This document shows, piece after piece, positions 1 to 64,000 of a DNA stretch of 64,000 nt. Below the pieces are notes generated by a model, which saw nothing but the letters and a program-made list of their open reading frames with translations, did not search any database and had not been told where the DNA came from. The translations under genes were made by a program, and so were the position numbers. The DNA lies in assembly GCA_903843305.1 (NCBI GenBank), contig CAIMPI010000016.1, forward strand, positions 124,001-188,000, written 5' to 3'. The first letter of the stretch is position 1; the number at the start of each line of letters is the position of its first letter. Source of the DNA: an uncultured Chlorobiaceae bacterium. GTDB taxonomy: Bacteria > Bacteroidota > Chlorobiia > Chlorobiales > Chlorobiaceae.

Positions 1-2773
1 TAAAGGCTATGGACTCAGGGTTCTCTCCACTCTCTTTTCGATACTGTAAAAGCAACTCTTCAGCCGAGAGCTTTCCGGCCTGCTGTGCGAAAGTTGTGGG
101 AATAGTGTAAGGATCGAGGCTGTGAATGTTTCGGCCTGTTGGCACAATGTCAGGGTTCCGAACGAGGTCATTGCCCGGAGAGGGAGGGGTGTACTTTCCC
201 TCAAGAGCGTGCAAAACAGCCTTCAGTTCGATGTTTTCAGCAAGATTCATGAGGACGACATTCAGGAACTGCCACAGTCGATTGAGTTCTGCAGGTTTGG
301 TGCCAGCTTCGTGGTGCAGATAGTTATCGGCCTCCTCTTTTCTGACAATAAAACTTCCTTCCAGCAGTTTCGACATTGGCAGAGTGCTGTTTGTAGGGAA
401 GTGCCCAGTAAAGCGCTTGATGGCTTCACGACTTATTGTTGATAGTTGTTGCCATTTTTGTTGAGCTTCCCTGTCAGATCCAAGATTGTCCACCAACTGA
501 TTGTAATCGTAGCCGAGGTGAGTGCTTATAAGCTCGGGCAGGGATTTTCCATCAAGCTCTGGACGGCTGTGCTCTGCCAGAAGTGACAGATGATCACTGA
601 CGCTTTCCGGTGAAGGAGCTTCACCCATGATATGCAGGCCGAGAGGGATCATTCGTTCCTCGATGCTGTATAACTCACTATGCAGTCGGGTGACATACTC
701 TTCAGCAGGCTTGTCATCCTGGCTGCCTTCAATTTCGAGAGTAACTGCAAGTTCTCTGATCGCTTCAAATACTTCTTGCGAAGGTGAGTTTCTGAAGCTT
801 GCAACCAGATCCTTGAGTTTTCGCAGTCCTTTGTAAAGTCCGGCATGTTCCAATGGTGGCGATAAGTAGCTCACCAGTGTAGCGAATCCCCGGCGTTTGG
901 CAATGGCTCCTTCACTTGGGTTATTGACGCAATAGCAGTAAAAGTTTGGCAGGTTGCCGATAAGTCTTTTTGGCCAGCAGGAACTTGAAAGCCCTACTTG
1001 TTTGCCGGGCATGAACTCAAGGGCGCCATGGGTGCCGAAGTGCAGCACAGCATCGGCATCGAAGCACTGTTCAATCCAGGTGTAAAATGCTGCAAAAGCA
1101 TGGTTCGGAGCAGCATCTTTTGCCATGAGCAGGCGCATCGGGTCGCGTTCGTAACCGAAACTTGGCTGTTGTCCGATAAAGATGTTGCCAAGTGAACAGC
1201 CGAGAATATGAAAACGGGTACGGTCATTGAGAATTTCACCGGGAGCATCACCCCAGAAAGGTTCGATTTTCTCATAGGCGGTGAAAAGCTTGCGGTACTC
1301 CTCAACAGGTAAATGCGACTCAACATTCCCGTCGGTTCCATAGATCAGACGGTTTCCTTCCAGCAGGCGATCTCGCAGTGCCTCAGTTGTCTCTGGTACT
1401 TCAACATGGTATCCTGAGGCTTTCATTTCCAGCAAGAGACGGTGAAGGCTCTCAAAAACATTGAGGTATGCCGCAGTACCGGCATTGCCAAGATTAGGAG
1501 GAAAATTAAAGAGGATAATGGCAATTTTTTTGTCTGCCGGATTTTTTCCCTGCAATCTGAGGAGTCGCTGCACTCGAGCGGTAATGATGCGAATCTCCTC
1601 TTCAAGTGGTATGGTGCGGTCACTTTCGTTCTCGGTGCCAGCGTAAATCAGCGGTTCAATGGAGCCGTCTAACTCGGTGACAGCTACACTCAGTGCAGTT
1701 TGAAGAGGTGTAAGGCCAAGATTGCTTTCTCGCCATTGTTCTATGGGCTGAAATGAAAGTGGAATAAGGTTCAGGCATGGGACATCAAGCTTTTTCAGCA
1801 CGACGACCGCTTCTGCTGCCTTGTTTTCAGCTGGACCGCCAACGAGTGAAAAACCAGTGGAATTTATTAACAGTGATGGTTTCAGTGCGCCGGGAGTGTC
1901 AGGATCAAAAAAACGTTCAAGAGCGGGTCTGAAATCGAGGCCGCCACTGTAGGCTATACAGCTTTTTATCCCTTTTGATTCGAATGAGCGAACCAGATAG
2001 TTCAGGTGATCCATGTTTTTGCCGAGCACAGTCGAGCGCATTGCAAGAATAATCACCTCTCCGTTGTCAAGCTTCGATTTGTTTTTCCGCTGCCAATCAA
2101 GAAACTGTGGGGCAGCAAAAAATGGTTCAGGCGCGTCAGGATGGTATAATGCGGCATCAGGATAAAAAAGAGGGTCTTCCTGAGGCAGTTTGCCTTTCCA
2201 GCCGGGAACGTAACGCTCCAGTAGAAGGGAAAGAAAACGCTCCATGTTTTCTTGTGAACCGTTGAGCCAGAACTGGTGCGCTGCAATGAAGGTATGGATA
2301 TCGCGTGCCTTGCCGGGAATGTACTTCATCACCTTACTGACACTTCGAACCAGCGCAAGTTGTCTCTGGCTTTCGCCGTGGCTCTGTTTGGGCATCAGTT
2401 TTGCAGCCCACTGCTTGAAGACGTTTGTCTCCTTTACTTCTTCTTTTTTAGGTTTGCGGAGTGAAAACTTTCCAACCCTTGTCTGGGAGATCAATGCAGG
2501 GTTGCTGGTGATTATACAGACTGGGCAGCTCAAACCCTCAAGCAGTCTCTCCAGCGGACGAACAATCTCTTCACTGAAAAGCATCGAACCGAATACAAAA
2601 TCCGCTTTCGGAAGAGTCTTTTCGAGTGTTTCCCAGAGTTGTTTACTGTTATGAAGACCGAGACTGAAGACCGAAACCTCCAGTCCGACGTTGAACTTCC
2701 TGTTCAACTCACCAGCAGCAGCTTTCAGTGTGCTGTTGTTGGTGGCCTCCATGGTAAGGAACACAAAATGCAT
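1..2773 (-). CDS. bchH: Magnesium chelatase large subunit BchH (3' part outside window)
   Basis: Catalytic, porphyrin-binding subunit that, with BchI and BchD, inserts Mg2+ into protoporphyrin IX at the start of (bacterio)chlorophyll synthesis. The gene is open from ATG at 2773 to the left edge, about 924 codons, so the ORF track omits it. The central signature [19 protein letters not shown] followed by [13 protein letters not shown] matches canonical ChlH/BchH closely. It lies 29 bp downstream of the paralog at 2803-6606 on the same strand, so co-transcription is likely. Green sulfur bacteria carry three paralogs (BchH, BchS, BchT). I assign this one to BchH because its core motif is the most ChlH-like, and because bchS and bchH are near neighbours in Chlorobaculum tepidum (CT1955 and CT1957). 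The family is certain; the choice between H, S and T is inference. Confidence 0.85.
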
Positions 2774-2802
2774 AAATTGAAACTCTCAATAACGTATGAT
2801 CT

Positions 2803-5800
2803 CTAAACCTCAATTCCCTCAAGGCGGTCTTCAAGGTCGGAGTAAATCTCCTGCAGCTTTTCAATCATGTCGGGGTCTGCGCTCCACATGCCGCGTCCAC
2901 TTGCTTCGAGCATACGGCCTACAATGTTTTTAAAGGCTTTCGGATTCACCTTCATGAGCCGTTCACGCATTTTCGGATCCATGGCGTATGTTTCAGCAGC
3001 CTCCTTGTAAACCCAGTCGTCAACGCCTTTGGTGACGGCATCCCAGCCGAGCATGTAGGTAAAGCGGTTGCTGATTTCGGCTGCGCCACTGTGCCCTTGG
3101 TCAAGCATGGTCTCGAACCATTTCGGGTTGAGCAGTTTGCTGCGAAACTCCACCTTCAGTGCCTTGTCGGCGTCGTCGATTTTCACATCAGCCGTAAAAG
3201 TTTCAACGTAGTTCAGTTTGACATTGTCACCTTTTGGATTGCGGCGACGAGCAGAAAGTTGCAGTGCTCCCGACGAAGAGAAGTAGCGGTCAATGTCGGT
3301 AATGCCGAACTCAGCCGAGTCAACCTGCTGTACCACACGATCCACAGTGCTGAGCAGCCCTTTCAGGATATCAGTCTGCTGGTCGCCGTAGCGGTTGCCA
3401 CCGTAAGCAAAACCGGTGCGTTTGATAAACATGTTGTCGAGATCATCTTCCGACTCCCATGCGGAATCTTCTACCAGCTCTTCAACCTGCGAACCGTAGG
3501 CGCCTGGAGCCTGAGTGAAGAGACGTGACGTGGCGCTTTCGAAATCCTTTCCCTCTTTCAGTGCGGCGTCAACATGTTTTTTGATATGGTTCATCTCGTG
3601 CGGCTCGATTGCTCTCGCGGCATCCTTGACCAGTTTGTCGAGATGATCGACCAGGACGCCGAAGGTGTCGCGGAATATTGAACTGATCTGGATCAGAACG
3701 TCAATCCTCGGACGGCCCAGCTTTTCAAGCGGTACTAAACGGTAATGGCTGATTTTTCCTTGGGCATCATAGGCAGGTTCAGCGCCCATAAGGTGAATGA
3801 TGACGGCAACAGCTTCTCCCTTGCTCTTGATGGTATCAAGTCCCCAGAGTACTTGGGCAATTGTTTCTGGATACTCGCCGTTGTTTTCTTCAACGTGGCG
3901 GTTGAGGATAGTCTCAGCAATTTGCTTGCCACGCTTGAAGGCAAGTTCAGAAGGAATGCGCCATGGGTCGATGGCATGAATGTTGCGCCCGGTCGGCAAA
4001 ATGCCCGCGCCGTCACGCACAAGGTCGCCGCCTGATCCTGAAGGAATGTATTCTCCACAGAGGGCTCTTAAAAAGCCTTTCATCTCATTGCGGTTGTCTT
4101 CAAGGGCTTTCTTAAGGGCCAAGCCGTCCTGTAATGCGCCATTGATGGACTCGACCATATCCGGCGACACTTTTGCGCCGTTGGTCAACTTGTTAAAAAG
4201 ATTTGTCGGGTTGCTCCTGCCGAAAATGGTCTGTTCGATAAACTCTTTTGTATGTCCATCAACCGTTTCACGGACGGTCATGGCCTGCTGTTCACCTTTG
4301 CGGGCACGGGTTGCCAGGGAAGCATAATCACCGTATGCTCTATCTTCACCAATAGCCTGCATGATGACTGACGGCAGCGATTTTTCATTTCCCCGTACTT
4401 TCAGGTATTCGGTAATGGTGGTTACCTGAGTTTCAAGCTTTGGTGTTTCGCCAAAGATGTGCAGCGAGTTGGAAATCAGACGTCCCTCAAGCTCCATCAT
4501 GTAAGTATAGAGGCGGCTGATATAGTCTTGGAAATTCTCCCCCTCAACACGAGGACAGTCGTCCGTCAGGTTGAGCTGCTGTGCCTTGGTGATAATAACC
4601 TCTTCAGTTTCAGCGTCTGCAGTACTTTGAAGCCCGCGTTCGCGGTAATCGTTCAGCATCTCTTTGAAGGCAGGCAGCTCCTTGTAAAGACCAGCACGAG
4701 CCAGCGGTGGGATGTTGTGTGAGATCATGGTGGCGTACCCGCGGCGTTTGGCAATGTTGGCCTCGCTCGGGTTATTGATCGGATAGATATAAAAATGGGG
4801 GACTTCACCAAGCAGGGCGTCTGACCAGCAGTCGCCGGTGACGCCGAGCTGCAGGCCAGGCATCCACTCTGCCGTACCGTGCATGCCTATGTGTACCAGT
4901 GCATTGGCTCCGAAGATGCGGCTGATCCAGCGGTAAAAGGCGATATATTGATGGTGTGGCGTGTTCTCCTTGTCAAACAGCAAGCGCATCGGATCGCCCT
5001 GAATGCCGAGGCGAGGCTGAACGCCGATAAAGATGTTGCCAAGGGTGATGCCGCCGATAAAAAGCTTGTCTGGTTTGATAGGAGCAATTTCACCGGGGAA
5101 GCCACTCCAACGCCCTTCAATGCGTTCACGTTCCCTGCCGCTGGTGATGCTGTTGAACTGTTCGCGGTCTATGGCAAAGCATTCTTGCTCATGTGCCTGG
5201 ATTTCATAATCGGTTGCCTTATCAAGCATGGCAAGCAGAGCTTCCGCTGATTCAGGCAATTCTCCGACGTTATATCCTTCAGCACGAAGTGTCAAAATGA
5301 TATTGTAGATGCTTTTTGGAACGTCAAGTAGTGCAGCGCTGGCTTTTTTGCCCATGCCCGGCGGATAGTCGTAGACAACCAGTGCAACTTTTTTATCCTT
5401 GTTGGGAATCTGACGAAGCTCTGAAAACTTTTTTGCAAGTCCGGCAAGCCGGTCCAGACGATCCGGAACCGTCTGTAAGCGTCCATCCTTGATGGCGCCG
5501 AGTACTACCGGGCAGACAGCACCGTCCATTTCAGGCAGCGAATAGGTCATAGCTGACTGCAGTGGTACAACGCCCTGTGACTTCCATGAGGTAAAGTCCT
5601 GAATAAAGAGGGGTTGTGAGACAACATAAGGCGCATTGATCTTGCCGAGAATCTCCTCACGAGCGGCTGATGAAGCGCCAGGTGTAGTTGCGCCAGCGGG
5701 GCCGCCCACAAATCCAAAGCCCATCATGTTAATGAGCATGTCGATATTGTTGTGCGTAAACCACTCTCTGGCAGCTACGTGACCTTCAACACCCATCACA

Positions 5801-6606
5801 AAGACAGGTAGAGGATTGAGTCCTTTAGCCTCAATGGCACGGATCGTATTGTCTATATATTCCTTCTCCTGCAACAGGTGCTTGCGGAAGAAAAGCAGGC
5901 CGATATTGCGTTTTTTGGTTGCGTTTCTGTCGCGTTTGTGAAGCCATTTTTCGTAATGGTGAAGATCTTTCTGGTATTCTGGTGCATCCGGATGGTAGAA
6001 GCCCATGGTCGGGACCTCCTGTACCTTTTCAACCTTAACACCAACCTCAAAGTATTCTGCCATGATGTAGTTGAACATCGAAGCCAGATTGTCGGTGGTT
6101 GGGTTCATCCAGTAGGTGTATACCTGCATCCAGTTCTTGAAATCCTTGGCCTTTTTCGGGATCAGGGGCAGCATGGTGCGCATGATCTTAAGCAGCTTCA
6201 TGTAACCATAAAGAGCATCCTCATCGCGTCCCTTTACCAGCATCTTCGCAACTTTTTTGACGATATCAGGCATTCCACTTCCATCGCCCGATACCACATA
6301 ATTGCCTATTTTTGTCATCTGCATCACTTCAGGCATCGACTCGTAGGCAAAAATTACCTTTACCTTCGATTGATCGACCTGTTCCTGCAGCCAGTCGGCC
6401 TGGCCCTTGAACTGGATCAGAGTGGTAAAAATACAGTCGGCATTGTGAATAGCTTCAGCGGCTTCAGGGTTCTGATGTTCGAGGTCTTGATCGGTCCATT
6501 GGGTTAATTCGGCATGATCGGCTATTTTGGAGGTCACCTCGCGCCATACCCGCTGGTTGCATTGTTCCATCCCGACAATAGCGGCAATTCTGATTTTATC
6601 GTGCAT
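2803..6606 (-). CDS. bchS: Magnesium chelatase large-subunit paralog, probably BchS
   Basis: A full-length 1267-residue CobN/BchH-family protein. The central motif reads ALVHIGMHGTAEWMPGLQ, then NNPSEANIAKRRGYATMISH, so the metal/porphyrin core is kept but differs from the canonical HFGTHG..EFMPG of the downstream copy. BchH, BchS and BchT paralogs in green sulfur bacteria are thought to steer substrate flux into BChl c/d/e versus BChl a and Chl a. Loss of bchS in Chlorobaculum tepidum strongly lowers BChl c. The gene is first in a two-gene unit with bchH. A terminator upstream separates it from the TonB receptor, so its promoter should lie between about 6607 and 6690. The bchS label rests on gene order and the divergent motif; bchT is possible, though it normally sits with bchD and bchI. 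Confidence 0.8.
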   Translation of the reverse strand: MHDKIRIAAIVGMEQCNQRVWREVTSKIADHAELTQWTDQDLEHQNPEAAEAIHNADCIFTTLIQFKGQADWLQEQVDQSKVKVIFAYESMPEVMQMTKIGNYVVSGDGSGMPDIVKKVAKMLVKGRDEDALYGYMKLLKIMRTMLPLIPKKAKDFKNWMQVYTYWMNPTTDNLASMFNYIMAEYFEVGVKVEKVQEVPTMGFYHPDAPEYQKDLHHYEKWLHKRDRNATKKRNIGLLFFRKHLLQEKEYIDNTIRAIEAKGLNPLPVFVMGVEGHVAAREWFTHNNIDMLINMMGFGFVGGPAGATTPGASSAAREEILGKINAPYVVSQPLFIQDFTSWKSQGVVPLQSAMTYSLPEMDGAVCPVVLGAIKDGRLQTVPDRLDRLAGLAKKFSELRQIPNKDKKVALVVYDYPPGMGKKASAALLDVPKSIYNIILTLRAEGYNVGELPESAEALLAMLDKATDYEIQAHEQECFAIDREQFNSITSGRERERIEGRWSGFPGEIAPIKPDKLFIGGITLGNIFIGVQPRLGIQGDPMRLLFDKENTPHHQYIAFYRWISRIFGANALVHIGMHGTAEWMPGLQLGVTGDCWSDALLGEVPHFYIYPINNPSEANIAKRRGYATMISHNIPPLARAGLYKELPAFKEMLNDYRERGLQSTADAETEEVIITKAQQLNLTDDCPRVEGENFQDYISRLYTYMMELEGRLISNSLHIFGETPKLETQVTTITEYLKVRGNEKSLPSVIMQAIGEDRAYGDYASLATRARKGEQQAMTVRETVDGHTKEFIEQTIFGRSNPTNLFNKLTNGAKVSPDMVESINGALQDGLALKKALEDNRNEMKGFLRALCGEYIPSGSGGDLVRDGAGILPTGRNIHAIDPWRIPSELAFKRGKQIAETILNRHVEENNGEYPETIAQVLWGLDTIKSKGEAVAVIIHLMGAEPAYDAQGKISHYRLVPLEKLGRPRIDVLIQISSIFRDTFGVLVDHLDKLVKDAARAIEPHEMNHIKKHVDAALKEGKDFESATSRLFTQAPGAYGSQVEELVEDSAWESEDDLDNMFIKRTGFAYGGNRYGDQQTDILKGLLSTVDRVVQQVDSAEFGITDIDRYFSSSGALQLSARRRNPKGDNVKLNYVETFTADVKIDDADKALKVEFRSKLLNPKWFETMLDQGHSGAAEISNRFTYMLGWDAVTKGVDDWVYKEAAETYAMDPKMRERLMKVNPKAFKNIVGRMLEASGRGMWSADPDMIEKLQEIYSDLEDRLEGIEV

Positions 6607-6689
6607 AGAATTACAAAAAATGTGCGTTTGTTTGTGGTTTTAACAGGATTGCAAAATGTAATAAAATCCTGCGATGTAAACTAACGATT

Positions 6690-6727
6690 AAAAAAAGAGC
6701 CAGCCCCTAATGGTTCAGGAGCTGGCT
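6690..6727 (-). terminator. Rho-independent terminator after the TonB receptor gene
   Basis: Read on the minus strand, AGCCAGC pairs with GCTGGCT around a loop and is followed by CTTTTTTT. It lies 35 bp past the stop of the TonB receptor gene and before the bchS start, so it separates the two transcription units. Confidence 0.8.
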
Positions 6728-6761
6728 GGGGTTATCATGACTTGTTGCTGATAAATTTCTT

Positions 6762-9443
6762 TTAGAAGGTGAAATCCACACCAGCAACAAAACTGCGGCC
6801 AGGAGCACGGAACCACTCTGCCTCTTCATACTGCACGTTGCCAATGTTGCGGCAGAGGAGGCTCAGCGAAGTTGTTTCACCTGCTTGGTACTTTAGGCCG
6901 GTGTTGAGCACGATAAAGTCGCCGGGGTAGTTTGTTCCGGCGGGGTTCGGGTAAGAACTTACTGCCTTGTACTTGCTGACATAGCGTCCGTTCAGGTTGA
7001 TTGCAAGTTTGTTGACCGGTTTCCATGTCGCGCTTGCTGAAGCTGTATGTTCCGGCCTGTAAGCCAGCCATGTAGGGTCAGGATTCTGTGCTCCGGCAAG
7101 TGCTGAAGCAGTGTCATTGGTTTTGTTCTGGGCGTTCATGTAGCTGTAGCCGAGATTGAAGTTCCAGTCGTTATTAGGTCTGATGTTTAGGTTTGTCTCG
7201 ATGCCCCAGATGCGGGCTTTGGCGATGTTTTGATAGAGGAATACTATCGGCCAGCCAGTAGGGTTGATGTTTCTTGACTCGATCAGGTTGTCATAATTGT
7301 TCACATAGGCCGCCACATCAACAGAAACCTTATCACCAAACTGTTTGAAAATTCCTGCTTCGTAGGCTGTCATGGTCTCTTTGTCGAGTTCAGGGTTTGG
7401 GTTACCAAAGAAAAGACCAGCATCTCTTACAAATCGCTCGGCAAGTGTCGGCGCTCGGAAACTCTTACCCCATGATGCACGGAAGGACAGGTCGTCGACA
7501 GGCTTATAGTTAAGTGCAATACGAGGACTGATTGCGTTAACTGATGGGTTTTTTATGGTAGCTGTCGTCGTCGCGGTTCCTGAGACCAGTGCGTCATCAT
7601 ACACCACCTGAGTGGCATCAATACCGCTCCAGTCATAACGGGCAGAAAGCAGAGCGGTTAACTTATTCGTCAACTTCCACTCGTCCTGCAAGAACATGGC
7701 AACATTCTTTTCTTCAATGGTTCCGTAAGGGTCAGCACCGCCGGGAACTGCTGTTGGTGTGACCGTAGACGAGTACTGCGTCGATTTGACATTGGTTACG
7801 TTCGCATCGGCACCTAAAAGGATTCGGTGACTGTCGTTGAGCCTCCAGTCAAACTTTACGCCTCCGCCAAATCTGTCGGATTTGGTGTCATTGAATTCGC
7901 CTGGCAGTCGGTCATAAGGGAATCCGGTCAGAGAAGCATTAAAATCATTGATCTTCTGTGTGACAAACATCGACTGGAAAGTGGCATAGTTGCCAAAGAA
8001 TGGTGGTCCTGCTTTATCGGCAGGGCTCATTGATGCCCATATACCAGCAGGAACTCCTCTGGCGATCAGCATATTAGCTGTTGCAAGCCCAGTTGCCTGA
8101 ATATTGCTGTTACCCAGCACCATAGAGCTTGTAAGGAATTGCTGTCTGGTATCTGTTGGGTTATAGTCTATCCTGCTTGAATTGTGGGTATAATAAAGTC
8201 TTGTATCCAAGCTCAGTTTGTCGTTCAGCAGGTTGACATAATTGAGACCGATCAGGGCGTTCTTGCGCTTGATCGTATCGTCCGTATAGACCGAATTTGC
8301 TGCATCGTATGCCAGCTCCGGGTGAGCATTATAGATTGCACCAGTTTGTGTGAGATTGACGATTTCATATGGCCAAGTGCTTGCATAGCCGCCGCTGGTC
8401 TCATTGTAGAATGTGCTGAGTTGGAGGTATTGCTTTGCGTCGATTTCGTAGCGTGCTTTAAGCTTTACATCGTTCATTTCCATCTGTGTGTTCTGGCGGT
8501 AGCCGTCATCTTTGCTATGCGAATAGAGTAAACTGTAGTTCAATTTACCACTCTTGTTGCCTATGCCGACATAGGTGTTCCAAAGCCAGGGCGTATAATC
8601 TTTCCTGTATGTGCTTTGGTCGCTGGATGGTGTTGCATCATAGAATCCTACGCTAGCGCCAGCTTTCACTTCCATTTTTTCGGGAAGGTGTCCGAAGACA
8701 TTTACTACGCCACCCATTGCACCTGAGCCATAAAGGGTTGCTGCCGCCCCTTTCAGAATCTCTACCTTGTCAGCGGCATTCATGTTGATGTTGGTCCAAA
8801 CGATTTCGCCGCTTTCCGGTGTGTTGATTGGGAATCCGTCATAAAGGCCCTGCACGCGAGTGCCAATGCCGCCTCCTTGGAAAGTGTTGGAACCACGGAT
8901 CTGTACTGTTGATGTGCTGTTTCCCGCAGAGCGGTTGACTGTTACTCCGGGAACTTCCTGGATGACCTGATCAAGGGTTGGACTAGGCTCCTGTTTGATT
9001 TTTTCCTGCGATACCACGTTCACGGTTACCGGAACTTCAAGGCGATCCTGCTTGTAAAGCGATGCGCCAACCACGACCTCCGAGGCCATGATGGTGGTTT
9101 GGCCAAGTTGCAGGTTTACAACTGCGGTCTGACCGGAGCTGACAGTCACAACCTGATTTGCCGGAGCGTAGCCTACAATGGATACCGAGATTTTCTGCGA
9201 TTTTGCTGGGACGTTCTGAAGGGTAAAGTTCCCATTCATGTCGGTAGCTGTGCCAATAGTGGTACCAGCAATGCTGACTGAAGCGCCGTAAACACCTTCA
9301 CCGTCAGCCTTGTCAATGACTTTGCCTTTTACCGTTCCGGTATCAGCTCCATAAGAGGGGAGTGGCACCAGCAATGTCATCAGGCAGAATGCCGATAGAA
9401 CAAAACGGACAAAGCGATACGCTTGTACATGTTTTGTTTTCAT
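6762..9443 (-). CDS. TonB-dependent outer-membrane receptor with N-terminal CarboxypepD-like domain
   Basis: An outer-membrane active transporter of 893 residues. A signal peptide (about residues 1-33, ending near SYGA) is followed by a carboxypeptidase-regulatory-like beta domain (GTVKGKVIDKADGEGVYGAS, about 35-115). Then come a plug domain with a TonB-box-like start and LDQVIQEVPGVTVNRSAG, and a long beta-barrel ending in VDFTF with a C-terminal phenylalanine, typical of barrels recognised by the BAM machinery. The barrel holds the usual FRAPTLAERF block. The substrate is not readable: cobalamin, siderophores and other iron compounds are all possible. I saw no cobalamin riboswitch box in the 285 bp upstream. 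The next genes downstream are Mg-chelatase subunits, but a terminator lies between. Confidence 0.88.
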   Translation of the reverse strand: MKTKHVQAYRFVRFVLSAFCLMTLLVPLPSYGADTGTVKGKVIDKADGEGVYGASVSIAGTTIGTATDMNGNFTLQNVPAKSQKISVSIVGYAPANQVVTVSSGQTAVVNLQLGQTTIMASEVVVGASLYKQDRLEVPVTVNVVSQEKIKQEPSPTLDQVIQEVPGVTVNRSAGNSTSTVQIRGSNTFQGGGIGTRVQGLYDGFPINTPESGEIVWTNINMNAADKVEILKGAAATLYGSGAMGGVVNVFGHLPEKMEVKAGASVGFYDATPSSDQSTYRKDYTPWLWNTYVGIGNKSGKLNYSLLYSHSKDDGYRQNTQMEMNDVKLKARYEIDAKQYLQLSTFYNETSGGYASTWPYEIVNLTQTGAIYNAHPELAYDAANSVYTDDTIKRKNALIGLNYVNLLNDKLSLDTRLYYTHNSSRIDYNPTDTRQQFLTSSMVLGNSNIQATGLATANMLIARGVPAGIWASMSPADKAGPPFFGNYATFQSMFVTQKINDFNASLTGFPYDRLPGEFNDTKSDRFGGGVKFDWRLNDSHRILLGADANVTNVKSTQYSSTVTPTAVPGGADPYGTIEEKNVAMFLQDEWKLTNKLTALLSARYDWSGIDATQVVYDDALVSGTATTTATIKNPSVNAISPRIALNYKPVDDLSFRASWGKSFRAPTLAERFVRDAGLFFGNPNPELDKETMTAYEAGIFKQFGDKVSVDVAAYVNNYDNLIESRNINPTGWPIVFLYQNIAKARIWGIETNLNIRPNNDWNFNLGYSYMNAQNKTNDTASALAGAQNPDPTWLAYRPEHTASASATWKPVNKLAINLNGRYVSKYKAVSSYPNPAGTNYPGDFIVLNTGLKYQAGETTSLSLLCRNIGNVQYEEAEWFRAPGRSFVAGVDFTF

Positions 9444-9728
9444 GATTGTATGTGGTTTAGTTGCAATGATACGAACAAATAAAAACAGGATCTATTACCT
9501 CTCGTTACCTTGCTTGTTTTCATAACCAAAACCATCTATTAGCAACCAGAACAGGAATTGAATAGAGCATATAACCCAATGCCTTAATCTATGAAAAAAA
9601 TAATAGAAATGTTCAACGATTGGAGTAAAACGGGGGACTGTGTTGTGTCTGTGCCTTAATTGGTGAAACAACAAATCCCCGGTAGTTTCCGGGGATTGCG
9701 CTAAAAGGGACTGCCTGGTGTGATCGTT
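9444..9728. other. Intergenic region upstream of the TonB receptor gene
   Basis: About 285 bp, AT-rich, holding the terminator of the gene at 9729-10931 and the presumed promoter of the TonB receptor. A 9-bp direct repeat TGCCTTAAT occurs at 9580-9588 and 9652-9660. I see no B12-box, tRNA or ORF. Confidence 0.5.
9660..9697 (-). terminator. Rho-independent terminator after the alpha-oxoamine synthase gene
   Basis: A perfect 9-bp stem, AATCCCCGG with CCGGGGATT, around a 6-nt loop at 9674-9697. On the minus strand it is followed by a T-rich tract (TTGTTGTTT). It lies about 30 bp after the stop of the 9729-10931 gene. Confidence 0.8.
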
Positions 9729-10931
9729 TCAGATCACACCAAGTTCCTTGCCGATGGAGCAGAATTCAGTGATAACCTTGTCGAGATGTACGCGCTCGTG
9801 GGTTGCCATAAAGCTTGTTCGAAGCGCTTCATGGCCGGGCATGACGCCAGGTCGGATGAAGGCGTTCACGTAAACGCCAGCATCAAAAAGTTTTTTCCAG
9901 AAAAGAAGAGTTTTTTCCTGGTCGCTGATCAGCACAGTGACGATAGCCGTCCGCGATGGCATAAGGGTAAATCCGGCTTTGAGCAGCGCCTGGCGAACGT
10001 AATCAGTATTTGAGATAAGCCGTTGCATAAGCTCTGGCTCGTTGCGGATAATTTCAAGGGTGGACAGAACGGCGGCTACACTTGCTGGTGTTGGTGAAGC
10101 GCTGAAAATCAGCGATGCCGCGTTGTGCTTGATATAGTTGATGACGGCACGGTCTCCAACAACATAACCTCCGAGTGAACCAAAGGTTTTTGAGAATGTA
10201 CCCATGATGAGGTCAACTTCGTTGACAAGGCCGAACTCCGACGGGGTACCGCGGCCATTTTTGCCTATAACGCCGACGGCATGAGCATCGTCAATGAGAA
10301 TGCGAGCGCCATATTTCTTGGCCAATTGAACAAGATTTGGGAGATCTACAATTTCTCCGGAAACTGAGAATACTCCATCAGATACGATCAGGCGGCTTGC
10401 AGCTTCGGGAATTGTCTGAAGCACACGCTCCAAATCCTCCATATTGTTGTGGTTGTAGCGCACCACGTTTGCTCCAGCCCCCTGAGCCATGATGGATGCA
10501 GCAACCAGACTTGCATGGTTGTCACGATCTGAGACAATGTATTCCCCACGCTGCACCAGGGTTGGAATTATACCCTGTCCTGTCTGATAGCCAGTACTGA
10601 AAAGCAGGCAGCGTTCCTTTTCAAAAAAGTCAGCAAGCTTCTCTTCCAGTTCGACGTGCAGATTTACCGTTCCAGTCATGTAACGGGAGCCACTGCAGCT
10701 TGTGCCGTATTTGTTGATTGCTTTGATCGAAGCTGCTTTTACCCTTGAGTCAGCGGTAAGGCCAAGATAGTTGTTTGAGCCTGCCATAACCAGCTTTCGC
10801 CCACCAAAGGAGACTACCGGACCTTCATTTTCGTCTATGGGATGAAAAAAAGGGTATACTCCCTGAGCCTTAACCTCATCCGCAATAGTATACTCAATGC
10901 ATTTTTTGAATAAATCTTTAGTTTGCTCCAC
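9729..10931 (-). CDS. Alpha-oxoamine synthase, serine palmitoyltransferase/KBL/BioF family
   Basis: A PLP enzyme of 400 residues that condenses an amino acid with an acyl-CoA. Family marks are NNYLGL near residue 55, GSRYMTGT (about 83-90), DDAHAVG (about 216-222) and the PLP lysine in [12 protein letters not shown] (about 245-256). The extended N-terminus, with a [12 protein letters not shown] segment before the core, resembles bacterial serine palmitoyltransferases more than BioF. No other biotin gene is adjacent. The ORF starts at GTG with no clear Shine-Dalgarno. It diverges from an extended SDR at 11172, which could be a partner reductase, but that is inference. Glycine C-acetyltransferase and 8-amino-7-oxononanoate synthase remain alternatives. 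Confidence 0.8.
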
Positions 10932-11171
10932 GGGAATACAATTTTACTTCAGCTATCATAAAAAGCTGTAATTTCTATATTTTTACGGTCGTCTCTTTTT
11001 GTTATTATTTCTTTCGAAGACCTGTTTCAAGTAAGCGTATTTTGCTTAGAAAGCGAAATGTATTAAAATTTTTATTTTTTTCTTTAAAAACGGTTCCTTT
11101 TTTTGCCGCAGAATAAGCTGACAGCGGGCAATAACATCGGGAGCGCCTGATTAAATGGAAAGGTAAGGGAT

Positions 11172-12164
11172 ATGAGTGAAACAATATTGGTGACGGGTTC
11201 AACCGGTTTTATTGGCGCCCGATTGCTGAGACATCTTGAGGAAGAAGGGGTGAGTGTCAAGGTCTTTCTTCGTCCCGAAAGCCAGGCTGGCGCTTTGCCT
11301 GAAAGGGTGGAGGTTGTTCGCGGCAGTTTCAGCGATCTGGAGGCTCTTGGTCGCGTTGTGCGTGATGTTGACCGGATAGTGCATCTCGCCGGAGTAACAA
11401 AAGCACTTGATGAGTCGGGGTATGATGCGGGTAATGTTATGCCAGTGAGGAACTTGCTTGACGCAATCAGTACGCATAACCCGCAGCTCAAGCGTTTTCT
11501 TTACGTTTCGTCGTTGACGGTTGCTGGTCCAGCATCTGAGGGTATACGTGGAGTCAGCGAGTCTGATTCCCCTTGTCCAGTGAGTGCCTACGGACGTAGC
11601 AAGTTAAGGGCGGAAACCTTATGTATGGAACGTTCAGCGCAGATTCCGATTACTATTGTGCGCCCTCCGGCAGTGTATGGACCGGGCGACAGGGATGTGC
11701 TTCAGGTTTTTCAGATGCTTGCCAAAGGGTTTCTGGTGTCGGCTGGTAGTCCGGGGAGGCAGCGCTTCAGTATGATTTATGTTGACGATCTTGTAAAGGG
11801 TATTATGGCGGCCGCTCGTTCTGAGAAAGCGGTTGCTCAAGTTTATTATATAACATCAACCTGTTCATTCTCGTGGAATGAGGTGATAGCCGCAGCTCGA
11901 CCTCTGCTCGGCTTTAAGAAGTTGTACAGGATTTCTCTGCCTGAACCCTTTGTTTTTTTCCTTGGTTCAGTAATTGGTGCTATCTCGTCGCTTCAGGGAA
12001 AGCCGGCTCTTATAAACAGTGATAAGGTTAATGAGCTCTTGCAGGACTATTGGGTCTGCTCTCCAGAGCAGGCTGAACGCGATCTTGGTTTTACGGCAGA
12101 AACCACTCTTGCTGAAGGTGTTGAAAAAACGATCTACTGGTATCAGCGCAAAGGGTTGTTGTGA
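11172..12164 (+). CDS. NAD-dependent epimerase/dehydratase, extended SDR
   Basis: A 330-residue Rossmann protein acting on an unknown substrate. The N-terminus shows TGSTGFIGARLLRHL, the NAD(P) glycine motif of extended SDRs. The active site is SSLTVAG followed by YGRSK (the YxxxK pair), and VRPPAVYGPGD is the usual substrate-loop signature. The start follows a reasonable ribosome site (AAGGTAAGGGAT). It is transcribed divergently from the alpha-oxoamine synthase across a 240-bp gap that should hold both promoters. Related proteins are annotated as dihydroflavonol-4-reductase-like, nucleoside-sugar epimerases or sterol dehydrogenase-like; the sequence alone does not choose. Confidence 0.8.
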   Translation: MSETILVTGSTGFIGARLLRHLEEEGVSVKVFLRPESQAGALPERVEVVRGSFSDLEALGRVVRDVDRIVHLAGVTKALDESGYDAGNVMPVRNLLDAISTHNPQLKRFLYVSSLTVAGPASEGIRGVSESDSPCPVSAYGRSKLRAETLCMERSAQIPITIVRPPAVYGPGDRDVLQVFQMLAKGFLVSAGSPGRQRFSMIYVDDLVKGIMAAARSEKAVAQVYYITSTCSFSWNEVIAAARPLLGFKKLYRISLPEPFVFFLGSVIGAISSLQGKPALINSDKVNELLQDYWVCSPEQAERDLGFTAETTLAEGVEKTIYWYQRKGLL

Positions 12165-12176
12165 ATCAAGTTACTG

Positions 12177-13217
12177 TTATCCGAGCAGTTTCTGCATGAG
12201 CTGCAAGAGCAGATATTTTTCGTCAGGGTAGGGATGCAGGCCTTTCAGTGCAGCATCTGTATCTTTCAGTGCAGCAATAGCTTTCTCGGTATCCTGCAGA
12301 GAAAAAGATCCGGTGTAGGTAATGTAGTTTTTTACGAAATATTCCTGCTTGCCGTACATACCGAGAATTTTTGCAATTTCTGCCTGGGGCAACTGCTTTA
12401 CTGCAGGTAGAGAGAGTTTCCAGAGACGGATATAAAAGGTTGTAAGAAAGCGGACAATGTTGCCGAGCCCCTCTTTTTGCCCCTCTTGATCCATGATCAT
12501 GAGCGAGATACCGCTGCAAAGTCTCAGGCTGCGTGCTGCAAGGGCTTTTTCAAGCTCAAAGACGTTATAAGTGCGTGAGATGCCGACACAGTCATAGACA
12601 TCGGTTGCTGTAATGCGCTTTTCGCCGCTTCGGGCGGAGATGTAGAGGATTATTTTCTCAATTTCATAGCATATTTCTCGCGCAGATGGTTGTATATATG
12701 CGGTAAAAGCCTTGAGTGCATCTGCCTCAAATTCCCATCCGGATAGTTTTGCTCTGTTTACGGCGAAAAGGTCGGGAGCCTTGATTGCCGGGAACTCATG
12801 GCGATATTTTTTCAATGTGCTGAATGGTGCTTTTTCAATATCTTTTTTATCGATCGGGTCAGCATCAAGTATCAGAACAGTAAATTCTGCGGGATTGGCG
12901 ATATAGCGACTGAATTTTTCTTCAAGTTGGTTCTGTAGGGCTTTTGTAGTTGGCTTTTTGATTTTTTCAAATTGCCGGACAACGATAAGCTGCTTTGGAG
13001 TGAACATCGGGTATTCAGAGGTTCTTGATACAAGTTCTCCAATTGTAAGATCAGCTCCGTGAAGAATGTGTGTATTGCTTGCGGCATCACTTTCTGAAGG
13101 GAATATTGCTGTTCTGATCATACCAGCAAGTTCTTCCTTGAGGAAGCTTTCTGGTCCATAAAAGAAATAAACCGGAGAAATGTTGCCAGCAAGAATATTT
13201 TTTTTTAATGCATCCAT
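12177..13217 (-). CDS. holA: DNA polymerase III subunit delta (HolA)
   Basis: Clamp-loader subunit that opens the beta clamp during replication. At 346 residues it has the usual length. The N-terminal PVYFFYGPESFLKEE matches the start of HolA proteins (YLLYGDE/PFL), and the body has the expected helical AAA+-like fold without a working P-loop. It ends 13 bp from the convergent SDR gene stop. It lies downstream of ssb on the same strand with a 60-bp gap containing a hairpin, so it may be partly co-transcribed with ssb. Confidence 0.88.
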   Translation of the reverse strand: MDALKKNILAGNISPVYFFYGPESFLKEELAGMIRTAIFPSESDAASNTHILHGADLTIGELVSRTSEYPMFTPKQLIVVRQFEKIKKPTTKALQNQLEEKFSRYIANPAEFTVLILDADPIDKKDIEKAPFSTLKKYRHEFPAIKAPDLFAVNRAKLSGWEFEADALKAFTAYIQPSAREICYEIEKIILYISARSGEKRITATDVYDCVGISRTYNVFELEKALAARSLRLCSGISLMIMDQEGQKEGLGNIVRFLTTFYIRLWKLSLPAVKQLPQAEIAKILGMYGKQEYFVKNYITYTGSFSLQDTEKAIAALKDTDAALKGLHPYPDEKYLLLQLMQKLLG

Positions 13218-13238
13218 GTGGGATGTCAGGTATCATTG

Positions 13239-13258
13239 GGGCGCATCGGAGTGCGCCC
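13239..13258 (-). other. GC-rich hairpin between ssb and holA
   Basis: GGGCGCA and TGCGCCC form a 7-bp stem with a 6-nt loop in the short gap after ssb. There is no T-tract on the minus strand, so it may attenuate read-through or stabilise the ssb mRNA 3' end rather than terminate fully. Confidence 0.45.
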
Positions 13259-13277
13259 TGAAGGTTAAAAAGAGAGT

Positions 13278-13745
13278 TCAGAAAGGAAGGTCATCCTTTT
13301 CGTTTTCAAGCATCTGTACTGTCGGAGAAGTTGCGGGTGAAGCGTTTTGCGGGCGTTCGTAAGTCTGTACTGTACCTTCATTGCTGCTTGGTCCACTTCC
13401 CTGTTCGCGCTGCCCCCCGAGCATTTGCATTTCCGAACAAACAATCTCGGTTGCATATTTTTTTTCGCCGCTTTTGGGGTCGTCCCAACTTCTGGTCTGC
13501 AAACGGCCTTCAACATACACCTGTCGTCCCTTTTTCAGGTACTGGTTGCATATTTCAGCAAGTTTGCCCCATGTGATAATCCTGTGCCATTCGGTTCTCT
13601 CCTGCAAGTTGCCGTTGCTGTCCTTAAAGTTTTCATTGGTAGCTAAAGTAAAATTGGCTACTGACTGACCGGATGTCGTTGTCCTTAATTCAGGATCGTT
13701 GCCGAGATGGCCGATCAGCATTACTTTGTTGAGTCCTTTTGCCAT
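13278..13745 (-). CDS. ssb: Single-stranded DNA-binding protein
   Basis: Binds and protects ssDNA in replication and repair. The 155-residue protein begins [20 protein letters not shown], a classic OB-fold start, continues with [21 protein letters not shown] and ends in the acidic DDLPF tip that recruits SSB partners. Between the OB-fold (1-110) and the tip lies a short Gln/Ser/Pro-rich linker. It precedes holA on the same strand. Confidence 0.95.
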
Positions 13746-13848
13746 GGTAGGTAGGGATTTGTTGAAAAAAGCATTAAGGAAAATATATTTTCAAGATTCC
13801 TTGTAAGGAAATACTTCTCTCCATTTACTTATGCGATAAATATACTTC

Positions 13849-14718
13849 TTATTCTATTAAAAGTTTTGCATCAATGACTGGGCCTTCCCGGCAGAGCAGC
13901 ATGGTTCTAACGCCTCCACTGGGATTCTTGACCTCAACACTGCAGCCATAACAAATACCGATGCCACAGCCCATAACTGATTCAAGAGAAAGGTCACATG
14001 GTAACTGGTATTCATTGCAGAACTGTGCAAGTGCCTTCAGCATTGGATTGGGTCCGCATGCAAAAATCTTGAGAGGCCCCTCATTGTTGAGAGCGGGAAG
14101 CTCAGTACGGAGCAGAGCCACCACAGTGCCTTTGAACCCTGAGGAACCATCATCTGTCGCAAACCGGCAGTTGGAAAGGTTTTGGGAGAGCAGGTCATCT
14201 TTTGTTCTGCCCCCGATCAGGTTGATTGTCTTTTTGCCTTCTTCGGCAAGTGTTTTTTCGAGAAAAAGCATGGGTGCTGTGCCAATTCCGCCGGAAACAA
14301 GCACAGCGGTTTGGAACTCCTCGCTTGTTCGATCAAAACTGTTTCCAAGCGGGCCAAGTACCATTACCGCTGTTCCTTCAGTGGTATCGGAAAAAAGAGT
14401 GGTACCAGGGCCGATTGATTTCACCATGATATCAATAAGGGTTCCCCTGACATTATGTATTGAAAACGGTCTTCTGAGCAGAGGCAGTGTTGAGTCCTTA
14501 ACCTTGATGTTGACAAAATTACCGGGTTTTGCTGTTGCAGCAATTGCCTGGCATTCGAGGGTTATAATGCTGACATTACTGGTGATGCGGTGTGTCTGGA
14601 CGACAGTTGCCTTGATATCGGCATAGTGGGCAGAGCACTCATGTGCAAGCAGTTTCGGTTCATTTCTGTAATTACCTTGTTCTGATCTCATGCGTTTTTG
14701 ATTGTCTGGGGCATTCAT
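13849..14718 (-). CDS. pyrK: Dihydroorotate dehydrogenase B electron-transfer subunit (PyrK-like)
   Basis: FAD and [2Fe-2S] protein that passes electrons from dihydroorotate oxidation by PyrD to NAD+. The 289-residue protein has a ferredoxin-reductase FAD domain (LPLLRRPFSIHNV, RxFS-type FAD motif), a nucleotide domain with LVSGGIGTAPM, and a C-terminal cluster site MGCGIGICYGCSVEVK plus a later LLCREGP cysteine. The N-terminus is about 25 residues longer than usual, and a later start at MRSEQ is possible. No pyrD lies next to it. It diverges from the ArsA-like gene at 14863. Confidence 0.85.
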   Translation of the reverse strand: MNAPDNQKRMRSEQGNYRNEPKLLAHECSAHYADIKATVVQTHRITSNVSIITLECQAIAATAKPGNFVNIKVKDSTLPLLRRPFSIHNVRGTLIDIMVKSIGPGTTLFSDTTEGTAVMVLGPLGNSFDRTSEEFQTAVLVSGGIGTAPMLFLEKTLAEEGKKTINLIGGRTKDDLLSQNLSNCRFATDDGSSGFKGTVVALLRTELPALNNEGPLKIFACGPNPMLKALAQFCNEYQLPCDLSLESVMGCGIGICYGCSVEVKNPSGGVRTMLLCREGPVIDAKLLIE

Positions 14719-14862
14719 TGCTTCTTTACAGAGGTAAATTTTAATATGGCCAAAATAATTAAAAAAGAGTGTATGTTTGGTCTTTTGTAGTGTCAGCTTA
14801 GAGTTATATCTTTCTTTTCTTTCTGATTTTTTATCAGCATTCTAAAAACCAATGTTCGGTTC

Positions 14863-16089
14863 ATGCGTATTTTAACTTTTACAGGTAAAGGCGGGGTAGG
14901 CAAAACCAGTGTTTCAGCAGCAACGGCTGTCCGCTTGTCGGAGCTGGGCTATCGTACACTTGTTCTTTCAACCGATCCAGCACATAGTTTATCGGATTCC
15001 TTTAACCTGCCTCTTGGCCCCGAACCTACAAAAGTCAAGGAGAATCTTCATGCCATCGAGGTCAATCCTTATGTTGACCTTAAGCAGAACTGGCACTCTG
15101 TCCAGAAGTACTACACAAAAGTTTTTATGGCACAGGGTATTTCCGGAGTAATGGCAGATGAGATGACTATTTTGCCTGGTATGGAAGAGCTTTTTTCCCT
15201 TTTAAGAATAAAGCGCTATAAGGCGTCTGGGCTTTATGATGTACTTGTACTTGATACAGCACCTACAGGTGAGACACTTCGTCTGCTCTCCCTTCCCGAC
15301 ACTCTTGCATGGGGAATGAAGGCGGTTAAAAATGTCAATAAATACCTCATCAAGCCATTAAGCAAGCCGCTTTCAAAAATGTCTGATAAAATTGCTTTTT
15401 TTATTCCTCCTGCAGATGCTATTGAGTCGGTTGACCAGGTTTTCGATGAGCTTGAGGATATCCGTGAAATCCTGACGGATAACAAAAAATCGACAGTGCG
15501 TCTGGTCATGAATGCAGAAAAAATGTCAATCAAGGAGACCATGCGAGCCTTGACCTATCTGAACCTCTATGGTTTCAAGGTGGATATGGTGCTTGTAAAT
15601 AGATTGCTTGATACGCAAGAGAATAGTGGGTATCTGGAAAACTGGAAAGCTATTCAGCAGAAATACCTCGGAGAGATCGAGGAAGGATTTTCCCCTCTTC
15701 CGGTAAAAAAACTCAGGATGTATGAGCAGGAAATTGTTGGTCTCAAATCACTGGAGCTGTTCGCTAAAGATATGTACGGCGATACTGATCCGTCCGATAT
15801 GATGTATGATGAGCCCCCTATCAAGTTTGTCAGGAACAAGGATGTCTACGAAGTACAGTTGAAGCTTATGTTTGCCAATCCTGTCGATATCGATGTATGG
15901 GTAACAGGTGATGAATTATTTGTGCAGATTGGCAATCAGCGTAAAATCATCACGCTTCCGATCAGCTTGACAGGTCTTGAGCCTGGTGATGCCGTTTTCA
16001 AGGATAAGTGGCTTCATATTCCTTTTGATCTTAACCGAAACAATCACAGTAGGTCACAAAAAGAACAAAAGGCCTATGAAAGAGGTTGA
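14863..16089 (+). CDS. ArsA/Get3-type ATPase with C-terminal HSP20-like domain (copy 1)
   Basis: A soluble P-loop ATPase of the ArsA/Get3 class, 408 residues. The deviant Walker A GKGGVGKT sits at residues 8-15, STDPAHSLSD is the switch/P2-like element, and DTAPTGETLRLL is the family's TAP motif. After about residue 315 a beta-rich segment (VYEVQLKLMFANPVDIDVWV) resembles the small-heat-shock-like domain seen in bacterial ArsA homologs. No arsB or arsR is nearby. The gene lies immediately upstream of csmC-csmA, and a second homolog lies 1.8 kb downstream of csmA. A role in targeting or assembly of membrane or chlorosome proteins is inference from Get3 biology and position. Confidence 0.85.
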   Translation: MRILTFTGKGGVGKTSVSAATAVRLSELGYRTLVLSTDPAHSLSDSFNLPLGPEPTKVKENLHAIEVNPYVDLKQNWHSVQKYYTKVFMAQGISGVMADEMTILPGMEELFSLLRIKRYKASGLYDVLVLDTAPTGETLRLLSLPDTLAWGMKAVKNVNKYLIKPLSKPLSKMSDKIAFFIPPADAIESVDQVFDELEDIREILTDNKKSTVRLVMNAEKMSIKETMRALTYLNLYGFKVDMVLVNRLLDTQENSGYLENWKAIQQKYLGEIEEGFSPLPVKKLRMYEQEIVGLKSLELFAKDMYGDTDPSDMMYDEPPIKFVRNKDVYEVQLKLMFANPVDIDVWVTGDELFVQIGNQRKIITLPISLTGLEPGDAVFKDKWLHIPFDLNRNNHSRSQKEQKAYERG

Positions 16090-16136
16090 TGACTGTGAGT
16101 GGCTACTATTTGTTTAGATTGATATTTATGTTTAAA

Positions 16137-16166
16137 TTCATTCAATAATAATTTTGTAGTTATAAT
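16137..16166 (+). promoter_or_regulatory. Candidate sigma70-type promoter of csmC
   Basis: TTCATT (-35 like), an 18-bp spacer and a perfect TATAAT (16161-16166), about 45 bp before the csmC start. Identified by eye only. The -35 half is weak. Confidence 0.4.
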
Positions 16167-16210
16167 TAGAACAGGGGCTTTGTTTTAGCCTCACTTCAAA
16201 GGAGAAAAAT

Positions 16211-16630
16211 ATGTCGGAATCGTACCAGAAACTGCGTAAGGACTTTAAAGAGCTCGAATTTACAGATCGGCTTACCTTTCTTGCTGAAAGCGTGCTTTTG
16301 ACAGGGCAGAGTGCTGTTGTTGGTGGTTTGAATCTTGCAGGTAATCTCTTTGATACGGTAACTGGCACAGTGGGCTCTGTTATCGACGCATCAGGCATTG
16401 GTAACTTGCTTGGCAATACTGGCGGTGTTGTTGGAGAGACTATTGACAGGGTTGCCATTACAGTTAAGGACGCATCGAGAACTGCCAGTGAGTTATATGT
16501 CAGTGCTGTTGAGTCCGTTGAAAATGCAACTGGAAATGCTGCCACGGCTGTTGGTGATGCAGGGGTGTCTGCTTCCGAAGTCGTGAAAAATTTTGCCGGT
16601 TCTTTTCAGAAGGGTCAGGTAAGAAAATAG
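16211..16630 (+). CDS. csmC: Chlorosome envelope protein CsmC
   Basis: A chlorosome surface protein of 139 residues. It is rich in Gly, Ala, Ser, Thr and Val ([19 protein letters not shown]), with small-residue amphipathic stretches and no signal peptide, as expected for a protein lying in the lipid monolayer facing the cytoplasm. The start follows a strong ribosome site (AAAGGAG, 7 bp upstream). Identification rests on these features and on its place directly upstream of csmA, the order known in Chlorobaculum tepidum. Confidence 0.85.
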
Positions 16631-16683
16631 GGAGTGCCACTTTTGCCTGGTGATCTTTTTGAGGAAGTCTGAAAAATCTTTTT

Positions 16684-16711
16684 TTGTGTTTTTTTGATTA
16701 TTATCTATAAA
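16684..16711 (+). promoter_or_regulatory. Candidate internal promoter of csmA
   Basis: TTGTGT, a 16-bp spacer and TATAAA in the 145-bp AT-rich gap between csmC and csmA. CsmA is far more abundant than CsmC in chlorosomes, so an extra promoter would make sense. Identified by eye only. Confidence 0.3.
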
Positions 16712-16775
16712 TTGAGTCAAGAATTGTAATTTTAGTTCTAATTATTTTCCAACAATTAAATTCCAAGGAGGAATT

Positions 16776-17018
16776 ATGAGTGGTGGTGGTGTTTTTACCG
16801 ATATCCTGGCCGCAGCCGGACGTATTTTTGAGGTAATGGTTGAGGGGCACTGGGAGACAGTAGGTATGCTTTTTGATTCTTTGGGCAAAGGTACCATGAG
16901 AATCAATCGTAATGCCTATGGCAGCATGGGTGGCGGAACAAGTCTTCGTGGATCATCACCTGAAGTTTCAGGTTATGCTGTTCCAACCAAAGCTGTTGAA
17001 TCAAAATTTGCCAAGTAA
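16776..17018 (+). CDS. csmA: Chlorosome baseplate protein CsmA (precursor)
   Basis: BChl a-binding protein that forms the paracrystalline baseplate linking the chlorosome to the FMO protein. The 80-residue product starts [20 protein letters not shown] and contains the single histidine (EGHWETVGM) used as the BChl a ligand. The mature protein is known to lose about 20 C-terminal residues, which here corresponds to the stretch after roughly [13 protein letters not shown]. An excellent ribosome site (AAGGAGG, 6 bp before ATG) fits very high expression. A terminator follows at 17043. Confidence 0.98.
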
Positions 17019-17042
17019 GCATAATTGATATGCTTGTTGTGA

Positions 17043-17078
17043 AGGCAGTGTAAAGTTCAAAACTTTCACTGCCTTTTT
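17043..17078 (+). terminator. Rho-independent terminator of csmCA
   Basis: AGGCAGTG..AAAGTT pairs with AACTTT..CACTGCCT (14 bp with a single bulge) around a 3-nt loop, followed by TTTTT. It lies 24 bp after csmA. Confidence 0.85.
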
Positions 17079-17189
17079 AATTTCCAAAATCCGGTAAATT
17101 TTGGCTGATTGAGTGATTTCTGTTTATTAAAAATTTTCATAAATTTAAATTCAATCGGCTGGCAAGCGTTAAGTGAATAGGTATGGTTA

Positions 17190-18716
17190 ATGGCTAATGT
17201 GTCTGTATACGTTTCGGGTCAAACCGAACAAAATGATGTAACTGAGTTTTTTCAGAAAGGCCTTATGAGCGCCGGTGAAAATCCGATTGCTTTTTTTGAA
17301 GGGGTTTTTTATGAATCACATCAGGAACGAGTCGGCAATATTGCCTTTCAGGATTATCTGATCTATACTGACAAGGCGGTTTACCTTTGGGCAAGAGGTT
17401 CTAATAAGGACTATCTCGACAGGTTTAATCTTGGTGCAGTCTCAGTTAACAGCCGGAATAAAGATCATGATTTTGCGACGCTGAATTTCAAGGTACGCCG
17501 CGAGGACAGGGAGCCTGTCTATGTGATTTTTGATATGGTTGAACTGAGGGAAGCCGACCTGATTAACAGACTCCATACCCTTATTGAGTCGATCATAGAA
17601 GATCGTCTTGGTCTTAACTACCGGAAAAATCTGCCTGATGATGTTTCTGCCCTTGTTCTTCAGGGTTCAAGAGCTGTTTGTGTTCCTCAAGCAATTTCTT
17701 TTCGATTTGACGATCCCCCTGCTGTCCAGCAAGAGAGCCATATAGGGTATGGCCAGGATCTCCTGGAGCAATATAAGGCAAGTCTTGGTTATCCTCCTGA
17801 TGAACGTCCGCTTCAGCAGTCAGCCGAGTCTAAGCAGGATGGTTTTTCTCCCGCAGATGCCCTCAAGGGAATTGAAAATATGCTCCCTACAGATCCTGCA
17901 TCATTGAAAAGAATAGCTGGTTCAATAAAGGAATTGATTGGAGATGCACCTTTCAAGATTCGTGATCAGGTCAAGAGTGACCTGCAGCATGTTCCTGGCA
18001 TGCTCGCTGCCCTCAATGAACTCCTTAACAGTATCGCGGATAACCCTCAAGCCGAGCGCTTTGTCATAAATCTTGTGAAAACTGCTGTCAGAAATGACGG
18101 GATGATCGGATCGGTTGGAAAGCTTTTGCGACTTTCATCCAGTTTTGGTGACACCACGAAGAGGCGACCGCAAAGGCCTTCTTCCAAAGCGGATAACGCC
18201 GAATCCAGTAATGGTGCGCCTCATGCTCGACGACGCAACGACAGTTGTGGTGATGATACCACTCCCAAAAGAAAGAGTATTCATATAAAAAGCGATGACG
18301 ATGCGACGCTGAATGATGATTGTTTCAGTAGTCTTGAATCGTGCAGTGAAAAAGATACGCACCCAATGCCGTCCAGTAAAAATACTCGGATCGCGGATGA
18401 ATTTGAAGGTGGTGAGGCTCCGGCAAGAAAAAATATTACAATTAAATCTGTTGACGAAAACATACCATCAATTGTGAAAAACATGATGAGTATGGATGAC
18501 GTTTCTTCAACGCCAGTAGCACCCGGCGGACACGATGCGGTCGAAAGTGTCCCAAGAAAAAAAATCCTGATAAGATCGGATGTGGAAACAGGCACTGTTA
18601 ATTCAGATGAAAGGGATGTTTCAGCGGTGCCCCCTGTTGATCCTGCGTCGGCAAATAATACCTTTGATGTCAGTCGGCTCACTGGCAATGAACATGATAT
18701 TGAAAGAGCCTCTTAG
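17190..18716 (+). CDS. Unrecognised protein with globular N-domain and basic-repeat tail
   Basis: I do not recognise this 508-residue protein. Residues 1 to about 150 look like a compact alpha/beta module (FFEGVFYESHQERVGNIAFQ, then DYLIYTDKAVYLWARG) reminiscent of bacterial PH-like domains. Residues 200-310 are helical with regular hydrophobics. The last 190 residues are Ser/Asp/Pro-rich and carry three spaced copies of a short basic-then-acidic motif (KRKSIHIKSDDD, ARKNITIKSVDE, PRKKILIRSDVE). It has no signal peptide or membrane segment. It lies between csmA and the second ArsA-like gene, which suggests a role in the same process; that is inference. Confidence 0.8.
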   Translation: MANVSVYVSGQTEQNDVTEFFQKGLMSAGENPIAFFEGVFYESHQERVGNIAFQDYLIYTDKAVYLWARGSNKDYLDRFNLGAVSVNSRNKDHDFATLNFKVRREDREPVYVIFDMVELREADLINRLHTLIESIIEDRLGLNYRKNLPDDVSALVLQGSRAVCVPQAISFRFDDPPAVQQESHIGYGQDLLEQYKASLGYPPDERPLQQSAESKQDGFSPADALKGIENMLPTDPASLKRIAGSIKELIGDAPFKIRDQVKSDLQHVPGMLAALNELLNSIADNPQAERFVINLVKTAVRNDGMIGSVGKLLRLSSSFGDTTKRRPQRPSSKADNAESSNGAPHARRRNDSCGDDTTPKRKSIHIKSDDDATLNDDCFSSLESCSEKDTHPMPSSKNTRIADEFEGGEAPARKNITIKSVDENIPSIVKNMMSMDDVSSTPVAPGGHDAVESVPRKKILIRSDVETGTVNSDERDVSAVPPVDPASANNTFDVSRLTGNEHDIERAS

Positions 18717-18773
18717 CGATAAATAGCATTCAGTCAAGATCATCAAGTCCACTCAATAGTTTTTATTATCAAC

Positions 18774-19928
18774 ATGAGAATTATTCTTTACCTGGGTAAA
18801 GGAGGGGTAGGTAAAACTACCGTTTCAGCTTCATCTGCAACAGCCATTGCCCGAAGAGGGAAACGGGTTTTGATTATGAGCACTGATGTGGCTCACAGTC
18901 TTGCCGATGCCTTGAATGCCGAACTCTCTTCCACGCCGGTGGAAGTTGAAAAGAATCTCTTTGCTATGGAAGTGAATGTTCTTGCTGAAATCAGGGAAAA
19001 CTGGACAGAACTCTATTCCTATTTTTCGTCGATTTTAATGCACGACGGTGCTAATGAAGTTGTTGCTGAAGAGCTTGCTATTATGCCTGGTATGGAGGAA
19101 ATGATCAGTCTTCGCTATATCTGGAAAGCAGCAAAGTCAGGTAATTATGATGTTGTGGTTGTTGATGCGGCTCCAACCGGAGAGACCATGCGTTTGCTTG
19201 GTATGCCTGAGTCTTATGGATGGTATGCGGATAAAATTGGTGGGTGGCATTCCAAAGCAATTGGTTTTGCTGCTCCTCTCCTCAACAAGTTCATGCCGAA
19301 GAAAAATATCTTCAAGCTGATGCCAGAGGTGAATGATCACATGAAAGAACTCCATGCAATGTTGCAGGATAAAGCAATAACGACATTCAGGGTTGTTCTT
19401 AATCCTGAAAATATGGTTATCAAGGAAGCATTGCGTGTACAGACTTACCTTAACCTTTTTGGTTATAAGCTTGATGCGGCCGTAGTCAATAAAATTCTTC
19501 CTGCAAGCTCTTCCGACAACTACCTGCAGAGTCTTATAGATATTCAGAGCAAGTATCTCAAAGTGATTGAAAATTGTTTTTATCCGGTTCCGATTTTCAG
19601 GGTAAAACAGTCTACAGCAGAAATTATCAATACCGACAGACTGTACGAGTTGAGCAAGGAGATGTTTGGCGACAAAAATCCTGCTGATATTCTTTACAGT
19701 AGTGACAAAACCCAGTTGCTGGAGAAAGTTGACGGGAAATATGTTCTTAGCCTTTACCTGCCAAATGTTGAGGTGCAGAAGCTCAATGTGAATATCAAAG
19801 GTGATGAACTGCTGGTGGATATCAACAACTTCCGCAAAAGCATTATTCTTCCCAATGTTCTTGTGGGCCGAAAAACTGAAGGCGCAGATTTTATAGCAGG
19901 TAATCTTAATATTACGTTTGCCAACTGA
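18774..19928 (+). CDS. ArsA/Get3-type ATPase with C-terminal HSP20-like domain (copy 2)
   Basis: A 384-residue paralog of the protein at 14863. The Walker A GKGGVGKT is at residues 8-15, [13 protein letters not shown] replaces the STDPAHS switch, and [16 protein letters not shown] is the TAP-like motif. The C-terminal 70 residues ([20 protein letters not shown]) form the same HSP20-like beta domain. The middle region has methionine-rich pieces ([17 protein letters not shown]), which could line a hydrophobic client groove; this is inference. It follows the repeat-tail protein by 57 bp and ends at a strong terminator. Confidence 0.85.
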
Positions 19929-19964
19929 AAGAACTGCACAGTATTTTTCATGATAATCCAGTCC

Positions 19965-20507
19965 TTACAGGACGGACTGCTTAGTCGGTGGTCCGTCTTT
20001 TTTTATTCCAACGTTTTCTTTTATCCTGACAAGTACCGACCGGTCATCACAGCATTCGAGGAGTTGTCGCATAGTTTGCTGCATCACGGGGTGCACAGGA
20101 TTGGCAATGTCAAGCAGAGGAATAAGGACAAATTTTCGGAGATGTAGTTCTGGATGTGGTATTGTGAGAGTTGTGGTGTGGAGGCAATTGTTGTTATAGA
20201 GCAGAATATCCAGGTCAATAACCCTTGGAATCCAATGAGAATAGGTTTTCGGGCGTCCCAACTCTTGTTCAATGGTTTTGCAATACCGACGAAGCTCTTC
20301 AGGTTGAAGTGATGTTTCAATCAGGATAACACCATTATAAAACCGATTTTGTTCCGTATCGCCGACCGGTTCTGTCATATAGATTGATGATACTGCACAT
20401 ATTGTCGCTTTTTCGAGAAGAGCAAGCTGATCGACAGCATTCTGCAGGTTGCTGAGTCGATCGCCAATATTTGAGCCTATCCCGATAAATACCTTATGTG
20501 TCGGCAT
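19965..20507 (-). CDS. folK: 2-amino-4-hydroxy-6-hydroxymethyldihydropteridine pyrophosphokinase
   Basis: Transfers pyrophosphate from ATP to hydroxymethyldihydropterin in folate synthesis. The sequence MPTHKVFIGIGSNIGDRLSNL is the HPPK start, and YSHWIPRVIDLDILLYNN is a variant of the RxxPRxxDLDIL active-site block. The ORF track extends to 20588, but that would overlap folB by 77 bp. The ATG at 20507 gives a 180-residue protein that begins at the conserved domain, 4 bp after the folB stop. Its 3' end overlaps the terminator of the convergent ArsA gene. Confidence 0.92.
   Translation of the reverse strand: MPTHKVFIGIGSNIGDRLSNLQNAVDQLALLEKATICAVSSIYMTEPVGDTEQNRFYNGVILIETSLQPEELRRYCKTIEQELGRPKTYSHWIPRVIDLDILLYNNNCLHTTTLTIPHPELHLRKFVLIPLLDIANPVHPVMQQTMRQLLECCDDRSVLVRIKENVGIKKDGPPTKQSVL
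19971..20004 (+). terminator. Rho-independent terminator of the second ArsA-like gene
   Basis: GACGGAC pairs with GTCCGTC across a 13-nt loop and is followed by seven Ts. It lies inside the last codons of the convergent folK gene. Confidence 0.8.
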
Positions 20508-20511
20508 AATG

Positions 20512-20889
20512 TCAGGTACGGGTTGTGGAATAATCGGCTTCTGCATAATCGCAGATGCCGTCAACGGGAGGATTGCGTTTTCGAACATTTATGGCGACCT
20601 TGTCGAGAAGCGGGAAGTCACGGAGAAGATCGTTGGCGATCTCATAAGCGACCGCTTCTATAAGAAAGCATTTTTTAAAGGTAAGCGCTTCCTTTATTTT
20701 CTTGTACACTGTGCCGTAATTGATAGTTTTTGTGATATCATCGTTCAGTGCTGCATCGGTGAAGTCGAAAGAGAGTTCGGCATCAACCTCATATTTTGCG
20801 CCCACAGTATGCTCTTCTTTGAGTACTCCGTGGTGGGCATAAAAAACCATGTTGACAAGGCGGACGCATGAATGAGTGTGTCTTGTCAT
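20512..20889 (-). CDS. folB: Dihydroneopterin aldolase
   Basis: Cleaves dihydroneopterin to 6-hydroxymethyldihydropterin and glycolaldehyde. The 125-residue protein shows [31 protein letters not shown] and [11 protein letters not shown], the standard FolB blocks including the catalytic Tyr/Glu region. folK follows within 4 bp. Upstream, its start overlaps the stop of the YopX-like gene by one base, so the three form one unit. Confidence 0.93.
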
Positions 20890-21224
20890 TATGGTTTGAC
20901 TCTCTTTTCGTATTTGTTGCCGATAACTTTACACTCTGGCAAACAATACCACAGGAGCATGTCGGAGTTGCCATCATTCAACACTTTAAAACTTCCGGAA
21001 TCAAAAACAACTTCGACGGTATAATCATCCCACCGCAAAAGATCTCCCTCAAAAATCTCACGACCATCCTTGTCGAGCAGGCCGGTAAACTGCAACCATT
21101 CAGAGCGCTGTCTGAAATTAACAAAATCTACATCCCGGGTATTTACTGTTGAGAAGCGCCAAACGTCTTGCAGTGAGGCAACATCTTGAAATAATGCCTT
21201 AAATCTGATGTTATTGATATCCAT
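20889..21224 (-). CDS. YopX-like protein
   Basis: A 111-residue protein with the YopX-family core [22 protein letters not shown], a compact beta domain otherwise found mostly in phages and their remnants. Its function is unknown. It abuts folB (1-bp overlap), which is an odd place for a phage-type gene and may mean it has become fixed in the host operon. Confidence 0.75.
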
Positions 21225-21230
21225 GTCCGT

Positions 21231-21420
21231 AACAAAAAAGCCCCGAAACCGGGCAGCGCTTCGAGATTATTTAAAATGACAGCCAGCCCTCCATAATACT
21301 AATAATATAACAATTCTTTACCTCGTTATACAATGAGGCATAAAATCAGACTTTACCAGGCTTGTCGAGACCACTTGCCAGGTCTCGGATTGGTGAGTAT
21401 TTACAGGTTATGGCACAGCC
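21231..21420 (-). ncRNA. Candidate structured RNA or leader upstream of the YopX-folB-folK unit
   Basis: A gene-free stretch with several hairpins when read on the minus strand: GAGACC/GGTCTC (7 bp with flanks, 21366-21387), CCTC..GAGG (about 7 bp with one G-T pair, 21322-21339) and a short GC stem followed by TTTTTT (21234-21254), ending just before the YopX start. Either a small RNA with its own weak terminator or a regulatory leader would fit. It does not match tRNA, SRP RNA or tmRNA by eye. Confidence 0.3.
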
Positions 21421-21535
21421 AAAATAAGTATAACGTTTAACTTGCAAGGAATCGTGATCTTAAGGATCCCCAAAAAGTATAAAATTTACTAACTTGCTTT
21501 ATCGTAAGGTTTATGAAACTTTCAAGAGAACCGCA

Positions 21536-22417
21536 ATGATGAAGAACGGTGTGCGTCACGATTTTTACGAAGGGTGCCGTGCAAGGGCCATTATGCTTGC
21601 CCTTGAGGAGGATCGTTATACCGGGGATATTACGACTCAGGCAACCATCGATCCCCGTCAGGAGGGTAGTGCGGTTTTGAGTGCCAAAGAGAATGGCGTT
21701 TTGGGTGGGGTTGATGTTGCCATGCAGGTTTTCGATGCCTGTGATCCGGGACTTTCAGTGCAACTGTATCGCAGGGATGGTGACCATGTGCGTTGTGGCG
21801 ACGTGATTCTTGAGGTGACGGGAAAACTGGTTCCTCTTCTTATCGGTGAACGCACGGCTCTTAATTTTATGCAGCGAATGTCGGGGATTGCGACCAGAAC
21901 GAGGAGCTATGTAGACAAGGTAAGCCATACGGGAGTAAAAATTCTTGATACACGGAAAACTGCCCCTGGTTTGCGCTATTTTGACAAAGAGGCGGTTAAA
22001 ATTGGTGGAGGGCAGAACCACCGCTTCGGATTGTTTGATATGGTACTGATCAAGGATAACCATATTGATGCCTCGGGAGGTATTGCCCGGGCTATTCGTC
22101 GTGCACAGCTATATCGCGAAAAACAACAGCTTGAGGTTAAGATCGAAACCGAGGTTCGTTCAATGGATGAATTGAGCAAGGCGCTGGTATGTCTGCCCGA
22201 TATTATTTTGCTTGATAATTTTACCCCAGATTTGCTGAAAGAGGCTGTTGTTTATGTCAAGACCACCTGCAAGGCTATTCTTCTTGAAGCATCAGGTAAC
22301 ATCGGTATGCACAATGTGGTCGAAGTGGCTGAAACAGGTGTGGATTTTATTTCTCTTGGTGAGCTGACGCATAGCGTAAAGGCTCTTGATCTTTCAATGA
22401 CAATCAAGCTTGTCTGA
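21536..22417 (+). CDS. nadC: Nicotinate-nucleotide pyrophosphorylase (carboxylating)
   Basis: Converts quinolinate and PRPP to nicotinate mononucleotide, CO2 and PPi in NAD synthesis. Conserved blocks are DRYTGDITTQATI, ERTALNFMQRMSGIAT, DTRKTAPGLRYFDKEAV with GGGQNHR, LIKDNHI and the C-terminal EASGNI. The ORF track begins at a TTG at 21494. I prefer the ATG at 21536 (MMKNG), which still gives 293 residues. acpS follows after 12 bp. Confidence 0.94.
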   Translation: MMKNGVRHDFYEGCRARAIMLALEEDRYTGDITTQATIDPRQEGSAVLSAKENGVLGGVDVAMQVFDACDPGLSVQLYRRDGDHVRCGDVILEVTGKLVPLLIGERTALNFMQRMSGIATRTRSYVDKVSHTGVKILDTRKTAPGLRYFDKEAVKIGGGQNHRFGLFDMVLIKDNHIDASGGIARAIRRAQLYREKQQLEVKIETEVRSMDELSKALVCLPDIILLDNFTPDLLKEAVVYVKTTCKAILLEASGNIGMHNVVEVAETGVDFISLGELTHSVKALDLSMTIKLV

Positions 22418-22429
22418 ACAGGCAGAAAT

Positions 22430-22792
22430 ATGGAGATTGGGGTAGATATTGTCGATCTTGACCGGATTGGCAACTTATACGGCCGCTATGGTATGAAGTT
22501 TCTTCAACGCTTTCTTTCTGGTGAAGAGATTATTCTCTGCTTGCAGAAACCTCAAGTGATTGCGAGTATTGCTGGTCGTTTTGCTGCCAAGGAGGCCGTT
22601 GTCAAAGCTCTTGGCACAGGGTTTGCTAAGGGTGTGCACTGGAAAAGCTTTGAAATACTCAATGATGAGCAGGGCCGTCCTTACGTGCAGTCATGTGGTA
22701 CACAATGTATTCCTTTGGGGTGTTCAATCAAGATTTCGATTGCTCACGACCGCCATGCTGCAGTAGCTATGGCACTGATTGATGGGTTATGA
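22430..22792 (+). CDS. acpS: Holo-[acyl-carrier-protein] synthase
   Basis: Transfers 4'-phosphopantetheine from CoA to acyl carrier protein. The 120-residue protein has the signatures GVDIVDLDRI (metal-binding Asp) and FAAKEAVVKALGTGF, and ends with ISIAHDRHAAVAMALI. It sits 12 bp after nadC and ends at a strong bidirectional terminator. Confidence 0.94.
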   Translation: MEIGVDIVDLDRIGNLYGRYGMKFLQRFLSGEEIILCLQKPQVIASIAGRFAAKEAVVKALGTGFAKGVHWKSFEILNDEQGRPYVQSCGTQCIPLGCSIKISIAHDRHAAVAMALIDGL

Positions 22793-22800
22793 GAGTATAA

Positions 22801-22837
22801 AAAAAGCAGGAGCTTGTGCAAACTCCTGCTTTTTTTA
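22801..22837. terminator. Bidirectional terminator between acpS and tig
   Basis: AAAAAGCAGGAG pairs with CTCCTGCTTTTT (12 bp) around a 10-nt loop. The A-run on one side and T-run on the other make it work for both the acpS and tig transcripts. Confidence 0.88.
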
Positions 22838-22856
22838 CTCTGTGATGTTCTGGAAA

Positions 22857-24140
22857 TCAGCCTTTCTGAACGGGAAGCGGTCTCTCTTCCTCGGTGATTG
22901 TCACTTTCGATTTAATAATATCGTAGATCTTTTCTTTGAGAATAGTATCAGTGATGTAATCCTTGAATTCGGTGGACTGATAGGTTTTCAGAAGGTTTTC
23001 TACAGTAAGTGACTCATTTTTTCCTGCCTCTTTTTCAGCGTAGGCCTTGATGTCTTCGTCAGATACTTCAAGGTTGGATACCTCAGCTATTTTCTGGCTG
23101 ATAAGAAGCCATTGGGCATGTTTTTCGGCATTTGGCCTCATGGCAGTACGGAACTCTTTTTCGTCCAGCTCCTTCGGGAAACTGCCGCCTATCTGGCGTT
23201 TGGCATTTTCAATAAGCATGTTCGAGAATGATTCAATCATGGACTTCGGGGCAGATACCGGATTTTCCTCAATCAGTTTTGCAGAGATGGACTCCAGAAG
23301 CTCCTCATCTGATTTCATCGTAAAGTGTTGTTCGAGCTGGATGCGGACGTCCGAAGTGAAGTCTGCTACCGATTCAAACTGCTGTCGGGTAATCTCTTTG
23401 ACCAGTTCATCAGTAAGTTCCGGCAGTTCAAGTCGTTTAATTTCGCTGATGGTGACACGGAAACGGGACGGTTTGGCATCAGCTTCGTTTGGTTCATTTT
23501 CAACATCGACAACTTCGCCGGCTTTTTTCCCTATAAGTGCTTTTCGAAAAGGGTTTTCCTCGGGAAGGTACTCAAGGGAGAAGTGATGGTTTTCAGTTTT
23601 CTGTTCTTCTTCAGGTTCTCCGGCATCATTGAGCCTCGAAACATCGCCAATTACCGTGTCAGTTGCTGAGGCTGCGTCATCGACGCTGATCAAGTTTCCA
23701 TGGCTTTTGAGAACAAGCTTTATTTCACGCTCAACGTCCTCATCAGTAATGGTATAGTGGGCTTTGGCAAAAGAATATTGACTGAAATCCTTGAGCTCGA
23801 TTTCAGGATGAATTTCATAGGAAAGCTGTATTGTCAGTTGATCTGCAGCAAAGGAGAAATCGATAATCTGTGCACGGCTGGCCGGTTTAATGTTTTCAGC
23901 ATCAGCAATCTCGCCAAAGTATTTTGATGCCATTTTTTCTGCTACAGTTGTCTCGACCGATGGTCCTGCCAGTTTTTTAATAAGGCTTGCAGGGGCGTGT
24001 CCTTTTCTGAAACCCTTGATCTGTATGCTTCTCTTGGCTTCTTCCAGTTCCTTGGTATATTCGGCACCAAACTCTTCTGCGGAAAGAATAATTTCCAATA
24101 CCTGTTCGGTTTCGCTGACGTTCTTGATATTCTTTTGCAA
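22857..24140 (-). CDS. tig: Trigger factor (ribosome-associated chaperone/PPIase)
   Basis: Binds the ribosome exit tunnel and shields nascent chains. The 427-residue protein has the N-terminal ribosome-binding signature [19 protein letters not shown] (GFRxGxxP), a central region (about 150-240) that is shorter and less FKBP-like than in E. coli, and a helical C-terminal chaperone domain. It lies about 100 bp downstream of the M16 protease on the same strand. Confidence 0.93.
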
Positions 24141-24222
24141 GGCTCTTTTGGTTAATTAGTCATTGAAAAAATTAAAAGTAAAGAAGGTACGAATTATTCC
24201 TGTTTATTAAAATAGACCGTCG

Positions 24223-24237
24223 CAAGAGACTCTCTTG
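24223..24237 (-). other. Small hairpin after the M16 protease gene
   Basis: CAAGAG and CTCTTG form a 6-bp stem with a 3-nt loop just after the protease stop. The T-tract is poor (TCTATTTTAA), so at most a weak terminator. Confidence 0.3.
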
Positions 24238-24238
24238 T

Positions 24239-25519
24239 TTATCGTCCCGGTTTGTAGACCAGCGTCGAATATGGGGTATCGTGCAACATTCGTATCGCGG
24301 CTTTGGCGATGTCTTCAGTTGTGACCGCTTCGATAGCGGCTGTTTTTTCTGCAGGTTCAATGTACCGTCCAAAGTAGGAGAGGTCGGATGCAGTTTGTGA
24401 CATGCGGCGAGTCATTTTTTCCATACCCATGATATGTGAGCCGAGCAATTTCGTTTTTGCGGCATGAACCTCTTCCGGATCGGGATGTTGCAGAGCATCA
24501 CTCTGGAGCAGCTCTTTGACCAGTTCAAGGGTAACCTTGACTTTGTTGCTGTCGGTGCCGGCATAGATGTTAATGGCGGTCAGATCGTCGAAAAAGGTGA
24601 CAGATGAATAGACGTTATACGCCAGCCCTCGTTTTTCACGAAGTTCCAGGTTAAGGAGAGAGCTCATGCCGTTTCCAAGCATGGAGTTGAGTACCATCAA
24701 ACTGTAAAAAAGTGGATCATGCCTGGCGATTGCTGTGCCCAGCACAATTTGGGCCTGATAGACCTGTTTTTTCAGCGTTAGTGTAAAGGGAGTGTAATGT
24801 TCTGCAAGGAATGGCTGACGAACATACTCATTACCAGCCGTTTCGACAAGTGGGCCAAGAAACCGTGCACTCAGCCGCATAATTTCGTCGTGAGATACAT
24901 TGCCGGTTGCAGTGAGCAGCATCTTACGAGGAACATAGTGCTGCCGCATAAAGTTTTTCAAGTTCTCGTCGGTGATTTGCTCAACACTTTTTTCGGTGCC
25001 GAGGATCGGTTTCCCAAGAGGGTGACAAGGAAATGAGAGTAAATCAAACTCCTCGAAAATCAGTTCTTCGGGTGTGTCATTAACACTGCTGATCTCTTCA
25101 ATAACAACCTCTTTTTCCTTGTCTATCTCTTCTGGAGGAAAAATCGGATCGCAGACAAGATCCGCGAGCAGCTCAAATGATGGCTCGAGATGTTCGGCGA
25201 GGCAACGCAGATAGATACAGGTATTCTCCTTTGTTGTGTATGCGTCAAGGTAGCCCCCGTTTTTTTCAATATTCCTTGCAATGTCGATATAGGTACGTCG
25301 CGTTGTTCCTTTAAAAACAGCATGCTCAATGAAGTGGGCAAGTCCAGGACTATGTTCCGGGTCATCGCGCGAACCAGCGTCGATCTGTATTCCGAGGGTA
25401 ATGCTTTGCACATAAGGTACTGCATCAGTTACAATTCTCAGTCCGTTGTCAAGAACCCCCTGATGAACTGAGCCTTTTGAAAAGGAGGGGACAGAAGGCA
25501 GTGGATTATCTTTTGCCAT
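24239..25519 (-). CDS. M16-family zinc metallopeptidase
   Basis: A mitochondrial-processing-peptidase-like protease, probably soluble. The inverted zinc motif HFIEH (HxxEH) lies near residue 64 of the shortened protein, with the third ligand glutamate about 75 residues on (KEKEVVIEEISS). The ORF track starts at 25741, but its first 74 residues are AT-rich, low-complexity and unlike the family. The start at 25519 (MAKDNPLPS) gives about 426 residues, the normal size. No signal peptide is present. tig follows. Confidence 0.88.
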   Translation of the reverse strand: MAKDNPLPSVPSFSKGSVHQGVLDNGLRIVTDAVPYVQSITLGIQIDAGSRDDPEHSPGLAHFIEHAVFKGTTRRTYIDIARNIEKNGGYLDAYTTKENTCIYLRCLAEHLEPSFELLADLVCDPIFPPEEIDKEKEVVIEEISSVNDTPEELIFEEFDLLSFPCHPLGKPILGTEKSVEQITDENLKNFMRQHYVPRKMLLTATGNVSHDEIMRLSARFLGPLVETAGNEYVRQPFLAEHYTPFTLTLKKQVYQAQIVLGTAIARHDPLFYSLMVLNSMLGNGMSSLLNLELREKRGLAYNVYSSVTFFDDLTAINIYAGTDSNKVKVTLELVKELLQSDALQHPDPEEVHAAKTKLLGSHIMGMEKMTRRMSQTASDLSYFGRYIEPAEKTAAIEAVTTEDIAKAAIRMLHDTPYSTLVYKPGR

Positions 25520-25773
25520 TTTGGAGAATAATTTTCTAATGCTTCTCAGTGGAATTGAATGCAATGTAGTTTTAATTCTTATTTTTAAGAACAGTGCAGT
25601 TTGTTGGTTGTTTATATTACTGATAAACAAGGAAAATTTTTTATTGACAATAGGTGAAAAAATAACGTATTTTGTTTGTTGCAATAAAAAAGAGAGAGTA
25701 GTTCTCTGATTTATTATGAAATCAAGTATCGGAAACAACAAGGCAGAAATATTCAGCGGTTATTCAGTGTTTA

Positions 25774-26763
25774 ATGCTCAAGTCATCAATTGTCATAACC
25801 GGGGCTACCGGATATATAGGTTCCCAAGTCGTTCTCGCATTGCTTTCACGGTTTTCCGGAGAGATCAACTGCAGGGTGATTGTGCGCAAAAGTTCGGACT
25901 GTTCCTTTCTCAATCGGTTACCGGTTGAAATTATAAAAGCTGACATTCTTGATCCCCTTGTTCTTAATGAAGCGTTCAGTGGCGTGGATACGGTGTTTCA
26001 TTGTGCGGGACTGATTTCCTACACAATGAATTTTCGCAATGCACTTTACGAAACCAATGTACTCGGAACAAGAAACGTTGTCAATGCCTCTCTGTTCAAC
26101 AAGGTAAGAAGGCTTGTCATGACCAGTTCCATCGCGGCTGTTGGTGCTCCTGAGGACGGTTGTCCTGCCAGCGAATCAACATCATTCCAGGAGTGGCAAC
26201 GCAGAAATGGTTATATGGAGTCCAAGCATCTGGCTGAACTTGAAGGGCTGCGAGGAGTGGCAGAAGGGCTTGAAGTCGTATTGCTCAATCCTGGCGTGGT
26301 GATTGGGGTCGATCGGGAAAACCCTGCATCAGTCAGCTCATCAAACAAGGTACTGAAACTGATTTATCAAGGCAAACTACCGTTTTGTCCTTCAGGAAGC
26401 ACTGGTTTTGTCGATGTCCGTGATGTGGCTGATGCTCATATAGCAGCATGGAAAAAAGGTTGTTCAGGAGAACGATATGTTGTTGTTGGCCATAACCTTT
26501 CTTTCCGTGAGTTGTTCGCCCGTATGGGGGACAGTGAGGGTAGCAGTTCCCGACAAGCGTTTATGGTGTCGAATGGTTTGGGGTTGCTTGCTGGTCTCGG
26601 TGGGGAATTCTGGTCGATGGTCTCAAATCGTTCATCCTTTATCAGCCTTGAAAGCATAAGCATTTCCTCAAGGAAGCTTTCATTCAGCAATATGAGATCA
26701 ATACAGGAATTGAATCTCCGATACCGGGAGCTGCCTGAAACGCTTGAGACCATTATTGCCTGA
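25774..26763 (+). CDS. NAD-dependent epimerase/dehydratase (extended SDR)
   Basis: A second extended SDR, 329 residues. ITGATGYIGSQVVLALL is the dinucleotide site. SSIAAVG and YMESK supply the Ser and YxxxK catalytic residues, and LLNPGVVIGVDREN is the loop typical of dihydroflavonol-4-reductase-like and 3-beta-HSD-like members. The substrate is unknown. It precedes recA by 30 bp, though the two need not share function. Confidence 0.82.
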   Translation: MLKSSIVITGATGYIGSQVVLALLSRFSGEINCRVIVRKSSDCSFLNRLPVEIIKADILDPLVLNEAFSGVDTVFHCAGLISYTMNFRNALYETNVLGTRNVVNASLFNKVRRLVMTSSIAAVGAPEDGCPASESTSFQEWQRRNGYMESKHLAELEGLRGVAEGLEVVLLNPGVVIGVDRENPASVSSSNKVLKLIYQGKLPFCPSGSTGFVDVRDVADAHIAAWKKGCSGERYVVVGHNLSFRELFARMGDSEGSSSRQAFMVSNGLGLLAGLGGEFWSMVSNRSSFISLESISISSRKLSFSNMRSIQELNLRYRELPETLETIIA

Positions 26764-26793
26764 ATTATCCCTTTTTTCTCCAATTTATATTTT

Positions 26794-27858
26794 ATGCTTG
26801 ATACTATGGATACTCAGAAAACCGAACAGAAGGCAGTCGCTGTTGATCCCGCAAAACTCAAACAACTTAACCTGGCGGTAGAAGCTCTTGAAAAACAATT
26901 TGGGAAAGGAGCTATAATGCGGATGGGTGACGATTCTGCAGGGATGAAAGTACAGTCGATTTCCACAGGATCGATGGCGCTTGATTTTGCACTTGGAGTA
27001 GGAGGGCTTCCCCGTGGAAGGGTCACTGAAATTTACGGTCCGGAATCTTCGGGCAAGACAACTCTTGCCCTGCATGTTATTGCTGAAGCGCAGAAAGAGG
27101 GCGGTATTGCGGCTATCGTTGATGCCGAACATGCTTTTGATCCGACTTATGCCCGCAAGCTCGGTGTTGACATCAACGCTCTCCTCATAAGCCAGCCGGA
27201 ATCTGGCGAACAGGCGCTCTCCATTGTCGAAACGCTTGTCAGGAGTGGTGCCATTGATGTTGTTGTGGTCGATTCCGTTGCCGCGCTGGTGCCGCAGGCC
27301 GAGCTTGAAGGAGAGATGGGTGACAGTGTCATGGGATTGCAGGCCCGGCTTATGAGCCAGGCACTGCGCAAGCTTACCGGTGCTATTTCAAAATCGAGCG
27401 CAGTCTGTATTTTCATCAACCAGCTTCGCGATAAAATCGGAGTCATGTATGGCAGTCCGGAAACAACGACCGGCGGCAAAGCCCTGAAATTTTATGCCTC
27501 AGTACGTCTTGATATTCGTAAAATTGCCCAGATCAAGGATGGTGATGAGAGTACCGGAAACCGTACCAGAGTCAAGGTTGTTAAAAACAAAGTGGCGCCT
27601 CCCTTCAAGACTGCCGAGTTCGATATTCTCTACGGAGAAGGCATTTCAGCAATAGGCGAGCTTATTGATCTGGGTGTTGAATTCGGGGTGATCAAAAAAG
27701 CTGGTTCATGGTTTAGTTATGGTCAGGAAAAGCTTGGGCAGGGGCGTGAAACGGTGAAAAAAGCCCTTCGTGAAGATCCTCTGCTGTATAAAAAGATTCA
27801 TGCGCAGGTCAAGGAGTTGATGACCGGACCAGCGGAGATTATTACCGGGTCGGAATGA
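26794..27858 (+). CDS. recA: Recombinase A
   Basis: Homologous recombination and SOS co-protease. The 354-residue protein has [13 protein letters not shown] (Walker A), [18 protein letters not shown] (Walker B/L1 region) and [20 protein letters not shown] (L2), all as in other RecA proteins. The start may be ATG 26794 or 26806 (MDTQK). dusB overlaps its stop by 4 bp. Confidence 0.97.
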
Positions 27859-28898
27859 AAATCGGAACCATTGATATAGACCGTCCTGTTATCCTTGCAC
27901 CGATGGAAGATGTGACCGACAGGGCGTTCAGGCAACTCTGCAAGCGACATGGGGCAGACATTGTTTATACAGAGTTCATAAGCGCCGAAGCGCTGCGCAG
28001 GGGAGTTGAAAAGTCCATGCGCAAGCTGAAGACCGATGCTGTAGAAAGACCGTTTGCCATCCAGATTTTCGGCAGCAGCGTTGAGTCGATGGTTGAGGCT
28101 GCTGTTATTGCCGAAGAGTACCGTCCTGACTATCTTGATATTAATTTTGGATGTCCCACCAAAAAGGTTGCTGGCAAGGGAGCTGGTGCGGCATTGCTTA
28201 AGGAGCCGGAAAAGATGGCTGAGATTTGTGAAGCGGTTGTGAAGGCAGTTACCCTGCCTGTGACCGCTAAAACAAGGATTGGCTGGGATCTTGAATCAAT
28301 TAACATTCTGGATATTCTCCCCCGCATGGAGGATGCCGGTATTCAGGCATTGGCGCTTCATGGGCGAACGCGGAGTCAAATGTATAAGGGAAAGGCTGAC
28401 TGGAACTGGATTCGGGCAGCGAAGGAGAAGGCGCGGATACCGATTATCGCCAATGGCGATATCTGGTCCGCCGAAGATGCTGTGGCGATGTTTGCAGAGA
28501 CCGGAGCCGACGGAGTGATGATTGGCAGGGGTTCGATAGGTAACCCCTTTATCTTTGAACAAGCAAAGCAGCTCATCCAAACCGGACAATCGCATCCTCC
28601 GCCCGATTTCCGGCAAAGGATACATGCCGCGATCGATCACCTGACGCTCTCGGTGCAGTTCAAGGGGGAAAAGTATGGAAATCTTGAAATGCGCCGTCAC
28701 TATTCTACCTATCTGAAGGCGCTGCCGATGGTATCGCGGGTGCGCAACAAGCTCGTGCGTGAGGATGGGTGGGAGCAGGTTATCCAGATTCTTCTTGACT
28801 ATGAGGCGGAGTGTGAGGGATATGCGCGGGAGGGAAAGATTCACGACGGCGTGGAATATCTTAACGATCATTCAGATAAACTGGTATTGAATTATTAA
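27855..28898 (+). CDS. dusB: tRNA-dihydrouridine synthase
   Basis: FMN enzyme that reduces uridine in tRNA D-loops. The 347-residue protein has [16 protein letters not shown] at the start, [21 protein letters not shown] with the catalytic cysteine, [13 protein letters not shown] and [13 protein letters not shown] for FMN phosphate binding. The start ATGA overlaps the recA stop, so it is translationally coupled. Confidence 0.93.
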
Positions 28899-28908
28899 AA
28901 AATAAGTT

Positions 28909-29928
28909 ATGAGTAATGCAGATTCGCGCTGCAGAGTAGCAGTGCTTGGTGCAACAGGCTTGGTTGGTCGTACGATGATCAAGGTTCTGGAAGAGAGAAA
29001 ATTTCCGATAACTGACTTTGTGCCGATTGCTTCCGCAAGAAGCGCCGGTCAGTCGGTGACCTTCAATGGTAAGGAGTATATTATCAGGGAACCTTCAGCC
29101 GAAGTGTTTCGAGATGTCGATATTGCACTTTTTTCTGCTGGCGCAACAGCAAGTAAAGAGTGGGCGCCGATTGCCGCTGCAGAAGGCGCTATTGTGATCG
29201 ATAACTCATCGGCATTCCGCATGGATCCTGATGTTCCTCTTGTTGTGCCCGAAGTCAATCCCGGAGACATTTTTAAAGCAGATGGTACACCTGAGCCGAT
29301 TATTGCCAACCCCAACTGTTCGACCATTCAGATGGTGGTGGTACTCAAGCCCTTGTATGACCACTTTGGCATCAAAAGAGTGGTTGTTTCAACCTATCAG
29401 TCAGTCACTGGCAAGGGAAAGGCAGGACGTGATGCCCTCGAAAGTGAGCTTGCCGGTGATGAGCAGGAGCAGTTTACCCATTTTCATCAGATCGCCTTCA
29501 ATGCCGTACCGCAGATTGATGTGTTTACAGAGAACGGCTACACCAAGGAAGAGATGAAGATGGTGAACGAGACCAAAAAAATTATGGGCGATGACTCCAT
29601 CAGCGTTTCACCCACGACAGTCCGCATACCCGTGTATGGCGGCCATGGCGAGTCTCTCAACATTGAGCTGGCCAAGGATTTCGATATTGATGAAGTGCGT
29701 GCACTGCTTGGCCGTTCACCCGGCATCATCCTGCAGGACGATCCGTCGGCGCGACTCTATCCAATGCCGTTGACCTCCTACGAGCGCGACGAAGTCTTTG
29801 TCGGGCGCATTCGCCGCGATTACTGGCACCCCCAGACGCTGAATATGTGGATTGTTGCTGATAACCTTCGCAAAGGCGCGGCCACCAATGCGGTTCAGAT
29901 TGCTGAGGTTATTGTGGCGAAGAATTGA
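28909..29928 (+). CDS. asd: Aspartate-semialdehyde dehydrogenase
   Basis: Makes aspartate semialdehyde for lysine/diaminopimelate, threonine and methionine synthesis. The 339-residue protein shows VLGATGLVGRTMIKVLEE (NADP site), NPNCSTIQMV with the catalytic cysteine, and the late VGRIRRD and LNMWIVADNLRKGAA blocks. It ends where the accessory region begins. Confidence 0.95.
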   Translation: MSNADSRCRVAVLGATGLVGRTMIKVLEERKFPITDFVPIASARSAGQSVTFNGKEYIIREPSAEVFRDVDIALFSAGATASKEWAPIAAAEGAIVIDNSSAFRMDPDVPLVVPEVNPGDIFKADGTPEPIIANPNCSTIQMVVVLKPLYDHFGIKRVVVSTYQSVTGKGKAGRDALESELAGDEQEQFTHFHQIAFNAVPQIDVFTENGYTKEEMKMVNETKKIMGDDSISVSPTTVRIPVYGGHGESLNIELAKDFDIDEVRALLGRSPGIILQDDPSARLYPMPLTSYERDEVFVGRIRRDYWHPQTLNMWIVADNLRKGAATNAVQIAEVIVAKN

Positions 29929-30070
29929 TGGGTTGGCTGAAGAAAAGCTACAAGAATATTTTGGTTATTCAGCGGTGAGGTAGTCGAGCTACGTTGGCGA
30001 CTATTTCACTGCAATTCAATTGCATTGGTTGTAAGCTTTAACTTCAATGTCTTTTTGATGAGATAGCATT

Positions 30071-30328
30071 ATGCCTGAGATTAGCCGTTTTCTTGGGATA
30101 GTTATACGGATGTATATTCGGGAACACACTCCGCCACATTTTCATGCTGAATATGGCGAATATGAAATTACTGTGGATATTGAAACCGGGGTGGTAAACG
30201 GCAGGTTTCCAAGAAGAGCCTTGAGTGCTGTGCTTGATTGGTATACTCTTCATCAGCAGGAACTTATGGCTAATTGGGAAGCTGCAATGAACAGAAAGCC
30301 ACTATCGAAAATTAAGCCACTGGAGTAA
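30071..30328 (+). CDS. DUF4160 protein
   Basis: A small 85-residue protein with the DUF4160 core PEISRFLGIVIRMYIREH followed by PPHFHAEYGEYE. The histidine-rich middle is typical. It is paired with a DUF2442 gene 3 bp downstream, an arrangement widespread in bacteria and suspected, but not shown here, to be a toxin-antitoxin-like module. Confidence 0.85.
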   Translation: MPEISRFLGIVIRMYIREHTPPHFHAEYGEYEITVDIETGVVNGRFPRRALSAVLDWYTLHQQELMANWEAAMNRKPLSKIKPLE

Positions 30329-30331
30329 ATC

Positions 30332-30586
30332 ATGTTTATGCACGTTACACAAGCCAGATATTGCGGAGACTACAAGGTATGGGTTGCGTTCAATGACGGC
30401 GCGGCAGGGGAGATTGATTTATCTTCCGAGTTGTACGGGGAATTGTTTGAACCACTCAAAGATAAGGATGTTTTCAGTTCCTTCACTCTCGAAGGTCACA
30501 CCTTGAGCTGGAGCAATGGAGCTGATTTTGCGCCTGAGTTTCTGAGGGAGCAAATCTCCTGCACTTCCGTGCCTGTGAACTTTTGA
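30332..30586 (+). CDS. DUF2442 protein
   Basis: An 84-residue protein with the DUF2442 pattern YKVWVAFNDGAAGEIDLS and the C-terminal LSWSNGADFAPEFLREQ. It is partner of the DUF4160 gene immediately upstream and probably co-transcribed. Function unknown. Confidence 0.85.
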   Translation: MFMHVTQARYCGDYKVWVAFNDGAAGEIDLSSELYGELFEPLKDKDVFSSFTLEGHTLSWSNGADFAPEFLREQISCTSVPVNF

Positions 30587-30684
30587 CGATAAACTGCGTC
30601 CTGCTGGTGGCTTTTGTTGCTGAGGAATACTGGTTTTGAAACTGCTTGATTTCAGGTAATGTTCACTCTCTCAATAGTGAAGCA

Positions 30685-33600
30685 ATGGCAGACTCTTTTC
30701 TCTATGATGTTTTCCTGAGCCACAACCACGCGGATAAGCCTAAGGTGCGGCGTCTCGCTGAGCGCCTAAAGGTTGCTGGTGTTCGGGTATGGCTGGATGA
30801 GTGGGTTGTCAAAGCTGGCGACATTATCTCTTTGAAAGTGGATGAGGGGCTGGAGCAGTCGCGGGTGCTGTTGCTCTGCATCTCGCCCGCAGCACTGGCT
30901 TCGGGTTGGGTGGCGCTGGAGCGGAGCACCGCCGTCCACCGCGACCCTGCAAACGTTGGTCGCCGCTTTATCCCAATTTTACTTGCAGAATGTGATCTTC
31001 CTGATACGCTTGCGAAATACAAGTATTTGGACTTCTGCGATGAATCTGATGTTGCTTTTGCGGAAGTGCTGACCTCATGCAAGCCAGGAACAGATTCTTT
31101 TCCCCCATCTTCTCAGCATGAGGTTCAGAAGAGAGCAGTAGCGAAAAAGTCAAAATCGGCAACGGCACAGCGGGCGCCTGAACAACTTGCAGTGCTTGAG
31201 AGGAAGCTTATGGGACATAAAGGATGGGTGCGCAGTGTGGCCGTCAGCTCGGATGGCTCTTGGATGGTATCTGGATCGCACGATAAGACGCTCAAGATTT
31301 GGGATCTGGAGAGTGGTGAATGCCAAGTGACGCTTCAAGGGCATACAGGCAAGGTGCTTTCAGTCGCGATCACACCTGATAGAAAGCGGATTCTTTCAAG
31401 TTCAAATGATACGTCGATCCGTATTTGGGATACTCGTTTTGGCAATGAATTGGCGAAGGTGTTTGGTCATAAGCAAGCACAATCAGTGATCGCGTTGCCG
31501 GATAATGATCGAGGACTTTCTGCCGAGAGTTTGACTCTAAAGCTGTTGGATCTTACTGTGGGAGTCTGTCTCAAGACCATTCAATGCAATGAGTATATCT
31601 GGACTAGCGCCCTCAATCAGGCGGGGAACCAAGCGTTGTCAGGGCATGGAGATGGACGAATTCGGCTTTGGAATCTCGAGTCAGGCAAATGTCTGATGAT
31701 TCTTAAAGGCCATTCGGGAGGTGTAAGATCTGTTCAGATTTCGCCGGATGGACGTTCTGCTGTATCTGCTGCGCAAGACAAGACCATCAAAGTTTGGAAT
31801 CTCGAAACGGGGGCCTGTATTGGAACGTTGGAGGGACATCAAGATCGAGTGTTTTCTGTTGCCATCTCCTCCGATGGTACCTTGATTGCTTCTGCGGGGT
31901 TCACTGACCACACGGTTCGACTGTGGGATTGGAAATCGGGGAGATGCTTGCAGGTGATCACAGCCGATGATAATTGGAAGCCGATGTCTGTCGCTTTTAG
32001 TCCTGATGGTTCGCGGCTTGTGGTGGGAATATCTGGGAATACAATTTATGTTTATCGTCTTCGCAGTACTCTACGCAAACTTCCAGTCGTGGCTACGCGT
32101 CGCTACGTGAATGCCAAGGTGGTGCTGCTCGGGGAGGGAACTGCGGGCAAAACTTCTCTGGCGCATCGGTTAATTGAAGATCGATATGTCATCAAGGATC
32201 GCACGCATGGCATGAATGTCTGGCGGCTGGAGCTACCGCTTTCGCCAGACGCCACGCTGGAACGCGAAGCTTTGCTCTGGGATCTTGCTGGACAGGAGGA
32301 TTATCGCCTGATTCATCAACTTTTTCTGGAGCAGACCGCGCTGGCGCTGCTGCTTATTAACCCCCAGAAGGAAGACCCATTTTTTGAAGCAGGAGACTGG
32401 CTCAAGGCTCTGCAGACTGCCGCGAGCATGACGTCATCTGCGAGAGAAGCTGCACGCTTGTTGGTCTTTTCCCAGATAGATGTCGGTGGGATGAAGCTAA
32501 GTAATACGAAGATTAAGCGCTTTTGTGAGCAGCACAGTTTTGCTGACTGGCTCCCAACAAGCTCTAAGTCAGGTGAAAATTGCTCGGATAAAGAGAATGG
32601 TGGAGAGCCCTCGAAACTGAAACAGTTCATTGCTCAGAGCATTCCTTGGGACAAGCTGGAGTGGACGAGTACACCGCGTTTGCTGGCAGAACTGAAGAAT
32701 GCCGTGATGGCTATGCGCGATGAGTCGGACATCCGGTTGCTGCGGTTTGCCGAACTGGCGCAGCGATTGAAACAAGCATTGCCGTGGGAAAAGTTTATAG
32801 AGTCCGATGTGCGCACGGCAGTGACGTTGCTTGCCAACCATGGCTTGGTGCATCCGCTGAAGTTTGGTGATTTAGTGCTACTGCGTCCCGACCTTATCAA
32901 TGGTTACGCTGGGGCAGTAATCCGTGCGGCGCGAGCGCATACGGATGAGATCGGTTGTGTGTTGGAGGCAGATATTTATAAAGAGGATTTCGACTTCATG
33001 GGTGTCGAGCGGCTGAAGCATCATCCCGATGAGGAGCTGCTCCTGCGGGCGCTGGTGCAGACCTTTCTCGATCATTCGCTCTGCATCGCTGAGGATACGC
33101 CGCACGGTCGCCACCTTGTTTTTCCGTCGCAATATCGTCGAGAAAAGGACATCCCGCATGAACCGGATATCTTTGTCTCCTACACCTTCAGCGGCGAATG
33201 GCAGACGATATGGACTACGCTGGTGGTGCGTCTCTGGTACAGTCAGGAATTTGTGCATCGCGAATTGTGGCGAAATGCAGCGGAGTTTGAATCGTCAAGG
33301 AAGCAAACGTTAGGCTTGAAGGTAACGAAAGAGGGAAATGGCGAAGCCTCCATTAGCCTTTACTTTGACCATCAGGTTTCCGATGACTTGAAGGTAATTT
33401 TCATCGAATATGTTCACCGGCATTTGGCCAAGTACGCTTGCGACGTGACGCGAGACCGACGGTATGTCTGCCCGGAGTGCGGCAAGCCTGTCAAAGATAT
33501 TGAAGCAGTTCGCGAACGCATCGCCGACGGAAAGAGCTTCATTATCTGTAATAAGTGCGATGAAAAAGTGCCGTTTATTGACTTTATCGAGCAACGGCTC

Positions 33601-34110
33601 AAGAGCGATCCTGTTGCCCGCGAGATTTTGGCAATGGACGACAATACTAACCGACAACTCGATACCCAAGCGCTAGAGCAAATCCTCATTGGTCATATCA
33701 TGGCTATTGTTGGTGAGGCAAACCAGATATTTCGTCCGGTAACAATGTTCGACTATGGCATTGATGGTGAAGTGGAGTTCAAGGACAACGATGGCAAGGC
33801 CAGCGGCAACAAAATCTACGTACAGCTCAAAAGCGGACACTCCTACCTGCGCACCCGCAAAAGCGATGGTCGCGAGGTCTTCGACGTGACGAACGACCGC
33901 CACCTCGATTACTGGATCAACCAGCCAGTGGTTGTCTATCTCGTTATCCGTCAAAAGGAAGAGATGAGCGGCGAGGAAGTCATCCGCTGGATGAATGTGA
34001 CAAGCTACCTCAAAAATCGGAAGGAAAAGCAAAGCCGCCAGATAATCTTCAGTGGGGAGAAACTCGACATGAAAGCTGTGTATCGGGTGCGGGATAAGTT
34101 TTTTCCATGA
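30685..34110 (+). CDS. TIR-WD40-Roc GTPase-zinc ribbon-DUF4365 multidomain protein (candidate defence protein)
   Basis: A 1141-residue cytoplasmic protein; the ORF track begins at a TTG 39 bp earlier, and I prefer this ATG. Numbered from the ORF-track start, the domains are: TIR (about 17-135, YDVFLSHNHADKPKV, with the probable catalytic Glu in SGWVALERS at 92); seven WD40 repeats (about 190-472; GHKGWVRSV, GHTGKVLSV, GHSGGVRSV, GHQDRVFSV are clearest); a Ras-of-complex GTPase (P-loop GEGTAGKTSL near 495, DLAGQE near 546, SQIDVG as G4); a winged-helix/COR-like region (about 680-930); a CPEC..CNKC zinc ribbon (942-971); and DUF4365 (about 1006-1154, GIDGEVEF and YVQLKSG, a PD-(D/E)xK-like nuclease pattern). 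Two possible effectors flank a sensor and a GTPase switch. The neighbours are a DUF1016 nuclease and small ORFs. Confidence 0.88.
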   Translation: MADSFLYDVFLSHNHADKPKVRRLAERLKVAGVRVWLDEWVVKAGDIISLKVDEGLEQSRVLLLCISPAALASGWVALERSTAVHRDPANVGRRFIPILLAECDLPDTLAKYKYLDFCDESDVAFAEVLTSCKPGTDSFPPSSQHEVQKRAVAKKSKSATAQRAPEQLAVLERKLMGHKGWVRSVAVSSDGSWMVSGSHDKTLKIWDLESGECQVTLQGHTGKVLSVAITPDRKRILSSSNDTSIRIWDTRFGNELAKVFGHKQAQSVIALPDNDRGLSAESLTLKLLDLTVGVCLKTIQCNEYIWTSALNQAGNQALSGHGDGRIRLWNLESGKCLMILKGHSGGVRSVQISPDGRSAVSAAQDKTIKVWNLETGACIGTLEGHQDRVFSVAISSDGTLIASAGFTDHTVRLWDWKSGRCLQVITADDNWKPMSVAFSPDGSRLVVGISGNTIYVYRLRSTLRKLPVVATRRYVNAKVVLLGEGTAGKTSLAHRLIEDRYVIKDRTHGMNVWRLELPLSPDATLEREALLWDLAGQEDYRLIHQLFLEQTALALLLINPQKEDPFFEAGDWLKALQTAASMTSSAREAARLLVFSQIDVGGMKLSNTKIKRFCEQHSFADWLPTSSKSGENCSDKENGGEPSKLKQFIAQSIPWDKLEWTSTPRLLAELKNAVMAMRDESDIRLLRFAELAQRLKQALPWEKFIESDVRTAVTLLANHGLVHPLKFGDLVLLRPDLINGYAGAVIRAARAHTDEIGCVLEADIYKEDFDFMGVERLKHHPDEELLLRALVQTFLDHSLCIAEDTPHGRHLVFPSQYRREKDIPHEPDIFVSYTFSGEWQTIWTTLVVRLWYSQEFVHRELWRNAAEFESSRKQTLGLKVTKEGNGEASISLYFDHQVSDDLKVIFIEYVHRHLAKYACDVTRDRRYVCPECGKPVKDIEAVRERIADGKSFIICNKCDEKVPFIDFIEQRLKSDPVAREILAMDDNTNRQLDTQALEQILIGHIMAIVGEANQIFRPVTMFDYGIDGEVEFKDNDGKASGNKIYVQLKSGHSYLRTRKSDGREVFDVTNDRHLDYWINQPVVVYLVIRQKEEMSGEEVIRWMNVTSYLKNRKEKQSRQIIFSGEKLDMKAVYRVRDKFFP

Positions 34111-34145
34111 TTCACTTTTCAGGCATCAGCACTTAGGATGTCAGT

Positions 34146-34307
34146 ATGTCAAATTCTTATCCTGAGAAGTTGCGTATGGTTCAGGTAAATCATCGCTTCG
34201 GAAAATACAGTGATTTATGGCAGGGATATGTTATTGTTGACTCTCATAATGAGTCAGCTCAATTGATTATTCCGTTAAACAATTCGGAAATCTTGGTGCC
34301 AGCATGA
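34146..34307 (+). CDS. Small ORF, 53 residues, unknown
   Basis: The ORF MSNSYPEKLRMVQVNHRFGK... runs 53 codons to a TGA that overlaps the next start (ATGA). It is too short for the ORF track. It is not recognised. The tight coupling to the next two ORFs is the main reason to think it is expressed. Confidence 0.4.
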   Translation: MSNSYPEKLRMVQVNHRFGKYSDLWQGYVIVDSHNESAQLIIPLNNSEILVPA

Positions 34308-34429
34308 CTTCGTTCGCCTGTCAATCAGTAGTAACTCAAATACGAGCAAAGCCGAAAGTGAAGGGTATCATCGCTGGTGAGGTACTTAATCCAAGCCAGC
34401 TCAAGAAGTATCTGAACACAGATTGGTAA
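34304..34429 (+). CDS. Small ORF, 41 residues, unknown
   Basis: Begins inside the stop of the preceding small ORF (ATGA) and reads MTSFACQSVVTQIRAKPKVK to NTDW. Its stop lies within a few bases of the DUF1016 gene start, so it could translationally couple the two. No family recognised. Confidence 0.4.
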   Translation: MTSFACQSVVTQIRAKPKVKGIIAGEVLNPSQLKKYLNTDW

Positions 34430-34440
34430 ATGTGAACAGT

Positions 34441-35601
34441 ATGAACTATAAACAGTTACTTGCCCTTTTCAAAGAGACCCATCTGGAGTTGCAGAAGAGA
34501 GCCGCCCGGTCGGTCGATACCTCCCTTGTGATCCGGAACTGGTTTTTCGGGTGGTATATTGTGGAGTTTGAGCAAGGTGGTGCTGAACGAGCTGAACTCT
34601 ATGGCAAGAGCCTGATCATCCGACTCTCAAGAGAACTCAAAACCCTTGGGTTGAAAGGTGTCTCCTCGACCAGTCTCAAGCAGTGCCGGACGTTTTATCT
34701 GGCTTACAAAAAGATTGGTCAGACACTGTCTGACCAATCTTCTGGTGAGTGCAGTGGACTACAGGAGATTCAACAGACACTGTCTGTTACATCTTTTGAT
34801 GCCATTGCCAATGCTCCCGAGATGCTTCAGGAACTCTCCGCAACATTGGCAGGCAGATTCTCTCTGGGATGGTCGCACTACGTTACTCTGCTGACCATCT
34901 CAAACGTCGATGAAAGAAGGTTTTACGAAATTGAAGCAAGAGAAAACGGTTGGGGTGTAAGGGAACTGGATAGACAGATATCAGCCTCGCTTTATGAACG
35001 GTTGGCACTCAGCAGGGACAAGGAGGGTATCAGGCAGCTTGCTCAAAAGGGGCTGGTTATTGAAAAGGTGAGTGATGTGATCAAGAACCCTTTTGTGCTT
35101 GAGTTTCTTGATCTGGAAGAGAAGAGCGCTTATTCGGAACATGCACTCGAAACGGCCATTATTGAACGTCTTGAACACTTCCTGCTTGAACTGGGCAAGG
35201 GGTTTCTCTTTGAGGCCCGTCAGAAACGGTTCACCTTCGACAACGACCACTTCTATGTTGATCTGGTCTTCTATAATCGTCTTTTGCGCTGCTATGTGCT
35301 CATTGATCTCAAACGCGACAAGCTGACGCATCAGGATCTGGGTCAGATGCAGATGTATGTGAACTACTTTGATCGGTATGTCAAAACCGAAGATGAACTG
35401 CCGACAATCGGCATTCTGTTGTGCCATCGCAAGCATGATGCACTGGTTGAACTGACTCTTCCCAAGGATTCAAATATTTTTGCATCGAAGTATCTGCTCT
35501 ATCTGCCCTCGAAAGAGGAGCTGAAGATGCAACTGGAAGAAGCTGCTGGAATTACGCATCGGGAAAATATAGATCAGGCGGATATGGACAATGTTCGATA
35601 A
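34441..35601 (+). CDS. DUF1016/YhcG-type PD-(D/E)xK nuclease
   Basis: A 386-residue nuclease-like protein. The N-terminal half is the DUF1016 helical domain (LVIRNWFFGWYIVEFEQGG, LKQCRTFYLAYKKI). The C-terminal half is a PD-(D/E)xK domain with FYVDLVFYNRLLRCYVLIDLK, where D and the LIDLK lysine supply the active site, then GQMQMYVNYFD. The ORF track starts at TTG 34423; GTG 34432 or ATG 34441 are better, and I use the ATG. Members of this family sit in restriction and defence loci and may act in DNA processing. The two short ORFs upstream look coupled to it. Confidence 0.85.
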   Translation: MNYKQLLALFKETHLELQKRAARSVDTSLVIRNWFFGWYIVEFEQGGAERAELYGKSLIIRLSRELKTLGLKGVSSTSLKQCRTFYLAYKKIGQTLSDQSSGECSGLQEIQQTLSVTSFDAIANAPEMLQELSATLAGRFSLGWSHYVTLLTISNVDERRFYEIEARENGWGVRELDRQISASLYERLALSRDKEGIRQLAQKGLVIEKVSDVIKNPFVLEFLDLEEKSAYSEHALETAIIERLEHFLLELGKGFLFEARQKRFTFDNDHFYVDLVFYNRLLRCYVLIDLKRDKLTHQDLGQMQMYVNYFDRYVKTEDELPTIGILLCHRKHDALVELTLPKDSNIFASKYLLYLPSKEELKMQLEEAAGITHRENIDQADMDNVR

Positions 35602-35746
35602 ATGGGTCAATCAGGATAGCAGCACTGTTCTTGCCTGGCGTAACCGGGTTGTTGTTGGGGCTGAAGTCTCTATTCTGGATCTTTTGCGAAAGGTTGTAAA
35701 ACCCACGTTCAAAGCTGCTACTCAAGAGCCATCAATGCTGCGCTGA
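35591..35746 (+). CDS. Small ORF overlapping the DUF1016 stop, unknown
   Basis: Starts at ATG 35591, within the last codons of the nuclease gene, and encodes 51 residues (MFDKWVNQDSSTVLAWRNRV...). Its 3' end overlaps the convergent 35718 gene by 29 bp. It may be a gene remnant at the island edge. Confidence 0.3.
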   Translation: MFDKWVNQDSSTVLAWRNRVVVGAEVSILDLLRKVVKPTFKAATQEPSMLR

Positions 35747-36569
35747 TGGCTTTTATAACCGTGGGTGAAGAGATTTTGAATTGCTGCGGGTTCCCGATGA
35801 AAATTGATGGAGGTAAGCTGAGCGGGTTCAGGGTAAGCGATGTCTCTTTTTCAATCAGGGTGATCATGGCCTTGCTGGCCCTTGCGCCAGCAATCTGCAC
35901 GTCTGTTTCACGACAGATCGGGTTGTTTATAAGTTCTCTGATGGCGAAGTATTCGGTTTCCGCCAGGTTTTTTACCGGACGGCAGGAAAATTTTTCCATT
36001 CTGCCATTGTTCGATATGGTCAGCAGCACATAGTTGTTTTCAAGTTCAAGAATGATTTGCGGTTTCACCGTGAACCTCGACAGGTACAGAAGAGGGAGTT
36101 GAGACGTCCCATTGAATACTATCCGGTGTTCGGTTGAAAAGTGCTCTGAAGCTGTTCGGCATGGTTCTGCAGAATAGAAAAGCAGAAGGCGGTTGTCAGG
36201 AGCTTCGTCGCTCATACCATAATGTATACAGTCGCAACGGTACTCTTCAGGATGGTTTAAAAAGTATCCTGCCTCAATCCCGCAGTATTCTGAACATTCT
36301 TCAGGGCTTGCTCCGATGGGAAAGCAAGTTGGAAGAGGCAGATAAATTTCCGGTGCTACGCAGAGCGCAAGCTCTTCCTGGCGCCACTCCTTGAGGTGGT
36401 GGTCGAGCTTTTGCAGAAAACGCATTCTTTTGCCTGAAGCAAGACCGCCAAGTCCATAAGGCATCGTTTTGCATGCACTAAGGATATATCCGCTGCCGCT
36501 GGATGTTTTAAGTCGGACAACAGAGCACTCTTCTGTGTCGATGGTGCAGGCTATGACGCTCTTGCTCAT
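35718..36569 (-). CDS. Unrecognised protein, possibly PilM-like actin fold
   Basis: 283 residues. The alternation of beta strands and helices (VIACTIDTEECSVVRLK at the start, ILELENNYVLLTISNNGRME in the middle) and the late ALMALE helix hint at an actin/PilM-type fold, as in pilus or secretion assembly proteins, but no ATP-binding motif is clear. It lies 11 bp after a ComEA-like gene and downstream of alr on the same strand, so it is part of a three-gene unit. Confidence 0.7.
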   Translation of the reverse strand: MSKSVIACTIDTEECSVVRLKTSSGSGYILSACKTMPYGLGGLASGKRMRFLQKLDHHLKEWRQEELALCVAPEIYLPLPTCFPIGASPEECSEYCGIEAGYFLNHPEEYRCDCIHYGMSDEAPDNRLLLFYSAEPCRTASEHFSTEHRIVFNGTSQLPLLYLSRFTVKPQIILELENNYVLLTISNNGRMEKFSCRPVKNLAETEYFAIRELINNPICRETDVQIAGARASKAMITLIEKETSLTLNPLSLPPSIFIGNPQQFKISSPTVIKAISAALMALE

Positions 36570-36580
36570 TATTCGGGATA

Positions 36581-37096
36581 TTATTCGAGAGTGAAATATT
36601 TATTGAGGAATTCAAGCTTTTTATTGCCTATTCCCTTGACTTGAAGAAAGTCCTGAAATTGAAGCACTTTTCCTCCTTTTGCCGTCCTGAAGGTAATCAG
36701 GCGTTGGGCCATCACCGGCCCGATTCCCGGAATCTTCTGTAACTGCAGGACAGTAGCTTTGTTGAAAGGAATGGTTCCGGTAAACACCTTTTTCTCCGAT
36801 GGGTGACGTGTTCCTCTCTTTTCAGAGGCTCTGCCCTGTTTTTCTGTTTCAGCTTCCTGCATCACCTCTTCTTTGACAGTAGCCTGAGCCATAGAGGCAA
36901 GGGCAATCAGGCTGTCGACCTCTTCTTCATGGTATTGGGCCGTTTCAATTTTTTTAACAAGAACGTCTGCTTTTTCTACCGAGCGGATATTCTTAAGGAC
37001 GCCACCAAGCAGCAAAAATCCCAGAAGAGCCGAGACCAGAGTGATTTCCGACCTGGTCAAGCTGAGCTTGACGGCCAGTCTTTCGAAGAGCTTCAT
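36581..37096 (-). CDS. Membrane-anchored ComEA-like helix-hairpin-helix protein
   Basis: 171 residues. An N-terminal membrane segment (LVSALLGFLLLGGVL, about 19-33) anchors it, followed by a charged linker. The C-terminal 60 residues carry two helix-hairpin-helix motifs (LQKIPGIGPVMAQRLITF and FLQVKGIGNKKLEFL), the DNA-binding element of ComEA. It could bind DNA outside the cytoplasmic membrane, for example during uptake. The start overlaps the alr stop by 4 bp, so alr and this gene are coupled. Confidence 0.85.
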   Translation of the reverse strand: MKLFERLAVKLSLTRSEITLVSALLGFLLLGGVLKNIRSVEKADVLVKKIETAQYHEEEVDSLIALASMAQATVKEEVMQEAETEKQGRASEKRGTRHPSEKKVFTGTIPFNKATVLQLQKIPGIGPVMAQRLITFRTAKGGKVLQFQDFLQVKGIGNKKLEFLNKYFTLE

Positions 37097-38244
37097 AAAA
37101 AAATACGTTTAACTCTTGAAGAGATCGAACAGAGCGTTTCGTAGCTGATGGTGCCTGCAATATCGGCAATATCCTCAGCGGAAAGTCCTTCCCATCCAAA
37201 GAGAATAGCTTTGTCTCCTTTTTTGACATCGTGCTCTGTGCCGAGGTCAACCATGATCTGATCCATGGTGACGGTGCCGACCTGTGGATAAGATTTCCCG
37301 TTGATCATCACCGATGCTCTGCTCGAAAGGGCTCTTGCGTAGCCATCAGCATACCCGGCGGCTATGGTGGCAATAAAACGTGCTTCCGGTGCAGTCCAGG
37401 TTCGGTTATAGCTGACGGTGGCTCCTGCAGTTACTGGCTTGATAAAAATGACCTTAGATTCGAACTGCATGACCGGCTTTATATCCAGGCGGTGTGGAGT
37501 GTCTTTTGCAGGATGATACCCATACAGCAGGATGCCGGGTCTGACCATATCAAGCCAGGACTCCTTGGTTGAAAGAATAGCTCCACTGTTGGCGGCGTGC
37601 TTGCACACTGTTCTTCCGGAAGCATGTTCATATTCGGCAGTCAGTGTCTTGAATGCAGTTAGCTGTTGAAAGGTGTAGCCTGCGGATGTTGCACTGTCGG
37701 CAAAGTGAGTGTAGATGCCTGTCAGCTCAAGCAAAGGTGAGCGATCGATCTCCCTGAACAGCTCCATAGCCATTGCAGGGAACGTCCCAAGTCGTCCCAT
37801 ACCTGTATCTACTTTTACCTGTATGGCAAGTGTTTTGTTATGCGCAGCAGCAATTTCCCTTGCGGCATGAAGTGTTACCCCGTCGCACAAGGTCATGTCA
37901 ATTCCGTGCTTCACGAAAAATTCAATATGGGAAGGAAGAGGAGAGGAAAAGGCCAGGATTGTCGCCGGTTTTTTCAGCGAGCCGCCAGTTTTCAGCTCTA
38001 TAGCTTCATGAATGTTTGCCACACCGAAATCCCTGATGCCTGAAGTTTCAAGCGCGGCGGCAACTTTATGGACATTATGCCCATAAGCATTTGCCTTGAC
38101 GATGCCCATGATACGGGCTTTGCCGCCTATCCTTTTACGGATTTGCCGGGCATTCAAGGTCAGGTGCTCCATTGAGATAACAGCCTCGGTCATATTTTCT
38201 ACAGGAAATTCATCGGTCGAAAAGCCTGCATTTTTTTTATCCAT
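37093..38244 (-). CDS. alr: Alanine racemase
   Basis: PLP enzyme converting L- to D-alanine for peptidoglycan. The 383-residue protein has GIVKANAYGHNVHKVA with the PLP lysine, YTHFADS, VRPGILLYGY and, near the C-terminus, MDQIMVDLG. It has about 30 extra N-terminal residues before VISMEHLTLNARQI. It heads the alr-ComEA-like-35718 unit. Confidence 0.93.
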   Translation of the reverse strand: MDKKNAGFSTDEFPVENMTEAVISMEHLTLNARQIRKRIGGKARIMGIVKANAYGHNVHKVAAALETSGIRDFGVANIHEAIELKTGGSLKKPATILAFSSPLPSHIEFFVKHGIDMTLCDGVTLHAAREIAAAHNKTLAIQVKVDTGMGRLGTFPAMAMELFREIDRSPLLELTGIYTHFADSATSAGYTFQQLTAFKTLTAEYEHASGRTVCKHAANSGAILSTKESWLDMVRPGILLYGYHPAKDTPHRLDIKPVMQFESKVIFIKPVTAGATVSYNRTWTAPEARFIATIAAGYADGYARALSSRASVMINGKSYPQVGTVTMDQIMVDLGTEHDVKKGDKAILFGWEGLSAEDIADIAGTISYETLCSISSRVKRIFL

Positions 38245-38470
38245 AACACTTGTGTCGTTTTGCGGTTAACCGGGTTGTTGTAACAAAGAGGTCTCAGCGG
38301 TGTGTTTTCCCATGGTCGGAACTTCCCTCAAAAAAACATATTTTGTCACTGATTTTCAAACATGAAAAGCGCTTATTGCTTCGGTATCGTGAATTAATCA
38401 ATTAATGTATATTTTCCATAGAATGTGACGAGAGCATCCTGTCACTCTAATTCATTTTTCAGTTACTATC

Positions 38471-39844
38471 ATGCCGAACCACGATATATTCGGGCTTGCA
38501 GCAGAAACGCCCTTGGTTTTTGTCAAACAGATGACTCGCCACATCAGGCCGAAGGTCATGGCCAAACTGGAGTATATAAATCCGGCATGGTCGCACTACT
38601 ATCGTGTTGCAATGGCTATCGTGAAGGATGCCGAAGAGCGGCACCTGATTCATCCGGGAATGACCCTTGTAGACTGGAGCTTTGGTAACAGCGGGATTGC
38701 CCTTGCCATGGCCTCCGTCAGTCGCGGTTACAAACTCATTCTTGCTGCTCCTGATAAAATATCACGAGAAAAACAGGATATGCTCAGAGCTATCGGCGCT
38801 GAACTGGTTATTACTCCTTCTGACGCATTGCCCGATGAACCACGCAGTTGCATGAACGTGGCAGAAAGTCTGGTAAAGAGCATTCCCAACGCATTTTTTG
38901 TTGGTATGTATGAAAACCCTCTTAGCCTGAAGGTGCACAGTGAGGCTACCGGCAGTGAGATTTTTCAACAGACGGATGGGCAGGTTACCCATGTTTTTGT
39001 ACCGATGGGTTCCGGAGCCATGGTTTTCGGGATCGGTCGTTTTCTGAAAGCGAAGAATCCCGCGATCCGAATTATTGGTGTTGAGCCGCAGGGTTCAATT
39101 TATGCAGGTCTTTTCAAGGATGGAAAACCGGGCACTCCGGCATTTTCCGAGCTTGAGGAGATCGGCTCTCAGCAGGCCTCTGTTTTTTGGGACCCGTCGG
39201 TTATCGATGAAGTGATACAGGTAAGCGATTATGAAGCATTCAATTGCGGTCGAGAACTTTTGCGGATGGAAGCGGTGTTTGCTGGCGGGGCATCGGGTGC
39301 GGTTATGGCCGCAGCGCTTCAGGCTGCGGCGGGATACAGTGAAAAGGACTGTGTTGTAGTGGTGATGAATGATTTTGGTGGTTACTATCTGAGCAAGATG
39401 TATCGTGATGAGTGGATGCGGAAACGGGGCTTTTACCGCAAGGCAAAATCAACAATCGAGCAAATTACCGCAGAGGATATTCTGCAGTTGAAAGCGCGCA
39501 GGGATCTGATATTTGCATGCCCGGAACATACGCTGGCCGAGGTGTTTGAGATGATGAAGCAGAACGATGTTTCTCAGCTTCCGATTGTATCGTATAATGC
39601 TCCGATCGGCAGTATAAGCGAGAACAAGATTCTTTCCATACTTATTGAAAACGATGATGCGATGAATGCAAAGGTAGTGGGATTCATGGAAAAGCCTTTT
39701 CCGGTCTGTCCTCTGGATGCAACAATTTCCGAATTATCAGCAAAACTTCAGCAAAGCGCATCCGGTGTACTGATAAATATGTCGGATGGAAAGCTTCAAC
39801 TGCTTACAAAATATGATCTTATTGATGCGCTAACTCATAAATAG
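38471..39844 (+). CDS. Cystathionine-beta-synthase-like protein lacking the PLP lysine, with CBS pair
   Basis: 457 residues. The first 325 align end to end with the PLP domain of cystathionine beta-synthase (LEYINPAWS, SFGNSGIALAMASVSRGY, IIGVEPQGSIYAGL, GGASGA, DEWMRKRGFY). The last 115 form two CBS domains (HTLAEVFEMMKQNDVSQLP). Where the family has S-V-K-D-R with the Schiff-base lysine, this protein has S-H-Y-Y-R (Tyr43), and the glycine-rich phosphate loop GTGGT is changed to GSGAMV. It is therefore unlikely to do normal PLP chemistry. A sensor or regulator role through the CBS domains is inference. It stands alone, with a weak terminator after it. Confidence 0.88.
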   Translation: MPNHDIFGLAAETPLVFVKQMTRHIRPKVMAKLEYINPAWSHYYRVAMAIVKDAEERHLIHPGMTLVDWSFGNSGIALAMASVSRGYKLILAAPDKISREKQDMLRAIGAELVITPSDALPDEPRSCMNVAESLVKSIPNAFFVGMYENPLSLKVHSEATGSEIFQQTDGQVTHVFVPMGSGAMVFGIGRFLKAKNPAIRIIGVEPQGSIYAGLFKDGKPGTPAFSELEEIGSQQASVFWDPSVIDEVIQVSDYEAFNCGRELLRMEAVFAGGASGAVMAAALQAAAGYSEKDCVVVVMNDFGGYYLSKMYRDEWMRKRGFYRKAKSTIEQITAEDILQLKARRDLIFACPEHTLAEVFEMMKQNDVSQLPIVSYNAPIGSISENKILSILIENDDAMNAKVVGFMEKPFPVCPLDATISELSAKLQQSASGVLINMSDGKLQLLTKYDLIDALTHK

Positions 39845-39849
39845 ATTCT

Positions 39850-39874
39850 ACAACATTATCTGGTTGTTTTTTTT
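39850..39874 (+). terminator. Weak rho-independent terminator after the CBS-like gene
   Basis: ACAAC pairs with GTTGT (5 bp), an 8-nt loop, then eight Ts. It starts 6 bp after the stop codon. Confidence 0.5.
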
Positions 39875-40010
39875 GATGGATTTCCTTAACTAAGCACTTA
39901 AGAACATTCCTTTTTTTTCATGCGCCATGCATTATATTGCGCCATGAAGCTGGAAAAAAACAGCGAAGATCCTGACGACTTTGAGCAGAGTTAACAACCA
40001 GCATTATAAT

Positions 40011-40571
40011 ATGAAGGTAGAATCCAAAAAAAGGCAGTTCATTTTGGAGGGTAAGATCAAGGCTTCATTCTGTGAAGGATGCGGCCAGATTACTGAAAAG
40101 GTGTTTGTAGGCGAATGGATGCCGAGCGATAAGCCGAAGTTTGACGATTTTCTGACGTCAGCTCCGGTTAAAAAGTATAAAGAGGGCAAGAATGGTTCGG
40201 CCAATGTTCAACCAGCGGCTGAAAATCAGTACTGGGTTCGTTGTTCCCAGTGTCATCAGGTACACCTTCTTAAGGAATGGCAGATACAGATTGACAGGGA
40301 AGTGAGTCCGGATGAGCTGAACCCCGAAGAGTGTCAGGTCTATTCTCCTCATGGTATTTATGCTAAAGGTGATGCACTGTATCACCAGGCTCTTGGCGAA
40401 GTCGGAGTGGTCAGAGAAAAGCAGGCGACCGGGAGTGGAGCTTTTGTCATTATTGTAGAATTCTGTAAAAGTGGCAGAAAACAACTTCTCGAAAACGTCC
40501 AGTTGAACTCTGTAAATGGAAAAAACTCAGAAAGCGTTACTGATATTATTAAACTTAAACTAAGACGTTAA
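40011..40571 (+). CDS. Zinc-ribbon protein of unknown function
   Basis: 186 residues from the ATG at 40011; the ORF track uses a TTG 30 bp upstream. Two CxxC pairs (FCEGCGQ and VRCSQCHQ), about 60 residues apart, suggest one structural zinc. The C-terminal half (YSPHGIYAKGDALYHQALGEV) resembles a small beta-barrel. I know no function. It is followed after 40 bp by rpsU, so a translation link is possible but unproven. Confidence 0.75.
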   Translation: MKVESKKRQFILEGKIKASFCEGCGQITEKVFVGEWMPSDKPKFDDFLTSAPVKKYKEGKNGSANVQPAAENQYWVRCSQCHQVHLLKEWQIQIDREVSPDELNPEECQVYSPHGIYAKGDALYHQALGEVGVVREKQATGSGAFVIIVEFCKSGRKQLLENVQLNSVNGKNSESVTDIIKLKLRR

Positions 40572-40611
40572 GTCTGAAGATTGTTGATCTTTTAAAAGGG
40601 GGTGAATTACA

Positions 40612-40809
40612 TTGGTCAGTGTGCAGATAAATGATAATGAGTCAATCGACAAAATGCTGAAGCGCTTCAAGAAAAAATATGAGCGAGCAGGTATTTTAAA
40701 GGAGTTTCGTGCAAACGCATACTTTGTTAAACCTTCAGTGGATGGCCGTTTAAAGCGCTCGAGAAGCAAACGGAGGGCCCAGAGGGCAAACGAAGAACGC
40801 AATTCATGA
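40612..40809 (+). CDS. rpsU: Ribosomal protein bS21
   Basis: Small-subunit protein, 65 residues, very basic: [20 protein letters not shown], then the C-terminal [15 protein letters not shown]. The start is a TTG preceded by a strong AAAGGGGGTGA site. The protein begins exactly at the conserved VSVQ, which supports that start. A clear terminator follows. Confidence 0.95.
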
Positions 40810-40835
40810 TCGAATTGATCCAAAAAGTTATACAA

Positions 40836-40868
40836 GGCAGCTCCTTCAGGGGAGTTGCTTTTTTTTTG
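40836..40868 (+). terminator. Rho-independent terminator of rpsU
   Basis: GCAGCTCC pairs with GGAGTTGC (one G-T pair) around a short loop, followed by a run of about ten Ts. It lies between rpsU and aroA. Confidence 0.85.
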
Positions 40869-40889
40869 TCAACACCAATCAACTGACTC

Positions 40890-42191
40890 ATGAGAGTTTT
40901 CAAGGGTGAAGTTACAGCCTTACCGCCAGACAAGTCCATCTCCCATCGTGCGGCCCTTATTGGCGCCTTGTCGGAAGGCACAACGGAGATAACAAACTTT
41001 TCCGGAGGATTTGACAATCAGTCAACCCTCGGCGTGCTGAAAGATGCCGGTATAGCGCTTCGGCAGGAAGAAGTTGATGGCGCCTATGGTCGTCGCATCC
41101 GTCGGGTAGTTATAGAGTCGCAAGGATTATGGAGCTTTCACTCCCCATCAGCTCCGTTTATGTGCAATAATTCCGGCAGCACCATGCGCATGTTTGCGGG
41201 CATTCTTGCTGCCCAGCCTTTTGCCAGCGAGTTGATCGGCGACAGTTCACTGATGAAGCGCCCCATGAAAAGAGTTGCCGATCCGTTGCTTCTGATGGGC
41301 GCCAACATTGAACTTTCATCATCAGGAACCGCGCCAATCCTTATCAAAGGGACAAAGGAACTCAAGCCAATTGAATACCGTCTGCCAGTTCCTTCAGCGC
41401 AGGTGAAGTCACTGGTGGCGTTTGCCGCCCTTCATGCTGACGGTGAAACCAGAATAATCGAACCAGTACTCTCGCGTGACCATACCGAAGTGATGCTTGG
41501 GCTTGAGAGCATCGAATGCAACGGCGAAAGGGTCATTGTGGTGCCCGGCAGAAAAGCTGTTGCAGCAAAACCCTTCTTTATTCCAGCCGACCCCTCTGCC
41601 GCATGTTTTATTGTTGCGCTTGGTCTGCTTGCCCATGGTTCAGAAATCATCATAAGAGATGTCTGCCTCAACCCCACCAGAGCGGCATTTCTCGGTATCC
41701 TTTCAGATGCCGGTGCAGGGTTATCGATAGAAAACCAGCGGGTGATTGGCGGCGAAACCATCGGTGATATTCTTGTTCAGAACAAAGTTGGGCTTGAGCC
41801 TCTTGCTATCAGCGATCCGCAGCTCGTTGCCTTTATCATTGACGAAATACCGATGCTGGCCGTGCTTTCAGCTTTTGCATCAGGCCGATTTGAACTACAT
41901 AATGCCGCAGAACTGAGAACAAAAGAGAGTGACAGGATTGACGCACTCGTCGTTAACCTTCAGCGGCTTGGTTTTGAATGCGAGCAATATCCGGATGGTT
42001 TTGTGGTCAAGGGGCGTAACATGACCCCTTCAAGCACGGTCGTGGTGGACAGCTTTGACGATCACAGGATTGCCATGAGCTTTGCTATTGCCAGCAAAGC
42101 AACAGGATGTGCCCTTGACATTACTGATATCGATGTGGTTGGTGTCTCGTTCCCTAACTTTTTTGAACTGCTTGAAAGTCTGGAAGTGTGA
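40890..42191 (+). CDS. aroA: 3-phosphoshikimate 1-carboxyvinyltransferase (EPSP synthase)
   Basis: Sixth shikimate-pathway step. The 433-residue protein shows [21 protein letters not shown] at the start, [36 protein letters not shown] and KESDRI (here [10 protein letters not shown]), with [11 protein letters not shown] at the end. Its last 38 bp overlap the convergent hydrolase gene. Confidence 0.95.
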
Positions 42192-42966
42192 TGAGATGGT
42201 CAAGCAGTGCGCGATTGAATGCTTCTGGCTGCTCCATGTTCGAGATATGCCCGGCTTCCGCCAGCAACCGGAGTTGTGAACCCGGTATGAGAGCATGAAT
42301 GCTTTCAGCCGTCTCTTTCGTGGTGAGCCTGTCGGCCTCTCCGTTAACTATCAGTACCGGGCAATCGATGGCGGCGAGGAGTGAGGTTGCATCAGAACGT
42401 GTCATGATTGCCCGCATTGCTGCGTTGATGACTGCTGGAGACTGCTTTAAGATCATGGCTTGAGCCTGTGCTGCCAAGTCTGGCCTCATGGTATAGGTCT
42501 CGTCGGTAAAGTAATTCGGTATCATGCGTCCCGCCGCCTCTCCGGCACCCTTTCTTTCCACAGCGCTGATGAAATCTTCTCTTGCCGATCGGGCTGCTGG
42601 AGCATCAGCTTCAGCTCGAGTGTCACACAGCACCAGCGATGCCGTTTTGCCGGGATAGAGTCGGTAAAATTCAAAAGCCTGATATCCACCCATCGAAAGG
42701 CCTGCAACTGTTGCTTTCTCAACCTTCAATGAATCCAGAAGCGACGCAAGCTCATGGGCATAATCGGTAAACGTCCATGCTTCCTTTTCGGCAGAACCAT
42801 CAATACCGAAAGAGTTAGGGGCTATGACGGTATATCCAGCCTTACCGAGCACATCAATCTGCGGCTGCCACATGGCGGCAGAGAGCGGAAAGGCGTGCAA
42901 AAACAGGATGGCATGTTTTTTTAGACCACTTTTTTCTGTGTTTGCCTGCAGGTATGTCAGCATCAA
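42154..42966 (-). CDS. Alpha/beta-hydrolase
   Basis: 270 residues with [13 protein letters not shown] (HxF-type oxyanion region), the nucleophile elbow GLSMGG and a late [14 protein letters not shown] histidine, a complete Ser-His pair plus a probable Asp in VNGEADRL. It resembles 3-oxoadipate enol-lactonase and related esterases; the substrate is unknown. The YtxH-like gene ends directly before its start, so the two are probably co-transcribed. Confidence 0.85.
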
Positions 42967-43293
42967 TCAGTTTTCCTTGGTTTTCGGATACCCTTTGATA
43001 TCCCGGATAATACTATTTGCCTCGGTCAAAATTTTTTTTGCCTCGTCACGAGCTGTGTTGATGATCTCCTGCGAGCGGGTTTTCGCTTCGTTGCTGTAGG
43101 CTCCGTCATGTTCAGTGCTCTCGTAAAAGTCATTGGCCTTGTCGAGCATACTTTTTACTTTGCCGGAAATAATCTGCTGGGTCTCTCTTCCCTTGTAAGG
43201 AGCAAAAAGCAATCCCATAATAGTGCCGACTGCGGCTCCCAGTGCGGCTCCGAAAAAAAGCCCTTTATAAAACTTGTCCTGTTGTTGTTCCAT
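42967..43293 (-). CDS. YtxH-domain membrane protein
   Basis: 108 residues. One N-terminal membrane segment rich in small residues (GLFFGAALGAAVGTIMGLLFAP, ending in the YtxH mark LFAPYKGRETQ) is followed by a helical, probably coiled-coil tail (ARDEAKKILTEANSII). Members are linked to general stress; the role here is unknown. It abuts the alpha/beta-hydrolase gene. Confidence 0.85.
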   Translation of the reverse strand: MEQQQDKFYKGLFFGAALGAAVGTIMGLLFAPYKGRETQQIISGKVKSMLDKANDFYESTEHDGAYSNEAKTRSQEIINTARDEAKKILTEANSIIRDIKGYPKTKEN

Positions 43294-43657
43294 AGTGCAA
43301 TGATGTTTTTTGTTTTTTTACAATATAAAGATAAAGTGCGGAATGCTCTTTTCCTTTCCTGATTTTTTTGACAAAAGCGCAATCGGAATTCAGGGTTTAT
43401 TTTGCTCCGGAAAAGCGAAATAAGGGGTAGGAAGCGTCATATCTTGAATTCAAGCTCCGTAGGAGCGGCATGTTGGTAGCAATGAATCCCAGTGGCAGAA
43501 GCTTGCAGGTCGGGTTAGCCATGCCCGGCAGGCCGATACCCGTAACCTTTTGCTGTCGTTGGAGTTGGATGTTATTGTACAAAACAGGCAATGATTTTTG
43601 TCTGAATGGCGTTACATTGCTCAAGATAGTCTCACTTTATTACTTTTCTCGAATACT
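43294..43657. other. 364-bp gene-free region with a dispersed-repeat-like hairpin
   Basis: No convincing ORF. It holds the small palindrome described next and the promoter regions of the YtxH-like gene (minus) and the broken antitoxin (plus). The 62-63-codon ORFs here have no family features. Confidence 0.5.
43451..43485. repeat. Short palindromic element GCTCC-GTA-GGAGC with flank
   Basis: CAAGCTCCGTAGGAGCGGCA and the following TGTTGGTAGCAA resemble a short interspersed element seen many times in some Chlorobi and Bacteroidetes genomes, from memory. Only one copy was seen in this window, so the repeat status is not shown by the window itself. Confidence 0.4.
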
Positions 43658-43949
43658 ATGAATACCATTCAGGTTAGAAACGTTGCTCCACTAACTGATT
43701 TCGGAAATAATTATCCAGCGGTATATGGATGAGTTGAGCGTCAACAAACAGCCGCTGCTTTTAACGCAGCAAGGAAAAAGTTCGGCGGTGCTGCTTGATG
43801 CGGAAGTCTATCAACAGATGCTCGATAACATAGCGTTTATGCAATCGGTTACTGAAGGGCTTGAAGATTATGGTAACAACCGGACCGTACCAGCAAAACA
43901 GGTTTTTGCTTCGCTTGAAAAGATTATTGCTGACGCTGAAAAGAGATGA
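43658..43949 (+). pseudogene. Phd/YefM-type antitoxin gene with a frameshift
   Basis: An intact Phd-family reading would be MNTIQVRNVAPLTDFGNNYP, then AV, then MDELSVNKQPLLLTQQGKSS and AVLLDAEVYQQML. The first 22 codons start at ATG 43658. The rest is in the next frame, from 43725, so a single extra base near GCGGTATATGG breaks the gene. Without the N-terminal operator-binding segment, the product from the internal ATG (74 residues) should bind DNA poorly. A short unrecognised ORF follows. Confidence 0.7.
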
Positions 43950-44116
43950 TTATCGAATTATTAGAACGTGCCGTCAGAGCACTCTTTGATTTTGTGGATA
44001 AACAGCTCCCAAGCTCCTCTTTTGATGTCAAAGGGGTGAAAACAAGAGTGACAACGCAAGACATTATGGAGGCTGTAGAGGTTTCACGATCAGGAGAAGG
44101 TATTCTGAAGCGATGA
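43946..44116 (+). CDS. Small ORF after the antitoxin remnant, unknown
   Basis: 56 residues (MIIELLERAVRALFDFVDKQ...) whose ATG overlaps the antitoxin stop (ATGA), the usual spacing for a toxin gene. It does not look like a RelE/ParE or Doc toxin and may be a decayed remnant. Confidence 0.35.
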   Translation: MIIELLERAVRALFDFVDKQLPSSSFDVKGVKTRVTTQDIMEAVEVSRSGEGILKR

Positions 44117-44304
44117 ATCATTTTTTGGGCAGATGGTTGGTAAAGGCGGAAATAATGCACCTTGCGTGCCAAGCCTGAAACCGCGCAGGAATGCCTTGCA
44201 GGGTTGTCCGTCCCAGTCCCTCTTCCTGAGATTCTGATCCTCTGTTTTCTGGTACTCTGAAAAGGAATTTTTTTTTTGCAACAATCATACTCGGAGCCTC
44301 TCAA

Positions 44305-44829
44305 ATGAAAAAACTCATGTTCCTCTGTTTTCTCCTGCTTGCAGGATGTACCGGTATCCCTCAGGGAATCACGGTTGTTGATGATTTTTCTCTTGATCGT
44401 TATCTCGGAACCTGGCATGAAATAGTTCGTCTTGACAACAGGTTTGAAAAGGAGCTTGATCCGGTGTCGGCCACCTACTCGCTTGCCACGGATGGCAGTG
44501 TCAAGGTGGTGAATAAAGGGTACGACCTCAACAAAAAGGAGTGGAAAACAATTCAGGGGCGTGGTGTTTTTCTTGATGATAAAAAGAGCACTCAGGGGGC
44601 GCTGAAGGTCTCCTTCTTCGGCCCTTTTTATGCGAGCTACAATGTTATTGATCTCGACAAGGCCGGGTATCGCTGGGCGATGGTGTGCGGTCGCGACAAA
44701 TCATATTTCTGGATTTTGTCGAAAGATTCTGTCATGGAGCAGGGGCAACTCAAGGCGCTTGTAGCCAAAGCGGGAACACTCGGTTTCGATACAGCCAAAC
44801 TGCGCTATCTGGGCAAGCAACAACCGTAA
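44305..44829 (+). CDS. blc: Outer-membrane lipocalin (Blc-like lipoprotein)
   Basis: 174 residues. A lipoprotein signal MKKLMFLCFLLLAGC, with cysteine 15 as the acylation site, targets it to the outer membrane. The lipocalin marks are LDRYLGTWHEIVRLDNRFEK (GxW), YNVIDLD and the later YFWILSKD (third lipocalin block). Bacterial lipocalins bind hydrophobic ligands, often lysophospholipids. It sits next to two tetrapyrrole-type reductases, so a pigment-related ligand is conceivable but only inference. Confidence 0.9.
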   Translation: MKKLMFLCFLLLAGCTGIPQGITVVDDFSLDRYLGTWHEIVRLDNRFEKELDPVSATYSLATDGSVKVVNKGYDLNKKEWKTIQGRGVFLDDKKSTQGALKVSFFGPFYASYNVIDLDKAGYRWAMVCGRDKSYFWILSKDSVMEQGQLKALVAKAGTLGFDTAKLRYLGKQQP

Positions 44830-44949
44830 GGCTTGTTTTATTGCTGGATGTGTTGATGCTTTTTGTTTATTTTTTGCGGAAAAAGGTCAGTCCAGCAAAC
44901 AGCTTGGTATTGATTGCGAGACGCTTCTCTCAAAGAGGTCAAGAGAAAA

Positions 44950-45735
44950 ATGGTAAAAACAGTTGTCATAACCGGCAGTACCCGTGGCATAGGCTTTGGA
45001 CTCGCATGTTGCTTTCTTGACAGAGGCCACAACGTTGTGCTTAACGGAAGCTCTCCTGACAGTACCCGTAAAGCCATGGAGCAGCTTCATAGTTATCGTG
45101 AACATCTCACCGCAGTTTCTGTTGATATCAGCAGCAGGGAAGGAATTATCCATCTCTATGATGAGGCGGTCAGCCATTTTGGGCGTGTTGATATCTGGAT
45201 CAATAATGCGGGCATTGGTCATGAGATGCGCAACGCATGGGAGGTTGACTCTTACGAACTCAGTCAGGTACTGAGGGTCAATATTGACGGGGTGGTGTCG
45301 GGCACGATTATTCCCTTCCTGCGAATGAAAGAGCAGGGAGGAGGGAAGATTTTCAACATGGAGGGGCTTGGCAGTGATGGCTTTATGCTCAACGGTATGA
45401 CCATTTACGGCACGACCAAAAGTGCAGTTACCTATTTTACCCGCTCTTTTGCCCATGAAGCTCGCGGCACTTCCGTACAGATAGGAACGCTCAGTCCGGG
45501 AATGGTTGCGACCGACATGCTTCGCCGTACGGTCAGTGACGGTTCACCGGAAAGCCTGAAAAAAAAGAGGTTTTTCAATATCATGGCTGATGATGTTGCG
45601 ACTGTTGCCGCTTTTCTTACCGAAAAGATTCTTGCCGCGACGGCTCAATCCCCAAAAATACGATGGCTTACCAAACCAAGAATGGCAGGCAAGATCCTTA
45701 TGGCGCCGTTCAGGAGACGGAACTTCTTTCCATGA
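44950..45735 (+). CDS. SDR of the chlorophyll b reductase (NYC1/NOL) family
   Basis: About 261 residues from ATG 44950 (MVKTVVITG); the ORF track starts 36 bp earlier. VVITGSTRGIGFGLA binds NADPH and YGTTK is the catalytic YxxxK. KIFNMEGLGSDG, LSPGMVATDMLRR and the late WLTKPRMAGKIL follow the NYC1/NOL proteins, which reduce the 7-formyl group of Chl b. A green sulfur bacterium should have no Chl b, but BChl e carries a 7-formyl group. It is convergent with a BciB/HCAR-family gene only 12 bp away. The family call is good; the substrate is inference. Confidence 0.8.
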   Translation: MVKTVVITGSTRGIGFGLACCFLDRGHNVVLNGSSPDSTRKAMEQLHSYREHLTAVSVDISSREGIIHLYDEAVSHFGRVDIWINNAGIGHEMRNAWEVDSYELSQVLRVNIDGVVSGTIIPFLRMKEQGGGKIFNMEGLGSDGFMLNGMTIYGTTKSAVTYFTRSFAHEARGTSVQIGTLSPGMVATDMLRRTVSDGSPESLKKKRFFNIMADDVATVAAFLTEKILAATAQSPKIRWLTKPRMAGKILMAPFRRRNFFP

Positions 45736-45747
45736 AGTTCTCTTCTT

Positions 45748-46992
45748 TCAAAGGGGAAGCGAGTACTCCTCAAGGATAACCCTGACATGTCGCGGAACCA
45801 GCTTTTCAATGAGTTCCGGGTGACGGAATTTGACGTAGTAGTAATGCCTTATCAGATGAAAATCAACCGAATAGTGGGCAAACCCAATCCCTTTCGGCCC
45901 TATTATGCCAAGCAGACCGGCAAGGATATGGCCAAGCCAGAGGGGAATCCTGCTTTTTGAAGAATATATTTTTTTCTCTGCTTTCATGCTTTCGATGATG
46001 CGTTTCGTTGTGTTCTGGACAAACGAGCGGCACTCCCATTTGCCGGTTTCAGGAAAACGATCAAGTTCAGCCTCGATCAGCTTCAGCAGTTTACGCCCTG
46101 TTTCAGTCCGTACCAGAATCCACTGTCTCTTTTGTTCCGGCAGCAGTTCTGCCCCGATATAGCCCACGGTAATGTCGGCAAGACTGTTGAGATAGTCAAA
46201 ACAGCTCATACATGCAGAGGGAAAAATAGCAGGGTTAGAGAGCTCTTCCGGAAGGCTGAAGAAAGGAACTTTTTCAATGCGGCCGTTTTCGTGCTTGATG
46301 TGAATCCTGAAATCCTGCATGAACTCCATAAAGCAGGCGGTATCGGGCGATTGCGACATTCGTTCCAGAATCCACGGCCATTTTGAACGAGCGACATTGT
46401 CGACGCAGGGAATCCCGATGGTCAGGATCTCCATCTCCCTGAGGTATTCGAAGCGCTCCAGGAAATCCCGGAGTGTGTGCAAATGACATGCTGCTCCGAT
46501 GACAAGGACTTTTTTCATTCCTTGACGATATGCGCTTTCCAGAGAGTATAAAACAGGGGAAAGCAGAGGTTTATTGCCTCTTGTCGCAGAAATCTCATCC
46601 AGATTTTTAGCCAGGACAGGTTGAGAGAAAAAATGGTGGCCAGGAGTGTGCTGCAGCGAAACAACACCGTCCACAAGCTTCTCTTCAAAAGCTCTCATGG
46701 CCATTCGGGTAATGATGCCGCTCCACTGCGAACCGGGTACGGGGTTTTTCAGTTGAGCTGTAAAGCGGTCAATTGTTATGCCAAAACGCATTTCCACCGG
46801 ATCATCAAGACGTCGTTCCCGTCCGAACAGCTTCTTCTCCCTCTCGCCAAGCCATCCATTTTTAAATACACAGCTTTTGATGCTTTGTTCAACCGGCCAT
46901 GCCTGAATGGAACAAAGACCGCATGAACTGCAAAGTCCGTTTTCCCGCTCTTTTTGTTCCTTTTCAGGGTTGGCTGCTTCAATGCTGGTCAT
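45748..46992 (-). CDS. BciB/HCAR-family FAD and [4Fe-4S] reductase
   Basis: 414 residues of the F420-hydrogenase beta-subunit family. An N-terminal cluster site CSSCGLC (21-27) with C41, then [48 protein letters not shown] and [20 protein letters not shown] align with both the 8-vinyl reductase BciB and 7-hydroxymethyl-chlorophyll a reductase (HCAR). The ending [25 protein letters not shown] is also shared. Reading by eye cannot separate the two activities. The next-door NYC1-like gene favours a C7 role; 8-vinyl reduction is the usual role in many green sulfur bacteria. Confidence 0.85.
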
Positions 46993-47082
46993 GTTGTTCT
47001 TGATGAAGATTTCATTGCCCGCGTCTGCGGCTGAAATTGCAAGGTGGTTGATGTTCAGGTAACGAGCAGAATAGGTAATGTC

Positions 47083-48504
47083 TTATCGAAACAGGTCAAG
47101 ATCATTGGCCATCAGGCACATAATCGCTTCGCGTGACTCTACAATGCGCTCAACCAGATCAGGACGGCAGAGCAGCCTGAACTTTTTGGTATAGCGCTCA
47201 AACGCGAGAATAAAGTCTGACTGAAAGACCGACTCATTAAGATCATCAAACCGGACATACTCTGAAGTACACTGCATGGCGTAGTGGATGTGCTCCGAGC
47301 GTGTCGGGTAAACCCGAAGCTCTTTCAGGTCGGCGTAATCGAAAATATCCTTCTTTGATGGCGGATCAATCAGTACCTCATGGCCATGTAGCCCGAGATG
47401 GTAGCGCTTGTTGAGAAAATCGCAGATCTCCAGCTCCATCGCGCGGCGCATACTGTTGTCGCTGTTATAGACAAACCACCGTTCATCCTCTTTTGCTGAA
47501 TCGTTCAGATAGGGCTGCACGGTTATTGCTCTTTTGTAAACTCGTCGCATGAGGATGTCATCAAGCAGTGCAGAGATCGGATGATCCTTCTCCGGCAGCA
47601 GTTGCTTCAGTTCATGCAGCACCCGGTCATCGGCATTGCCATAAAAAAGATCACGCAAGGCCGCCGATGAGAGCATCCCTTCACTGGCAATATCCTGCAA
47701 CAGCCTGCGGAGCATGGCCGAGAGCGCACGGCTGGTATGGTGCCAGTAGACATTGCGCATCATCATGTACTTCGCAAACATCAGGCTCTCAAGCGGCGCA
47801 ATGCCCTTTTCAGTGATGGCGAACCGCTCGCGCTGGGGGTCGGGCACAAACGACTCAATCAGCCGCTCAATATCAATGCTTCCATACGGAATATTGCAGT
47901 GGTGCGCGTCACGCATGAGATAGTCCATCTTGTCAGGGTCGAGCGTGCCGCTGATCAGTTTGCTGAAGCGTGTTTTGCCCACAATCAGCTCAATAACTGA
48001 TTCTGGCGATACCTTCCACTCATCATGCAGAATTTCAGCAATCGTCGGAACTCCGGGATGTTGCTCATAGATAAAGTACTTGCAAAGCTCCTCATGATGC
48101 GAGAAAACCGGTTCGTTGCCGAACTGCGGAATTTGCTCCTCAATGATGTGGGCATGGGGAAAGTGGCCAATATCATGCAAGAGCGAAGCCGACAGCAGCA
48201 CCCGGCAATTGTGGTCATCAAACCGGAACTGCTCATCCTGAAGGCTCTGAGCCAGAGGGCTGGTCAACATGCGCTGCAAGATCAGCTTCATCAGATGATA
48301 GACCCCGATAGAGTGCTCAAATCGCGTATGTGTTGCTCCAGGGTACACCTGCTGCGAGAACGAGAGCTGCCGAATCCCCTTGAGACGAAGAAACGAAGGG
48401 TGCGACAGAATTTTTTTCAGGGGTCCGCTCAGCGGGATGTGCCCCCAGATCGGAATACGAATAAATCCGCCGTCAGATTGAAAAAGCAGGTGTTCGGCTA
48501 TCAT
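47083..48504 (-). CDS. HD-domain phosphohydrolase (dGTPase/SAMHD-like)
   Basis: 473 residues. The HD motif is LLHDIGHFPHAHIIEE with an upstream HTRFEHSIGVYHL histidine, and a later GTLDPDKMDYLMRDAHH supplies the last metal ligand, the pattern of SAMHD1-like and dNTPase enzymes. The substrate is unknown: dNTPs or another nucleotide. It is the host gene from which a ~112-bp fragment has been duplicated to 56140, beyond the defence island. An operator-like palindrome lies upstream. Confidence 0.88.
   Translation of the reverse strand: MIAEHLLFQSDGGFIRIPIWGHIPLSGPLKKILSHPSFLRLKGIRQLSFSQQVYPGATHTRFEHSIGVYHLMKLILQRMLTSPLAQSLQDEQFRFDDHNCRVLLSASLLHDIGHFPHAHIIEEQIPQFGNEPVFSHHEELCKYFIYEQHPGVPTIAEILHDEWKVSPESVIELIVGKTRFSKLISGTLDPDKMDYLMRDAHHCNIPYGSIDIERLIESFVPDPQRERFAITEKGIAPLESLMFAKYMMMRNVYWHHTSRALSAMLRRLLQDIASEGMLSSAALRDLFYGNADDRVLHELKQLLPEKDHPISALLDDILMRRVYKRAITVQPYLNDSAKEDERWFVYNSDNSMRRAMELEICDFLNKRYHLGLHGHEVLIDPPSKKDIFDYADLKELRVYPTRSEHIHYAMQCTSEYVRFDDLNESVFQSDFILAFERYTKKFRLLCRPDLVERIVESREAIMCLMANDLDLFR
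48053..48164. repeat. Direct-repeat copy A (inside the HD gene)
   Basis: 112 bp of the HD gene, covering HFPHAHIIEEQIPQFGNEPV and on to EQHPG. Repeated in the same orientation at 56140-56251 with about seven mismatches. The two copies bracket the Avs-like and restriction-modification genes. Confidence 0.9.
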
Positions 48505-48803
48505 GGGGTCACTGCGGGTTAGAATGCTTTTGTATCAAAAGATATGCAAAAAATGGTAGTAGGTAAATTGTTTCTGAATAAGGTGAAGCCATCAATTAAT
48601 CCACCTAAGTGTGCGGTTATAGTGTGATATAGTGCACTATTTATAGTGATCATTAATATAGTTTTTTATCAAAAAGGTATTTAATTTACTTGCATTAGAT
48701 TTTTTGTAGAGCTATAAAAAGCAATACAATAAATTATAGCAATTTATTAAACAGAAATCAATGCAAATTTCTCTTATCATTCTTGCTTATTATATTATTC
48801 TAT
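48505..48803. other. 299-bp AT-rich gap between the defence island and the HD gene
   Basis: No ORF with support. Holds the palindromic element at 48618-48648 and the presumed HD promoter. The base composition is visibly more AT-rich than the core genes. Confidence 0.5.
48618..48648. promoter_or_regulatory. Operator-like cluster: perfect palindrome plus TATAGTG repeats
   Basis: TATAGTG occurs three times (48618, 48628, 48642) and the central copy is part of a perfect 12-bp palindrome ATAGTGCACTAT (48629-48640). It lies upstream of the HD gene and downstream of the Avs-like ORFs. A dimeric repressor site is the simplest reading. Confidence 0.45.
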
Positions 48804-50849
48804 TTAATTTTCAATTTGAAGTGTAAGTTCTCTCGTATTACCGACACGATTCTCAAATAACAAATCCCACGTGTCCATGCACTGACTCAGTAACTGCTGA
48901 TCGTCCTGACTTTGAGCTTGCTCGTAGAGCCGAAGCAGAAGCGGCGGTATCATTTTAGCATCAGCGGCAATTCCTTGAGATATATTCCGAGACATATCAC
49001 TTAGAGAACCAGAAAAAACAGCACATATTGAAAACAACAGTTCTGAATACGGTATCAATGCACCTGAATATTCTTTGAGAGCATGAAGAAATGGAGACGG
49101 ATCACTTTGAAATGCTTTTGATCGGATATACTTGCTAATAAAATCATGTGCATTGGGAATAGAAAATATTTTTTTATCGTAAAAAGCAGAATTTATTTTT
49201 CGCACTATGTCCATATCTTCCTCTTCGAAAAAATACGAAAGCAATTCCTGACAATTATCTGAATATTTACTTTCTAAAAGAAATTGTGCAGCTATTTCAG
49301 CAACTCCTCTCCGCTGAAAAACAGATCCTTTACAGCAACGTCTCATCTCATTCTCGAAGAATCCATAAAATAGCCAGCGAGCTGTTGCTTCTTGGGAACC
49401 CCGCATAGACACGTCATCCAAAGAAGAATTAACCATACGAACAATAAGAGAAGAAAGCCTATCACTATAGAGTTCCACTAGTTCATTATATAAGTAAACC
49501 GCCCTCTGTACAGCAGCAATCCTGATATCATCTTCACAAGCTTTAACAAACCAATCGACAGCCAACGTCTCATTGGAATGAGCTGTTGCCAAGCAAATTT
49601 CAATTACAGAAATTCGAACTGCTGGATGACGATCTACAAGGAGTAACTCTATTGTATCATGGAACAACCTAATGTAAGCTTCGTTTTTCCATATAAGAGA
49701 GGCAATGGTACGAGCAGCAACACCTCTAACACAGTTAAGCGAATTAGATTCAAGTGTATACACAGACGCCTCTTCACTTGTCTTATCACATTGAATATTA
49801 AGTTTCTGAGGCTCTGGATCAGAATGATTTACTGCATAGTCTTTCAACTTTTCAATAATCTCATTGGAATAAGGGACTCCCGGTCTTTTCTGAATTAACC
49901 AGCATAGGGAACATGCAAATTCACGATCATTTGAGGAGTGAAACTTATCGACAACAGCAAAAACGGTGTCATCGCTGGCCATTTTCCATATCTGATTATC
50001 TTCAGCAGGCACTTCTTTTGGAATACTGTTTTCGCTTATAGATCTGAAAATAGCAATCAAATATGGTACTGGTGTATTTTCAGAAAAACGCAATGCCAAA
50101 CGACCAAAACGCTCAGGGAAACGATTTGCCATCCAGCCTAAATCCATAGAAAATGTGTAAATCGATGATTCTCCTTTTTCTTTAAAGGCATGTCGCCAAT
50201 CATTACCTTTGCTATAGATTTTCTCATTACTGACTATTCGTAACCAAGAGTTTTCACTTAATCGTACTTTTGCATTTGAAGGAATGGGAGATTTCACCCA
50301 ACCTGTGTAGCTATGGCTTCCGCGAAAAGACCATTCAGGAATATTTTCAAATTTCCGGTTAAGCACTTGAATCAAATCATTTGCTCGAATGCTTCTTTTT
50401 TTTTCGTCAAGAGCAGGTAATAAAAAGTACTGAGCCTTTCCCCAAAAAGGATAAAACAAACCAGTTCGCCATTCTTTTAATGTTTTTGTAGCGAATTGCT
50501 TTTCAAGCGGTTCATGGTAATGAATTATAAAATATTCAAGTTGATTAAATACCGATTTAGTGCAATAGGGTGATTGTTTTTTTACCAACCTCACAGCAGA
50601 GGCCCAGGGCTCTTCATTATTTAGCCCTAATGTTAGTCTGGAATCTTTTTCGATAAGCCATAACAATGCCTGATCAGCATGTTCAAAATGAATAGATGCG
50701 TAAAGTTCACAAACAATGATATCAAAGAACAACAGAGAACTATTTTTCCAGGTATTTATCCATAGAATCACCTCTTCATTATTGTCGTTTACAAGTATTT
50801 TTCCTGAATCAATAACAGCGGATAAAACCCCTCGAAAAAATCCTTCCAT
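48804..50849 (-). CDS. C-terminal part of an Avs-like STAND protein (helical repeats)
   Basis: 681 residues, largely alpha-helical with HEAT/TPR-like repeats (RHPAVRISVIEICLATAHSN is clearest). No enzyme motif is seen. It ends CMDTWDLLFENRVGNTRELT, which looks like the C-terminus of long STAND NTPases. Its start overlaps the upstream 874-residue ORF by 41 bp in the next frame, and the two products join smoothly if one T is removed from a TTTTTT run near 50842. I read it as the second half of one ~1550-residue protein. A true second gene, translationally coupled, is the alternative. Confidence 0.75.
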   Translation of the reverse strand: MEGFFRGVLSAVIDSGKILVNDNNEEVILWINTWKNSSLLFFDIIVCELYASIHFEHADQALLWLIEKDSRLTLGLNNEEPWASAVRLVKKQSPYCTKSVFNQLEYFIIHYHEPLEKQFATKTLKEWRTGLFYPFWGKAQYFLLPALDEKKRSIRANDLIQVLNRKFENIPEWSFRGSHSYTGWVKSPIPSNAKVRLSENSWLRIVSNEKIYSKGNDWRHAFKEKGESSIYTFSMDLGWMANRFPERFGRLALRFSENTPVPYLIAIFRSISENSIPKEVPAEDNQIWKMASDDTVFAVVDKFHSSNDREFACSLCWLIQKRPGVPYSNEIIEKLKDYAVNHSDPEPQKLNIQCDKTSEEASVYTLESNSLNCVRGVAARTIASLIWKNEAYIRLFHDTIELLLVDRHPAVRISVIEICLATAHSNETLAVDWFVKACEDDIRIAAVQRAVYLYNELVELYSDRLSSLIVRMVNSSLDDVSMRGSQEATARWLFYGFFENEMRRCCKGSVFQRRGVAEIAAQFLLESKYSDNCQELLSYFFEEEDMDIVRKINSAFYDKKIFSIPNAHDFISKYIRSKAFQSDPSPFLHALKEYSGALIPYSELLFSICAVFSGSLSDMSRNISQGIAADAKMIPPLLLRLYEQAQSQDDQQLLSQCMDTWDLLFENRVGNTRELTLQIEN

Positions 50850-53433
50850 CTTTATTTACAAAGAAATCCTCAATAAGCCAATCATCAGTCTTATGATCAC
50901 CAGTAAACAATCTTTCTATGTGAGGAACAAAGTATTGCCATGTCTTTTCGGGGTGTTTAGCGGCAAAACTCAAAAATTGCTTTAACTCGTTATCATACCA
51001 ATGAATAATATTTTTGTTGAATTTCAGGGTACTATCTCCAGAAAAAATATCTTCAGGCAATAAGTTAGAAAGAATTGCATCGGCGATCTCAAAAAATCTC
51101 ACAGGATATTTTTCTGCTAATTTTCCCCAATCTATATATTCGTTATAAATACCTTTACTGGCAAGTTTAAGCCTTAGCTCAAACATTTTTGCAGAATCAT
51201 CTTGTATCGACCAGCATAAACAGTGAAGAATATCAAAATCATCAATAAGAGCACTTTCGAGGTATGGATCAATTGATAATGCTACTTCGTCTTGCATTTT
51301 ATCAGAAACAGATCGAAGAAGCAGCAATGCCTTTTCTCTGAAATAATCATCCCCCTTATCAAGCCAGTGATTGATATGCCCATCATCAATCAGCCACTGA
51401 AGATGTTTAACCCTGCCGAACAAAACGGTCTCAAGAACATGCTCCCTCCATTCACTATGATTCAGTAACTCTATCAAATACGATTTAAAAGATTCAGTAG
51501 CAGTTTCAATACCGGAGAGTACCGCAAGAGTAAGATGCTTCAAGTGGAACCTGACATCTGGTGATTCCAAGATCTCCTTTATGGCTTTCAAAAAATATTT
51601 TGGGGATTCATCACTGAGAAATGTGAGTATCAAGCGTAGCTGCTCTCGCCTGAATAATGTCTGTTTCGCCTTACTTCCCAGCCAGGAAAGAACCGTACCA
51701 CGCTCTTTGTAAATCTCTTCAATGAGTTTTTGTGCAATACGGTAATCCATATAACTCTGGTGACAGAAACTGATATGACTTTCGGTGATATGCACAACGC
51801 CAAGTGATTGAATGGCATCAAGCACCTTTGAACGATTCGGAAGAAGTGACTTTGGCGCACTATTGAAGCCGTTACGCTCCATATAACATGTCAGCGTATC
51901 GATCACTGAATCAGTCTCTTGCTCAGACAGACCTAATCTATTGATTTCTCTATACCGATCACCCCAAAAACTCCGAATAAGGCCAGTAATAGATTGGAAA
52001 ATTGGGACCCTGTCATTTTTTGCAATCTCAACCCACATGCCAAGCATCAAGGGTGAACCAAGAGTCTCCATCTGTTTTTCAGTGAGAGCATTACAATCAT
52101 GCTGAATCTTGGTAATAACATTTTTGATAGAATCATCAGAAAGTTTCCCAACCTCAATCTTTTGGGTGTTGTGATCTACTAACGAAAGCAGGTTTTTGAT
52201 ATCGGGGTCGTGATCCAAATCGAAAGTACGGGAAACAAGAACCACATGAATCGGATGCAGACGTTCTCGAGACAATTCTTTTGCCTCTCTGAGAAGCTCC
52301 TTACAAACGTCAAGAGAGTTAGCTGAATGGAGACTTGTCCATCGCAACGCATCAAGTTGATCAAGAATAATCACTGAACAATTATCACCTGCAATTGCAT
52401 CCAGACAGTAAACCGGAGATTCTGGCAGACCAAGAGCTTTGCCAAACAGTTTTGGATTATTTTTAGGTCTGTTTCTATCCAATCTAATCGGTAGATACGC
52501 GACTCTGGCAGCTAAAAGAAGGCGTGTCAGCTCATAAACAACCCCACTTTTTCCTTGCCCGGCTTTTCCATGAAGCACAAGAAATCTTGACTTATCCGCT
52601 TGTAGTGCGCTATAGAGTTCTTGAGTCTCTGACCGCTCAATCAACTCTCCAGCAATGAGAAATGGCTTGATCGACTCTTCAAATTTGGTTTGAAGCTTTT
52701 CGATTGCAGGAAAAATTCTGTTATCATTGGATAAACGTCTGAAAGACAATTCATGCTTTGCAAGGTACTGGCGAACAGCTTCCAACGTGATTGTCTCTCG
52801 AAGATTATCTTTCGCAAATTGAACAAGCAGTGAAACCGTGGTTTCAGAGTCCCCTGAAACGTATACAGCAGTTCGTTCCAATAATTTATCTTTTGCATTG
52901 GAATCAAAGGGTTCAAGTATAATCTTAATCCGTTTGAGATAATCATAAGCCTTGGCTCGATCTTTTTTAATTGCATAATCAAGTTGCAGCTTTTTACAAA
53001 ACTGTTGGAATATTGAAAGACGCTCCAGTCCTATCTCTTTAATTTGAGACTCATAGAAATTTTCAGGATTTCCGTTTGACTTTCTTGCACTTTCGCAAAT
53101 ATCTCCTAACACAGTGAAAGGCACTCCTGATACGAATGAAAAATGATGATCAAAATCTCTATCTAATTGATCACGCATGTGTTCAAGAACGCCGCTTAAA
53201 TCTGAAACGCTCCATTTTTCTTTGCTGGCGTTTCGTGCTTTGCATTGTTGCGCTTCTTTTTTCCCATTCTTGTGGGTGAGCCAGAGGTCAACACCTCGCT
53301 CATCGTCACCAGTCGCCTCGTAGGAAACTGAGCGCACTCTTTCCGCTATAAGATCAACGAGCTTTTGCGCCACCCATAACTCTTCATATTGATTGCCAAG
53401 TTTATCAGAATATCCACCAGGTTCGAAAGCCAT
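50809..53433 (-). CDS. N-terminal part of an Avs-like STAND NTPase with nuclease domain
   Basis: 874 residues. Residues 1 to about 160 are a restriction-endonuclease-like domain (GDDERGVDLWLTHK with D49, QQCKAR with K65), as in Mrr/Cap4-type effectors. A STAND/AAA-like NTPase follows (Walker A VLHGKAGQGKSG near 288, Walker B SVIILDQLDAL near 350). From about 560 it is helical repeats. The layout matches antiviral STAND (Avs) proteins, which sense a phage protein and then cut DNA. The ORF ends abruptly after FFVNKDGRIFSRGFIRCY, in the overlap with the next ORF, which suggests a frameshift. It is downstream of the restriction-modification pair on the same strand. Confidence 0.85.
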   Translation of the reverse strand: MAFEPGGYSDKLGNQYEELWVAQKLVDLIAERVRSVSYEATGDDERGVDLWLTHKNGKKEAQQCKARNASKEKWSVSDLSGVLEHMRDQLDRDFDHHFSFVSGVPFTVLGDICESARKSNGNPENFYESQIKEIGLERLSIFQQFCKKLQLDYAIKKDRAKAYDYLKRIKIILEPFDSNAKDKLLERTAVYVSGDSETTVSLLVQFAKDNLRETITLEAVRQYLAKHELSFRRLSNDNRIFPAIEKLQTKFEESIKPFLIAGELIERSETQELYSALQADKSRFLVLHGKAGQGKSGVVYELTRLLLAARVAYLPIRLDRNRPKNNPKLFGKALGLPESPVYCLDAIAGDNCSVIILDQLDALRWTSLHSANSLDVCKELLREAKELSRERLHPIHVVLVSRTFDLDHDPDIKNLLSLVDHNTQKIEVGKLSDDSIKNVITKIQHDCNALTEKQMETLGSPLMLGMWVEIAKNDRVPIFQSITGLIRSFWGDRYREINRLGLSEQETDSVIDTLTCYMERNGFNSAPKSLLPNRSKVLDAIQSLGVVHITESHISFCHQSYMDYRIAQKLIEEIYKERGTVLSWLGSKAKQTLFRREQLRLILTFLSDESPKYFLKAIKEILESPDVRFHLKHLTLAVLSGIETATESFKSYLIELLNHSEWREHVLETVLFGRVKHLQWLIDDGHINHWLDKGDDYFREKALLLLRSVSDKMQDEVALSIDPYLESALIDDFDILHCLCWSIQDDSAKMFELRLKLASKGIYNEYIDWGKLAEKYPVRFFEIADAILSNLLPEDIFSGDSTLKFNKNIIHWYDNELKQFLSFAAKHPEKTWQYFVPHIERLFTGDHKTDDWLIEDFFVNKDGRIFSRGFIRCY

Positions 53434-53537
53434 CAGAAATGATTAATTTTTTACTGAAAGTCGGTAAAGCAGTATAAGGATAAGAAGGGAGTTATGGAGT
53501 GCGAATTGCTTCATCAAATAGGCTCTCTACAAGCTCC

Positions 53538-55115
53538 TCATCCCCCAAACAAAGCCAACTGCTGCCCTGACAATATCGGCTGAAAGTCTGGTATCAAGTC
53601 GGCGATCTCCGAAGCATCAACATTAGCAAGTTCACCGGGTTCAAGCTTGTGAAGCCCTCCTCCATAAACCCGACCTTCACCCATAAGCTGCTCGGGAGTA
53701 ATCCGGTTGAGCATTTCCCAAGCATGACGCAGTATTGTTGCATCCTGTTCTATAGCCTTCGCCAATTGCGGTTTAGGGTACATGGCAAGGTAGACATTAG
53801 CTACCGTTGCAGAGGAATTGTTCAGGATAAAGCGAAACGGACGCCCACTCTTTGTGTTGCTCCGCCCGAGATAGGTGCAGACAATCGGAGCGGGTGGACG
53901 GTTTTCTTGAGCATACCACGGTGAACGGTGGCAGCTAAGATAACGCTCATGGACTTTTCGTTGCTTGCCCTCTTGCAGATAAGCAAAAAGAGCAGGATAG
54001 CTTTCCCTGATTCTCTCTTCAGGAAGCTTCGTATCGAGAAGGTAAAGCTGTCGGTCAAGAAGTGGCAGGCCATTTGTGTCGGCGCTCACTTCGCAATCAG
54101 TCAAATATCGTGGACTTGGAAGTATAGGCCGGAATGCCACCAGCGGAAGATTTCTTGCAATGATCTCTTTCAGATTGAGGATAAAAAAATCATTATCTCC
54201 GGTGGCAATACCTCGTCGGATGTCAAAAAAGTCGGATATGAGAGCGTTTGATCTCTTTGGTCGAATCTCGGATTGGGGAAATCGGCTCCATTTTCCTTCA
54301 TCAGCAAGAACGTCTGTCGAAACTTCGCGAATTTTCTGAGGGTCAAGCAGTGTGCCACCAAACGAAAATATAACGTTATGATGTACCGGAGGTATCTCTT
54401 TTTTAAACAAGACTATGGCGGAAGAGACAAGAGCATCAGCAAACTGAACATCATCAGGGTCGAAACGATGAATTTTCAGCAGTGTCACTTTTTCAAGCAG
54501 GTAGCGCTTGACAGCTTTACCATAATTAACGTCCATGAATTCGCTCGGTATGAGCCAACCCGCAATTCCCCCATCCGCCATCCATGCGTGTGACAATCCA
54601 AGAAAGTAGCAATAGAGTCCAGCAAGGCCACTGATGTTCATGCCGCTTGCATGAGATGTATAATTCTGGAGGCGTGACTTATCATTATTATTGAGATGAT
54701 GATGCCGCACATAGGGGGGATTGCAGATAATCAGATTAAAATGCCTTTCAGGTTTTTCAGTGGTAAAATCTGAAAGTTTAATCGTAAAATCCGAATTTCT
54801 CCAGAGATGCGATGCTGGTTCTCCGTAATGGGGGTCAATTTCAAAACCATGCGCTTCGGTAATCTGTTCTTCAGGAAACACTTGCCGTAATGCCGAAAAA
54901 AACGATCCCGTGCCAACAGCAGGGTCGAGAAAACGAATATTCTCTCCTTCAGGTATCAGGGTGGCTGCATAAGTCAGGATATCAAGGGCAAGTGCTGTTG
55001 GCGTTGCAAATTGACCAAGTCGGTTTCTTTCTGCTTGAGTTTTTTTTGCATCAAGTTCGGTCTGAAGCTTAATGCGTCCTTGTTCGAATCCATTAACTAT
55101 TCTGATCATTGTCAT
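53538..55115 (-). CDS. Type II DNA N6-adenine methyltransferase (Eco57I-like)
   Basis: 525 residues. LGQFATPTALALDILTYAA and FLDPAVGTGSFFSAL (SAM-binding motif I) precede the catalytic NPPYVRHHHLNN (motif IV, adenine-N6). The C-terminal half is a target-recognition region. The restriction endonuclease gene overlaps its start by 4 bp. It should protect the host from the XamI-like nuclease. Confidence 0.9.
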   Translation of the reverse strand: MTMIRIVNGFEQGRIKLQTELDAKKTQAERNRLGQFATPTALALDILTYAATLIPEGENIRFLDPAVGTGSFFSALRQVFPEEQITEAHGFEIDPHYGEPASHLWRNSDFTIKLSDFTTEKPERHFNLIICNPPYVRHHHLNNNDKSRLQNYTSHASGMNISGLAGLYCYFLGLSHAWMADGGIAGWLIPSEFMDVNYGKAVKRYLLEKVTLLKIHRFDPDDVQFADALVSSAIVLFKKEIPPVHHNVIFSFGGTLLDPQKIREVSTDVLADEGKWSRFPQSEIRPKRSNALISDFFDIRRGIATGDNDFFILNLKEIIARNLPLVAFRPILPSPRYLTDCEVSADTNGLPLLDRQLYLLDTKLPEERIRESYPALFAYLQEGKQRKVHERYLSCHRSPWYAQENRPPAPIVCTYLGRSNTKSGRPFRFILNNSSATVANVYLAMYPKPQLAKAIEQDATILRHAWEMLNRITPEQLMGEGRVYGGGLHKLEPGELANVDASEIADLIPDFQPILSGQQLALFGG

Positions 55116-56089
55116 ATCCCGAAAAGTGCCAAGTCGTCAATGCGATGTTCCCAAACCCAGTCGAGTCCTTCGGCGGCCTCATAGCCGAGATAGCCAGTAT
55201 CGAAATAACCACAGAGAAAAAGGTTGAATTGTACCTTTTTTCCATAGGTGTTTCGGAGCTGGCTCATCTTGACCGCTTCTTCCTTTCGACGTTTGTTCGT
55301 GTTCGTAAAGTCACCTGCTGATTTTGCCTCAAAGAAAATTGGTAGTGAGTGCTTTTTCGCTTTTTTTGGCATGATAATAGCGTCAACAGGAATATTAACA
55401 TTTTTCAGGCCGCTGTCAAGTTTGACAGGAACATTCATGCGGAAAGAAAATGTTCCATTTGGCATTGTATCAAAATGGAGGTTTTCACCACTTTGTATCT
55501 GCTTGTAGCCACGAGCTTCCAGCCAGGATTTTATCGTGGCAAGCTGACGTTTTTCTTGAGCATTGCGAATAATCGGATTTGCAACAGCACCACAGAGGCG
55601 ATCTGCCACGATAGTTGCTGCTCTATGTATTTCGGCATCCTTTACTGGTTCATGACGTCCTAACCAGATAAATATGTCAGGGTCCGCCATTTTTTCAAGA
55701 ATGGAGGTTATTTTTCCGAGTTCCAGATCCAGCACTTCTGAACTCATTCGGGAGGGTAGTCGTTTTTTCAGTTCCAGACTTTTAACGAGATTTGCAGGAA
55801 CGCCGGAAAGTCCAATGAGACGATCCGCCGCAAGAGGAGGACAAGCGGACATGCGAAGTGTTGGCAGAATATCAGGATGCTCACGAATTATCGACGGATC
55901 TATTCTTGTCATGTTAACAGTTGAGTGCAGAGCTGTTTCTACATCTTTCGTTGTCTGCATTCGTGTTGAACGAAAAGCATCAGGAGCGAATTTCATGAAC
56001 CAGTCATTATACATATCGACTGATTGTGCAATATCGGTTTTCCACCGCGTTGGTTTATCAAGGTTTACGGCCATGCTTTTATTCCTCAA
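55112..56089 (-). CDS. XamI-like type II restriction endonuclease
   Basis: 325 residues. The N-terminal half (WKTDIAQSVDMYNDWFMKFAPDAFRS) and the late PVDAIIMPKKAKKHSLPIFFEAKSAGDFTNT, a PD-(D/E)xK catalytic pattern (D, then E-A-K), match my memory of the XamI family, whose known member cuts GTCGAC. Specificity here is not shown. It is first in the unit, its stop overlapping the methyltransferase start by 4 bp. The true start may be the second methionine (MAVNLDKP). Confidence 0.82.
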   Translation of the reverse strand: MRNKSMAVNLDKPTRWKTDIAQSVDMYNDWFMKFAPDAFRSTRMQTTKDVETALHSTVNMTRIDPSIIREHPDILPTLRMSACPPLAADRLIGLSGVPANLVKSLELKKRLPSRMSSEVLDLELGKITSILEKMADPDIFIWLGRHEPVKDAEIHRAATIVADRLCGAVANPIIRNAQEKRQLATIKSWLEARGYKQIQSGENLHFDTMPNGTFSFRMNVPVKLDSGLKNVNIPVDAIIMPKKAKKHSLPIFFEAKSAGDFTNTNKRRKEEAVKMSQLRNTYGKKVQFNLFLCGYFDTGYLGYEAAEGLDWVWEHRIDDLALFGI

Positions 56090-56139
56090 TGGGGAAAAAG
56101 AATTACCAAGAATTTAGTTAAAAAAACAGTAGTAGACGA

Positions 56140-56251
56140 CCGGGATGTTGCTCATAGATAAAGTACTTGCAAAGCTCCTCATGATGCGAGAAAACCGGCT
56201 CGTTGCCGCATTGCGGAATCTGCTCCTCAATGATGTGGGCATGGGGCCAGT
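56140..56251 (-). pseudogene. Fragment of the HD phosphohydrolase gene (direct-repeat copy B)
   Basis: Reads on the minus strand HWPHAHIIEEQIPQCGNEPV and on to EQHPG, clearly the HD gene (copy A at 48053-48164), with about seven base differences and no coding context. It lies just beyond the restriction gene start and marks the far edge of the island. The surrounding 56090-56382 holds nothing else I can support. Confidence 0.9.
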
Positions 56252-56382
56252 GCGGGTTTAGATGGTTGCTTTGGCAAGATACGCAAGAAAGTGGGGGGTG
56301 GCAAATTGTGGCGGGGGAGTGTTCGGGATGTTCTCGGCAGTACTTTTTTGCAAAGTTGCTTTAATCCCCTTAAACGCAAAAC

Positions 56383-58014
56383 TCAGCTCACCTTGTACCC
56401 CGGCCCTCCGCCACCTTCAGGTACAGTCCAGGTAATCAGACCATAAGGATCAGCAACTTCGCAGGTTTTGCAGTGCAGACAATTCGATGGGTTGAGCTTG
56501 AGCGCTGGCACGGGATTGATAGTTATCTCGTACACCGATGCCGGGCAGAAGTGCTGGCAGGGGTTGCCGAACTCAGCAGTGCATTTTTTCAGGCAGATCT
56601 CTGCAATATCTTCAGCCTTGATGCGAAGGTGGCAGGGCTGGTTCTCTTCGTGCATGACGCCTGAGTGGAAGAGGCTTGTCTCTTTGGTAAAGCTCAGGTG
56701 GCCGTCTGCCCTGAAGTTCTCTTTTTCGGTAATAACAGTTTTCCTCTTTTTCTGGCCAATTTTTGTAGTCAGTGAGAGGCAGGGAAAGCTGAGCTGAAGC
56801 CCTGCCTGAACCAATCCGGCATACAACCCCTTGTCAAACGCTTTGCGATAGTTTCGGGCGGCATGCAGTTCATCCCAGGCCCATGAATTTCTGAACCGCT
56901 CCTCGCAGCTTTTCAGCCGTTCAGTTGAAAAATCGTTGTGCAGCAGCGCGTCAAAAAGAGTTTCGGCGGCAATGATGCCTGACTTCATGGAGAGGTGTAT
57001 CCCTTTGTGCCGCTGCATGTTCACCATTCCTGCCGATTCGCCGGTGAGGAGATAGCCCGGCCCGCAGAGCGGCGGCATGGCGTCAAGACCTCCGGAGGTT
57101 ATTGTTCTTGCGCCTGCCTCAACCATTGTTCCACCTTTGAGGATGTTGGCAAGCAGCGGGTGGAGTTTGAAGCGCTGGAGGTTGAGATGGGGGTCGCATA
57201 TCGGTGACTCTGGCCCCAGTGAGGAGATAAATCCTATGGAGATCAGTGTCGGGGAGAAAGCGTAGAGCCATCCACCGCCGTACACATCCGCCTCAAGCGG
57301 AAAGCCGAAGGTGTGGTGTACCTCTCCTGCAATGACTCGCCCTTCGGGTATTCGCCATGTCTCTTTTACCCCTGTTTCGTATCGTTGCGGAGGGCTTCCG
57401 GTCGGAAGATGTTTACCAAGCTTTCGTGAGAGCGAGCCGTCTGACCCTTCGCCGATTACTGTTACCTTGCTTTTCAGCAGCAATCCAGGTTCATAGCCGG
57501 GTTTCTGCTTGTCGTTTTTATCGAGTCCTTTGTCGTCGGTAATAATGCCGGAAAGTCTGCCGTTTTCAATAAATGGCGCTGATGCGGCAGTGTTGTCGAA
57601 GAGCTGTATACCCTCATCTTCTGCCTTTTCAGCCATCCATGCGCCCAGGCGGCTGAGCGAGACGAGCAGTGAATTTTTATTGCTGAATGTTTCGGGGATA
57701 AAGGGGATCAGGAATTTCCTTTTGCCTTTCAAAAACCAGATGCTTTCATTGCTAACGGTGGATTCAATCGGGCACCCCTGTTCCCTGAAATCGGGAAAAA
57801 ATTCCTCAAGGGCTTTCGGGTCAAGCAGCGCTCCTGAGAGCAGGTGGGCGCCCGGGTATCGTCCTTTATCAATGACGGCTATAGCAGGTTCAAGCTGGTT
57901 TGCCGATTGGGTGTTGTTGCGCTTGATCAGGCGCTGCAGGTGGATTGCTGAAGTGAGGTTGGCAGGCCCGGCTCCGACAAAAATTATGTCAAATTCCAGT
58001 GATTCTCGTTCCAT
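56383..58014 (-). CDS. Electron-transfer-flavoprotein:quinone oxidoreductase-like protein
   Basis: 543 residues. FIIxGAG-type FAD site (FDIIFVGAGPANLTSAIHL), the family block GRYPGAHLLSGALLDP, GGLDAMPPLCGPGYLLTGES, and a C-terminal [4Fe-4S] site (CQHFCPASVYE, CLHCKTCEVADP) match ETF-QO. In other bacteria it moves electrons from ETF to quinone. No etfAB gene is nearby, so the donor here is unclear. It follows mgtE by 15 bp. Confidence 0.88.
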   Translation of the reverse strand: MERESLEFDIIFVGAGPANLTSAIHLQRLIKRNNTQSANQLEPAIAVIDKGRYPGAHLLSGALLDPKALEEFFPDFREQGCPIESTVSNESIWFLKGKRKFLIPFIPETFSNKNSLLVSLSRLGAWMAEKAEDEGIQLFDNTAASAPFIENGRLSGIITDDKGLDKNDKQKPGYEPGLLLKSKVTVIGEGSDGSLSRKLGKHLPTGSPPQRYETGVKETWRIPEGRVIAGEVHHTFGFPLEADVYGGGWLYAFSPTLISIGFISSLGPESPICDPHLNLQRFKLHPLLANILKGGTMVEAGARTITSGGLDAMPPLCGPGYLLTGESAGMVNMQRHKGIHLSMKSGIIAAETLFDALLHNDFSTERLKSCEERFRNSWAWDELHAARNYRKAFDKGLYAGLVQAGLQLSFPCLSLTTKIGQKKRKTVITEKENFRADGHLSFTKETSLFHSGVMHEENQPCHLRIKAEDIAEICLKKCTAEFGNPCQHFCPASVYEITINPVPALKLNPSNCLHCKTCEVADPYGLITWTVPEGGGGPGYKVS

Positions 58015-58029
58015 ACGTTAAGCAGTTGT

Positions 58030-59412
58030 TCAGAGAAGAATCCCTCCCAACAGTAGTGATGCCACGCTGAAGTAGATAACAATTCCTGTTACATCAACAA
58101 GCGTTGCTACAAAGGGAGCTGAAGAAACCGCCGGGTCGAGGCCAAGGCGCTTCAGCAGCAGGGGAAGCATCGAGCCGGTCAAGGTTCCGAATAGTACAAT
58201 TCCCACGAGAGAGAGCCCAATGGTTAAGGAGATGAAAAGCCACTGCATGTTCAGATGGCCGAGGGCCATGGCCCAGAGGAGTACCCTTACTATACCGATA
58301 GTGCCGAGAATACAGCCGAGGGCCAGTCCGGAAAGAAGTTCACGGCGCATTACTTTCCACCAGTCGCTGATAGTGATTTCTCCAAGTGAGAGCGATCGGA
58401 TGATCAGCGAGGCCGCCTGTGAACCGGAGTTTCCTCCGCTCGACATGATCAGGGGTATAAAAGTTGCCAGAACAATAGCTTTTGCCATCTCATCCTGGAA
58501 ATATGCCATGGCTGAGGCGGTCAGCATCTCTCCGATAAAGAGAATAACCAGCCATCCAGCCCGTTTTTTGATAAGCTGGGGTATCGGCAGATCAATGTAA
58601 GGTTCTTCGAGCGCTTCGATACCGCCGAATTTTTGTATGTCTTCGGTCTCCTCCTCTTCAGCCACGTCGAGCATGTCGTCAACGGTGACAACTCCGATAA
58701 GGTAGCCGTTGGAATCGACAACCGGCAGGGCGACCGTGTCGTAACGCTTGAATGCGTCGAGTGCATCTGCCTGGTCTTGTGCTGCGGTGAGGGTGATGAT
58801 CTTGTCTTCGTCGATAATCTCACTCACCTTTTTTTCAGGAGCGGAGAGCAGGAGCGCTCTTGCCAGCAGTTCACCCTTAAGTTTGCCTATGTCGTCTACG
58901 ACGTAGATGACGTTCAGGGTTTCGCTTTCATGACCGTAGGTGCGGATATAGTCGAGCACCTGATTGATATCCCAATCTTTTTTGACGCTGAGGTAGTCCG
59001 GCGACATGAGTCGGCCAACACTTCCTTCTGCGTAAGCCAGCAAGGTTTTTGCAATCTTGAACTCTTTAAAGGAGAGTAGTTTCAGCAGCTCTTGTGCAAC
59101 GGTGCCCGGCAGCTCTTCAAGCAGGGCGGTACGGTCATCGGCCGACATGCTGTTGAGAATATGGGTGACATCCTTCTTGGTGAGCGCGGTCAGCAGGTGC
59201 TGCTGAGAGTCAAAATCAAGATATTCAAAGGTTGCTGTCGCAATATCTTTCTGAAGCAGTCGGAAAAGGATGCCCTGCTCACTTTCAGGAAGATCGGATA
59301 TGAGCTCCGCAAGATCAACCGGCAGCCAGTCATTGAAAATTCTCTGGAGTGCGCTGAAGTTGCGTTGCTCGATCAGTTCCCTGATTTCTGGCAAGAGTGG
59401 GTTTCCGATCAT
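58030..59412 (-). CDS. mgtE: MgtE-family magnesium transporter
   Basis: 460 residues. An N-terminal helical domain (about 1-130) precedes two CBS domains ([20 protein letters not shown] and [19 protein letters not shown]) and five membrane helices near the C-terminus with the selectivity segment [19 protein letters not shown]. Mg2+ supply matters for a cell making much bacteriochlorophyll. It precedes the ETF-QO gene on the same strand. Confidence 0.93.
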
Positions 59413-59519
59413 GATGGGAGACGTTTGTGTACGTTATGGCGGCTTCCATGACAGAAAGATTCAGCCTCAAAAAGAGTTATTTTTTCGAACTTTCCAATAC
59501 GTTCCTCTCTTTTTTTCAT

Positions 59520-60110
59520 TCATGTAACCTTGCTTTTCGAGACATGGGGATTATTGCGAATGAATTTTCGCCAGGGCAGTTCCCGGCTTCTTGAAATTCC
59601 TACTCTGATGCTGGTGCCTATCATCTCTTTTGGTAGAGGAGAAGCGTTCTCAATAAAGAACTCATCATCGAACAGTTCTTTTCCGTTGCAACTACCGTCA
59701 ATTGCAAGTGCTTGGGTCAGTTTTCCCGGGCCGCTCATAAGATTGGTGAAAATGTCGGTTCCTCTTTGCTTCTGCATAAATTGCACACCTTCAACAGGTT
59801 CCATTGCTCTTACGAGTACCGCTCCGGCGCTGTTTTCAGGTTCGCTGACAATGTTGAGCATGTAATGATTTCCGTAGGTGAAATAGACATACATGGTGCC
59901 GGGTGCCTGGAACATTATCTGGTTTCTTGCTGTTTTGCCGCGCCACGCATGGCAGGCTTCGTCCTGCAGACCGAGGTAGGCTTCCGTTTCAACAATTCGG
60001 CCTTTCAGTCGGATATTTCCCGGTAACATGCGCACAAAGATCTTTCCCAGCAGTTTTTCAGCAAGTTCAAGTGTCGGTGTTTCATAGAATTGTTTTTCCA
60101 GCCGTTCCAT
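59520..60110 (-). CDS. mpg: 3-methyladenine DNA glycosylase (AAG/Mpg family)
   Basis: Removes alkylated purines. 196 residues with [12 protein letters not shown], the catalytic glutamate in [27 protein letters not shown] and VLVRAMEP, all standard AAG blocks. It diverges from parA across 95 bp. Confidence 0.93.
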
Positions 60111-60205
60111 GAAGCAAGATTAAAATTTGTAATGGTTGATGTAAGTAGTATAATGTATCAGGATATGACAAAACTTCAACTGCTGAAAAATTCCCTGGTT
60201 GGTAC

Positions 60206-61003
60206 ATGGGCAGAGTTATTGCGATTGCAAACCAGAAGGGTGGGGTTGGAAAAACAACCACTTCTGTCAATATAGCGGCCTCTATTGCTATTTCTGAGTT
60301 CAAGACATTGCTTATAGATATTGATCCCCAAGCCAATGCTACGTCTGGCTTCGGTCTTGAAATCGGTGATGAGATTGACAATACTTTTTACCAGGTGATG
60401 GTAAAAGGCGGCAACATACAGGATGCCATCAAATCCTCCAGTCTGGAGTATCTTGATGTTCTCCCTTCCAATGTTAATCTGGTCGGAATGGAGGTCGAGC
60501 TGGTGAACATGAGGGAGCGCGAATATGTTATGCAGAAAGCGCTGAAGGGTATTCGCGACCTTTACGATTACATCATTATTGATTGTCCGCCCTCGCTTGG
60601 GCTGATCACCCTTAATTCACTCACTGCGGCAGATTCCGTACTTATTCCGGTTCAGGCGGAATATTATGCGCTTGAGGGTTTGGGGAAACTACTCAATACA
60701 ATCAGTATCGTTCGCAAGCATCTTAATCCGAAACTGGAAATTGAGGGGGTGCTGGTGACCATGTACGATGCGCGGCTTCGTCTTGCATCGCAGGTTGCCG
60801 AAGAGGTCAAGAAGTTTTTTAAAGACAAGGTGTACAAGACCTATATTCGCAGGAATGTCAGACTTTCCGAAGCGCCGAGTCATGGAAAACCTGCTTTGCT
60901 CTATGATGCTCAGTGTATCGGGTCAAAAGACTATCTTGATCTGGCACAGGAGATTTTTGAGAGGGATGGCAATATTAAAAAATTTAAAGTTCGTCAGCCG
61001 TAG
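60206..61003 (+). CDS. parA: Chromosome-partitioning ATPase ParA
   Basis: 265 residues. [18 protein letters not shown] is the deviant Walker [15 protein letters not shown] the Walker A' aspartate segment, and [19 protein letters not shown] the Walker B. It starts at ATG 60206 and precedes parB by 15 bp. No parS site was noticed in the window. Confidence 0.96.
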
Positions 61004-61018
61004 CTGACTGGTAAGCTG

Positions 61019-61918
61019 ATGGGTGATATGCCTAAAAATGCGTTGGGACGGGGACTGAAAGCACTTATTCCGGATGAAGGATTTGTTTCTGTTTCGAAGG
61101 ATGAGGAGCAGGAACTTGCCCAAGAAGGAAGTATCGGCAGTCTGCCGATTGATAAAATACGGGCAAATCCGTTTCAGCCTCGCAAGGAATTTGATGAAAC
61201 TGCTCTTGAAGAGCTGAAAAACTCCATTATTGAAAATGGGGTTATTCAGCCGGTCACGGTGTGCCGGGATGGCGAAGGTTACCAGCTCATCAGTGGAGAG
61301 CGCCGTCTTCGGGCGGTATCGCTGGCAGGCTTCAAGTTTATTCCTGCTTATGTTATTGAGGCGCATGACGATTCGAGCAAGCTTGAACTTGCTCTTATTG
61401 AGAATATTCAGCGCGAAGATCTGAATGCCATTGAGGTTGCGCTTGCCCTGAAAAGTTTGTCGACCAAGTGCAATTTGTCGCAGGAGGAAATAGCGCAAAA
61501 GGTTGGCAAAAATCGTTCCACGGTCAGCAATTTTCTCCGTCTTCTCAAACTGCCGCTGCAGATTCAGGACAGCATAAGGAACAGGGAGATCTCATCAGGA
61601 CATGCCAGGGCACTTATTAACCTTCCCGGTGAACAACAGCAGTTGAAGGTCTGGAAGCAGATTCTCAGTCATCAGCTCTCGGTCCGTCAGACAGAGGCGC
61701 TGGTGAACCGCATGTTCAAGGATCAGACATCAAAACCTCTTCAGGCATCTTCATCGGAGCGTTCGTCGCACCTTACTGAGCTTGAATCGGTATTGAGAAA
61801 CAATCTTGCTACAAAGGTTCGTATCGTCGAAAAGAAAGAGGGCAAGGGGGAAATTCATATCCAGTATTTCTCGTATGACGATCTCGACAGGCTTCTTGAA
61901 ATAATGCGTCACGAATGA
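61019..61918 (+). CDS. parB: Chromosome-partitioning protein ParB
   Basis: 299 residues. The ParB/Srx-type N-domain has IRANPFQPRKEFDETALEEL and GERRLRAVSLAG (the CTP-binding GERRxRA box), followed by IENIQREDLNAIEVALALK and a helix-turn-helix (SQEEIAQKVGKNRSTVSNFL). It binds parS DNA and spreads. Gene order parA-parB is standard. Confidence 0.95.
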   Translation: MGDMPKNALGRGLKALIPDEGFVSVSKDEEQELAQEGSIGSLPIDKIRANPFQPRKEFDETALEELKNSIIENGVIQPVTVCRDGEGYQLISGERRLRAVSLAGFKFIPAYVIEAHDDSSKLELALIENIQREDLNAIEVALALKSLSTKCNLSQEEIAQKVGKNRSTVSNFLRLLKLPLQIQDSIRNREISSGHARALINLPGEQQQLKVWKQILSHQLSVRQTEALVNRMFKDQTSKPLQASSSERSSHLTELESVLRNNLATKVRIVEKKEGKGEIHIQYFSYDDLDRLLEIMRHE

Positions 61919-61959
61919 GCTTCTGGAGTGTCTAACCATAAAAAAATAATTATTGTACG

Positions 61960-62706
61960 ATGAGGTTTACCCTTGTTGGGAATGGAAGAATGGGTCAGCA
62001 GGTTGCTCAAGTGATTCGGCAATCCGGTAAGCATGAGGTTGCTGCTGTTCTTGATATTGACGCCTCTATTTCCCCTGAAGTTTTTCAGGGGAGTGATGCT
62101 ATTATAGATTTTACTGTCAGGGAGGCGTTTCTCGCCAATGTTCCAGCCATGCTTGCATCGGGTGTTCCTGTTGTTGTGGGTACCACGGGGTGGGATGATG
62201 TGCAGGAAAAGGTGAAACAGCAGTTATCGGCTGCTGGTGCTTCTTTACTTTATTCAGCAAATTTTTCGCTTGGAGTCAACATTTTTTTGCGGACAGTGCG
62301 TGAAGCGGCGAGGCTTATCTCCCCATTTGCGCAGTTTGATATTGCCTTTGCTGAACAGCATCATACCGGCAAGGCTGATTTTCCTAGCGGTACGGCTCTA
62401 AGGGCGGTCGATATGATCCTTTCGGCCAACAGTCGCAAAAAAACGGTTGTCCGTCAGCTTTCGGATGACAAAAAACTTGCCCCAGACGAACTGCAGGTTG
62501 CCTCTCTGAGGCTTGGAAGTGTCTTTGGAAAGCACTCCGCATTTATTGACTCGGATGCTGATGAAATTGTGATTTCCCATACCGCAAAAAACCGCTCCGG
62601 TTTTGCCTCTGGTGCAGTTGAAGCGGCCGCATGGCTTGCTTTGCGCCACAAAACCGCACCGGGTTTCTATACGATGGAGGATTTCCTGAATGAAAAATTT
62701 TCCTGA
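61960..62706 (+). CDS. dapB: 4-hydroxy-tetrahydrodipicolinate reductase
   Basis: 248 residues of the lysine/diaminopimelate pathway. [18 protein letters not shown] is the nucleotide site. [10 protein letters not shown] and [16 protein letters not shown] supply the catalytic histidine and lysine region. asd at 28909 serves the same pathway elsewhere in the window. Confidence 0.94.
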
Positions 62707-62711
62707 GGTAT

Positions 62712-63257
62712 ATGGCTGCTGAAAAACCGGTTCAATCTCTTTTGCCTGTTAAGGGTAAACTGTACGCTGTTCTTCTTGGTGCTGTAATCATTGTTCTGAC
62801 AACAACGGTTCCCTACCTGACTTTGGTGAATGTCTTTCTCTTTGTCGGAATTTTTCTTGCTGGTGTGATTTCGCTTCATCAGACTATCATGCGCTTTCAG
62901 GTGAAGCTGACCTTCAGGGAGGCTTTTGCGCTTGGTTGTATGGCCGGTTTTGCCGGAGGTGTTGTCTCTGAAGTTATTACTTTTCTTCTGATGGAGATCT
63001 TGCATTACAGACCAGGGACGGAAAGTCTTGCCCTTCTGATCGATTGGGCTCTTGAGATGGCGAAAGGGCGGCCTGAGCTTCAGGACCAGGTGCAGGCCCT
63101 TGTGGCGGCAGAGAGGCTTGCCCTTGCTCCTGTTTCATTAAGCTTTACGGATATTCTGATGAATATGGCTTTTTCCGGTGTTTTTTATGCACCTATAGCC
63201 GGTCTCGGTGGGGCGTATGCGGTGCGCAGGCTCAAACGTCAGGCGGCAAAAGGTTGA
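62712..63257 (+). CDS. Four-helix membrane protein, possibly DUF4199
   Basis: 181 residues with about four membrane helices (LYAVLLGAVIIVLTTTVPYL, FLFVGIFLAGVISLHQTIM and two later). The arrangement suggests the DUF4199-type family, but the match is by eye and weak. It starts 5 bp after dapB and its end overlaps the convergent menE gene by 26 bp. Confidence 0.65.
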   Translation: MAAEKPVQSLLPVKGKLYAVLLGAVIIVLTTTVPYLTLVNVFLFVGIFLAGVISLHQTIMRFQVKLTFREAFALGCMAGFAGGVVSEVITFLLMEILHYRPGTESLALLIDWALEMAKGRPELQDQVQALVAAERLALAPVSLSFTDILMNMAFSGVFYAPIAGLGGAYAVRRLKRQAAKG

Positions 63258-64000
63258 GTTTTTTGTAAAACCTCCTGTCGATTTTCTGTGATCCTGGCAG
63301 TGTTGCCCACTCATCTACCCGATAGTAATGTGTCGGGCTTTTCAGTTTTCCAACCATAGAGCGCATGGCCTCCGTGATGGTTGAGTCATCAGGCTTTTCT
63401 GCTTCAGCAGTTTTGATGAAGGCCACAGGACGTTGGCCATATTCCTTATCAGGATTAGGCACAACCAGAGCTTCAAGAATGCCATCAATCATCATGAGAG
63501 CGGTTTCTATCTCTTCTGGATGGATGTTTTCCCCTCCTGAAATGAACATGTTGTCTTTCCGACCTGCCACTGTGACGGAACCGTCATCATTAACACTTCC
63601 GATATCTGACGTATGGAACCAGCCGTTGTTATCGGTTTGAGGCTGGATTTTCCCCTCTCGGAGGTAGCCCTGAAACAGGCAAGCTCCCTTTACCAGTAAT
63701 TCTCCATCTTGTGAAACCTTGAGCTTGCGGTAGGGAAGCAGCCTGCCGCTGTTCTCCTGAATGCCCTGTATCGGCGCGGGGGTGGTCGCAATCTGTGAAC
63801 TCATCTCTGTTGATCCATAGCTCAGGTATAGCCGAATATGCTGACGGACAGCCTCCTCAATCAGCGATTTTGGCGCAGAACTGCCACCGAGCAGCACCGC
63901 TTTCATTGTTCGTAGAAAAGAAGTGCTCTCTTTGTCGGCAAGCAGACGGTAAAGCTGTGTCGGGACAACGGAGAGATGGGTCAGTGGAAAGTTTTGCAGA
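63232..64000 (-). CDS. menE: o-Succinylbenzoate-CoA ligase (start outside window)
   Basis: The ORF track stops at an internal ATG (63906), but the frame stays open to the right edge and reads QNFPLTHLSVVPTQLYRLLA before MKAVLLGGSSAPKSLIEEAV and SYGSTEMSSQI. The later GWFHTSDIGSVNDDGSVTVAGRKDN is the acyl-adenylate-forming enzyme core. The Y(G/S)xTEM and lipid-poor ending fit MenE of menaquinone synthesis; other acyl-CoA ligases are less likely. The N-terminus lies beyond 64000. Confidence 0.82.
   Translation of the reverse strand, partial: LQNFPLTHLSVVPTQLYRLLADKESTSFLRTMKAVLLGGSSAPKSLIEEAVRQHIRLYLSYGSTEMSSQIATTPAPIQGIQENSGRLLPYRKLKVSQDGELLVKGACLFQGYLREGKIQPQTDNNGWFHTSDIGSVNDDGSVTVAGRKDNMFISGGENIHPEEIETALMMIDGILEALVVPNPDKEYGQRPVAFIKTAEAEKPDDSTITEAMRSMVGKLKSPTHYYRVDEWATLPGSQKIDRRFYKKLNLLPPDV

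What the first reader, a model, noticed from the sequence alone, without database searches (positions are those of the whole stretch)
48804..53433. Avs-like STAND nuclease split in two ORFs by an apparent +1 frameshift at a T run
The 874-residue ORF (nuclease, NTPase, repeats) ends in an out-of-frame tail, and the 681-residue ORF of helical repeats begins 41 bp upstream of its stop in the +1 frame. Dropping one T from the TTTTTT near 50842 joins them (..DGRIF-RGVLSAVIDSG..) into a ~1550-residue protein, a normal size for Avs proteins. It may be phase variation by a homopolymer, decay, a sequencing error, or a real two-gene system.
Basis: partly seen in the sequence, partly recalled or inferred. 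Interest (0 to 1): 0.7.

Follow-up and report, generated by a model that had tools for sequence, protein, structure and literature searches.

The report
Frameshifted STAND nuclease defence gene
What looks like two genes is one bacterial anti-phage defence gene (a nuclease fused to a switch and a long sensor arm) interrupted by a single reading-frame error that its relatives lack, so it is most likely a recently broken copy of a known kind of gene and not a two-gene system.

Summary
The 874-aa ORF (50809-53433, minus) and the 681-aa ORF (48804-50849, minus) overlap by 41 nt in different frames, and homology runs straight from one into the other. At least 72 homologs from many phyla, including three species of the same genus, carry an uninterrupted ~1,500-aa reading frame across this point; none is split there and none has the T6 run. 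The closest (41-46% identical) resume RGVVELV.. exactly where this protein resumes RGVLSAV.. after the shift. The +1 shift must lie within 21 nt (50855-50835), which contains the T6 run. Models show a Cap4/DUF4297-type nuclease plus a NACHT/STAND ATPase in ORF1 and a helical-repeat sensor in ORF2. The architecture resembles Avs3/Avs4, but sequence profiles place it with PADLOC PDC-M54A and PDB 9n00, not Avs1-5. A conserved two-gene system and programmed frameshifting are disfavoured. A recent single-lesion knockout of a horizontally acquired defence gene is most likely. Sequencing error and T-run phase variation remain possible because no second genome of the species was available. About 13 of 74 assessable relatives are also broken, elsewhere. 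Low interest.

The parts
50809..53433 (-). 5' part of the gene: PD-(D/E)XK nuclease of Cap4/DUF4297 type (about residues 8-230), NACHT/STAND NTPase (about 236-683), start of helical repeats; last 8 residues out of frame
   Evidence: conserved motifs kept (E39, D49, Q63-x-K65, Walker A 289-296, Walker B D358-D361)
48804..50849 (-). 3' part of the gene: helical HEAT/ARM-like repeat arm, presumed sensor
50835..50855 (-). 21-nt interval in which the +1 frame change must lie; includes the T6 run 50835-50840
53538..55115 (-). Eco57I-family N6-adenine DNA methyltransferase, upstream neighbour in the same orientation
55112..56089 (-). XamI-type restriction endonuclease
56140..56252 (+). 113-bp stray copy (95% identical) of part of the HD-domain gene (48053-48165), at the right edge of the inserted block

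Best explanation
A single ~1,540-residue STAND defence protein (Cap4-type nuclease, NACHT-like ATPase switch, helical-repeat sensor), apparently acquired in one block with a XamI-type restriction-modification pair, is interrupted by one +1 frameshift in the linker before the distal repeats. The mutation probably arose by slippage at the T6 run and probably recently. Translation from the normal start makes nuclease, ATPase and proximal repeats without the distal sensor arm, so the system is probably off in this strain. That both halves are one gene is shown. That the intact protein senses a phage protein and cuts DNA is inferred from family resemblance. That the lesion is real, recent and inactivating is inferred.
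For: At least 72 homologs have uninterrupted frames through the equivalent point and none is split there; the T6 is absent at that point from all whose DNA was printed. Closest homologs resume RGVVELVIxAG against RGVLSAVIDSG right after the shift. A single solved 1,523-aa chain (9n00) matches ORF1 at residues 46-648 and ORF2 at 989-1522, E 4e-57 and 6e-18. Motifs are intact in both halves: 2 of 51 strongly conserved N columns and 1 of 25 C columns deviate. No further stop or shift occurs in 4.6 kb. About 13 of 74 assessable relatives are broken at other places, so inactivation is common in this family. Both halves fold confidently (pLDDT 89.8 and 91.5). Only one copy is in the genome.
Against: No reads and no second genome of the species, so an assembly error is not excluded. 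Apart from the one lesion the gene looks intact, which also fits a reversible or erroneous indel. The C-part/N-part identity ratio is slightly low (0.92 against 0.94-1.03 for intact relatives); this is weak and could reflect relaxed constraint or simple distance.
Confidence: 0.66

Rival explanations
1. Sequencing or assembly error at a homopolymer; the gene is intact in the organism.
For: Lesion lies at or next to a T6 run; draft assembly of 55 contigs; otherwise intact gene.
Against: 90 runs of 6 or more bases in 34 other ORFs of the window leave those ORFs open, and this gene itself keeps an A9 and two A7 runs in frame; completeness 99.94%; rpoB is intact.
Confidence: 0.2
2. Phase variation: the T run switches the defence gene on and off in the population.
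For: Lesion at a homopolymer; the rest of the gene is preserved.
Against: T6 is short for a phase-variable tract (general knowledge); the run is not conserved in homologs; a longer A9 tract in ORF2 is in frame.
Confidence: 0.08
3. Programmed +1 frameshifting or transcriptional slippage makes the full protein from the split frames.
For: The only route between the frames is +1 at or beside a run of identical bases; the codon after the shift, CGA, is uncommon (6.4 per 1000 in the window ORFs).
Against: No homolog uses it; no stimulatory structure (z 0.20); T6 is short for efficient slippage (general knowledge); the zero-frame codon TCG is not rare (12.6 per 1000).
Confidence: 0.04
4. A genuine two-gene system in which the sensor arm is made separately from ORF2's own start and acts in trans.
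For: ORF2 has an ATG inside the end of ORF1, in a linker between folded parts, so split halves could in principle assemble.
Against: Zero of 72 or more homologs are split here. L033, the nearest case, is broken upstream of this point with stops in all three frames. By eye no Shine-Dalgarno-like sequence precedes the ATG.
Confidence: 0.02

Closest known systems
PADLOC candidate family PDC-M54A
   Same: The best defence profile for both halves and for intact homologs (E 1.6e-7 for ORF1; down to 2.7e-19 for homologs); similar total length (profiles of 1621-1657)
   Different: Only the ATPase region and a short C-terminal stretch align; the function of that candidate system was not looked up here
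PDB 9n00/9n01/9yix 'AAA family ATPase', 1523 aa
   Same: Both halves align colinearly to one chain
   Different: Remote similarity; no paper with these codes was found in the library, so its biological name is unknown to me
Avs3 and Avs4 (8dgc, 8dgf)
   Same: Nuclease-STAND-helical repeat architecture; top Foldseek hits (E 3e-13 to 3e-12); VIA-align Z 14.7 (rmsd 12.5, 408 aligned) and 16.8 (rmsd 17.4, 494 aligned)
   Different: Not matched by sequence profile in PDB at E 0.1; no PADLOC Avs model listed
Cap4 and HerA-associated DUF4297 nucleases (6vm6, 9c1m)
   Same: N-terminal domain fold, Z 13.5 (rmsd 4.5, 192 aligned) and 14.0 (rmsd 3.2, 172 aligned)
   Different: Here fused to a STAND ATPase, not to a SAVED domain or paired with HerA

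Membership tests
STAND NTPase defence proteins (broad sense) | N-terminal effector, central NACHT/STAND NTPase, C-terminal repeat sensor in one chain | tested here: met
   Models and fold comparison; one chain in homologs, though interrupted in this genome
STAND NTPase defence proteins (broad sense) | Walker A and B motifs | tested here: met
   HGKAGQGKSG and ILDQLDAL conserved
Avs1-Avs5 (AVAST) | Match to Avs sequence profiles | tested here: not met
   PADLOC scan lists PDC-M54A, no Avs model at E 0.1 (ORFs) or 0.01 (homologs)
Avs1-Avs5 (AVAST) | Activation by phage terminase, portal or another phage protein | not testable with these tools
   Needs phage assays; the role of Avs activators is described in PMC12931631
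PDC-M54A | Profile match over the protein | tested here: inconclusive
   Significant but partial match
Two-gene split system | Homologs split at the same place | tested here: not met
   0 of 72 or more
Programmed frameshift gene | Conserved slippery site and stimulator | tested here: not met
   Site not conserved; RNA fold z 0.20
Phase-variable gene | Run length varies among cells or strains | not testable with these tools
   Only one genome of the species is held

The most novel reading that the evidence does not exclude
The T6 run is a reversible switch, or supports low-level slippage, that keeps a dangerous nuclease-STAND sensor mostly off, with a small share of full-length protein giving bet-hedged phage defence.
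Probability: 0.1. Interest if true: 0.5.

Novelty: new member of a known kind. Interest (0 to 1): 0.18.

Why it matters
It removes a possible false 'two-gene Avs system', shows how a broken STAND gene can look like an operon, and points to a diverse family (about 70 intact relatives seen) of Cap4-type nuclease STAND proteins of which about one in six assessable copies is broken. If the run were variable in cultures, it would be a test case for phase-variable abortive immunity.

Tried and rejected
Viral contigs held no relative of either half. Searching plasmids gave only distant, single-ORF homologs. phmmer of each ORF alone against PDB gave nothing; profiles were needed. Foldseek and VIA-align of ORF2 only return generic HEAT/ARM proteins, so no sensor specificity can be read from it. 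L033 was examined as a possible second natural split and rejected: stops in all frames. The neighbourhoods of 80 relatives showed no widely conserved partner gene. Paper searches for 9n00 and for frameshifted defence genes found nothing usable.

Full report
Observation. ORF1 (50809-53433, minus, 874 aa) and ORF2 (48804-50849, minus, 681 aa) are present and overlap by 41 nt in different frames. The coding strand at the overlap reads TAAATAAAGATGGAAGGATTTTTTCGAGGGG. In the ORF2 frame the TAA at 50858-50856 is a stop, so the frame change lies between 50855 and 50835. The T6 run (50840-50835) is the longest run in that interval, but the interval is a linker of variable length and the exact base cannot be deduced. 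Only a +1 change joins the frames.

One gene, not two. In the same genus, three species encode the homolog as one frame of 1508-1524 codons. A Planctomycete plasmid protein spans both halves. A scan of 84,980 genomes with the ORF1/plasmid-homolog alignment gave 80 loci, the closest 41-46% identical over ORF1. In a six-frame comparison, at least 72 homologs (plasmid, same-genus and scan loci together) read without interruption through the equivalent of residue 866. In the alignment the conserved block after the linker (RGVVELVILAG and similar) matches RGVLSAVIDSG immediately after the frame change; the ten closest homologs are 41-45% (N) and 37-41% (C) identical. PDB chain 9n00_A (1523 aa) is matched by the ORF1 profile at 46-648 and by the ORF2 profile at 989-1522.

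What the protein is. AlphaFold2 models are confident for both parts (mean pLDDT 89.8 and 91.5), with low confidence at 848-874, where the linker and the out-of-frame tail lie. Residues 8-228 align to the DUF4297 nuclease of HerA-DUF (Z 14.0, rmsd 3.2, 172 aligned) and residues 4-235 to Cap4 (Z 13.5, rmsd 4.5, 192 aligned). Residues ~236-683 align to NACHT domains of NLRs (Z up to 24.1, rmsd 4.4, 383 aligned). The first three Foldseek hits are Avs3 and Avs4. ORF2 is all-helical and matches generic HEAT/ARM solenoids. PADLOC places ORF1 and intact homologs with PDC-M54A, not with an Avs model. It therefore works like an Avs-type sensor (inference) but is not shown to be a member of Avs1-5. PMC12931631 describes nuclease effectors for Avs1-4 and sensing of phage packaging proteins; this is the basis for the functional inference.

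Why it is split. The site is not conserved: none of the homologs whose junction DNA was printed has a T6 run in the linker. The local RNA fold is no better than shuffles (z 0.20). By eye no Shine-Dalgarno-like sequence precedes ORF2's ATG. Programmed recoding and a conserved two-gene design are thus disfavoured. Apart from the shift the gene is open, and conserved positions are kept (51 strongly conserved N columns, 2 deviating; 25 C columns, 1 deviating), so the event is recent, reversible or an error. Among 90 runs of six or more bases in 34 other ORFs of the window none interrupts its ORF (these ORFs were chosen as open frames, so this is only a weak control), and this gene's own A9 and A7 runs are in frame. 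Completeness is 99.94% and rpoB is intact. A sequencing error is therefore less likely than a real lesion but not excluded. About 13 of 74 assessable relatives from the scan are broken at other positions (L033, L041, L060, L082, L088-L090, L092-L096, L099; contig-end truncations and the ambiguous L039 left out), including isolates, so loss is common in this family.

Context. Directly upstream, in the same orientation, lie an Eco57I-type methyltransferase and a XamI-type endonuclease. The region around the gene is AT-rich relative to the window. The block from about 48.6 to 56.1 kb sits between the HD-domain gene and the ETF-QO gene; both are widespread in the genus, but in the relatives examined they do not sit next to each other. 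A 113-bp, 95% identical piece of the HD gene lies at the right edge of the block, which points to insertion with rearrangement. In relatives the spot beside the HD gene holds different genes, so it is variable. A few other species of the genus carry related restriction-modification DNA.

Verdict. An ordinary explanation (a frameshifted member of a known kind of defence gene) is by far the most likely; the only interesting residue is phase variation, which needs population sequencing.

Noticed in passing
56140-56252 and 48053-48165: 113-bp duplicate (95%) of part of the HD-domain gene at the far end of the inserted defence block; probable scar of the insertion or rearrangement.
   Followed up: partly
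53538-56089: XamI-type restriction enzyme and Eco57I-type methyltransferase pair; 78-80% identical DNA occurs in two other species of the genus, and weaker or partial matches in more.
   Followed up: partly
30646-34110: 1154-aa ORF starting like a TIR-domain protein (FLYDVFLSHNHADKPKVRRLAERL...); possibly another defence or STAND gene. Judged by eye only.
   Followed up: no
L142 (own genome contig C16, 49660-49836): Match to only the first 59 of 259 positions of the MmeI methyltransferase family in a 129-codon frame; possibly a remnant of a broken type IIG enzyme.
   Followed up: no
L029:2644-5895: 1083-aa ORF that clusters by similarity with the STAND family members, upstream of the full-length homolog of the same locus.
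   Followed up: no
L033, L041, L060, L082, L088-L090, L092-L096, L099: About one in six assessable relatives of this STAND gene is frameshifted, stopped or truncated, at different places.
   Followed up: partly
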